Shown here: positions 1 to 45,350 of the stretch, piece by piece
Position numbering within the stretch: the stretch's first letter is position 1
How the letters are laid out: each line of letters starts with the position of its first letter
Origin: Bacillota bacterium
GTDB taxonomy: Bacteria > Bacillota > Clostridia > Eubacteriales > Eubacteriaceae
Direction of reading: 5' to 3'
Assembly: GCA_018903255.1 (NCBI GenBank)
Contig: JAHIQT010000060.1
Span: forward strand, 1-45,350
DNA: 45,350 nt
Made by a program: the position numbers and the translations under genes
Notes under the pieces: model-generated
Databases searched by the model: none
Seen by the model: only the letters and a program-made list of their open reading frames with translations
What the model was told of the DNA's origin: nothing

Positions 1-2196
1 ATGCTTCTGATTGATTCTGACACGCTTGAAATTAAAGATTGTAATCATTCAGCCTGTTTATTTTATGGCAAAGCTCATGATGAGATGATCACATATAAAG
101 TCACCCATTTCAATTGTCTCAGTGAAGACCAACTCAGAAAAGAAGCGGAACAGGCTAAAAAAAAGGAGCGTAAGCAGTTTTATTTTAAGCACCGTTGCCG
201 TAATGACGAGATCAGAGAGGTCGAGGTGAGATCAAGCCCGGTCTCTGTCAATGGTCAGGATTATTTGCTCTCGATTGTGACGGATATTACCGGCTTGCAG
301 CTTGACAGTGATGCCCTAAGAAAAGAAAACACGATCTTAGAGAAGCGGGTTGCTGAGCGTACCTATGCATTGAAGGCGCTCAATGATCAGCTGAGCAGTG
401 CTAAAGCGGAGTTAGAACGCGAGATGCTCTTTATTGAGGCTTTGTTTGAAAGTATCCCCGGTTATCTTTATGTTTATGACGAGGCAGGAAGACTGATTAA
501 ATGGAACAAAAAACATGAAACAATGACCGGCTACTCGGCTGAAGAACTGGCACATATGCGTCTTGATCAGTGGTTTGAGGGGGATGACCTGGTCAATGTC
601 ATGACGGCGGTGGCTGAAGTCTTTGAAAAAGGCTATGCGGAGGTGGAAGCTAATCTGATTACTAAAAGTGGAGAAAAAATCCTGATTCGTTCCAATGGGG
701 TGGTCATGAACCTCGCTGGAAAGGCATATTTTACTGGAGTGGGTATCGATATTACCGCCCGCAAACGTCTGGAAGCAGAATTAGCAAAGGAAAGCAAGCT
801 GCTTGAGACAACTTTGATTTCAGTCGGGGATGGGGTCATCTCTTGCAGTGAGAACGGACAGGTTTTATTTATTAATCGGGTCGCCGAGGATTTAACCGGC
901 TGGATTAGAGAAGAGGCAATTGGCAAACCGATCGAGCGGGTATTTAATATTATTAATGACAAAAATCGCGAAAAGGCTGGAAATATCGTCGCCGAGGTGA
1001 TCAAAACCAAGGAAATCCGGGAGATTGACAATCATACCCTGTTAATTACTAGAGATGGCCGTGAGCTTCACATTGAAGACAGCGCCGCCCCAATCATTGA
1101 CGAAAATGGTGATGTGCTAGGAGCCGTTTTGGTATTTCGGGATCATACTGAGAAAAAACAGAAACTCGATCAGATTGCTTATTTAAGCTATCACGATCAA
1201 CTCACCGGCCTCTACAATCGACGCTTTTATGAAGAAGAGCTACAACGGATGGACACGCCTAGGAACTTACCCTTATCATTGATTATGGGGGATGTCAATG
1301 GACTGAAACTGGTAAATGACAGTTTTGGACATGTAATGGGCGATGAATTATTAAAAAAAGCCGCTGATACGATCAGCAAAGCTTGCCGTGAAGACGATAT
1401 CGTGGCAAGACTGGGTGGCGATGAATTTGTAGTCTTGTTGCCAAAAACAGATTCACTCGAAGCTGAAGAAGTTATCGCTCGGATTGAACAGCTGGCCAGT
1501 AACGAAAAAGTCGGGACGGTAGAGCTTTCGATTTCATTTGGATTCGAAACAAAAAAAAATCCAGATGAGGATATTCAGCTGGTCTTTAAAAAAGCTGAAG
1601 ACTATATGTACCGTCGTAAACTGACTGAAAGCCTGGGAATGCGAAACAAGACCGTTGGGATGGTGATTGAAACCCTATTTGATAAATATCAAAAGGAAAT
1701 GTTTCATTCCGAGCGGGTCAGTAAGCTGTCAGCCGATGTAGCAAGTAAGATTGGACTGGACACTAAAAATTCCCATGATCTTCAAACTGCTGGTTTGATG
1801 CATGACATTGGCAAGATTGGGATTGCCGAGGGACTGCTCGAAAAGTTGGATAAATTGAGTGATCAAGATTGGGTTGAAATACGGCGTCACCCTGAAATTG
1901 GCTATCGGATTTTGAGTTCCGCCAATGAATTTGCCGAAATAGCGGAACATATTTTAGAACACCATGAGCGCTGGGATGGCAGCGGCTATCCCAAAGGACT
2001 AAAAGGCGAGGAAATTTCTTTGGAAGCCCGGATTATTGCCATTGCTGATGCCTATGATGCGATGACCAGGATGCGGATGCATGCGGATGATCTGACCGTT
2101 GAAGAAGCGATAAATGAAATCAGTCGCTGTTCCGGGACCCAGTTTGATCCGGAAATTGCTAGAGTATTTATTGATATGATTGAAGAAAAAAACTGA
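1..2196 (+). CDS. PAS multi-domain GGDEF / HD-GYP signalling protein, 5' end possibly truncated by the window edge
   Basis: Open from base 1; PAS-like repeats, LARLGGDEFVVLLP (GGDEF) and HDIGKIGI...HHERWDGSGYPKGLKGEEI (HD-GYP); TGA stop. Confidence 0.93.
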   Translation: MLLIDSDTLEIKDCNHSACLFYGKAHDEMITYKVTHFNCLSEDQLRKEAEQAKKKERKQFYFKHRCRNDEIREVEVRSSPVSVNGQDYLLSIVTDITGLQLDSDALRKENTILEKRVAERTYALKALNDQLSSAKAELEREMLFIEALFESIPGYLYVYDEAGRLIKWNKKHETMTGYSAEELAHMRLDQWFEGDDLVNVMTAVAEVFEKGYAEVEANLITKSGEKILIRSNGVVMNLAGKAYFTGVGIDITARKRLEAELAKESKLLETTLISVGDGVISCSENGQVLFINRVAEDLTGWIREEAIGKPIERVFNIINDKNREKAGNIVAEVIKTKEIREIDNHTLLITRDGRELHIEDSAAPIIDENGDVLGAVLVFRDHTEKKQKLDQIAYLSYHDQLTGLYNRRFYEEELQRMDTPRNLPLSLIMGDVNGLKLVNDSFGHVMGDELLKKAADTISKACREDDIVARLGGDEFVVLLPKTDSLEAEEVIARIEQLASNEKVGTVELSISFGFETKKNPDEDIQLVFKKAEDYMYRRKLTESLGMRNKTVGMVIETLFDKYQKEMFHSERVSKLSADVASKIGLDTKNSHDLQTAGLMHDIGKIGIAEGLLEKLDKLSDQDWVEIRRHPEIGYRILSSANEFAEIAEHILEHHERWDGSGYPKGLKGEEISLEARIIAIADAYDAMTRMRMHADDLTVEEAINEISRCSGTQFDPEIARVFIDMIEEKN

Positions 2197-2214
2197 GCTA
2201 AGCCAGCCCCAAGC

Positions 2215-2262
2215 AACCCGGCCAGATCGCTAACGGGGTCTAGGCCGGGTTAATTGTCTTTT
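2215..2262. terminator. Hairpin terminator between convergent genes
   Basis: AACCCGGCC (2215-2223) pairs with GGCCGGGTT (2243-2251), followed by a T-rich tract. Confidence 0.7.
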
Positions 2263-2906
2263 TTTAAATTACGAAGGTTCTCAAACATCACGCCAAAGGT
2301 CTCATGTTTTACCTGGGTGGGGTCAAATTTCAGAAGCTTAAAGGTGATTTGGACACATACACCGATTGATAAGGCCGAAATAACCGTGCCTAAACCAACC
2401 AGTCCCCCCAGCAGCCAGCCAATCAGGACAACACTGAATTCGACAATACCGCGGCATAAGCCAACTGGCAAACCCGTTTTTCGGGTTACTGCAACCATCA
2501 GGCTGTCTCGTGGCCCGGCACCAAAGGCCGAATAAATGTAAAAATAAGTGCCCAGCGAAATGATAAAAAGACCCAAAATGTGCACCAGGGTTCCAATAAA
2601 GAAATTATTAAAAAGTGGGATAAAGTCTAAGAATAAGATCAGATCTAAAAACAGCCCAATCATAAACATGTTAAAGATCGTACCGAGACCAATTTTTTCA
2701 CCTAATAAAAAAACGATCACAACAATGATGGCACCGACCGCTGTGTTTACCAGCCCAATACTGACGCCGAGGGTTTGGCTGACGCCACTGTGCAGTACCT
2801 CCCAGGGAGCATAACCGATATTTGCCCGCATCGTTACAATGATTCCCAATCCATAAAGAAAGAGCCCAAAATTGAGCTTTAAAAACCTTAAAATGTATCC
2901 AGTCAC
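2250..2906 (-). CDS. YczE/YitT-like integral membrane protein
   Basis: 218 aa, multiple hydrophobic helices, ANIGYAPWEVLHSG and SAFGAGPRDSLM motifs typical of YczE-like proteins. Confidence 0.75.
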   Translation of the reverse strand: MTGYILRFLKLNFGLFLYGLGIIVTMRANIGYAPWEVLHSGVSQTLGVSIGLVNTAVGAIIVVIVFLLGEKIGLGTIFNMFMIGLFLDLILFLDFIPLFNNFFIGTLVHILGLFIISLGTYFYIYSAFGAGPRDSLMVAVTRKTGLPVGLCRGIVEFSVVLIGWLLGGLVGLGTVISALSIGVCVQITFKLLKFDPTQVKHETFGVMFENLRNLKKDN

Positions 2907-3098
2907 AATGCCCTCCTTAAAGGATAATATTTTAATTATATCATATAATTATTAAGGGTTAAAGGTCAAAACAGGCAAATTATTTGAAACCTGAATTTTG
3001 CTAAATCAAGTGAATATCGGTTTTACTTTTTTAAAAATGTGGTATACTAAAGGCAATAAAATAGAACAGATGGCGCATCGCGCTTCGGGAGGTTAGAA

Positions 3099-3734
3099 AT
3101 GAAAGTATTAGGCATTAACGGTAGTCCTCATGGTGAAGGCAATACATTTACTGCGCTGAGTATTGCTGGAGATATTTTTGCTCAGGAGAGTATCGAATTC
3201 GAAATTTTCAATGTAGGGATGAAAGCAGTACAGGGCTGTACTGGTTGTAATGCCTGTGGCAAAAATAAAAATGAACAGTGTATCTTTACCAAAGACGTTG
3301 TCAATGAAGGGATTCAAAAAATTAAAGAAGCCGATGGCGTTATTTTTGCTAGTCCCGTTCATTTTTCCGGGATCAGCGGAAACATGAAGTCATTTCTGGA
3401 TCGGGCCTTCTATGTCGCCGGAGCCAATGGCGGATTATTTCGCCATAAGGTGGCGGCGGCTTTGGTTGCGGTCAGACGTTCTGGTGGGGTGACAAGTATT
3501 GATCAATTGAATCACTATATTACTTATTCAGAAATGGTGATGGCAACAGGAAACTACTGGAATGTTATTCACGGCCGCACTGCTGGGGAAGCCTCCCAGG
3601 ATACCGAAGGAGCTCAGACGATTGAAGTTACAGCTGCCAATATGATTTGGTTGATGCGTCTGATTGAAAACGGTAAGGGTGTGGTTGCGGAACCAAATCC
3701 CTATAAAAAAGTATATATGCATTTTGTCAGATAA
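3099..3734 (+). CDS. NADPH-dependent FMN reductase / iron-sulfur flavoprotein family
   Basis: Flavodoxin-like MKVLGINGSPHGEGNT; Cys cluster GCTGCNACGKNKNEQC; RBS gggaggttagaa. Confidence 0.88.
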   Translation: MKVLGINGSPHGEGNTFTALSIAGDIFAQESIEFEIFNVGMKAVQGCTGCNACGKNKNEQCIFTKDVVNEGIQKIKEADGVIFASPVHFSGISGNMKSFLDRAFYVAGANGGLFRHKVAAALVAVRRSGGVTSIDQLNHYITYSEMVMATGNYWNVIHGRTAGEASQDTEGAQTIEVTAANMIWLMRLIENGKGVVAEPNPYKKVYMHFVR

Positions 3735-3748
3735 ACAGGAATCTTTTT

Positions 3749-3789
3749 AGCCAATAAAAAAACACGTTAAACGTGTTTTTTTATTGGCT
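3749..3789. terminator. Perfect 20-bp-arm palindrome, bidirectional terminator
   Basis: AGCCAATAAAAAAACACGTT (3749-3768) and AACGTGTTTTTTTATTGGCT (3770-3789) are exact reverse complements between convergent genes. Confidence 0.9.
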
Positions 3790-4633
3790 ATTTAAATCTT
3801 ATTTTTACTGGTCCGACACCGCCATCGATATCAATCCGATGAGGGGCTGAGCTAGAGCCAGTGCCAGTTTCAGAAATACTCTGACCATTGATGGTAATTG
3901 GTCCAAGACCCTGGTCAGCGGTAATGAAATAATCATCAAGATTGCCATTGATGTCTAAATCGGTTTGGCCAACACCACAGTCAATTTCCAGTTCTCCCGT
4001 GACGATACCCGCGATACTAATCAGTCCGACACCGCCGTTAATTTTAAAATCATTGAGTTTTACATCCGTGAAATGAACAGCGCCGGCGCCGCCGCTGAGT
4101 TTGCCGGAACGCGCCTCAAGCTGATCGGCGACGATTTCACCGGCGCCCTGTTTGATGGTCAATTCATCGGTGCTAAGCTGAGACAATTGACCGCGCCCGG
4201 CACCAATTTCAAGTTCCAGTTTTTTAAGGTGGGTGTCCTTAGGAATCGTAACGACAAGCTCAGGCATACGATTCTGGCCAATCAGGTTGGAAAAGATAGT
4301 GGCACTTTTCTGATCCTTAATGACAAGCTTGCCATTCTCAAGGGTAGCTCGCAGTCCTGAAGGGATATTGCTTCCTTCAACGATGAAGCGGTCTCCAGTT
4401 TGAAGGGTGATGCTACCGGCATTGAAATCAATAAAAACTGATTCCAGATCACCGGCGAAATCCTGCGAAAAGCTATCACCAGATTGTTCAATTTCTTGAG
4501 TTCTTTTTTCAATCAGGCCAAATCCTCTCATGATGGCGACCCCGCCATTGACAATGCTGGCGATGATGCCCAGTGCCAATACCAGACCAAAAGCAATGGC
4601 CAAGTATTTGATCCAACTGTGATTGGTATTCAT
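3788..4633 (-). CDS. DUF4097-type cell-surface/adhesin-like protein with N-terminal TM
   Basis: N-terminal hydrophobic segment, repetitive beta-rich IKQGAGEI/IKINGGVG/IDCGVGQ pattern; TAG stop; 4-nt overlap with upstream gene. Confidence 0.75.
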   Translation of the reverse strand: MNTNHSWIKYLAIAFGLVLALGIIASIVNGGVAIMRGFGLIEKRTQEIEQSGDSFSQDFAGDLESVFIDFNAGSITLQTGDRFIVEGSNIPSGLRATLENGKLVIKDQKSATIFSNLIGQNRMPELVVTIPKDTHLKKLELEIGAGRGQLSQLSTDELTIKQGAGEIVADQLEARSGKLSGGAGAVHFTDVKLNDFKINGGVGLISIAGIVTGELEIDCGVGQTDLDINGNLDDYFITADQGLGPITINGQSISETGTGSSSAPHRIDIDGGVGPVKIRFK

Positions 4634-5307
4634 TTGACTTCTGTCCCCCCAAAGATATTTGTGCTATTGAGGTAGATCGTCGGTGGGTTTTCACCCAGCG
4701 GTCGGTTAGCCTTATTTGACGCTCCGCCAAATATCGGGGTTGTCGACATTTCGACCCGGACATTGCTGGGTACTAGCATATCAATCCCGCCAAAAACGGC
4801 GGTGGCTGAGATATAAATATCTTCGTTGATAATGGCCTGACGTAAATCAAGAGAGACGCTACCAAAAATCGCAGACACCGTAGCCCCATAGAATTCTTCC
4901 CCGGGAAAGTTGATTTCCTGGCCGCCAAACACTGCCGAATAGTCCGGCAGACCATCTTTGGTCATACCCTCAATCTGTTTAGCATTTTTACTGAGTCGAT
5001 CCTTAAAAATAATACTTAGACCAATAGCAACGATAATGATCGGAAAGATCAGATCCCCTAATAATTCGCCGTTAAAAAAGCCTTGAGCCGAAACGAATAA
5101 TAAGACACCAATACCTAAACCAATGGTATTCCAAAGCTGGACACCATTTTGAACCATACTGATGGCGCAGGGAATGATAATAAACAGGGTCCACCAGCCG
5201 TTGAAAAATAATTCAAAATTCCATAGTCCAAATACATTTCCGGCAAAACCAAGGCCAATCACCACTAATAAAAGCCCCCATAACAAGTTGCCTACTCGAT
5301 TTCTCAT
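4630..5307 (-). CDS. LiaF-like membrane protein
   Basis: N-terminal TM segments and C-terminal AVFGG/AIFGS/PIFGG/NIFGG beta repeats typical of LiaF-like C-terminal domains. Confidence 0.75.
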   Translation of the reverse strand: MRNRVGNLLWGLLLVVIGLGFAGNVFGLWNFELFFNGWWTLFIIIPCAISMVQNGVQLWNTIGLGIGVLLFVSAQGFFNGELLGDLIFPIIIVAIGLSIIFKDRLSKNAKQIEGMTKDGLPDYSAVFGGQEINFPGEEFYGATVSAIFGSVSLDLRQAIINEDIYISATAVFGGIDMLVPSNVRVEMSTTPIFGGASNKANRPLGENPPTIYLNSTNIFGGTEVK

Positions 5308-5583
5308 TTTTACTCTCCTTAGTACAGTTTCTTATATTATACCACGCATCAAGAAAAATGAAAATTTTTCCGGGTGCAATTTTTGCGAGATTAAATCGAA
5401 GAGAAAGATTTTTAAGCAAATTTTGAATGAGCGGATGAGTTTTAATAATTGACTTAATCAAACAGGGTGGTTAAAATAGTAGCAAAGAGTTAAGTTGAAA
5501 CATGATTACATTAAAGGTTTTATCAGAAAGATATCAAGAGTATGAGTAATAAGGGCAGGCTTAATGATAAGTGGAGGAACTAA

Positions 5584-5988
5584 ATGGCATTAGAAAGTGT
5601 ATTGTATAAATGTGATAAGGGCGTGGATCTCAAACAATTGCGGCTAAAGCCCTGGGCAGTGGCTTCTGAGGTGATGGGACGGTTTAAAAAAGCGAACCAG
5701 ATTCATCGATGGTTTTTAGAGAATATCCAAAATGGAGTTGATGATGGGCGCTTTTATGTGGTTGAGGAATACCAGTTCAAAAAGCTTTATAAATTGTGTA
5801 CCACTGTCGACAGCAATCCCGCTCAGGCTGAGGAACTGTTGCCCACCTTGAAGGGTTTTGACATCGGCAGCGCCAAATATGATGCGGCCTATTATGAAAA
5901 CCTCAGCAAGGTGCTGATTATTCTAGGACATATTAACAACAGCTTTGACTTTGAAAAAAATGAATTGGTCTATAGCAGTTCTCATTAG
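5584..5988 (+). CDS. Hypothetical protein
   Basis: 134 aa ORF with RBS gtggagg upstream; no family recognised; TAG stop with TGA four codons later. Confidence 0.6.
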   Translation: MALESVLYKCDKGVDLKQLRLKPWAVASEVMGRFKKANQIHRWFLENIQNGVDDGRFYVVEEYQFKKLYKLCTTVDSNPAQAEELLPTLKGFDIGSAKYDAAYYENLSKVLIILGHINNSFDFEKNELVYSSSH

Positions 5989-6118
5989 AAGAGGGTGTGA
6001 GTAAAGAAATTGAATAAATTGAAGCTGGCTGGTGCGTTTCAGCCAGTTTTTTTTACAAGAATGCCTGATATGAGAATTAGCGTAGGTGGATGAAAGTGTG
6101 TGAAAATAATAAAATACA

Positions 6119-6147
6119 TTGAAATTACTAAAAAAATCCGTTATAAT
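6119..6147 (+). promoter_or_regulatory. Sigma70-type promoter for the chemoreceptor transcript
   Basis: TTGAAA (6119-6124), N17, TATAAT (6142-6147). Confidence 0.65.
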
Positions 6148-6153
6148 GTTGAG

Positions 6154-6277
6154 TATTATAGCGGAAAGGATTAATTACATCGGGTGAAAAGGATTAGCCT
6201 GATACGACGGCGTAGCGGGTGTAACCTTGTGACATACAAGTAGGGGAGTATAATTGTAATTATTTACGAAGAGGTAA
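6154..6277 (+). ncRNA. Possible structured 5' leader of the chemoreceptor gene (degenerate GEMM/c-di-GMP-I-like?)
   Basis: About 135-nt leader after a good promoter; ordered anchors GGAAAGG...GGGTGAAAAGG...AGCCTGA...GTAGCGGGTGTAACC recall parts of GEMM-I, plus hairpin CTTGT-gacat-ACAAG. No canonical ACGCAAAGC. Confidence 0.25.
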
Positions 6278-6289
6278 ATGGAGGAAAGA

Positions 6290-8599
6290 ATGAAGCATGG
6301 GAAGAGTTTGTTATCAGGAATTCTGATAACGGTGGTGTTACCAGTAGCATTGATTTTTAGTGTGATAGCTGGGATTGTAATGATGGTGGTCAATCAGAAT
6401 ATTGACCAGTTTTCGCAAATCCAGAACAGTTTGGTATTGATCAATATAATCGGCTTGTTTTTTATTGCAGGCGTGATTGTTTTGGCAATGAAAAAAGTTT
6501 CTAGTCGAATAAACAGCTTGGCTGTGGTTGCTAAGCGTCTGGTAGATGGCGATCTTGAAATCGATTTCGAATCAGAAAATTTCCAGGATCAGTTGGGTGA
6601 AATTTCCGCAGCCCTTTTTGGTATTGCCGAGAATATGCGACTTCAGACAAAAGCAGCAGTTCAGTTGGCTCAGGGTGACCTTTCGACGGAAATAGCGCCA
6701 AGCTCGAATAAGGATGCGTTGGGAAATAGCTTACTAGAAATTCAGTCGTCGATGAAGATGGTTACGGATTATCTGATGTAGCTCCCGGAACTTATCGGAA
6801 AAGATGTAGCGCTCGACAAAATCCTTGAAGCCAAAATGACGGGTGACTATCAAAAGGGTATCGAACAGGTCAACCAGGCGATTCAGACGGTGATAGACAA
6901 GCGTGACTTTTTTCAGGCGATTCTTGATGCAATGCCCTACCGGATTACGGTGGTTGACACCAATTTGAAGTGGACATTTATTAATAAAACCCTTCAAGAC
7001 CTGAGAGAGGCTGCCGGCAGAGAAGGCAGTCGGGAATCAATTTATGGTGATGATTGCTGCAAGTCAAATCTGGACATGTGTAAGAATGAAGATTGCGGTG
7101 TTAAGGCGTATAAAAAATCGGGCCGCATTGAATTCCCCTTTGAGTATCGCGGCGGTCATTATCGCATGGATACGACACCGATTATTGATAAACAAGGCCA
7201 GACCATCGGCTATGTCGAAACCTCATTTAATACCACTGCTACGATGAGTGTTAGTAAGTATTCAGAAATTGAGATCAACCGACTGGCTGAAAATTTAAGA
7301 CGCCTATCTGCCGGTAATCTCGATTTTGATATCGATATCCAGGCACCGGGCGAGCATACCGGTGAGGTTTATCAACAGTTTAAAGCGATTGAATTAAATC
7401 TCCGCGAAGTCAAAGATGCCATCGATAACCTGATTAGTGATGCCATCATCCTGACCACAGCGGCCATGCAGGGAGACCTCGAAGTTCGTGCTGACGAAAG
7501 CAAATTCAGCGGCTCCTGGCAGGAGCTGATCAGTGGAATGAATGGCATTCTTGGGGTTATGTCAAAGCCGATGGAAGAGGTCGCAAATGTGATGGATGCC
7601 ATCGCCAACGGTAACTTAAATGCAACGGTTGATGGCTATTATCAGGGCAGCTTTGATGTCTTAAAACAGGCTGTCAATGAAATGGGTAACCACTTTAAAA
7701 CAATTGTCACAGAAATTTCAATGGTTACTGGAGAAATCAGTAACGGCAATCTTAATTTAGACAAAGTCAGCTCCTTTGGTGGCGATTTCAACGTGATTTC
7801 GGATGCGCTCAATACCATCATTGCAACCTTGAACGCCTTGCTGGGCGATATTAATCAAGCAGCTGAACAGGTCAATGCCGGGGCTAACCAGGTATCCGAC
7901 AGCAGCCAGGCGCTGGCTCAGGGATCCACTGAACAGGCCAGCTCGATTCAGGAACTGACCGCCTCGATTACCGAAATAGCCGATCAGACCAAAAACAATG
8001 CCGTCAATGCCAACAAGGCTAGACAACTGGCTACTGATGTGATGGGCAATGCCGACAAAGGGAACCATCAGATGACCGAAATGCAGCAGTCGATGGTTGA
8101 AATTAATAAATCATCGGAAGACATTTCCAAGATCATCAAGGTGATTGACGATATTGCTTTCCAAACCAATATTCTGGCTCTTAACGCCGCGGTCGAAGCC
8201 GCCCGAGCTGGACAACACGGCAAAGGTTTTGCCGTCGTAGCCGAAGAGGTCCGTACCCTGGCCGCCCGTAGTGCCGACGCTGCCAAAGAAACGACTGGCT
8301 TAATTGAAGGCTCAATCAGCAAGGTTGCCGAAGGTACAAAAATTGCTGATGAAACAGCCAGTGCCCTGGATGAAATCGTCGGGGGGATTGCCAAGGTCAA
8401 TGATTTGATCGGCAACATCGCTACCGCCTCAAATGAACAGGCCACTGGGATTGCCCAGATTAATATGGGGGTCGAACAGGTTGCCCAGGTTGTCCAGCAA
8501 AACTCGGCAACTGCCGAACAGAGTGCCGCTGCTAGTGAAGAACTTTCGGGTCAATCGATTTTGTTAAAACAGATGATCGATCAGTTTCAGCTGCGTTAA
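6290..8599 (+). CDS. Methyl-accepting chemotaxis protein (2 TM, HAMP-like, Cys-rich PAS, MCP signalling domain) interrupted by an in-frame TAG at 6779-6781
   Basis: ORFs 6278-6781 and 6836-8599 are in the same frame, separated only by TAG plus 18 sense codons ([18 protein letters not shown]). Start 6290 preceded by GGAGGA. C-terminus carries [40 protein letters not shown]. Confidence 0.9.
6779..6781 (+). other. In-frame amber (TAG) codon inside the chemoreceptor
   Basis: Codons ...CTG ATG TAG CTC CCG GAA...; no frame change across it. Confidence 0.95.
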
Positions 8600-8623
8600 G
8601 TCAAGTCAAATCAATAAATAATT

Positions 8624-8656
8624 AAATGACCACCTTGTGATGAGGTGGTCATTTTT
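8624..8656 (+). terminator. Rho-independent terminator after the chemoreceptor
   Basis: AAATGACCACCT ... AGGTGGTCATTT then T-run. Confidence 0.9.
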
Positions 8657-8882
8657 GTACAAAAAATTAGGCTAGGGTATGGACGGTGTTTGGGACTAAT
8701 TTTGATCCAGCTGTATTTTTATCGTCATAATCTGCGTAAATTCTAGTAATTTGGATATCTATAAAGTAAAGGATTCAAAGATAAAAAAGAATGACAAAGA
8801 TTAATGGCTGTCATAGGCAAGGCTGTTGAGCTTAAAAAATTTGCGATTGTTTTAATTGGAAAAAAAGAACAGGAGAAAGAAA

Positions 8883-10520
8883 ATGAAAATTAAATTTTTA
8901 GGAGCGGCACTATCCGTTACCGGTTCCTGCCATCTGGTGACTACCGACCACTGTAAATTCCTCCTGGACTGCGGTTTGTTTCAGGGCAGTCAAGCCCTGC
9001 AAGAGTTAAATGTTCAGGCGTTTGACTTCAACCCGAAAGAAATCGATTTTATTATTCTAAGTCATGCCCATATCGATCATTGTGGTCGGATCCCCTTATT
9101 GGTTAAACAGGGATTTAGTGGACAGATTTACAGCACCGGAGCAACGGCTGAGATTGCTAATATTTTGCTTCAGGATAGCGGCACGATTCACGTGACGGAT
9201 GCTAAATGGATCAACAAGCGGGCAGATCGTTCCGGACAGCCGCAGATTTTACCTCTCTATAGCCAGGAAGATGCTGTCCGCTGCGCTCAGTATTTTTTCC
9301 CAGTGGCTTACGGACAGTACTTTCAGGTTAATCCTCAGATCAGGATCCGACTCAATGAAGCAGGCCATATTGTCGGGGCAGCAATTATTGAGATGTGGAT
9401 TGAGGAAGGCGGAAAAACCACTAAACTTGTTTACTCAGGTGATATTGGGGCGAGTGATCAACGGATGTTAAATGATCCGACTCAGATCGACGAGGCAGAT
9501 TATCTGATTATGGAAACGACCTATGGGGATCGCGCCCATGAAAACCGGTGGGAAAGTGGCAAGCGTTTCATGGAGATCATTTTTAAAACCGTTGCGCGCG
9601 GGGGAACCGTGGTGGTACCGGCTTTTGCCCTGGGTCGAACCCAGGATCTGATTCATGAGCTGGAAGTGTTTTATGATAACCATGAGCTGTATCAGAATCA
9701 GCTTGATAAGGTCAAGGTTTATGTTGATAGTCCGCTGGCTACTGATGCCACCGAAATTTTCCGCAAAAATGCTCATTACTTCAATGACTATATCAAGGAA
9801 CGGATCAAAAAAGGGGATGAACTTTTTTATTTCAGAAATCTAAGTTTTACTAAAAGCATTGATGAGTCTAAGGCTTTAAATGATGATAACTCACCCAAGA
9901 TCATTATTTCTTCCAGCGGCATGGCTGATGCTGGCCGGGTTCAACATCACATGAAACACTACCTCTGGAAACCGCAATCCAGTATTGTCTTTGCTGGCTA
10001 TCAGGCCGAGGGTACCACTGGCCGGGCGATTACCAGTGGGGCAAAATATGTCCGGATTCTAGGGGAACGGATTTGTGTTAATGCGGAAGTCTATTTTTTA
10101 GAGGGGTTCTCGGCGCATGCTGACAAAAATGATTTGCTGAAGTGGTTGTCCGGCTTTAAAAAGAAGCCTAAAAAAATCTTTCTGGTTCACGGTGAAGAAG
10201 AAGCTAAGAAAAGTTTTGCCGATACTGCAAAAAACATATTGGGATTTGATTGCACAGTAGTAGAGGATGTTTCCGAATACAATCTCGATGATGAAACTGT
10301 AATTGTGGATGGCCTAAAAAATCGGATTGATAGCAAAAATCAGATCAATAAATTAAAAGACAATCTGGGCGATATCCATGATGCGTTAGGCAAGCTACTG
10401 GCTATTCCTGGGATCGGGATAAAGGGATCCTTTCTGGATGAGAAACGAGAAGATCTCGCGGTATTGACCAGAGATTTGGAAAAAACCTGTGAAAAACTCA
10501 GGATCGCTATCAAGAAATAA
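8883..10520 (+). CDS. RNA-metabolising metallo-beta-lactamase-fold exonuclease (CPSF/YSH1-like)
   Basis: LSHAHIDHCGRIP (HxHxDH), METTYGDRAHE, PAFALGRTQDLIHEL, ISSSGMADAGRVQHH, EGFSAHADKNDL; RBS aggag before 8883. Confidence 0.92.
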   Translation: MKIKFLGAALSVTGSCHLVTTDHCKFLLDCGLFQGSQALQELNVQAFDFNPKEIDFIILSHAHIDHCGRIPLLVKQGFSGQIYSTGATAEIANILLQDSGTIHVTDAKWINKRADRSGQPQILPLYSQEDAVRCAQYFFPVAYGQYFQVNPQIRIRLNEAGHIVGAAIIEMWIEEGGKTTKLVYSGDIGASDQRMLNDPTQIDEADYLIMETTYGDRAHENRWESGKRFMEIIFKTVARGGTVVVPAFALGRTQDLIHELEVFYDNHELYQNQLDKVKVYVDSPLATDATEIFRKNAHYFNDYIKERIKKGDELFYFRNLSFTKSIDESKALNDDNSPKIIISSSGMADAGRVQHHMKHYLWKPQSSIVFAGYQAEGTTGRAITSGAKYVRILGERICVNAEVYFLEGFSAHADKNDLLKWLSGFKKKPKKIFLVHGEEEAKKSFADTAKNILGFDCTVVEDVSEYNLDDETVIVDGLKNRIDSKNQINKLKDNLGDIHDALGKLLAIPGIGIKGSFLDEKREDLAVLTRDLEKTCEKLRIAIKK

Positions 10521-10540
10521 AACAATAATCTTAAAAGTAT

Positions 10541-10575
10541 AAAACACCTGTCGGCTTGACGTCGGCAGGTGTTTT
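10541..10575 (+). terminator. Rho-independent terminator
   Basis: AAAACACCTG ... CAGGTGTTTT hairpin. Confidence 0.8.
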
Positions 10576-10617
10576 CGATAGAATGGGATAAATATTAGTC
10601 AAAAGGAGGCGAAGAGC

Positions 10618-11993
10618 ATGCCGGTCAATTCATTTGAAGATTACCCGATGTCCTGGAGACCGACGCTAAATGATAAGGTTAAACCGCTTTATCTGTCGCT
10701 GGCTCACCAGTTGGAGCAGGACATTAAAGCGGGACATCTGCTGCCCGGAACTAAACTGCCGCCTCAGCGGGAACTGGCAGATTTTCTCGATATTAACGTC
10801 AGCACCGTGTCCAAAGCCTGTAAAGTTTGTGAGTTAAAAGGCCTTCTCAGTGCCACGGTCGGTAGTGGCACCTTTGTATCCTTTGATGCGCTGGCAAATG
10901 CTTACCTATTGCCGGATGATAAACCACGAAACTTGATTGAATTGGGAGCAGTTTTTCCGGATACCGCCACTTTTGAACCGTTAATCGGTTGTTTAAAAGA
11001 AATGCTAAACGAAGCGGATGCCGATAAACTGTTTAATTACAGCCGACCCAACGCCGATATCTGGTTAAAGGATACTGCGGTTAAGCTAATGGAAAAAGGT
11101 GGCTTCAGTCCGGGATCGGCGAGTATTCTGTTTTCTAACGGCGGCCAAAATGCGATCACGGCCATTCTTGCCGGGCTGTGCCGTCACGGCGATAAAATTG
11201 GAGCCGATCCCCACACCTATTCCGGGCTTAAAACGACCGCTTCGATGTTAGGAATCCAGCTAACCCCGATCCGTCATCGTGACGGAGAAATGGATGATGA
11301 AGCACTGCTTGATGCTTGTCGTAATGAAAATATCAAGGGTATTTATCTAATCACAACCCCACCACCCATACCATCTCTACTGAGCGGCGCAGGGCTTTGG
11401 CCGAAATTGCCAGCGACCAGGATATCTTTATCATCGAAGACGGTGCCTACCATTTGCTTAGTCAAAATGCCCAGCCAGCGGTGGCCTCTTTTGCTCCAGA
11501 CCATACCATCTATATTGCCAGTATGTCAAAAACTTTGGCTCCTGGCTTACGCATGGCCTATCTGTCAGTGCCTCAGGCTTATCGAAAGCCGGTTTCGAAA
11601 GCCCTGTATAATCTAAACATATCGGTGTCGCCGTTAATGGCAGTGCTGGCGGCCCGGGTCATCGTTTCTGGACAGTTGGATCAATTTATAAAAAGTCACC
11701 AGCACAATGCCAGACAGCGCAATAAACTAGTCAATCGCTACTTACGGGACTACACATGTCATGGCGATGAAACGGGAATATTTCGTTGGCTGGAGTTGCC
11801 GGGAACCATTAGCGGATCAGCCTTTGAAACGCTGGCAATGGAAAAGGGGGTTCGGGTTTACGGCGCTGAGCGATTTACGGTCGGAAATAACTTACCCAGC
11901 CGGGCTGTTCGGATGTCTGTCTGTGCTCCGGAAACCTTGACCGAACTTGAACAAGCACTGTTAATTTTAAAAAACCTCCTCGATCAGTTGTAA
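10618..11993 (+). pseudogene. MocR-type GntR/aminotransferase regulator, disrupted by frameshift near 11352-11365
   Basis: N-terminal GntR wHTH (LPPQRELADFLDINVSTVSKACKVCELKGLL) in frame 1 to about 11352; aminotransferase part NPTTHTISTERRRALAEIASDQDIFIIEDGAYH in frame 3, including SMSKTLAPGLRMAYL. Confidence 0.85.
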
Positions 11994-12005
11994 GTTTTAA
12001 ATTTG

Positions 12006-12042
12006 TACGCCATACATTTAATTTATTGTGTGGCGTATTTTT
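12006..12042 (+). terminator. Rho-independent terminator
   Basis: TACGCCATACA ... TGTGTGGCGTA followed by TTTTT. Confidence 0.75.
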
Positions 12043-12094
12043 GCGTGTTAAAATAAGGCTCAAATCAAACTGCGGGTGAAGGGAGTAAGTTATC

Positions 12095-12841
12095 ATGAAA
12101 AGTTTTATTTTTGCCTTTAAACAGGCGATACCAGTTTTTTTCCCCTATCTGTTTATTGGCATTGCTTTTGGAGTTTTAATGGATGAGGCCGGCTACAGTG
12201 CTGGTTGGTCATTTTTGTCCGGCGTTTTCATATATGCTGGCTCGATGCAGATTGTTTTGGTTTCGCTGCTTACCGCGGGAGCCTCGCTAGGGACGATTGC
12301 GCTGATGACCTTTTTTGTCAATGCCCGACATATTTTTTATGGTATTGCCTTCATTGATCAATTCCGCAAGATGGGTCGACGCTACCCCTATATGGTTTTA
12401 ACCCTTACCGACGAGGTTTATTCGATTCTTTGCAGCATCGATTATCCGGATGATGTCGATATCCGGAAGACCGATTTTTTTATCACCCTGATGCTTCATC
12501 TGGTCTGGATTCTTAGCTGTGTCGCCGGAGCCCTGTTTGGTCAGTTGCTACCCTATGATCTGGCTGGCATCGAATTTTCAGCTACGGCTTTTTTTATTAC
12601 CGTCTGTATGAATCAATGGGAGGCGATGGATTTTCATTTGCCAGCAATCACTGGACTAACTTGCGCATTGGTCTTTTATTTCATCCTGGGAGCCAGTCAG
12701 TTTATTTTGCCAGCGTTAACAGTTAGCGTCCTGGTGTTGATGATGATGAAATCCCGATCAAACAATCAAAAAAAGCCTGACATGATTAAATTGGAAACCA
12801 CTTTAACAAGGCAAGTTGAGGAAATCAGCCATGAGTATTAA
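12095..12841 (+). CDS. azlC: AzlC family branched-chain amino acid exporter, large subunit
   Basis: 248 aa, AzlC-like FLSGVFIYAGSMQIVLVSLLTAGASLGTIALMTFFVNARHIFYG. Confidence 0.9.
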   Translation: MKSFIFAFKQAIPVFFPYLFIGIAFGVLMDEAGYSAGWSFLSGVFIYAGSMQIVLVSLLTAGASLGTIALMTFFVNARHIFYGIAFIDQFRKMGRRYPYMVLTLTDEVYSILCSIDYPDDVDIRKTDFFITLMLHLVWILSCVAGALFGQLLPYDLAGIEFSATAFFITVCMNQWEAMDFHLPAITGLTCALVFYFILGASQFILPALTVSVLVLMMMKSRSNNQKKPDMIKLETTLTRQVEEISHEY

Positions 12842-13175
12842 TTGGATTGACACCGTTGAAGCGCTGACCGTTGTAGCACTGGTTACTATTTTTACACGTT
12901 CTCTGCCATTTTTGTTCTTTGGTGGTAAAAAAGAGCTGCCAGATACAGTCCGCTATCTGGGAACTGTTTTGCCGGCCGCGATTATGATTATTCTAGTCGT
13001 TTTTTGTCTGCGAAACATTTGCCTGGTCGCCTATCCCTTCGGTTTACCGGAGCTGTTAAGCGTTGCTACGGTGATCCTCGTTCATCGCATCAAAAAAAAC
13101 GTCTTTCTCAGCATCATCGCTGGAACCGGACTTTACATGGTGCTAACCCGAACCCTGTTTATGATTGCAAGCTGA
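12831..13175 (+). CDS. azlD: AzlD family small subunit
   Basis: About 114 aa hydrophobic protein overlapping azlC by 11 nt; LPFLFFGGKKELPDTVRYLGTVLPAAIM. Confidence 0.88.
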   Translation: MSINWIDTVEALTVVALVTIFTRSLPFLFFGGKKELPDTVRYLGTVLPAAIMIILVVFCLRNICLVAYPFGLPELLSVATVILVHRIKKNVFLSIIAGTGLYMVLTRTLFMIAS

Positions 13176-13342
13176 CTACCAGAAGAATCGCTCTCATACG
13201 TCCGGTTTAGAATAGTTATTAAAAAAATTTAATCTTCGCTGTTTAAGTATTTATTATGCCCGACTAATGCGGTATAATAAAATCACCAGGCTTTACAAGC
13301 TGAGGCATATGAAAAGGATGCAGAAATATACAGGGGGATCGG

Positions 13343-13765
13343 ATGAACAAAAGGATGAGATCAAAATTATTTGCCATATTAATGATGACAGGTCTGTTAT
13401 TATTGGTAGCCAGCGGCTGTATCCGCACGCATACCTACGGTGGCGGGGTGTATACCGGCGAATGGAAAGATGACAAGCCCAACGGTTATGGTAAGTTTGT
13501 TTACTCCCAGGATGTAATCTACGAGGGCGAATGGAAGGATGGCAAGCTTCATGGTCAGGGGATTGCCACTGGTTATGAGGGAACAAGATTTGAAGGTGAA
13601 TGGAAATACGGCAAGCTCGATGGTTACGGGACCAAGAGCGACAATGGCAATACCTATGTCGGCGAGTTTAAAGAGGGCATGATGCATGGCAAAGGTACCC
13701 TGACGATGGCGGACGGCACTAGCTATGTGGGAACCTTTGTCAAGGATCAATACGTTGGACCATAA
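13343..13765 (+). CDS. MORN-repeat lipoprotein
   Basis: Signal peptide and lipobox LLLVASGC; repeats YTGEWKDDKPNGYG, YEGEWKDGKLHGQG, FEGEWKYGKLDGYG, YVGEFKEGMMHGKG, YVGTF. Confidence 0.88.
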   Translation: MNKRMRSKLFAILMMTGLLLLVASGCIRTHTYGGGVYTGEWKDDKPNGYGKFVYSQDVIYEGEWKDGKLHGQGIATGYEGTRFEGEWKYGKLDGYGTKSDNGNTYVGEFKEGMMHGKGTLTMADGTSYVGTFVKDQYVGP

Positions 13766-13787
13766 ATAATATTGTCAGTAGTTAAGA

Positions 13788-13818
13788 AACAGCATCGATT
13801 TTTGATGCTGTTTTTTTA
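13788..13818 (+). terminator. Rho-independent terminator
   Basis: AACAGCATC-gattttt-GATGCTGTT then T-run. Confidence 0.85.
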
Positions 13819-13994
13819 TAATCATTCTTGACAGGAGCATAAAACTAGTGTAGACTTACTAAGTAGGAACACTAATATTTGCAGTGGTTGATCGAAAGTC
13901 GCCGCGCTATCAAATATGAGCGCCGACCAGGTAGATTATTATGATATAGTGCTGCAACCATTTATGGATTATTAAATGAAGGACTGATGGAGTT

Positions 13995-14690
13995 ATGGAT
14001 ATCGTTGAACGACTGACACAATTTGGACTGACAAGGCACGAGGCCTCAATTTATTTAACCCTGCTTGCCGAAGGCGACTTAAATGGCTACGAGGTGGCAA
14101 AGACAACCGGTATTTCGCGGTCTAATGCTTACACATCGCTGGCATCGCTCGTCGAAAAAGGCGGGGCTTATGTCATGGAGGAAGCAACCATTCGCTACAC
14201 CCCAGTGGCTATTTCCGAATTCTGTGAAAATAAGATCCGTAAACTGCAAGAATCCAAACAAGATCTGATCGCCACCATTCCCACAAAACGGGATGCAGTC
14301 GCAGGTTATATTACCATTAAAGGGGAGATTAACATCCTCAATAAACTACGCAACATGATTCTGGAAGCCCAGGAACGGATCTATATTTCAGTGCCTGATC
14401 AGATTCTAAAAACCGTGTTGCCGGATATTGAAGCAGCAATTAATCGGGACATCAAGATGGTCATCATCACCAATGGATCCTTGCCGCTGGCCGGGGCGAT
14501 TGTCCATATCGCTGCTCAGCCGCTCCAGCAGATTCGGCTGATTGCCGATTCAACTAATGTTCTCACTGGCGATGTCAGTAACGGCGAACATTCCACCTGT
14601 CTCTATTCCCGCAAGCGCAATCTGGTGGATTTATTTAAAGACGCAATGAAAAATGAAATAAAGCTCATTGAAATGACGAAAGGAAATTAA
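13995..14690 (+). CDS. TrmB-family transcriptional regulator
   Basis: N-terminal wHTH LTQFGLTRHEASIYLTLLAEGDLNGYEVAKTTGISRSNAYTSLASLVEKG; C-terminal PLD-like sensor region. Confidence 0.85.
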   Translation: MDIVERLTQFGLTRHEASIYLTLLAEGDLNGYEVAKTTGISRSNAYTSLASLVEKGGAYVMEEATIRYTPVAISEFCENKIRKLQESKQDLIATIPTKRDAVAGYITIKGEINILNKLRNMILEAQERIYISVPDQILKTVLPDIEAAINRDIKMVIITNGSLPLAGAIVHIAAQPLQQIRLIADSTNVLTGDVSNGEHSTCLYSRKRNLVDLFKDAMKNEIKLIEMTKGN

Positions 14691-14691
14691 T

Positions 14692-15945
14692 ATGAAAAAA
14701 ACTTTTGTAAACAAAGAAAAGTTAGAAGAAATAGTCAAACAATTCCCAACCCCCTTCCATCTCTATGACGAAAAGGGAATCCGCGAAAATGTCCGAAACC
14801 TGCAGGAAGCTTTTTCCTGGAATAAGGGCTATAAAGAATACTTTGCTGTCAAGGCGACGCCCAACCCAACCATTCTGCAGATTTTAAAAGAAGAAGGCTG
14901 TGGGGTGGACTGCTCCTCTTATACTGAACTGATGATGTCCGATACGGTTGGTTTCTCCGGAGCGGATATTATGTTTACCTCCAATGTGACGCCAACAGAA
15001 GATTTTGTTTTGGCCCGCAAACTGGATGCCCTGATTACCCTGGACGATATCACCCACATCGACTTCTTAGAAGAGGTCGCGGGACTGCCGGAAACGATCA
15101 GTTGCCGCTTTAATCCCGGCGGCGACTTTGTTATCGATAACGCCATTATGGATACCCCTCAGGCAGCTAAATATGGCTTTACCCGGGAACAAATGACTCA
15201 AGGATTTAAGATCCTAAAAAGCAAAGGGGTTAAACACTTTGGGATCCACGCTTTTTTAGCCAGCAATACCATTGCCAATGAGTATTACCCGGCGCTGGCG
15301 CGGATTCTTTTCCAGACCGCTGTCGAGCTCAATCAGGAGACCGGTGCTCATATTGCCTTTATTAATTTGTCAGGCGGCGTCGGCATTCCCTACCTGCCCG
15401 ATCAGCAGCCCACCGATATTTTTGAAGTCGGCCGAGGCGTTCAAAAAGCCTTCGAAGAAATTCTGGTGCCGGCCGGAATGGGTGATATTGACATCTATAC
15501 CGAACTAGGCCGCTTTGTATTAGGACCGTTTGGCCATCTGGTCACCACTGCTCTTCATGAAAAGCATACCCATAAAGACTACATCGGCCTTGATGCCTGC
15601 GCCGCCAACCTGATGCGCCCCGCCATGTATGGCGCCTATCACCATATCACCGTGATGGGTAAGGAAGATGCCCCGCTCAATCACCGCTACGACGTCACTG
15701 GCGGCTTATGCGAAAACAATGATAAGTTTGCTGTCGACAGACAACTGCCTAAAATTGATATCGGTGATCTGGTTGTCCTACATGACACCGGCGCCCACGG
15801 TTTTGCGATGGGCTATAACTACAACGGCAAGCTGCGTTCCGCGGAAGTACTGCTAAAAGAAGACGGCTCTACCGAACTGATCCGTCGCGCCGAAACCCCA
15901 GACGACTACTTTGCCACCCTGGATTTTTCCAAGTGGACTAAATAA
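14692..15945 (+). CDS. lysA: Diaminopimelate decarboxylase
   Basis: PLP Lys motif EYFAVKATPNPTIL, fold type III decarboxylase motifs INLSGGVGIPY, ELGRFVLGPFG; one base after the TrmB stop. Confidence 0.88.
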   Translation: MKKTFVNKEKLEEIVKQFPTPFHLYDEKGIRENVRNLQEAFSWNKGYKEYFAVKATPNPTILQILKEEGCGVDCSSYTELMMSDTVGFSGADIMFTSNVTPTEDFVLARKLDALITLDDITHIDFLEEVAGLPETISCRFNPGGDFVIDNAIMDTPQAAKYGFTREQMTQGFKILKSKGVKHFGIHAFLASNTIANEYYPALARILFQTAVELNQETGAHIAFINLSGGVGIPYLPDQQPTDIFEVGRGVQKAFEEILVPAGMGDIDIYTELGRFVLGPFGHLVTTALHEKHTHKDYIGLDACAANLMRPAMYGAYHHITVMGKEDAPLNHRYDVTGGLCENNDKFAVDRQLPKIDIGDLVVLHDTGAHGFAMGYNYNGKLRSAEVLLKEDGSTELIRRAETPDDYFATLDFSKWTK

Positions 15946-16005
15946 TATCGCGTAGTCATTAACTGATACAATATAAAACGATAAAACGAAAGGAAAAAAA
16001 ATAAA

Positions 16006-17241
16006 ATGGCATTAATTAATGAAAATTATCTTAAATTACCCGGTTCTTACCTTTTTTCAGAGATAGCGAGACGGGTGGACGCTTATAAAACCGCTAATCC
16101 GGAGGCCAACATCATCCGCTTGGGGATTGGTGATGTGACCAAACCGCTGCCCCAAGCAGTGATCACCGGTCTGCACGCCGCTGTTGACGAAATGGCTGAC
16201 GAAAAAACCTTTAAGGGCTATGGCCCGGAACAAGGCTATGATTTCCTGCTGGAAAAAATTGTGGCGTTTGATTTTAAAAGCCGGGGGGTTGAGCTGGCCA
16301 CTGACGAAATATTTGTCAGTGATGGTTCCAAAAGCGATACTGCCAATTTTCAGGAAATATTCAGCCAGAATACCAAAATCGCGATCACCGATCCGGTTTA
16401 CCCGGTCTATGTCGACAGCAATGTCATGGCTGGCCGCAGTGGAACATTAGGCGCCGACGGTAAGTGGAGCGAGATGGTCTATATGGCCTGCACCGCTGAG
16501 AACGGCTTTGTGCCGCAATTGCCAACCGAAAAGGTGGATCTGATTTATCTGTGTTTCCCTAATAACCCGACCGGCACCACGATTAATAAAACAGAGCTAA
16601 AAAAATGGGTCGACTACGCCAAAGCCAACCAGGCCATAATTCTATACGATGCCGCCTACGAAGCCTATATTCAGGAAGACGATGTGGCGCATAGCATTTA
16701 CGAAATTGACGGCGCCAAAGAAGTAGCCATCGAATTCCGAAGCTTCTCCAAAAATGCCGGCTTCACCGGAACCCGCTGCTCTTATGTGGTAGTTCCTAAA
16801 GAAGTGATGGGCTATACCCAAGCGGGCCAACCGGTTGAAATCAATAAGCTGTGGAACCGCCGACACTGTACCAAATTTAATGGGGTTCCTTATATTATTC
16901 AAAAGGGTGCGGAAGCTGTTTATACGCAAGCTGGTCAAGAGCAGATTAAGGCACTCGTAAAATATTATATGCATAACGCCAAAATGATTCGAGAAGGAGT
17001 CGCCAGTACTGGGATTGAAGTTTTTGGCGGGGTGAATGCGCCTTATATCTGGTTAAAAACACCGGAAGGCCTGGACTCCTGGGGCTTCTTTGACAAACTG
17101 CTTAACGAGGTCAACATTGTTGGAACACCGGGTGTCGGTTTTGGCCCCAGTGGCGAAGGTTATTTCCGACTGACCGCCTTCGGCAGCAAGGAAAACACCG
17201 AAGAAGCGATCAGACGTTTTACCACTGAATTTAAACTGTAA
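16006..17241 (+). CDS. dapL: LL-diaminopimelate aminotransferase
   Basis: DapL motifs [59 protein letters not shown]. Confidence 0.95.
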
Positions 17242-17245
17242 AAGT

Positions 17246-17280
17246 AATGCCCGGCAAGGATGATTGTCCGGGCATTTTAT
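17246..17280 (+). terminator. Rho-independent terminator
   Basis: AATGCCCGG ... CCGGGCATT TT. Confidence 0.85.
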
Positions 17281-17351
17281 TTTTATGAAAAGTTTTATCA
17301 GATAAGTAGAATACTCAATGACTATTTAGCCTTAAAGAATCATTAAAAGTG

Positions 17352-17380
17352 TTGACACTTTTAGTAAAGTTACTTACAAT
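17352..17380 (+). promoter_or_regulatory. htpG promoter
   Basis: TTGACA (17352-17357), N17, TACAAT (17375-17380). Confidence 0.88.
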
Positions 17381-17384
17381 ATTG

Positions 17385-17411
17385 TTAGCACTCTTAAAGA
17401 AAGAGTGCTAA
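17385..17411 (+). promoter_or_regulatory. CIRCE element (HrcA operator)
   Basis: TTAGCACTC-N9-GAGTGCTAA, exact consensus. Confidence 0.97.
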
Positions 17412-17440
17412 CACAAGACAAGATGAAGAAGAGGTATGTT

Positions 17441-19336
17441 ATGGAAAAAAAGCAGTTTAAATCAGAATCCAAGCGTTTGATGGATTTGATGATCCATTCG
17501 ATTTACACCAACAAGGAAATATTTTTAAGAGAATTGATTTCAAATGCATCCGACGCCATCGACAAGGTTTACTACAAAACATTAACCGACAAAGATAAAA
17601 CCTTTAATAAGGACGACTATTACATCCGCATTCATCCCAACAAGGATAACCGCACCCTGACCATTGAAGATACCGGAATCGGGATGACCGCAGCGGAACT
17701 AGAAGACAACCTGGGCACCATTGCCAAAAGCGGCTCCAGCGATTTTAAGAACGACCAGGAAATGGAAGAAGATTTTGATATCATTGGCCAGTTTGGCGTC
17801 GGCTTCTATTCGGCCTTTATGGTATCCGACAAGGTTGAGGTCGAATCAAAGGCGCTTGACAGTGACAGCTCATTTGTCTGGATTTCGGAAGGAGCCGATG
17901 GTTATACCATTGAACCCGGCACCCGTAGCACCCATGGTTCAAAAATCACCCTCTATCTCAAAGAAAATTCTGAGGATAATAACTACGACGATTATTTAGA
18001 ACCCTATCGGATCCGCCACCTGGTTGAGCATTACTCCAACTTTATCCGTTACCCCATCAAGATGGTCGAGGAAAAGAGCCGGGTCAAGGAAGACACCAAA
18101 GACAGTGAAAATCCCGAATATGAAACCTATCTGGCAGATGATATCCTGAACTCGATGATCCCGATCTGGCGAAAAAATAAAAACGAGCTGACCGATGAGG
18201 ATTACAACAATTTCTATCACGATAAGCGGCTGGGCTTTGATGCCCCGCTGGCACATGTCCACCTGAGTATTGAAGGGGCGATGAGTTATAAAGCGATCCT
18301 TTATATCCCCGGTCAGGCACCCTTTGATTACTATACCAGAGACTATGAAAAAGGGCTGGAACTTTATTCAAACGGCGTCCTGATTATGGAAAAATGCAGT
18401 GAGCTGTTGCCAGATTACTTTAGTTTTGTCAAAGGGGTGGTAGATTCCGAGGATATCTCACTGAATATCTCCCGGGAAATGCTGCAGCAAGATCGTCAAC
18501 TGCGGTTGATCAGCCGTAAAATCGATACCCGAATTTCAGAAGAACTTAAAAAAATGCTCGAAAATGATCGTGAAACCTATGAGAAATTCTTTAAGGCCTT
18601 TGGCAATCAGATCAAGGTCGGCACCTACGATAAATGGGGACAGGACAAGGATAAACTCCAGGACTTCCTGCTCTTTTATTCGTCTAAAGAAGGCAAGCTG
18701 GTCACCCTTAAAGAATATGTGGAGCGGATGCCGGAGGATCAGAAATACATTTATTACGCCACCGGTTCATCGGTTAGCCAGCTTGAAAAACTGCCCCAGG
18801 TTTCAATTATTAAGAATAAAGACTATGAGATTCTCTACTTAACCGAAACCATCGATGAATTTGTGACTCAGACCTTACGACAATATCTGGATAAGGAATT
18901 CCGTTCGGTTTCCAGCCAGAATTTGGGTCTGGAAGCACCGGAAGACAGTCAAACCGATGAGGATACCGAAACATCGGAAGCGGATGAAAAACTACTGGAG
19001 AAAATGAAAGATCTGATCGGCGATGAGGTCATCAAGGTAAAAACGACAGCCCACCTGAAAGATGACGTGGCTTATCTTTCGACCGAAGGGGATCTCTCGA
19101 TCGAAATGGAAATGACCTTAAACACGATGCCCCAGGGTGGCGATGTCAAGGCTAAGAAAGTGCTGGAAATCAACAAGAACCATCCGGTTTATCAAAAACT
19201 GCAGACCTACTTTGAAGCAGATGATGAGCAGTTTGCCCTTTATACCGAGCTGCTTTACAATCAGGCGCGCCTGATTGCCGGATTGCCCCTTGACGACGTG
19301 GTTGCCTTTACCAAAAACATCAGCAAACTGATGTAG
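17441..19336 (+). CDS. htpG: Chaperone protein HtpG (Hsp90)
   Basis: KRLMDLMIHSIYTNKEIFLRELISNASDAIDK, IGQFGVGFYSAFMVSDKVEV, GVVDSEDISLNISREMLQ. Start 17441 chosen on RBS agaagagg; the provided ORF starts at 17405. Confidence 0.97.
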   Translation: MEKKQFKSESKRLMDLMIHSIYTNKEIFLRELISNASDAIDKVYYKTLTDKDKTFNKDDYYIRIHPNKDNRTLTIEDTGIGMTAAELEDNLGTIAKSGSSDFKNDQEMEEDFDIIGQFGVGFYSAFMVSDKVEVESKALDSDSSFVWISEGADGYTIEPGTRSTHGSKITLYLKENSEDNNYDDYLEPYRIRHLVEHYSNFIRYPIKMVEEKSRVKEDTKDSENPEYETYLADDILNSMIPIWRKNKNELTDEDYNNFYHDKRLGFDAPLAHVHLSIEGAMSYKAILYIPGQAPFDYYTRDYEKGLELYSNGVLIMEKCSELLPDYFSFVKGVVDSEDISLNISREMLQQDRQLRLISRKIDTRISEELKKMLENDRETYEKFFKAFGNQIKVGTYDKWGQDKDKLQDFLLFYSSKEGKLVTLKEYVERMPEDQKYIYYATGSSVSQLEKLPQVSIIKNKDYEILYLTETIDEFVTQTLRQYLDKEFRSVSSQNLGLEAPEDSQTDEDTETSEADEKLLEKMKDLIGDEVIKVKTTAHLKDDVAYLSTEGDLSIEMEMTLNTMPQGGDVKAKKVLEINKNHPVYQKLQTYFEADDEQFALYTELLYNQARLIAGLPLDDVVAFTKNISKLM

Positions 19337-19360
19337 TTTACAACCAGCTTTAAAGTTTGC

Positions 19361-19394
19361 AGGCCATAACGCACTGTTCGTTATGGCCTTTTAT
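19361..19394 (+). terminator. Rho-independent terminator
   Basis: AGGCCATAACG ... CGTTATGGCCT TTT. Confidence 0.85.
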
Positions 19395-19470
19395 CATGAC
19401 AGGGAGTCACTATAAAAATGGCTCGCTGTTTTATTTTTGTTAAGCTATTTAACAGCCAGGAGAAATGCTA

Positions 19471-21003
19471 ATGGGACTATTGGACGTCATTAATTTATCA
19501 CATTCGTTTGGTGATAAAATATTATATCAGGAAGCTTCCTTTGAATTATTCAAAGGCGAGCACATGGGGATTGTCGGACGTAATGGCACCGGGAAGACAA
19601 CCCTCGTCAATACCTTAATCGGAGAAATTATTCCCGATGGTGGGGAGATTCGCTGGCAAAAAGGGATCAAGGTCGGTTATCTGGATCAGCATGCTAAGAT
19701 TGATCAGGAGGTGACGGTGTTTGATTATCTAAAAACATCGTTTGCTGAGCTCTATCAAACCGAAGCCCAGCTGACCAAAATTTATGAAGAGATGGCCAAT
19801 GACTGCAGTGAAAAAGCCATGAACAGAGCCTCAGACCTGCAGAGTTTGCTGGAGAATTGCGGTTTTTATGAACTGGAAAGCCGGATCTTAAAAATTGCTG
19901 ACGGACTGGGAATTACCGCCCTGGGGATGGATAGCATTTTAGAACAGCTCAGTGGCGGACAGCGGGCCAAGGTTATTCTGGCCAAGCTGCTGCTGGAAGA
20001 ACCCAATGTCTTGCTTTTGGATGAGCCGACTAACTTTCTGGATAAAGAGCATGTCGAATGGCTGACTGACTATTTGAAAGCCTATGAGGGCACCTTTCTG
20101 GTGATATCCCATGATTTTGATTTTCTCGACAAGATCACCACCTGTGTCTGCGACATCGAGTTTTCGACCATCAAAAAATACAGCGGCAATATCACCAAGT
20201 TTATCAACTTAAAAGGGCTGCGACGAGAAAGCTATATCCGTGAATTTGAAGCCCAGAAAAAAGAAATTAAAAAGTTTGAGGACTATATTTCCAAAAACAA
20301 GGCTCGGGCTTCGACTGCCAGCATGGCCAAGAGCAGGCAAAAACAGTTGGATCGGATCGATCGGATTCCGCCACCAGAGTTGGTGCCAAAACCCAATTTC
20401 CGGTTGACTGCCACCCATATCTCCGACCAGCGATCCTTAACTGTTAAGGATCTGGAGATCGGTTATGATTATCCGCTATTAGCCAAATTGAATTTTAAAA
20501 TTGAGTCCGGCCAGAAAACGGTGATCACCGGCTTTAACGGGATCGGGAAATCAACCCTGCTAAAAACGCTGGTCAAACAGATTCCACCGATTTCGGGAAA
20601 ATTCAAGTTTGCTGATAACATCAAAATCGCTTATTTCGAGCAGGATCTCAATTGGGAAAACCCCAACCTGAACCCGATTCAGGTTGTTTCTGAGGTCTAT
20701 CCCAAGCTGTCTCAGAGTCAACTGCGGCGCTATCTGGCGCAGTGCGGTTTAAAAGCCAAAAGCATGCTCCAGGGGGTAGCCACCCTCAGTGGTGGCGAGC
20801 AGGCCAAGGTAAAAATCTGTATCCTGATGCTGACCAGCGCGAATTTCCTGATCCTTGATGAACCAACTAATCATCTCGATGCCGATGCAAAAGCAGTCCT
20901 AAAAAGCGAGCTGATCAAGTGGACTGGCAGTCTGATTCTGGTTTCACATGAAGCCTCCTTTTACGAAGATTGGGCCGAGCATATCATCAATATCGAGGGC
21001 TAA
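19471..21003 (+). CDS. ABC-F family ATPase
   Basis: Two ABC cassettes (GRNGTGKTTL, LSGGQRAKVILAKLLLEEPNVLLLDEPTNFLD; GFNGIGKSTL, LSGGEQAKVKICILMLTSANFLILDEPTNHLD). RBS ggaga supports 19471; the provided ORF starts at 19465. Confidence 0.92.
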   Translation: MGLLDVINLSHSFGDKILYQEASFELFKGEHMGIVGRNGTGKTTLVNTLIGEIIPDGGEIRWQKGIKVGYLDQHAKIDQEVTVFDYLKTSFAELYQTEAQLTKIYEEMANDCSEKAMNRASDLQSLLENCGFYELESRILKIADGLGITALGMDSILEQLSGGQRAKVILAKLLLEEPNVLLLDEPTNFLDKEHVEWLTDYLKAYEGTFLVISHDFDFLDKITTCVCDIEFSTIKKYSGNITKFINLKGLRRESYIREFEAQKKEIKKFEDYISKNKARASTASMAKSRQKQLDRIDRIPPPELVPKPNFRLTATHISDQRSLTVKDLEIGYDYPLLAKLNFKIESGQKTVITGFNGIGKSTLLKTLVKQIPPISGKFKFADNIKIAYFEQDLNWENPNLNPIQVVSEVYPKLSQSQLRRYLAQCGLKAKSMLQGVATLSGGEQAKVKICILMLTSANFLILDEPTNHLDADAKAVLKSELIKWTGSLILVSHEASFYEDWAEHIINIEG

Positions 21004-21055
21004 AAAGGGTCCGGTAGTCTGCTTCAAGGAAAAATGCCGAATAAGCGACTGCTAA

Positions 21056-21091
21056 AAAAAACGACTTAATCATATGATTAAGTCGTTTTTT
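21056..21091. terminator. Bidirectional terminator palindrome
   Basis: AAAAAACGACTTAATCAT|ATGATTAAGTCGTTTTTT between convergent genes. Confidence 0.9.
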
Positions 21092-21106
21092 AGTTTAGGT
21101 TAGCAA

Positions 21107-22075
21107 TCAATCGTAGTGAATGCCGCCCCAGTAAACCGGGTTTTTGACGATGGTGCGGGGATCCAGCTCGACCCCTTCCATGGCCCACTTTTTATATTCT
21201 TCAAAGCCAGTCCGGTCAATGATGTAGCCGATGTGTTCTTTGCCGCCAGGTGCTTCCCGGTTGATGTAGTGATTGACAAAACCATAGGTGTTCTTGATAA
21301 TTTTGACAATCGCATCTTCGGTCGCCCAAACCAGGAAATCTTCGGCCAGCCGGGGGTTTCGCTTGCCAGTCCGGCCCATCAGTACCATTCGGTAGTAGGT
21401 TTCGGGGCTGCGGGTCCAGGCGCGGGTGGGGCAGTTGATCACACATTCGCCGCAACCGACACATTTTTCGGTGTTGCGGACAATCCGGTAATTCTCCACC
21501 GCCAAGGCATCGACCGATTTTTTCTTGCAGGCTTTGACACAGGCCTGACAGCCCATGCAGCGTTCCTTTTGATACTGTGGTTCGGTCATCCCGATGATCC
21601 CAAAATCCTGCATCCGGGTTTTGATGCAGTCATTGGCACAGCCGGTGAAGGCGACCTTAAAATGGAGGTCATTGGGGAAAATTTCCTTTTCCATCCGCTT
21701 GGCAAAATTAGTGGTGTTATAGGTGGCAAATGGACAGGTATTGCTGCCGATACAGGCAGAAATATTGCGGGTACCGGCGGAGGTATAGCCTTTGCCGGGA
21801 ATTTCCTGATTAATACCCAGCTTATCAATTATCGGCTGCAGCAGGGCATTGACGGCGTCCATATCGGTAAATTTGATACCCGGGATTTCAAAGCCTTGAC
21901 GGGTGGTTAAATGGATCCGGCCATTGCCATAGCTTTCGGCAATGTTTTGAATCAGCGGCAGCAGGTCAGCCGTTAATAAGCCCCCGGGAACCCGGACTCG
22001 TGAGGCGGTTTCCCCACGGACCTTGGTGATGCGATAGGCATTCTTCTTTATCTTTTTGGTATTTAGATCTAACAT
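21107..22075 (-). CDS. asrC: Anaerobic sulfite reductase subunit C (siroheme/4Fe-4S)
   Basis: TRQGFEIPGIK, ACIGSNTCPFATYNTTNFAKRME, CANDCIKTRMQDFGI, two ferredoxin-type CxxCxxC clusters. Confidence 0.94.
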   Translation of the reverse strand: MLDLNTKKIKKNAYRITKVRGETASRVRVPGGLLTADLLPLIQNIAESYGNGRIHLTTRQGFEIPGIKFTDMDAVNALLQPIIDKLGINQEIPGKGYTSAGTRNISACIGSNTCPFATYNTTNFAKRMEKEIFPNDLHFKVAFTGCANDCIKTRMQDFGIIGMTEPQYQKERCMGCQACVKACKKKSVDALAVENYRIVRNTEKCVGCGECVINCPTRAWTRSPETYYRMVLMGRTGKRNPRLAEDFLVWATEDAIVKIIKNTYGFVNHYINREAPGGKEHIGYIIDRTGFEEYKKWAMEGVELDPRTIVKNPVYWGGIHYD

Positions 22076-22085
22076 GGTACTCCTC

Positions 22086-22907
22086 CTAATCCTTTAAAAA
22101 TTTTCCCTTGGTGTAGTTAAAAACCGGGCCGTCCAGACAAATATAGGTATCATCGATTTTGCAATGTCCGCATTTACCGATCCCGCAGCACATTTTTCGC
22201 TCCTGGGAGATCCAGATGTTTGCTTCCTTGAATCCGACATTAAAAAGTTCGGTGATCGTGCATTTCATCATCATTGGCGGGCCGACGACAATCCCGACCG
22301 CTTGGTCCGAATTTTTGATCGGGATGTCGGGAATGTACTGGGTAACCAGTCCGCATTTGCCGCAATAGCCGTCGACCGGGGTATCCACGGTCATAATGAC
22401 ATTGAGGTTTTTTTCCCATTCTTCAAAGTCTTTTTTAAAGAGGACATCATTGGGGGATTTAAAGCCGACTAACAGGGTAAAACTTTTGCAGTCATCGGGA
22501 TGAGCCGAAAAATAATCGACGATTCCTTTGACTGGTGAAAGACCAGTGCCGCCGGCCACCAGAATAATTTCTTTGCCCTTGTAGTTGGCGATATCAAAAC
22601 CGTTGCCATAGGGTCCCCGAAGGAACAGGGTGTCACCGATATAATTTTCAAAGATCTCATCAGTAACCTTGCCGACCTTACGAATGGTCAGATCGACCGT
22701 GCCGTCGCCGATGCCGCTGACCGAAATCGGGGCTTCGCCAAACTTAGGCAGCGATACCTCGAAAAATTGCCCCGGTTTGACCGCACCGCTGTAGGTCATT
22801 TTGAAAGTATACTCGATTTCGGTATGTTTGATCACATCGATGATTTCCGAAAGGAAAGGAAGATAGGGATTATCTGAATTATTTGTATTAAGCGCAGTCG
22901 TTGTCAT
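22086..22907 (-). CDS. asrB: Anaerobic sulfite reductase subunit B (FAD/NAD, 2Fe-2S)
   Basis: FNR-type LFLRGPYGNGFD, LVAGGTGLSPVKGIV, C-terminal RKMCCGIGKCGHCKIDDTYICLDGPVF. Confidence 0.94.
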   Translation of the reverse strand: MTTTALNTNNSDNPYLPFLSEIIDVIKHTEIEYTFKMTYSGAVKPGQFFEVSLPKFGEAPISVSGIGDGTVDLTIRKVGKVTDEIFENYIGDTLFLRGPYGNGFDIANYKGKEIILVAGGTGLSPVKGIVDYFSAHPDDCKSFTLLVGFKSPNDVLFKKDFEEWEKNLNVIMTVDTPVDGYCGKCGLVTQYIPDIPIKNSDQAVGIVVGPPMMMKCTITELFNVGFKEANIWISQERKMCCGIGKCGHCKIDDTYICLDGPVFNYTKGKFLKD

Positions 22908-23939
22908 TTAGTTTTCCTCCTTTACGGTGTCATTTACCAAATCATTCAGTTTATTAATGCAATTGGCAAAAGAAATATATTCCGGACAGACATCGTCACA
23001 GCGGCCGCAACCGATACACATGTGACTGCCGAAGCGCCGTTTATAATCGTTGACCTTGTGCATCACCTTAAAGCGCATCCGCTGACCCTTATCATTTCGA
23101 AAAGCGTGTCCGCCAGCCATATCGGTATAGCCGTCAACATGACAAGAAGCCCAAACCCGCCGCCGTTCGCCGGCCTTACCATTATCGGTGTAGAAAATAT
23201 CCTGCATGGTGAAACAGGTACAGGTAGGACAGACAAAGTTGCAACGTCCACAGGCGATACAGCGGTTGCCGTAATCTTCCCAAAAGGGAGCGTCAAACAG
23301 GGTCTGGGGAACCGTTTCGGGAATCGTCACGACGGTGTCATTGGCGGTGACCGAATCGGGAGTCACCGGAGCCGGGGCTTGCCCAGCCAGAGCGGTATCC
23401 AGGACATCCCAGTGGCTGTCGACCAAGACCGTTTGGCCATCAACCTTTATGTAAGCGTCATAGTCGTCGCTTTTTTGGGTGCCCATCGAAACGCAGAAAC
23501 AGTTGTCAAATGAATTTTCACAGCCGATTAAAATAAATTTGGTCTGATCCCGCAGTCGTTTGTAATAGGTGTCGACAGCACCATTCTCCAGGTAAATCGT
23601 GTCCATCCGTTTCAGACCGTGCAGATCACAGCTGCGCAAGAACACAATCGCGCCTTTTTTTGGTGGGTCCGCTTCTTTCATTTCATTTTCAGTAAAATAA
23701 AACAGCGTTTCAGAGATCGGCAGTAAGACCTCTTTAAAGGAATAGTCCGATTTTTCGGCAAATTCAATTTCAGCTAGATCGGTGATTTCACCATAACGAA
23801 TGGTGTCGATGTCAGTAAAGGTGCCATCGCCAACAAACCGCTTGGGGGCATAAATAAGATAATCTTTTGAAAGGTCAGAAAAAATAGCATTCATTTTCTC
23901 TGGGGTAGTGTGGTAACCCATAAACAAGTCCTCCTTCAA
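22908..23939 (-). CDS. asrA: Anaerobic sulfite reductase subunit A (4Fe-4S)
   Basis: CIACGRCNFVCPTCTCFTMQD and CIGCGRCDDVCPEYISF motifs; operon with asrB/asrC. Confidence 0.94.
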   Translation of the reverse strand: MKEDLFMGYHTTPEKMNAIFSDLSKDYLIYAPKRFVGDGTFTDIDTIRYGEITDLAEIEFAEKSDYSFKEVLLPISETLFYFTENEMKEADPPKKGAIVFLRSCDLHGLKRMDTIYLENGAVDTYYKRLRDQTKFILIGCENSFDNCFCVSMGTQKSDDYDAYIKVDGQTVLVDSHWDVLDTALAGQAPAPVTPDSVTANDTVVTIPETVPQTLFDAPFWEDYGNRCIACGRCNFVCPTCTCFTMQDIFYTDNGKAGERRRVWASCHVDGYTDMAGGHAFRNDKGQRMRFKVMHKVNDYKRRFGSHMCIGCGRCDDVCPEYISFANCINKLNDLVNDTVKEEN

Positions 23940-24110
23940 GTTTCGTGATAGTTTTTGCTAGTAAAGCGTGAAGTCTGCCAAAGGCCCCAGTATTGGGTAG
24001 CTTTGACAGACTTTTAATTTATCTTGATGATGTTAAAATTGGTTAGTATTCAAAGTAGCATTAACAGGTGCCATCAATGTGCCGGTCTGATCAAGCATCG
24101 TAATGCACCA

Positions 24111-24210
24111 GTACCGACAATTGTTACATCATGTTGTATGCATCAGAGCGGACACGGCGATAAGCCTGTCCGAGTCTGCAGCATACAACAGATTAACAAT
24201 TGGTCGGTAC
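24111..24210. repeat. 100-nt imperfect palindrome / structured intergenic element
   Basis: GTACCGACAATTGTTA (24111-24126) vs TAACAATTGGTCGGTAC (24194-24210); GTTGTATGC (24133-24141) vs GCATACAAC (24181-24189); CAGA/TCTG; CGGACA/TGTCCG; GGC/GCC; no U-tract on either side. Confidence 0.85.
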
Positions 24211-24256
24211 GATAGCCTCAGAAAAACCCGATGGTACTTTCAATAAGAAGTCGGGA

Positions 24257-25813
24257 TTAACCCAGTAATTTTGCCATGTCAGCTTCTGGAGTGGTGATTG
24301 GTCCGATGTTGTAGTTTTCAACCAGGACGTTTAAGACGTTTGGTGAAATAAAGGCAGGTAGTGATGGTCCCAATAAGATGTTTTTGATGCCTAAAGATAA
24401 TAATGTCAGTAAGATACAAACCGCTTTTTGTTCGTACCAGGACAAGACCATGCTAAGAGGTAATGCGTTAACATCGCAGTCAAAAGCGCCAGCTAGAGCG
24501 ACAGCAACCTGAATGGCCGAGTAAGCATCATTACATTGACCCATATCCATCAGTCGTGGTAAGCCGCCGATGGTACCCAGATCAAGATCGTTAAAGCGGT
24601 ATTTACCACAGGCCAGGGTTAAGACAACCGTGTCAGCCGGTGTTTTTTCAACAAACTCAGTGTAGTAATTACGTCCGGTTTTGGCGCCGTCACATCCGCC
24701 AACCAGGAAGAAGTGCTTGATATCGCCAGCTTTAACCGCTGCGATGACCTTGTCAGCAACCCCTAAAACAGTGCCATGACCAAATCCGGTTAAGAGTGTT
24801 TTACCGCCATTGATGCCGGTCATTTCCTTAGTTTCCGGGTATCCGCCCAGTTCTAAGGCTTTGGCTATCACTGGGGCAAAGTCTTTTTCTCTGCCAACAT
24901 GGATCATGCCGGGGTATTGCACCATATCGGTGGTGAAGATACGGTCGGAATAGGATTCTTTAACAGGCATAATACAGTTGGTGGTGAACAGCACTGGAGC
25001 CGGTACATCGGCAAATTCTTTTTGTTGATTCTGCCATGCTGTTCCAAAGTTTCCTTTTAAATGCGCATGTTTTTTCAGTTCTGGATAAGCGTGGCAGGGT
25101 AGCATTTCACCATGGGTGTAAATATTAACGCCTTTGCCTTCGGTTTGTTCCAGCAATAATTTTAAGTCATGTAAATCATGACCGGTGATGATAATAAAGG
25201 GGCCTTTTTCTATTGTTAATGGCACTTCTGTTGGTACCGGGGTGCCGTAAGTTTCGGTGTTGGCTTTGTCCAGTAAGGCCATGCATTTTAAATTGATTTC
25301 GCCGGTTTTTAGGACTAGTGGTAGTAAGGTGTCCATACCCAGATCAGAGCCGACCGCGTCTAATGCTTCATAGAAGAAGGCATCGACTTCAGGATCGTTA
25401 TAGCCCAGAATTGCGGCATGGTGGGCATAGGCCGCTACCCCTTTGATACCTAAAAGGATCAAGGTTTTCAGAGAACGAATATCTTCATTATCGTCCCAGA
25501 GTTTAGCCATGTCGTAATCGACGGCGGTAGGATCGAGATCAGCTTTCATCTTGTCAACACAGTCGACCATGATTTTTAAACTCTCATCGTCAAAACTGAC
25601 GTTGGTAACCGTCGTGAACAAAGCTTTTTTGATACAGGCATTGGTGGCTTCAGTAGCCGCTGTTTTTTTAACGGCCTTTGACAGTCCTATACAGGCGCCG
25701 ACTAATTTATCCTGGAGACCGGCAACGGGTGCTGTTTTACCACAAACGCCCTTGACCTCACATCCGGTTCCTTTGGCCGTTTGTTCACATTGAAAACAAA
25801 ACATATCTTTCAT
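24257..25813 (-). CDS. hcp: Hydroxylamine reductase (hybrid cluster protein)
   Basis: MFCFQCEQTAKGTGCEVKGVCGK N-terminal cluster; ITGHDLHDLKLLLEQTEGKGVNIYTHGEMLPCHAYPELKKH. Confidence 0.97.
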   Translation of the reverse strand: MKDMFCFQCEQTAKGTGCEVKGVCGKTAPVAGLQDKLVGACIGLSKAVKKTAATEATNACIKKALFTTVTNVSFDDESLKIMVDCVDKMKADLDPTAVDYDMAKLWDDNEDIRSLKTLILLGIKGVAAYAHHAAILGYNDPEVDAFFYEALDAVGSDLGMDTLLPLVLKTGEINLKCMALLDKANTETYGTPVPTEVPLTIEKGPFIIITGHDLHDLKLLLEQTEGKGVNIYTHGEMLPCHAYPELKKHAHLKGNFGTAWQNQQKEFADVPAPVLFTTNCIMPVKESYSDRIFTTDMVQYPGMIHVGREKDFAPVIAKALELGGYPETKEMTGINGGKTLLTGFGHGTVLGVADKVIAAVKAGDIKHFFLVGGCDGAKTGRNYYTEFVEKTPADTVVLTLACGKYRFNDLDLGTIGGLPRLMDMGQCNDAYSAIQVAVALAGAFDCDVNALPLSMVLSWYEQKAVCILLTLLSLGIKNILLGPSLPAFISPNVLNVLVENYNIGPITTPEADMAKLLG

Positions 25814-26201
25814 TTTTTTACCTCTCTCGTAACTATATTTGTTAACCCGTATTAACGGGGAATAACCTGGTATTAAAGTGCAACTATTTATTAACTACCC
25901 TAGAGCAAGGCTGATTAACCATTTCATTTAAAATTTTATTTTTTTTATTCGATAGGGGAACCTTTTAATCGTATGCATTGAGATCTAATATCAATGGGCT
26001 AATTAATATTTCGGGATGGGCTATCTTTCTTAACTGAAGATGAGTTCATGATACTACAGTTGATGGGCTTTGGCAGTTGCAAATGCAACGTAAATTAAAA
26101 AAATTATTAATTCGATCAGGAATTCCTATCTTTTATTCTGAAGCCGATTGTGATAAGATTTGCTATATGCCTAAGCCTAGTCTACAGAAAAGAGGAACAC
26201 C

Positions 26202-28097
26202 ATGAGTCTCAAAATGAGCAACCTGCTGGATGTCGAAAAATACCTGCTGCTGGAGCTGGTTTATTTTCATTTACCGACACCCTACAAAAATCAGATTAGC
26301 CGGGAAAGCCCGATCAAACTGGACGAATACATTGACCTGGTTGAGCGCTGTGGCTATTCGATTTATCCCGGTTTTATCAGTCGGTCAGCCCATGGCTGCC
26401 TCTACAAAAAACGGCGCCAGGCGCATTTTAAGCGGATTTATGCGGCTAGCGATAATCTCGCAGATGTGCTGATTACCGGCTATATTAATGACAATTATGG
26501 TCCCTACGGCAACACTGGCAACAAAAATAAAACCAGCCTAGTCGGGCTCGCCCTGGAGGATCATGACAATAATGGGGCAGTCGTTTTTAGCGGTTGTGAA
26601 CAAATGGATCTGTCCAGTACGGTGCTGGACTGGGGAGACTGTTTACTGGCGTCATTAGGCGTGGTAACCAGCCACCATCACAAGGCGATGGCTTTTTATG
26701 ACCGCTACATGGCTGGGATTGGGGGTGAGCGTAATATTCTCGGCCACTCCAAAGGCGGCAATCTGGCCACCTACGTGTATATCAACCGCTTGGAGCAAAA
26801 CACCCATGCCTATTGTGTCAACGCCCAGCCCTATTGCTGGTATACCATGACGGACACGCAGAAGGAAGCCCTAAAGACAGATCGGTTTGAATATATTGTC
26901 CATGCCAATGACCCCACCCGCAAGGCCAGCTATGTCTCTTACATCAGCCGTACCGCCCCGCTTAATCGCTACGCGACCCGCCGTTTTATCGATATTCACG
27001 GTTTTGCCGAGGTGAACTTTGACGCCTTTGGCAACCTCGAAGGCACCCGGATCATCAGGGAAACCGTCAGCCAACTGAAATCGCGGTTTTTCAATGACTA
27101 TGCCGCCGAAAAGCGGCTGACCCATGAAGCGTGTATCGCCGGTTTTGTCGAAAAGCTCAATGAGATCACTTCGCTACCGCGGCTCTTTAGTACCGTCCTG
27201 GATGAAATCCTACTGGTGACTGAGGCAGGGGGAGCGATCATCTGGCTCCGCGACGCAGACGACCGCGGCGCCTATATTTATCCGCTGATGATTAAGAGTC
27301 CCGGGGCGCAAGATCTGTATCAGCTAAAGTTGCGGCCAGGACAGGGCATTGCGGCGCGTTGTGTCTTTGAAGGGTTACCCCTCTATATCAAGGATACAAG
27401 GCAATACCGGTTACCAGTTGAAAGCCGCAACCAGAAGCTCGGTCTGACGATCAGCTCAGAAATAGCGGTGCCCCTGGGAATTGACGAAGCCGATGTTTTT
27501 GGCGCCCTGGAACTGGTTAATAAACGCGAGGGAATTTTTTCACTGGAAGATTTTGCCCTGGTCAATGAGATGACCCTATTGATGCTGGATACCTTTAAAA
27601 AATCCGGTCAGTCGCTCGACGATTACCGGGATTTTTCGCTGCTGCAGATTCGTAAGGGCGGGAAGTCAACCTTTGCGGTGGAAAAGAACGGATATATGGA
27701 AAAAAGCTTTGCATCGCAAACTGATAAGAAGGCTTTTCTTAAAAAAATATCGGGTCTGTCTTTGGAGCCCAATGAACGCCTCATTTTTAACCGAATTACC
27801 TTTACCCCCGACAAGCAGGACCAGCTTAAGCGCCTGCGCAAACAAGAGTATGCGATGATCTTTGAGAATCCGCACTTGCGCTATGCCAAAATTCGGGTCA
27901 ATGCGGTGCTAATCGGGCTACTGCTGCAGCTTCGCGAGAACCGGATAAATCTCGATCGGGTAGCTAAAATGATCGGTCTTGATGATAAACTCAAAAGCCC
28001 GATCAAAGACCTCAGCGATGCCGAATACATCCGCTTGGAATACGGTATGGCGCGGATCCGACGGCCCAAACTGATCATCGTCAACACCCCACCCTAG
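26202..28097 (+). CDS. DUF2974/Mbeg1-like lipase-fold + GAF + degenerate ABC-ATPase-like protein, ORF interrupted by in-frame TAG; likely natural end 28214
   Basis: Lipase-like nucleophile elbow LGHSKGGNLATY; GAF-like region about 27150-27600; C-terminal IKDLSDAEYIRLEYGMARIRRPKLIIVNTPP resembling LSGGE...PKLLILDEPT. Confidence 0.8.
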   Translation: MSLKMSNLLDVEKYLLLELVYFHLPTPYKNQISRESPIKLDEYIDLVERCGYSIYPGFISRSAHGCLYKKRRQAHFKRIYAASDNLADVLITGYINDNYGPYGNTGNKNKTSLVGLALEDHDNNGAVVFSGCEQMDLSSTVLDWGDCLLASLGVVTSHHHKAMAFYDRYMAGIGGERNILGHSKGGNLATYVYINRLEQNTHAYCVNAQPYCWYTMTDTQKEALKTDRFEYIVHANDPTRKASYVSYISRTAPLNRYATRRFIDIHGFAEVNFDAFGNLEGTRIIRETVSQLKSRFFNDYAAEKRLTHEACIAGFVEKLNEITSLPRLFSTVLDEILLVTEAGGAIIWLRDADDRGAYIYPLMIKSPGAQDLYQLKLRPGQGIAARCVFEGLPLYIKDTRQYRLPVESRNQKLGLTISSEIAVPLGIDEADVFGALELVNKREGIFSLEDFALVNEMTLLMLDTFKKSGQSLDDYRDFSLLQIRKGGKSTFAVEKNGYMEKSFASQTDKKAFLKKISGLSLEPNERLIFNRITFTPDKQDQLKRLRKQEYAMIFENPHLRYAKIRVNAVLIGLLLQLRENRINLDRVAKMIGLDDKLKSPIKDLSDAEYIRLEYGMARIRRPKLIIVNTPP

Positions 28098-28214
28098 GGA
28101 CTCCGCCCTGCCCTTTATCGGGTTTTGTGTGACCGACTCAAAAAAGACAGCCAAAAGAAAGCCGCTACGGTGGTTGTATTAAGAAACAATAATGAAGAAA
28201 GAGGTAAGCAATGA
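28095..28214 (+). other. In-frame TAG followed by 38-codon same-frame extension ending in TGA
   Basis: TAG GLRPALYRVLCDRLKKDSQKKAATVVVLRNNNEERGKQ TGA; continues the ABC D-loop pattern (PT-x-GLD); TGA 28212-28214 overlaps ATG 28211 of the next gene as ATGA. Confidence 0.85.
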
Positions 28215-28684
28215 TTCATCTAGAAATTCCCGGTCACGAACCGATCGTCGTGGAGCATGTGACCTTTGATTACAACGGCACCCTGGCGGTTGATGGCTAT
28301 TTGGTAGACGGCCTCAAAGAAAGATTGGTGGCGCTTGCGGACCAGGGCGTCGACGTCTATATCCTCACCGCCGATACCTTTGGTCTGGTACGAAAGCAAT
28401 GTGGTCATCTGCCGGTGACGATTGAGATTTTTTCAAAGGATAATATTTCAAAAAAGAAGCAGGCCGTTGTTGAAGCGCTCGGTGGCGCGACGAATGTTGC
28501 CATCGGCAATGGCAATAATGACCGCGAAATGTTTTTAGAAAGCCGGCTTTCGATTGTCGTGATGGGGAAAGAGGGGTGCTGCGTGCAGTCATTGCTGGCG
28601 GCGGATATTGTCGTAAACAGCCCACTGGATGCGCTGGATTTACTACTGAATCCAGAGCGGCTTGTTGCGACGCTAAGGACCTGA
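28211..28684 (+). CDS. HAD-family soluble P-type-ATPase-like phosphatase
   Basis: FDYNGTLAVDG, ILTADTFG, AIGNGNNDREMF; translationally coupled to the upstream frame. Confidence 0.85.
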   Translation: MIHLEIPGHEPIVVEHVTFDYNGTLAVDGYLVDGLKERLVALADQGVDVYILTADTFGLVRKQCGHLPVTIEIFSKDNISKKKQAVVEALGGATNVAIGNGNNDREMFLESRLSIVVMGKEGCCVQSLLAADIVVNSPLDALDLLLNPERLVATLRT

Positions 28685-29028
28685 TAAGCAAGGGGATCTT
28701 GGTGAGAAAATCGTTTATATGTAGCATAAAGGGGTAAAACACAAGTTGAGACGCAACAACTGCAAAGTTCGCGGTACTTTCGCGACGATTAATCACTTGG
28801 ATAAATCGGGGACATCAATAACCGATGTTGCGATATCGGGCGAGATATCATAAAAGTACAGTCCTAAATGGCAAGGAAGTGAGGTGAAAAAGAAAAAAAG
28901 ACTGGTTTGTACCACGTATCGGACAGCCAGTTGCCGCACAATGTTTGGATGATTTTTGCAACCAAAAGGACAAGCCATTTTCTGAATGTGTCTAGGTGAA
29001 ACCAAAAATTCGTGATAGGAGAAATGAA

Positions 29029-30540
29029 ATGAAAATTTCAAAAAAAAGCCAAGTCGTATGTTTAGTATTCGTGTTGATGGCAATAAGTTCTTTCTTTGTA
29101 ACAGCTGCCTTCGCGGAGGAGCTCGTTGATACTGCTGGGACAACGCCACCTTTAGTAACCTTCATCGCTGATGATGGTAATGTAGCAGATTTTACACTGT
29201 TAAAGCCACTAAGTGACCAATATAAGATTCCATTTACTTCTGCTCTTCTTACGAGTACAATTAATGAACCCAATTCCATGACAATCGAGCAACTCAATGT
29301 TTTATATGCTACAGGTCGATGGGAATTTGTATCGCATACTGTCAACCATCCCTTTTTGACAGAAGTATCAGACACACAATTAAACGATGAATTAAGTCAA
29401 AGTCAGCAGTGGTTAATGTCAAAAAATCTAGGAAATGGATATCAGTATTTAGTATATCCATACGGAAGACATGACAGCAGAGTCATGGATGCTGCAATGA
29501 AATATTACAAAGCAGCTTTTAACACCGTTCCAAAATTAAATTCTGCACAGGTCAACCCTGCAAGCATCAATCGGATACCTTTGGGGGCATGGACTTCCCC
29601 AGGCGAAGATACTGTAGCTTATTATGAAAGTAAAGTTGATGAAGCAATCGCAAATGGAGAATGGCTAGTATTTATGTTGCATCCAGGAGCGGTCAGTTAC
29701 GGCCATAATAATGCTGATTTAGAAACAGTCATTCAATATATACAATCTAAAAATGTTCCAATTGTTACCATTAACGAAGCAATGCAATATTACACCCCAG
29801 TTCCCGTTAATGTCACGGAGGTTACCGTAAGCGAAGCAAACAAAACCGTGATCGCTGGTACTGCGTTTAACCTGACAGCCACGGTGTTACCCGAGAATGC
29901 GACCAATAAAGCGGTCACCTGGAGCAGTGATCAAACTGACATTGCCACCGTTGATGCTTCCGGGAAAGTAACAACCCACAAAACAGGAACCGCCACCGTC
30001 ACTGTCACTACCGCCGACGGCAGCAAAAGTGCCACTTGTCTTGTAAACGTTCAGGCGCCAGTAGATAACATTAAAGCAAGCTACCAAACCCATGTCCAAA
30101 ATGTTGGCTGGCAGGGTTGGAAAGCTGATGGCCAAGTGAGCGGAACCTCTGGTCAATCGTTGCGCCTTGAAGGGATTGAAATCAACGTTGATAAGCAAGG
30201 CTATGATATCGGCATTGCCTATCAAACCCATATTCAGAACATTGGCTGGGAAGCCGATACTGACAGAGGCTGGAAAAGCAATGGTGCAATGAGTGGTACA
30301 TCGGGTCAGTCGCTACGCTTGGAAGCCATTCAAATCAAACTTAGCGGTGCCGATGCCGATAAATGTGATGTCTATTACCAGGTTCATGCCCAAAATTATG
30401 GTTGGCTGGGTTGGGCGAAGAACGGAGATAGTGCTGGAACAGAAGGCTTTGGATATCGGTTGGAAGGCATTAAGATTGTTATGGTACCAAAAGGTTCAGC
30501 AGCACCAGGTTCAACAGAACAGCCATTTGTTATAAAATAG
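29029..30540 (+). CDS. Secreted polysaccharide deacetylase with Ig-like (BIG2) domain and three ChW repeats
   Basis: Signal peptide; NodB-like VTFIADDGNVADF, VSHTVNHPFL, YPYGRHDSRVMDAA; BIG2 VTVSEANKTVIAGTAFNLTATVLPENATNKAVTWSSDQTDIATVDASGKV; ChW YQTHVQNVGWQGWKADGQVSGTSGQSLRLEGIEI and two more. Confidence 0.88.
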   Translation: MKISKKSQVVCLVFVLMAISSFFVTAAFAEELVDTAGTTPPLVTFIADDGNVADFTLLKPLSDQYKIPFTSALLTSTINEPNSMTIEQLNVLYATGRWEFVSHTVNHPFLTEVSDTQLNDELSQSQQWLMSKNLGNGYQYLVYPYGRHDSRVMDAAMKYYKAAFNTVPKLNSAQVNPASINRIPLGAWTSPGEDTVAYYESKVDEAIANGEWLVFMLHPGAVSYGHNNADLETVIQYIQSKNVPIVTINEAMQYYTPVPVNVTEVTVSEANKTVIAGTAFNLTATVLPENATNKAVTWSSDQTDIATVDASGKVTTHKTGTATVTVTTADGSKSATCLVNVQAPVDNIKASYQTHVQNVGWQGWKADGQVSGTSGQSLRLEGIEINVDKQGYDIGIAYQTHIQNIGWEADTDRGWKSNGAMSGTSGQSLRLEAIQIKLSGADADKCDVYYQVHAQNYGWLGWAKNGDSAGTEGFGYRLEGIKIVMVPKGSAAPGSTEQPFVIK

Positions 30541-30695
30541 CGATGTCAAATTAGATCGCTAGCAGGCGCGCAATATTTTTTGTAATGATGTCGTAAATAA
30601 AAAGTTAAAAAGTCATTGAGAGCAAGCGGGACTTGCAGGATTCAATAGCAAGCGCAATGGCTAATTTTAAAGCACCTTCTTTGTTTAAAAAAATG

Positions 30696-30725
30696 TTGAC
30701 GGTTTCATTCCCCTTGTGCTATGAT
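30696..30725 (+). promoter_or_regulatory. glpP promoter
   Basis: TTGACG (30696-30701), N18, TATGAT (30720-30725). Confidence 0.7.
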
Positions 30726-30745
30726 CAAGTCAATGAGGAGATAAA

Positions 30746-31300
30746 ATGAGTTGGATTGATTTTTCAAAATTTCAGGTTATTCCTTCGATTCGTCGGTTGG
30801 GTGATCTGGAAATTGCCCTAAATAGCGAGGCTCAGGTGATTTTGCTCACCGAAGCCCATATTGCTAATTTGCAGGAGCTGGTCAAACTGGTTCACGCAAA
30901 AGATAAAAAGGCGCTGATCAACCTGGAGTTGCTGGGTGGTTTTGGAAAAGATCACGTGGGAATGAAACTATTAAAAAACTATTATCATGTCGATGGGGTC
31001 ATGTCAACCGACAGCGGTAAGCTGGGGATGGCAAAACAATGTGGTCTCGTCACCTTTCAGCGATTTTTTCTGCATGATTCACGGTCTTTTGAGACCGCAC
31101 TTAAAATTATTGAGTGTTCCCGGGTTGACGGAGCCGAGCTGCTACCGGCGATCATGGCTCTGGATTGTTATCAAACATTGATGGCAGTGGCAAAGATTCC
31201 CTTATTGGCGGGCGGATTTATCCGCGACCGGGAATTAATGGAAAAGATCAAGGGATGTGGTTTTAAGGGCTTGACGGTCAGCGACAAGTCGCTATGGTAG
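30746..31300 (+). CDS. glpP: Glycerol-3-phosphate responsive antiterminator
   Basis: 184 aa; VILLTEAHIANLQELVKLVHAKDKKALINLELLGGFGKD, GVMSTDSGKLGMAKQCGLVTFQRFFLHDSRS, PLLAGGFIRDRELM. Confidence 0.88.
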   Translation: MSWIDFSKFQVIPSIRRLGDLEIALNSEAQVILLTEAHIANLQELVKLVHAKDKKALINLELLGGFGKDHVGMKLLKNYYHVDGVMSTDSGKLGMAKQCGLVTFQRFFLHDSRSFETALKIIECSRVDGAELLPAIMALDCYQTLMAVAKIPLLAGGFIRDRELMEKIKGCGFKGLTVSDKSLW

Positions 31301-31377
31301 TGTGATTTTTGAGATAGAGAATTATGTTTTTGATTTATATTAAAACAAAATAGAATGTGCCGGATGGTAATTGTGTG

Positions 31378-31433
31378 AGTCCTGCTTAATAAATGTGATG
31401 ATTGTATCGCATTTATTAAGCAGGACTTTTTTT
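31378..31433 (+). terminator. Strong terminator/attenuator between glpP and the kinase
   Basis: 18-bp perfect stem AGTCCTGCTTAATAAATG / CATTTATTAAGCAGGACT extended by T.G and GAT/ATC to 22 bp, 6-nt loop, then T7. Confidence 0.92.
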
Positions 31434-31567
31434 AGTGAGAAAAGGGGGTATTGAGGAAGGTAAACAAAAAAATGTAATGCTTCATACTGTTGAGGTCAAT
31501 AGCAGTTGCCCGCAAAGGTTGAACAATCAAATCGTTCTAAAATCAAAATAAAATTGGAGGTTTCAAA

Positions 31568-33067
31568 ATGGGAAAATATTTACTGGGTCTTGACAATGGC
31601 GGCACCATGATTAAAGCGGCGCTTTATGATTTAAAAGGAAATGAGGTGGCAATTTCTAGCTCCAAGACAGCCATGTACCAGCCGGAACCGGGCTTCACCG
31701 AACGTGACGTCGAAGAAATGTGGCAGGCCAATGTTAAAGCGATTAAAGGGGTAATCGCCAAAGCCGGCATCGATGGCAGTGAGATCCTCGGCCTCGCCGC
31801 CACTGGTCATGGTAACGGTCTCTATCTGGTTCGGGCTGATGGTAGCCAGACCACCAACGGGATGATCTCCACCGATGTCCGGGGTCGCGAATATGTTATT
31901 AAATGGCAGAAAGACGGCACCCATGACAAGATCTTGCCAAAAACCATGCAGAGTGTTTTTGCCGGACAGCCCACTACCCTGCTGCGCTGGTTTATGGATC
32001 ATAAACCCGAGGTACTGGAAGAAACCGATTGGATCTTTATGTGTAAGGACTACATCCGTTTCCGCTTAACCGGCGAAGCTTATGGGGAAATTGCCGATAT
32101 GTCCGGCTCCAGCTTAATGAATGTCCGAGACGTAAAATACGATCAGGAGCTGCTCAAAGACATGGGGCTGGAAAGCATCTATGATAAGCTGCCGCCGCTG
32201 CGTTATTCAGGGGAAGTCTGCGGCACCATCACCAAGGAAGTGGCCGAACTGACCGGCCTGGCCGAAGGAACCCCAGTGGCCGGGGGCTGCATGGATATTC
32301 ACGCCTCAGCCATGGCAGTCGGGATCACCGATGAAGACAAGATGTGCGTTGTGGCCGGTACCTGGAGCATCAACGAATATATCAGCAAGAAACCAGTGGT
32401 CGACAAGGACTTGTTTATGACCTCCATTTATCCGATTCCTGGCTATTGGATGATTTTGGAGGGCAGCCCGACCTCGGCCAGTAATCTGGAATGGTTTTTA
32501 ACCGAAATCCTCCGGGACATTGACCTCAAAGAGCAGGACGTCTATGAATATTCTAACAATTGTGTCAACTGTGTGGCTGATGAAGATTGCGGTGTGGTAT
32601 TTTTACCATTTTTATACGCAAGCAATGTTAATATCAATGCCAAGGCCTGTTTTGTCGGACTGTCCAGTTATCACAACCGCGATAATATGCTAAGAGCTGT
32701 TTACGAAGGCATTGTCTTTAGTCATAAGTATCATATTGAAAAGTTGCTTAAATATCGTAGCGCACCAAAGAGTATCCGCATAGCCGGTGGGGTGGCTAAA
32801 TCCCGGGTTTGGGTGCAGATGTTTGCAGATATTCTTGAGTTACCCATTGAAGTCACTGAATGTACCGAACTGGGTGCACTAGGAGCAGCGATCTGTGCCG
32901 GGGTCGCCACTGGCGCCTATGAAAGCTTCAAGGCGGCTTCGGATGTGATGGTGGAAATCGCCTTTACCGCGGTTCCCAACCCCGATAAGCAGGCCATGTA
33001 TGAAAAGAAATACAATCGCTATCTGAAGGTCATCAATGCCTTGGATGGGATCTGGGACGCGTATTAA
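31568..33067 (+). CDS. FGGY-family carbohydrate kinase (xylulose/L-xylulose/polyol kinase-like)
   Basis: LLGLDNGGTMIKAALYDLKG, GLAATGHGNGLYLV, IRIAGGVAKSRVWVQMFADIL; RBS ttggagg. Confidence 0.88.
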   Translation: MGKYLLGLDNGGTMIKAALYDLKGNEVAISSSKTAMYQPEPGFTERDVEEMWQANVKAIKGVIAKAGIDGSEILGLAATGHGNGLYLVRADGSQTTNGMISTDVRGREYVIKWQKDGTHDKILPKTMQSVFAGQPTTLLRWFMDHKPEVLEETDWIFMCKDYIRFRLTGEAYGEIADMSGSSLMNVRDVKYDQELLKDMGLESIYDKLPPLRYSGEVCGTITKEVAELTGLAEGTPVAGGCMDIHASAMAVGITDEDKMCVVAGTWSINEYISKKPVVDKDLFMTSIYPIPGYWMILEGSPTSASNLEWFLTEILRDIDLKEQDVYEYSNNCVNCVADEDCGVVFLPFLYASNVNINAKACFVGLSSYHNRDNMLRAVYEGIVFSHKYHIEKLLKYRSAPKSIRIAGGVAKSRVWVQMFADILELPIEVTECTELGALGAAICAGVATGAYESFKAASDVMVEIAFTAVPNPDKQAMYEKKYNRYLKVINALDGIWDAY

Positions 33068-33249
33068 AGAAGGCAATTCAGCAATTACCAAGGAACGTTA
33101 TGCATCGCTTCAAGGGGTGAGGGTCTGACCCCTAGGTCATTATCAATCGCCGGAAACGTTGATCTCAAGATAAATGCTTGCAGGCGGGTACTACCCGCCC
33201 CCACGAACCGATAATGGACAAATATGTAAAAAAACAGGAGACTAAGAAA

Positions 33250-34008
33250 ATGGATTTAAAACTTAATGGAAAAAACGCCATCATTACCGGGGGTTCCCGG
33301 GGAGTGGGGCGGGCGATTGCCCTGGGGCTTGCGGCAGAAGGGGTTAATGTGGTGGTCACAGCCAGAAAATTATCAAAAGAACTATTGGAAGTGGTAGAAG
33401 AAGCTAAATCTATTGGGGTAAAAGCCTATCCTTTGGGGGTAAGCATGAATAATCCCGATGATGTGGGGAAAATGATGAAGGAAGCTGAAGCACTGTTGGG
33501 AGATCTGGATATACTGATCAATAACGCTGGGATCTGGTTAACCGGGTGGATTCAGGATATCCCCTTGTCTGACTGGGAAGAGACCATCGATGTGAATCTG
33601 ACGGCGCCTTTTCTCACTTCCCAGTATTTTGCTAAAATCAATCTAAAAAAGAAGCGACCCGGGAGGATTATTAATATCAATTCCCAGGCGGCTTTTAACG
33701 GTTCCACCACTGGCCATGCCCACTACGCTGCCAGCAAGGCGGGGATGGTGGCACTGACCATTTCGATGGCGCGGGAGTTGTCGTCCAAAGGGATTACGGT
33801 TAACGGCATTGCCCTGGGGGTGGTTGACACCGATATGATTCGGGACAACTTAGAAGCCAACCCTGGTTATTACGAAAGCCGGATACCCATCGGTCGGGTG
33901 GCTCAGCCCGAAGATGTGGCCAATATCGTTGTCTTTATGGCCTCAGAACCAGCCTCCTATCTGACCGGCACCACCATCGATGCCACCGGCGGGATGCTGA
34001 TGCGGTAA
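33250..34008 (+). CDS. SDR-family NAD(P)-dependent oxidoreductase
   Basis: TGGSRGVGRAIALGLA, NNAGIW, YAASKAGMVALT, SYLTGTTIDATGGMLM; RBS caggag before 33250. Confidence 0.92.
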   Translation: MDLKLNGKNAIITGGSRGVGRAIALGLAAEGVNVVVTARKLSKELLEVVEEAKSIGVKAYPLGVSMNNPDDVGKMMKEAEALLGDLDILINNAGIWLTGWIQDIPLSDWEETIDVNLTAPFLTSQYFAKINLKKKRPGRIININSQAAFNGSTTGHAHYAASKAGMVALTISMARELSSKGITVNGIALGVVDTDMIRDNLEANPGYYESRIPIGRVAQPEDVANIVVFMASEPASYLTGTTIDATGGMLMR

Positions 34009-34249
34009 CTGTAGTCAGCGAATATAAACAGAGTTTGCAACTACAAGCCGAAATGAACTTCTTTACATAATTTAAAGTGACGATTCTAGATTGCTTTGAT
34101 GCTGGTTTTTGCAAGCAATTTCGTAACGTGTAAGCGAACAATACAAGAAATTGTCGTACGCCCTAGGGGAGAAATTGTTTCTCGTAAACCAGTAGCGAAG
34201 TTCACGGCACTTTACTACTCCATTCACACCATTTACGAAAGGAAATCTC

Positions 34250-35707
34250 ATGAATCATTATGATATCATCATCATTGGGGGCGGTATTACCGGTACGGCC
34301 ATTGCCCATGAATGTTCAAAATATAAACTGACGGCCGCCCTGCTTGAGCGGGGCACCGATATCGGTATTGGTGCTACCAAAGGAAATGGCGGCGTCGTTC
34401 ACCCCGGTTATGATCCCACTCCGGGCAGCCTGAAAGCGAAGATCAATGTCCAGGGTGCCAATCTTTATCCCAAACTGGCCAAAGATCTAAACTTTGGCAT
34501 GATCAATCCGGGAATCTTTGTGATCGGTTTTACCGATGCCGATGAAGTGGCGTTAAAACATAAACTGGAGTTTGGCATCAAAAACGGGGTGCGGGATCTG
34601 GCCATTATCAATGCCGACCAAATGCGCAACCGTGAGCCCCATCTGGCTGCCAATGCCAAACATGCGCTGTATGCCCCCACAGCCACCGTGGTTGACCCCT
34701 TTGAGGTGGCCATCGCCTTTGCTGAAAATGCCAAAGCCAACGGCGTGGCGATTCTGATGAGTCAGCCGGTAACCGCGATACAAAAAAGAAGGGACGGCAG
34801 TTTTTTGATTAATACTCCCGATCGGCAATTGTCCTGCTCCTATATCGTCAACGCAGCTGGCAACCATGCTGATAATGTGGCCAGCCTGGCGGGGATTTCC
34901 GAATACCAGATGAAACCGCGCCACGGTGATCTGCTGGTGCTAGATAAGGACATGGCCAACAAACCCCAAACGGTGATCTTTCCCTGTCCCAGACCGGATA
35001 CCAAGGGGATCGCCTGTATTCCCACAGTTCATGGCAATACCATTGTTGGTTCTACCGCGACCATGATGGATGATAAGGAGGCCGTCAACAATTATGCCCC
35101 GGGGATTCAGGCCTTGATTGATGGGGTACATAAGATTTTACCGGAACTCGACGCTAGTAAAATCATCCGTACCTTTGCTGGGTTACGGCCAGTGGTGCTG
35201 GACAACAATAATGATTTTTTCATTGCCGAGTCCCAAACAGTAAGCGGTTTTATCCATGCCGCTGGGATTCAGTCCCCAGGGGTTGCCGCGGCCCCAGCCA
35301 TTGCCGAACAGGTTCGCGATCTGCTAGATAATGCCGGACTGAAAATGATCCCTAAATTGGACTATAATCCTTACCGGGAAAAAAGGATCGTTTTTGCTGA
35401 TCTTTCGATTGATCAACAGGATGCCCTGATTCATCAGAACCCGGCCTACGGACGGATTGTCTGTCGTTGTGAAACGGTCACCGAGGGTGAAATCATCGAT
35501 GCCATCCACGGGGTGATTCCGGCTCAGACCCTAGATGCAGTAAAGCGTCGAACTCGAGCCGGGATGGGGAGATGCCAAAGCGGCTTCTGTCAATACAAGG
35601 TCATCGCCATTTTGAGCCGGGAGCTGGGGCTACCGGTTTCTGATATCTGTCTGGAAGATCGGGGCTCGCAACAGCTCTGCGGACCGGTTAAGGGGGGTGT
35701 GAAATGA
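34250..35707 (+). CDS. GlpA-like FAD-dependent glycerol-3-phosphate dehydrogenase/oxidoreductase with C-terminal BFD-like [2Fe-2S] domain
   Basis: IIIGGGITGTAIAHECSKY; C-terminal IVCRCETVTEGEI...RRTRAGMGRCQSGFCQ. Confidence 0.88.
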   Translation: MNHYDIIIIGGGITGTAIAHECSKYKLTAALLERGTDIGIGATKGNGGVVHPGYDPTPGSLKAKINVQGANLYPKLAKDLNFGMINPGIFVIGFTDADEVALKHKLEFGIKNGVRDLAIINADQMRNREPHLAANAKHALYAPTATVVDPFEVAIAFAENAKANGVAILMSQPVTAIQKRRDGSFLINTPDRQLSCSYIVNAAGNHADNVASLAGISEYQMKPRHGDLLVLDKDMANKPQTVIFPCPRPDTKGIACIPTVHGNTIVGSTATMMDDKEAVNNYAPGIQALIDGVHKILPELDASKIIRTFAGLRPVVLDNNNDFFIAESQTVSGFIHAAGIQSPGVAAAPAIAEQVRDLLDNAGLKMIPKLDYNPYREKRIVFADLSIDQQDALIHQNPAYGRIVCRCETVTEGEIIDAIHGVIPAQTLDAVKRRTRAGMGRCQSGFCQYKVIAILSRELGLPVSDICLEDRGSQQLCGPVKGGVK

Positions 35708-37020
35708 AACAGTTACACTATGACGTGGTTGTTATCGGTGGCGGTCCGGCTGGGATGGCGGCAGCCCTGAAGGCCAAAGAAAAGGGTGCCACCGTTGCCA
35801 TTATCGAACGCAACGAGGAACTGGGGGGGATTCTTAACCAGTGTATTCACAGTGGTTTTGGGCTCAGTTATTTTAAGCAGGAGCTCACCGGCCCCGAATA
35901 CGCTGAGCTGTTTATTAATCAGGTGATAGCTGCTGGTATTGATGTCTATTTAGAAACCATGGTCATCGATTTGTCCCGGGATCGTCAGGTTAAAGCGATG
36001 AATCAAGCGGGCATGCTGCTGCTTTGTGCCGGCGCGATTGTGCTGGCCATGGGCTGTCGGGAACGGACCCGCGGTGCTATTAAAATTCCCGGTTCCAGAC
36101 CGGCTGGTGTACTCACCGCCGGACTGGCGCAGCGGTATGTAAATATCGAAAACCGTAAACCGGGGGAACGCATTGTCATTTTGGGTTCCGGTGATATCGG
36201 TCTGATCATGGCGAGACGGCTGACCCTAGAAGGGATGGAGGTGCTGGGGGTCTATGAATTGATGCCTTATGCCAATGGATTATACCGAAACATTAAAAAC
36301 TGTCTGGACGATTTTGATATCCCCCTGCATTTGTCAACCACGGTAACTAATATTATTGGCCATCCCCACCTGGAAGCTATCGAAGTGGCTAAGGTTGATG
36401 AGAACTTCAAGGTGATTGAAGATAGCCGCGAAGTAATCGCCTGTGACACCCTACTGTTATCGATTGGTCTGATTCCCGAAAATGAGCTATCCCAAAAATC
36501 CGGAGTTAGTCTGAATCCCCGAACTAACGGCCCGCTGGTTAATGAAGCGCTGGAAACCGACCAGCCAGGAATCTTTGCCTGCGGAAATGTCCTCCACGTT
36601 CACGATCTGGTGGACAATGTCACCCTGGAAGCCGAAGCGGCCGGAGCCGCTGCTGCCACCTATGCTCTGCAGCAAAAGGCTGAGGCCGCGGTCGGTGAAA
36701 AGAGATTGGCCGAAAATAAGTATAGTATCCCGTTGGTTGCCGGCGAGAATGTCGGCTACACCGTGCCGGCTAAACTGACCAGCCCGACACAAAAAGCTGG
36801 CCGGATATTATTCCGGGTACGAAAACCGCTAGAAAATGCCGCAGTCATCATCCAATCCGGCGAGAAAACCATTTTTCAGGGTAAACCCAGAGCCTTTAAG
36901 CCTAGTGTGATGGAAGCGGTGCAGCTAAGCCCAGACCAAATAAATGAACTAACGGCTATGTGTGACCAAAATAGTGGAGGGCAACCGATAATCGTAGCGG
37001 TACAGGAGGTGAATCAATGA
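35704..37020 (+). CDS. NAD(P)/FAD-dependent oxidoreductase
   Basis: VVVIGGGPAGMAAALKAKEKGA, IVILGSGDIGLIMARRL, PGIFACGNVLHVHDLVDNV; ATGA overlap with upstream gene. Confidence 0.9.
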   Translation: MKQLHYDVVVIGGGPAGMAAALKAKEKGATVAIIERNEELGGILNQCIHSGFGLSYFKQELTGPEYAELFINQVIAAGIDVYLETMVIDLSRDRQVKAMNQAGMLLLCAGAIVLAMGCRERTRGAIKIPGSRPAGVLTAGLAQRYVNIENRKPGERIVILGSGDIGLIMARRLTLEGMEVLGVYELMPYANGLYRNIKNCLDDFDIPLHLSTTVTNIIGHPHLEAIEVAKVDENFKVIEDSREVIACDTLLLSIGLIPENELSQKSGVSLNPRTNGPLVNEALETDQPGIFACGNVLHVHDLVDNVTLEAEAAGAAAATYALQQKAEAAVGEKRLAENKYSIPLVAGENVGYTVPAKLTSPTQKAGRILFRVRKPLENAAVIIQSGEKTIFQGKPRAFKPSVMEAVQLSPDQINELTAMCDQNSGGQPIIVAVQEVNQ

Positions 37021-37445
37021 GTCAGAAGCATAAAGCAATAGAAATAGCAGACGATTTAAAAAGGGCAGATGAAATAAAAGTTTGCTGCACCACCTGTCCC
37101 CAGGAATGCGTGATTACGGTTCAGCTAAAAAGGGGCGTTTTGGATAGAGTGGCGGGAGAAGGCTGTAAGCGGGGTAAAAAGTTTGCCCAAAAGGAGATGA
37201 CCACACCAGAAAGAACATTAACCAGTACAGTTATGGTGACATGTGGCGGTAAGGCGGCTCTCTTGCCAGTAAAAACGGCTGCCCCGATCCCCAAAAAAGC
37301 CATGACCCTAGCCATGGACGTGATCCGTAAAACAAAGCTTATCGGGCCGTGTCAGATGGGGGATGTAGTGATTGCCAATATCTGCGGCACCGGGGTAGAT
37401 GTGGTGGCTTGTCGAAGTATTAAGGAGGAAAATCATGCGTGTTAA
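37017..37445 (+). CDS. DUF1667 Cys-rich protein
   Basis: CCTTCPQECVITVQ...GEGCKRGKKFAQKE...PVKTAAPIPK; ATGA overlap. Confidence 0.88.
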   Translation: MSQKHKAIEIADDLKRADEIKVCCTTCPQECVITVQLKRGVLDRVAGEGCKRGKKFAQKEMTTPERTLTSTVMVTCGGKAALLPVKTAAPIPKKAMTLAMDVIRKTKLIGPCQMGDVVIANICGTGVDVVACRSIKEENHAC

Positions 37446-38337
37446 TCTCAGTCAAATTTTAGCGGATGCTAATCACAAAGGATGGGCTATCGGGGCCTTT
37501 AACACCCCCAATCTGGAAAGCGTCCAGGCGGTGATCGCTGCGGCAGAGGCCCTAAACCAGCCGGTGATCATCATGCATGCCCAGATTCATGAAAGCCTTG
37601 TTCCCCTGGAAGTGATCGGTCCGGTAATGGTGCGGCTGGCCGACCAGGCTCGGGTAAATGTCTGCGTTCACCTGGATCATGGCGAAGATCTGGGTTACCT
37701 GCTTCACGCCATGAAAATGGGTTTTACTTCAGTGATGTATGATGGCTCCAGGCTGCCCTATGAGGAAAATCTGGCCAACACCCGGGAAATTGTCCGGGTG
37801 GCCGATTACCTGGGGGTATCGGTAGAGGCTGAGCTAGGCCGGGTGCTGCGACCAGAAGGCGGGGGAGCGCCAGACCCCGAAGAAGAAGCCTTGAGCCCGG
37901 AAGCATGCTACACCGATCCAGCGCTGGCCAGTGCTTTTGTGGCAGCTACCGGGGTGGATGCGCTAGCGATTGCCTTTGGCACTGCCCACGGCCTTTACGA
38001 GGCTCAACCCTGTCTGGATTTTGAGCGGATCACTGCGATTCACCAACGGGTGGAGGTGCCATTGGTGATGCATGGCGGATCGGGTGTCTGTGCCGCCGAC
38101 TTCCAGAAAGCGATCGCTTGCGGGATTTCAAAAATTAATTATTTTACCTATATGTCGCTGGCTGGTGGTCAGGCGGTCAAAGCTTATTTTGATCAAAACC
38201 CCGGTCGCGACCTGCGCTTTGATGAAATTGCCGAGATTGGCCGAGTTGCCATGCAGGCCGATGTGGAACTAGCAATGAAAATATTCCGGGGTCAAGCGGC
38301 GGCACATTTTACTAGCACAGGCTTATTGGGGAAATAA
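37435..38337 (+). CDS. Class II ketose-bisphosphate aldolase family
   Basis: KGWAIGAFNTPNLESVQAVIAAAE, VCVHLDHGED, FTSVMYDGSRLPYEENL, LVMHGGSGVC, ISKINYFTYM; RBS aaggagg before 37435. Confidence 0.9.
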   Translation: MRVNLSQILADANHKGWAIGAFNTPNLESVQAVIAAAEALNQPVIIMHAQIHESLVPLEVIGPVMVRLADQARVNVCVHLDHGEDLGYLLHAMKMGFTSVMYDGSRLPYEENLANTREIVRVADYLGVSVEAELGRVLRPEGGGAPDPEEEALSPEACYTDPALASAFVAATGVDALAIAFGTAHGLYEAQPCLDFERITAIHQRVEVPLVMHGGSGVCAADFQKAIACGISKINYFTYMSLAGGQAVKAYFDQNPGRDLRFDEIAEIGRVAMQADVELAMKIFRGQAAAHFTSTGLLGK

Positions 38338-38486
38338 TTAAGTCAAGACTCAATTAAAGACGCAATTCAAGACATTGAGCATACACTATTGATGAAATCT
38401 GCTCATTCAACATATAGGATAAAAAGTCGGTCAAAATTACTTTTGATGCCTACCAATTAATCTAATCAATTAATAGCAGCAAAAAA

Positions 38487-38541
38487 ATCCATTTGATATG
38501 ATGATCACCTTTGTAAAACGATGATCTCATATCAAATGGAT
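38487..38541 (-). terminator. Terminator for the minus-strand diguanylate cyclase transcript
   Basis: ATCCATTTGATATGA-t-GATCA pairs with TGATC TCATATCAAATGGAT; on the minus strand followed by TTTTTTT. Confidence 0.8.
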
Positions 38542-38714
38542 CGATGGTCGCGGTTAACGTCTTCTTGATTTTGCATCGACACGGGATGATTAGCAACATA
38601 AAAAGTCAGGCGTTATTTTTTACCATCTGAATCGGCCATAAAATTATGCATATCGGCAGCATTGTTTCTGGCCAGTTCTTCGGCTTCGCTATAAATGCCA
38701 TCGTTATTGCGCCT

Positions 38715-40748
38715 TTACAAAAGCTTAGGCTGCTGGCGTAGAATGGTGTTACGGCCGGATTTTTTAGCCTGGTAGAGCAGCTGGTCGGCGGTTTGAATCA
38801 ATTCACTGATGCTGCTGTAGTGCCATTGGGCAATCCCGCCACTAATGGTCAGATCGATGCGATTATGATAAAAGCGGTGATCTTTGATTTTGATGCGAAT
38901 CCGTTCGGCAATCTGGAAGCCCTCATCGAGGGTGGTGTCTGGCATCACAATTAAGAATTCTTCGCCGCCGTAGCGCCCCAGAAAATCGCTCTTTCGGAGG
39001 TTATCGAGGATGATCTGGACGGTTTCAACCAGCACCTCATCGCCAGCCTGGTGGCCGAAGCGGTCATTGATCGCTTTGAAATGATCCAGATCGATCATAG
39101 TGACGGTGAAGGTGTGATAAATGAGGGGTGTGTTGGCATGGATGTCTTCCAAAATGCTAAAGATACAGCCGCGGTTGCAGGCGCCGGTGAGGGCATCCGT
39201 ATTGGATTGTTCGAGCAGGATCGACTCCTGCTTTTTAAGAATCAGATTGGATTCTTCCAGTTTTTTTAGGATCATTTTGGTTTTGCTAATATCTTTGGCG
39301 TTTAAGATATAGCCGATGATGGCTTCATCCTCGCCCCGAAAAGGCGAGATCGAGGCGAGTACAGCGTTGTTCTGGCCGTCGGCTCTGATCACCACGCCTT
39401 CAAGGTTTTCCAGATGGGTGGTTTCAGCCAGCTTTTCGCTGATCTCTGATAAGGAAAACCGACAGTCGAAAAAGTCTGTGACTGGTTGGCCGATGACCGC
39501 CTCGCAGCCTATCCCCAGAAAAATCCGCGTATATTGGTTGATCCGGCGGATGCTTAAATCCTGATCCATAATGATCAGAATATCGCCGACTGAATCGATC
39601 ACGTTTTCAAGATATTTTTTACTGACCAGCGTGGATTTTAGCATCAGTGACAGGTCATTAAAGGATTGTGCCAGCTGCCCCATCTCATTGGAGCCAGTGA
39701 CGGGTATCTCAAAATCGAGCTTGTCTCCGGTGACGGCTTTAATGCTTTTAGTCAGGCGGATCAGCGGTTGGGTGAGGGTGCGCGTCACCAGAAAATAAAT
39801 CACCACCAAGCTGACCACGGTGTAAGCCAGAAAGATCAGCATCGCCGCGATCCGGGAACCGTTAATCTGACGGATGATGGCGTCATAATTATAGGTGATC
39901 GCAATGACCTTCTGGGAGTCGTTCATGCCCCCGGCAAAGGTGTTTAAGTAAATGAATTCCTGATTGAGGAGGCCGGAATCGCCAAAGCTCTGATAGTCGA
40001 CGCCGCTGCTAATGACCGTGTCGATGATGGCGACTCGGGCGGGGTCGGTTTCTGTTTGACCACTGCCGAGAATGATGCGGTTTTTGTCATATACCCTTAG
40101 ATCGGCGATAAAGGGATTGTTTTCACGAACCGTTTTTTCCATCTCGCGGTAGTTAAGCTGGGTCACGTATTGAGAAAGGGCTCCTGGCGAGATCCCCACT
40201 TCCAGCACATAGCGATGGTCGGCCGTGGGGATATAGCCCCACTTCCTTAGTTCGCCGGTTTTTAAGTCGGTGGTAACATGGGAGATTTCCGGGTCTCGGC
40301 CTAAGCGCAGCGCGGTGAGGGTCTGGTAAAAATCAGGCACCGTTTTAAAATCAAGACCCAGGGCAGTGGGGAAGGTGGTGCGGATGATCACCCCGTTGGC
40401 ATCGATGATATAAAGATCCAGATTATCATTAAAGGCCACCTTGATGGTATCCAGATCGATGGCGAAGACATCACCACCGTGGGCTTCATAGGCGCTCAGA
40501 AACAGCTGCAGGCTTTCGGCCATCATCCCGTCGTAATAGGTGGACACCAGCTCATAGCTTTTTTCGGTGCTGACGATGGTATCAACGATATTGATCCGGG
40601 ACTGGTTGACGGCCAGCTGGCTATTGTCTAAGATGCCATTGCGCATGCTGTTATAATTAATTACCGTAAAAAGAAAATAAATGGGGGTGACGATGCCGAC
40701 AAGCAAAAGCATCACCGCATATTTGATTGAAAGATTGCGCAGTTTCAT
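38715..40748 (-). CDS. Membrane diguanylate cyclase (extracellular sensor, HAMP, PAS, GGEEF)
   Basis: N-terminal TM, second TM and HAMP (TRTLTQPLIRLTKSIKAVTGDKLDFEIP), PAS, LGRYGGEEFLIVMPDTTL. Confidence 0.93.
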   Translation of the reverse strand: MKLRNLSIKYAVMLLLVGIVTPIYFLFTVINYNSMRNGILDNSQLAVNQSRINIVDTIVSTEKSYELVSTYYDGMMAESLQLFLSAYEAHGGDVFAIDLDTIKVAFNDNLDLYIIDANGVIIRTTFPTALGLDFKTVPDFYQTLTALRLGRDPEISHVTTDLKTGELRKWGYIPTADHRYVLEVGISPGALSQYVTQLNYREMEKTVRENNPFIADLRVYDKNRIILGSGQTETDPARVAIIDTVISSGVDYQSFGDSGLLNQEFIYLNTFAGGMNDSQKVIAITYNYDAIIRQINGSRIAAMLIFLAYTVVSLVVIYFLVTRTLTQPLIRLTKSIKAVTGDKLDFEIPVTGSNEMGQLAQSFNDLSLMLKSTLVSKKYLENVIDSVGDILIIMDQDLSIRRINQYTRIFLGIGCEAVIGQPVTDFFDCRFSLSEISEKLAETTHLENLEGVVIRADGQNNAVLASISPFRGEDEAIIGYILNAKDISKTKMILKKLEESNLILKKQESILLEQSNTDALTGACNRGCIFSILEDIHANTPLIYHTFTVTMIDLDHFKAINDRFGHQAGDEVLVETVQIILDNLRKSDFLGRYGGEEFLIVMPDTTLDEGFQIAERIRIKIKDHRFYHNRIDLTISGGIAQWHYSSISELIQTADQLLYQAKKSGRNTILRQQPKLL

Positions 40749-40963
40749 GGTTACCTTCCTTTTCGGATACGGGTATATTTTTAAGAAAGCTGTCGTATCG
40801 AGATACCGGCAGCAGGTCTATTAATGGATAAAATGAGGACATCATATTATACCATAAATACCTGTTTTATGAGCGTGTATAAAAAAAGAAGCCTTTAATT
40901 AAAAAGTTGCCACATAAATGGAAGAACAATGAGTTTTAAACCGAGCAACTAAGCGTTAATCAT

Positions 40964-40999
40964 AAAAAAGCCGGCGGCACCCAAGCGGCTGCCGGCTTT
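40964..40999 (-). terminator. Terminator after the exonuclease gene
   Basis: AAAGCCGGC ... GCCGGCTTTTTT on the minus strand. Confidence 0.8.
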
Positions 41000-41035
41000 A
41001 TCAATGAAAAAATGACGGATAAAGGGCGCTGCCAA

Positions 41036-41725
41036 TTATCCCGAAATCTGGCAGTAGGGATCAAAGCAGGCCGACAAATTCTGACATTTCTTTTTATAGG
41101 GGGAATGGGCGTGATTAAATTCTGAGGCCAGCAGCAAGGTATCCATTTCCTCGACGCAGGAGATCGCGCCGTTATGAAACTTTAATGACTGGTAAAGATT
41201 ATTGGCGACCAGACAATCAGACAGGGCGCGGTGGGCATTGGTGTTCTGAATGGCGCATTTTTCACACAGGGCGGTCAGCTGATGATTGAGCACCGAACGC
41301 TGCCGGTCTCGAAACAGCTCGCGGATATCGATATAATCATTACTGAAATCATGATCGATATGGATTTTACAGTGATCATACAAGAAATTAACATCCGCAT
41401 TGACCTTATGGCCAATTAAAATATTGCCACCAACAAAGGACACAAAAGCCTCTAAAACGTCAGCTATGGGACTGGCATCGGCGAGCATGTTATTGGTGAT
41501 GCCTGTTAGCTTGGTAATATAGGAGCTAACCGGGTTTATCGGTTTGACCAGCATTTGGAAGACTGAGGTGATTTTATTGCCGCGTACCTTGACCGCTCCG
41601 ATCTCAATGATTTCACAGTTCTTGGGGCTAAAGCCGGTGGTTTCGATATCAATGATCACGTAATCATTAGGAAATGCAACCAGGTTGTTGCCTTTTTTCT
41701 CACGAAGTGTTCCATAGGTATTCAT
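41036..41725 (-). CDS. DEDDh 3'-5' exonuclease (PolC/DnaQ-like)
   Basis: VIIDIETTGFSPKNCEIIEIGAVKV, LIGHKVNADVNFLYDHC, AHRALSDCLVANNLYQSL; Cys-rich C-terminus. Confidence 0.9.
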   Translation of the reverse strand: MNTYGTLREKKGNNLVAFPNDYVIIDIETTGFSPKNCEIIEIGAVKVRGNKITSVFQMLVKPINPVSSYITKLTGITNNMLADASPIADVLEAFVSFVGGNILIGHKVNADVNFLYDHCKIHIDHDFSNDYIDIRELFRDRQRSVLNHQLTALCEKCAIQNTNAHRALSDCLVANNLYQSLKFHNGAISCVEEMDTLLLASEFNHAHSPYKKKCQNLSACFDPYCQISG

Positions 41726-41839
41726 TTTTATTCTCCTAACACGTTACTCTCTTTTTTATAGGCTGATAGATTGAGATTGTTATCTTTATAACCAATTAAC
41801 CGGAGATTATTCATCTCGCTTTAAAGAAATGATAAAAAT

Positions 41840-41877
41840 AAAAAAAAACGCCATTCTGCCGTCACAGCATGGCGTTT
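41840..41877 (-). terminator. Terminator after the DUF3089 gene
   Basis: AAACGCCAT ... ATGGCGTTT followed by T-run on the minus strand. Confidence 0.8.
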
Positions 41878-41890
41878 CTAAAGTTAAAAA

Positions 41891-41931
41891 ATACTTACTA
41901 AAAAAATACTTACTTAAAAAAAATACTTACT
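41891..41931. repeat. Three ATACTTACT direct repeats in A/T-rich spacers
   Basis: ATACTTACT at 41891, 41906 and 41923; the third overlaps the DUF3089 stop codon. Confidence 0.75.
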
Positions 41932-42985
41932 TAACCGCTTTGAGGTAGTTAGCCACCCGTTCTTCGGCGTTGGCACGGATATTGAAATAGTAGAAGGGAA
42001 AATCATAGCTATGGAAAACGCCGCGGCCAAAGCTGCCGCCGCCTGGTGCATATTGATCGACACTGACCGTGCTGCAGATCAGCACATTTTTGGTGTTATC
42101 AACCTGAGCATCGGCAAAGTTCATCACCTTTAAGGGGCTGCCATCGGCATTTTTAACGACCGACCCATCGGCATTTAATTGGAGCGAACCGAGATTATCG
42201 GAGGCTGGTGCGACCGTTTCTTGGGTGGTCCAGCTAATTGGGTTGATCACGCGAGCGGTTGGTAAGACCACCCCATCGGTGCCTTCAATGGTGGGTGCCT
42301 GGGTATTGTAGGAAATAATCACCCCGGTATCGCCAGAACCGCTGGCAAATTTGAGGTGGGGGTTATCGGCCAGGTAATCATCGGTGATCGAATAACCTAG
42401 CACATAGGCAGCGACCATCCGTTTATAGACATCCGGGTGGGCTTTCATATAGTCCGAAAGGATATAGATCATCACGTTAGAACCCTGGGAATGGCTGGCT
42501 AAGATAAAGGGTCGGCCATTATTATAATGCTCGATGTAGTATTCAAAGGCGGCGGTGGCATCAGTCAGCGGATAGCCTTTAACAATATCCTGTTGTTCAT
42601 CGACGTCCATGGCCAGGGTCGAGCCGGCGTCGTCCTGACGGTAGAAGGGGGCAAAAATGTTAGCCGAGCTTTCAAAGGCAGTGGCTTGCCGATCAAAGGC
42701 CAGTTTGGACTCCATTAGCATGACGGGATTGTCGATTTCGCTGATAATCGGGTCATCAGCATTGACCTTGGCCCAAGCCGAGGGGTAGAGGTAGAAGACA
42801 TCGACCTCTTTGGTTATTTCAGCCGGGACATTGAGCCAGTGGGCGCTTTGGCTGTAATCAGTGGGTACGATGGCGTCGGAGCTTTCAGTCTGGGCACCGT
42901 CATTTTTGGCGGGGCTGCATCCGGCAACGACCAGACCACCGATGATCACTGCCAGGGAGAGGAATAGCATGCGTTTTCTTTTCAT
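41927..42985 (-). CDS. DUF3089 alpha/beta-hydrolase-like lipoprotein
   Basis: Lipobox IGGLVVAGCS; DVFYLYPSAWAK, ILASHSQGSNVMIYIL nucleophile elbow. Confidence 0.85.
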   Translation of the reverse strand: MKRKRMLFLSLAVIIGGLVVAGCSPAKNDGAQTESSDAIVPTDYSQSAHWLNVPAEITKEVDVFYLYPSAWAKVNADDPIISEIDNPVMLMESKLAFDRQATAFESSANIFAPFYRQDDAGSTLAMDVDEQQDIVKGYPLTDATAAFEYYIEHYNNGRPFILASHSQGSNVMIYILSDYMKAHPDVYKRMVAAYVLGYSITDDYLADNPHLKFASGSGDTGVIISYNTQAPTIEGTDGVVLPTARVINPISWTTQETVAPASDNLGSLQLNADGSVVKNADGSPLKVMNFADAQVDNTKNVLICSTVSVDQYAPGGGSFGRGVFHSYDFPFYYFNIRANAEERVANYLKAVK

Positions 42986-43205
42986 GTTGTTCTCCTTTGA
43001 TTGTTTTGATTTGAATATAACAATAATTTAGTGTTTTCAGTATAGTGGAAAATGGGGGAAATGTATAGAGGGATAATCGAAAAAATAGTGTTTTTCTTAT
43101 CGCGCTCACCTATTCATTATCATGTTGCAGGCATTTAAAAGGCCTGTATTGAGAGGGTTATATCGGTGCTCAGAAGGCCAGAGACCGGAACTGGAATAGC
43201 TGCTT

Positions 43206-43958
43206 TTAAGCGAGCGACTCGACTTTTTCAAAGTGCAGTTTTCGCCATAAGAATAGGCCATACAGACAGAGAATAACCGTCTGGACTAAGAGCAGTGTCA
43301 GATTGAGAGTAGTTCCCGCATCTAAGGTGATATTGGCAATAAAATCGTGGAGGCCGTGCCAGACAATCACCGGGATAATACTTTTCGTAAGTATTACAAT
43401 TTCAGCACAGATCAGACCAAACAGTCCGGCAAAAATAATCAGAATGATGACATAAAGGGGGTCGCTGCCGCTGAGGGCGGTAAAGGCATGGCCGATGCCA
43501 AACAAGAGCGAAGAGACAATAACGGCATACTTTAGGCCTTTTGCCTGGAGTATTTTAATGATCAAGCCCCGGAAAAATAATTCCTCGTTGATCCCGACGA
43601 CGGCGGCAAAGATAAATAAAAGACCGACTTGTGAAAGTGAAAGACTCAGATCAAAGCCATTTAGAAAGGGCAGCAGCTCGATCACTAAAAGCGGCAGAAA
43701 ATAAAGGACAAGTGGACTGCTGTTAGCGTCTGGTTTCCTAAGACCAAAGGCCGCAAAGCTTAGTCTTGAGCGCGCCACCAGCAGTAGTCCCAGTAGTATT
43801 GAGAGCAAAAATGCTAGCGTTTGAGTGATCAGCACCTGAGTCTCATTAAACTCAAGAACAACACTGATGACGCCGGCAGCAATGGCAAACAAAATTGGCA
43901 GTAGCCCTAAAAGAATGGCGCTGCGCAAGGGGCGACGGCTTGAAAAAAATAGTCTCAT
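43206..43958 (-). CDS. CPBP-family intramembrane metalloprotease
   Basis: INEELFFRGLI (EExxxR), LLFGIGHAFTALSG, IVWHGLHDFIANI. Confidence 0.9.
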   Translation of the reverse strand: MRLFFSSRRPLRSAILLGLLPILFAIAAGVISVVLEFNETQVLITQTLAFLLSILLGLLLVARSRLSFAAFGLRKPDANSSPLVLYFLPLLVIELLPFLNGFDLSLSLSQVGLLFIFAAVVGINEELFFRGLIIKILQAKGLKYAVIVSSLLFGIGHAFTALSGSDPLYVIILIIFAGLFGLICAEIVILTKSIIPVIVWHGLHDFIANITLDAGTTLNLTLLLVQTVILCLYGLFLWRKLHFEKVESLA

Positions 43959-44533
43959 GATTGTTCCTCTTCTTTCGTGGTAAATAAATTTAAATAGCCT
44001 TTAAAAGTATCCATTAGAATTGTTTCGATTTCTTGATGACTGAATTGACAATGATTGGTTGCCACTAGCGCGGCGATCCCATGGGTTAAAAGCCAAATAT
44101 CGACATAGAGTTTTTTTGAGTGGTCGTGGTTTAACCCCGTCATTCCGGCAATCAGCTCAATCACTTCTAGATTATCGTCACCAGAAATCATATCCATCGG
44201 GCTATCAACAGCAATCGATTCGGACATAAACAGCAGCTTAAAGAGGTTCTTTTCTTGCGTGGCAAAATTTATGTAAGCAAGGCCCATCCCTAAGAAGGGA
44301 ATGGGGTGATGCATACCCGCCAGCATATGGGTATTAAAATATTCCCCGACTTTTTGATAAAGTGCCGTTTTTAAGTTATCCATGTTTTGAAATGTCCGAA
44401 AGAGCGGTTGAATCGAGCAGCCCAGAATTCTGGCAATCTCTCGGGCATTGAGACCTTCGATGCCGGACTTTCGGGTAATTTCCAGCGCCACATCGAGGAT
44501 GGCGTCTTCTTTGATTTTTATTTTAGGCGGCAT
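43955..44533 (-). CDS. TetR-family transcriptional regulator
   Basis: EDAILDVALEITRKSGIEGLNAREIARILGCSIQPLFRTFQNMDNLKTALY; ATGA overlap with CPBP; start 44533 chosen on RBS aaagga (provided ORF starts at 44551). Confidence 0.9.
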   Translation of the reverse strand: MPPKIKIKEDAILDVALEITRKSGIEGLNAREIARILGCSIQPLFRTFQNMDNLKTALYQKVGEYFNTHMLAGMHHPIPFLGMGLAYINFATQEKNLFKLLFMSESIAVDSPMDMISGDDNLEVIELIAGMTGLNHDHSKKLYVDIWLLTHGIAALVATNHCQFSHQEIETILMDTFKGYLNLFTTKEEEQS

Positions 44534-44560
44534 GGGATGGGTTCCTTTCACAAGTATGAC

Positions 44561-44588
44561 ATGATATGTAACGCGCGATACATATCAT
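44561..44588. promoter_or_regulatory. Palindromic operator, probable TetR autoregulatory site
   Basis: ATGATATGTA-aCGCGCGa-TACATATCAT, one mismatched pair in 28 bp, directly downstream of the promoter. Confidence 0.8.
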
Positions 44589-44600
44589 CTGATATTTTAT

Positions 44601-44629
44601 ATTGTACAGGCTGGAGATGTACTTGTCAA
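44601..44629 (-). promoter_or_regulatory. Promoter of the TetR-CPBP operon
   Basis: Minus strand TTGACA (44629-44624), N17, TACAAT (44606-44601). Confidence 0.88.
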
Positions 44630-44869
44630 TCGAAAAAAGCTCACAAGATAATGTATGAACCCGAATTATTCATAAACCCATCTCGCCTGCAAAAATACCA
44701 TCAAAAGTGCTATTTTCAGATTGGCACATTGCCAAAACGAAAAATTGTTGGTAAATTGCCGGTTTTGAGAAGAGCAGACATCAGGCAAGCTGATCATCAG
44801 CTCAAAATGGGCAGACGAATCCCCGGGACCTTGTTTTTTAATTTTAAAGCTGGGTTTATACGGCTGTTA

Positions 44870-45350
44870 TTATTCGAGTTTGACAAGCAGGTCATGGAAC
44901 AGATTCAAATATGGGAAACTTGAACTGAGTTTCAGCCAGGTAGATCGTCCGGAACGGACGAGGCGGCCAGCTACTTTGATCAGAATCACACGCAAAGTCA
45001 GCATGCGGCTCTTTTTATAGGCTTTTGGCAGCACCAGTCGTTTCATGAAGCTGATCAGATTATAGGCCAATCCGCGGATCAGCAGTTTAACCGCATTGGT
45101 CAGGAATGATGAGTGACTCAGCGTATCCATCCCGAAATCAAGTTTGGCCTCCTTGATGAAGTTTTCCATTTGTCCGCGTTTATGGTAGACCGCAATGACC
45201 TCCTGGGGGTGAGCCGTCAGATTGGTGACGATAAAGGTGTGTCGTGGGCACAGTTCACCAGCATGGCGTTCAATTCGGCAAACCACACGGCGGGATATGT
45301 CCCAGCTTCCGGCCTGATAAGTAAAGTCATGATAAAGATTGTGACTCTTG
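44870..45350 (-). mobile_element. IS1380-like transposase, C-terminal part, truncated by the window edge
   Basis: Frame stays open to 45350: NLYHDFTYQAGSWDISRRVVCRIERHAGELCPRHTFIVTNLTAHPQEVIAVYHKRGQMENFIKEAKLDFGMDTLSHSSFLTNAVKLLIRGLAYNLISF. Confidence 0.82.

Follow-up and report, generated by a model that had tools for sequence, protein, structure and literature searches.

The interrupted gene and its neighbours

The window, i.e., the whole 45,350-nucleotide stretch of DNA that was analysed, belongs to an Acetobacterium MAG. It contains an open reading frame starting at ATG 26202, in which 631 codons are followed by an in-frame TAG (28095-28097) at codon 632. After the TAG, the same frame reads GLRPALYRVLCDRLKKDSQKKAATVVVLRNNNEERGKQ (38 aa) and then ends at TGA 28212-28214, which shares the motif ATGA with the start codon of a HAD-like ORF at 28211. 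A previous sequence-only reading of the window had described the TAG, the continuation in the same frame, the TGA and the ATGA overlap, and all four were located where it had placed them. The features of the locus are the following:

26202..28097, + strand: present ORF of 631 aa, with a weak Mbeg1-like alpha/beta-hydrolase region, a GAF domain and a truncated, degenerate BceA-like ABC nucleotide-binding domain (ORF and profile evidence)
28095..28097, + strand: in-frame TAG at codon 632, in this genome only, three of its four closest congeners having CAG (orthologue alignment)
28098..28211, + strand: putative former C-terminal 38 codons, which encode the final helix and strand of the ABC-like domain as well as a variable tail
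28212..28214, + strand: TGA that is probably the ancestral stop and forms ATGA with the following start codon
28211..28684, + strand: HAD-like hydrolase ORF of 157 aa, with weak Pfam matches only, lying 3' of the orthologue in several congeners

Pfam places the GAF domain at residues 323-457, with a marginal Mbeg1-like region and a weak ABC_tran match at the C-terminus. A profile made from ten congener proteins matched BceA at 9.7e-10 over profile positions 492-663, and the PDB matches obtained with Foldseek for the predicted C-terminal domain were ABC nucleotide-binding domains such as LolD, FtsE and BceA, at about 1e-8. Use of the fold was restricted to residues 481-664, the model being poor elsewhere in the full-length protein. 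By fold and profile similarity, the C-terminal domain is a degenerate, BceA-like ABC nucleotide-binding domain. In the predicted model, codon 632 falls in the loop that follows the Walker B strand, and the lost part comprises the last helix (636-651) and the last strand (656-662). The ABC pattern that had been recognised across the UAG by eye is genuine, as the tail can be aligned with ABC domains of known structure and the UAG takes the place of one variable residue after Walker B. No GxxGxGK(S/T) was found in the segment aligned to the Walker A region of BceA, nor was the Asp-Glu pair of Walker B, LIIVNTPP standing where hhhhDE is expected. Since these catalytic motifs are not preserved, the ABC-like domain is probably non-catalytic.

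Orthologues across codon 632

A full-length orthologue was found in 16 of the 18 other Acetobacterium genomes searched, with 56-83% identity, whereas none was found in the other two. All 16 are open through the codon, none of them carries TAG there, and they end 28-48 residues beyond the site. The residues equivalent to codon 632 are, in the order of the alignment, Q, L, Q, Q, R, K, K, K, R, P, E, K, D, D and A, the remaining orthologue having an L or a gap. Among the four closest relatives, three (G001, G003 and G004) have CAG at the site, within the same ccc-NNG context as the TAG here, and three other orthologues have AAG; thus, a sense codon one substitution away from TAG is present both in near relatives and in others. 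In those relatives in which the HAD gene adjoins, its start lies inside the end of the orthologue or a few bases beyond it, so the ATGA layout is consistent with the ancestral arrangement.

An open run of this kind is not unusual by its length, as at least 30 open codons trail 17-26% of the stops of ORFs of at least 150 codons in the same genome; it is the homology crossing the codon that lifts it above chance expectation. Because this homology continues past the UAG in all 16 orthologues, the comparison argues that the ancestral coding end is at or near TGA 28212-28214. The sequence-only reading had proposed an alignment of homologues across the UAG, and had suggested the TGA as the real end of the protein. 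The alignment, in which every orthologue continues and none ends at the UAG, bears this out for the ancestral end, together with the HAD spacing, but not for the end that would be used today.

Against near relatives, pN/pS is 0.23-0.63 in the tail (28 codons only) and 0.16-0.24 in the body, and residues invariant in the genus are changed at 2 of 11 tail positions versus 10 of 352 body positions (Fisher p 0.047). This genome has Ser at position 650, where all ten congener proteins compared have an invariant Cys. Fast-evolving tails are also seen in a few other congeners. The figures lean weakly towards relaxed constraint on the tail, 28 codons being too short to prove it.

UAG in this genome and other lesions of the window

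Release factor 1 (prfA) is intact, with a 545-bit match and no internal stop. In the assembled genome, which is 83% complete, neither PylS (TIGR02367; best match of 25 bits, in a 642-aa frame, against a cut-off of 178) nor PylD (best match of 24.8 bits, the cut-off being 150) was found. Both are present in one of the 19 genomes of the genus, G016, where they lie about 2 kb apart on contig C74; this Pyl-encoding genome has GCC at the equivalent of codon 632. No in-frame TAG was found in any of the eight MttB-family matches of the genome studied here. The MttB-family genes on its contigs C52 and C28 (G000) have a TAA within the matched frame or come in two pieces, and are possibly further broken genes of the MAG. 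The tRNA genes found number 38, with normal Gln tRNAs (TTG and CTG) among those read by ARAGORN. No CUA anticodon occurs among the tRNAs read by ARAGORN, and none was added by a pattern search that required a T-loop after a CUA anticodon, the matches of which were resolved to tRNA-Arg, tRNA-Leu or non-tRNA sequence; a non-canonical tRNA-Pyl might evade both RF00005 and this pattern. As the MAG is 83% complete, and a suppressor tRNA or a Pyl cassette could lie in an unassembled gap, the absence of UAG-decoding genes is strong evidence, although not absolute.

Over 914 kb of the genome, in-frame extensions of at least 60 codons follow 30 of 175 TAG stops, compared with 30 of 412 TAA and 11 of 169 TGA stops. 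A coding filter left 18 TAG cases with at least 30 codons; a start codon lies within 9 codons in all 18, and many of them have the arrangement TAGGAG...ATG. The excess was rejected as evidence of readthrough, the extensions being mostly the next genes in the same frame, with the TAG often overlapping a Shine-Dalgarno site. The same-frame TAGGAG...ATG arrangement occurs at 12 of 127 TAG, 4 of 333 TAA and 1 of 124 TGA stops, the simple pattern itself favouring TAG. Examples of a TAG overlapping the Shine-Dalgarno site of the next gene are found in L116 at 16696, in L123 at 4015 and 19239, and in L121 at 17287.

When premature stops were counted against orthologues over 85 kb, the only well-supported TAGs were those at 6779 and 28095. 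The TAG at 37396 directly precedes an aldolase start and was excluded from the count. This codon (37396-37398) adjoins the start codon (ATG) of an ORF for a class II aldolase, with TGG (W) in the frames of three congeners, and is probably upstream of the true start of the aldolase.

The TAG at 6779-6781 breaks a chemotaxis receptor (HAMP, MCP signal domain; 6278-8599) at codon 168. The equivalent codon is sense, often Q, in 11 reference proteins, and the congener copies are open with Q, M, K, S, I or D; this TAG is an event of the same kind as that at 28095. A third gene of the window, a GntR/aminotransferase (MocR-like) gene at 10618-11993, is split near 11345 by a 10-nt deletion, and is whole in four congeners (462-473 aa). 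There are thus three independent lesions in the about 38 kb of the window that are comparable with relatives. In the other ~47 kb compared with the same filter, no lesion was found except for a set of matches with multiple TGAs to one reference ORF, which probably reflects a reference frame that is not genuine. Outside the window, a chemotaxis receptor on L052 is interrupted by a TAA where homologues vary in residue. This mixture of lesion types points to mutation or imperfect assembly rather than to UAG-specific decoding.

Origin and meaning of the stop

In our opinion, the locus is probably best explained by an amber mutation that arose recently in this lineage, in a gene that is probably non-essential. 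Codon 632 would have become TAG by a nonsense substitution in this lineage, the simplest path being one C-to-T transition from CAG (Gln). RF1 would terminate at the TAG, and in the resulting product of 631 aa the ABC-like domain, degenerate to begin with, would lack its last helix and strand. In the 38 downstream codons the former C-terminus would survive as a fossil, which can still be recognised since the event is recent, and the affected gene would be of a non-essential, sensory or regulatory type. Non-essentiality is suggested by the type of gene and by the two genomes of the genus in which no orthologue was found. The ancestral codon, in vivo termination and the presence of the base in the actual population are inferred; judging from the sequence, present-day translation most probably stops after residue 631. 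As the stop is unique to this MAG and no UAG-reading machinery was found, we take it for an ordinary truncating mutation, or else an assembly error, and not for a recoded stop.

The main rival is the assembly error, i.e., a wrong consensus base in a MAG whose organism has an intact gene. In favour of it, the MAG is fragmented (216 contigs, 83% complete), and three lesions fall in about 38 kb of the window, with practically none in the other ~47 kb. Nevertheless, the 10-nt deletion cannot be put down to a homopolymer error, and genuine mutation also gives clean single transitions, so we consider this explanation rather unlikely.

Two further explanations keep the full-length protein. Low-level or functional readthrough of an ordinary UAG would be in keeping with a tail that is still in frame and homologous, and in-frame stops retained in constrained bacterial genes have been reported, with readthrough argued for them (Belinky et al. 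2021, PMC7918605). That large-scale case is based on stops common to two or more species, whereas the TAG at 28095 is common to none of the 16 orthologues, and the genome-wide TAG extension signal is accounted for by neighbouring genes; we regard readthrough as very improbable. Even less credible is that this organism decodes UAG as pyrrolysine or with a suppressor tRNA. A Pyl system does exist in the genus, in G016, and one window holds two in-frame UAGs, but PylS, PylD and a CUA tRNA were not found, the MttB-family matches lack UAG, RF1 is intact, neither of the UAG-interrupted genes is a methylamine methyltransferase, and the owner of the Pyl genes has GCC at the site. We likewise give hardly any credence to a suppressor, encoded by sequence missing from the assembly, that decodes UAG at useful frequency and leaves both unrelated sensory-type genes of the window full length. 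That UAG is read as sense here, as the sequence-only reading implied, finds no backing in the 16 orthologues free of UAG, in the missing decoding machinery, in the intact RF1 or in the other unrelated gene-breaking lesions nearby.

The event is an ordinary one. It resembles bacterial lineage-specific amber mutations or incipient pseudogenes in the one-base path from the sense codon of near relatives, the stop present in no orthologue and the lesions nearby, and differs from them in that the truncation removes no more than the last 5-6% of the protein, which may thus retain part of its function. With pyrrolysine recoding (MtmB/MtbB/MttB with PylS, PylBCD and tRNA-Pyl) it shares the UAG codon and a searched genus member that encodes Pyl, whereas here the gene is no methyltransferase, the codon is not conserved, and neither PylS, PylD nor a CUA tRNA was found. 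The conserved in-frame stops (Belinky et al. 2021, PMC7918605) show the same homologous continuation past the stop, although here the stop is in no other species and the tail pN/pS is that given above for 28 codons.

Taken alone, the case is of little importance. It shows that an in-frame amber with genuine downstream homology can mimic recoding, and that the matter can be settled quickly by checking the orthologues at the codon, RF1, the Pyl genes, CUA tRNAs and the presence of mixed lesion types nearby. Moreover, TAG stops that overlap the Shine-Dalgarno site of the next gene yield a false genome-wide readthrough signal.
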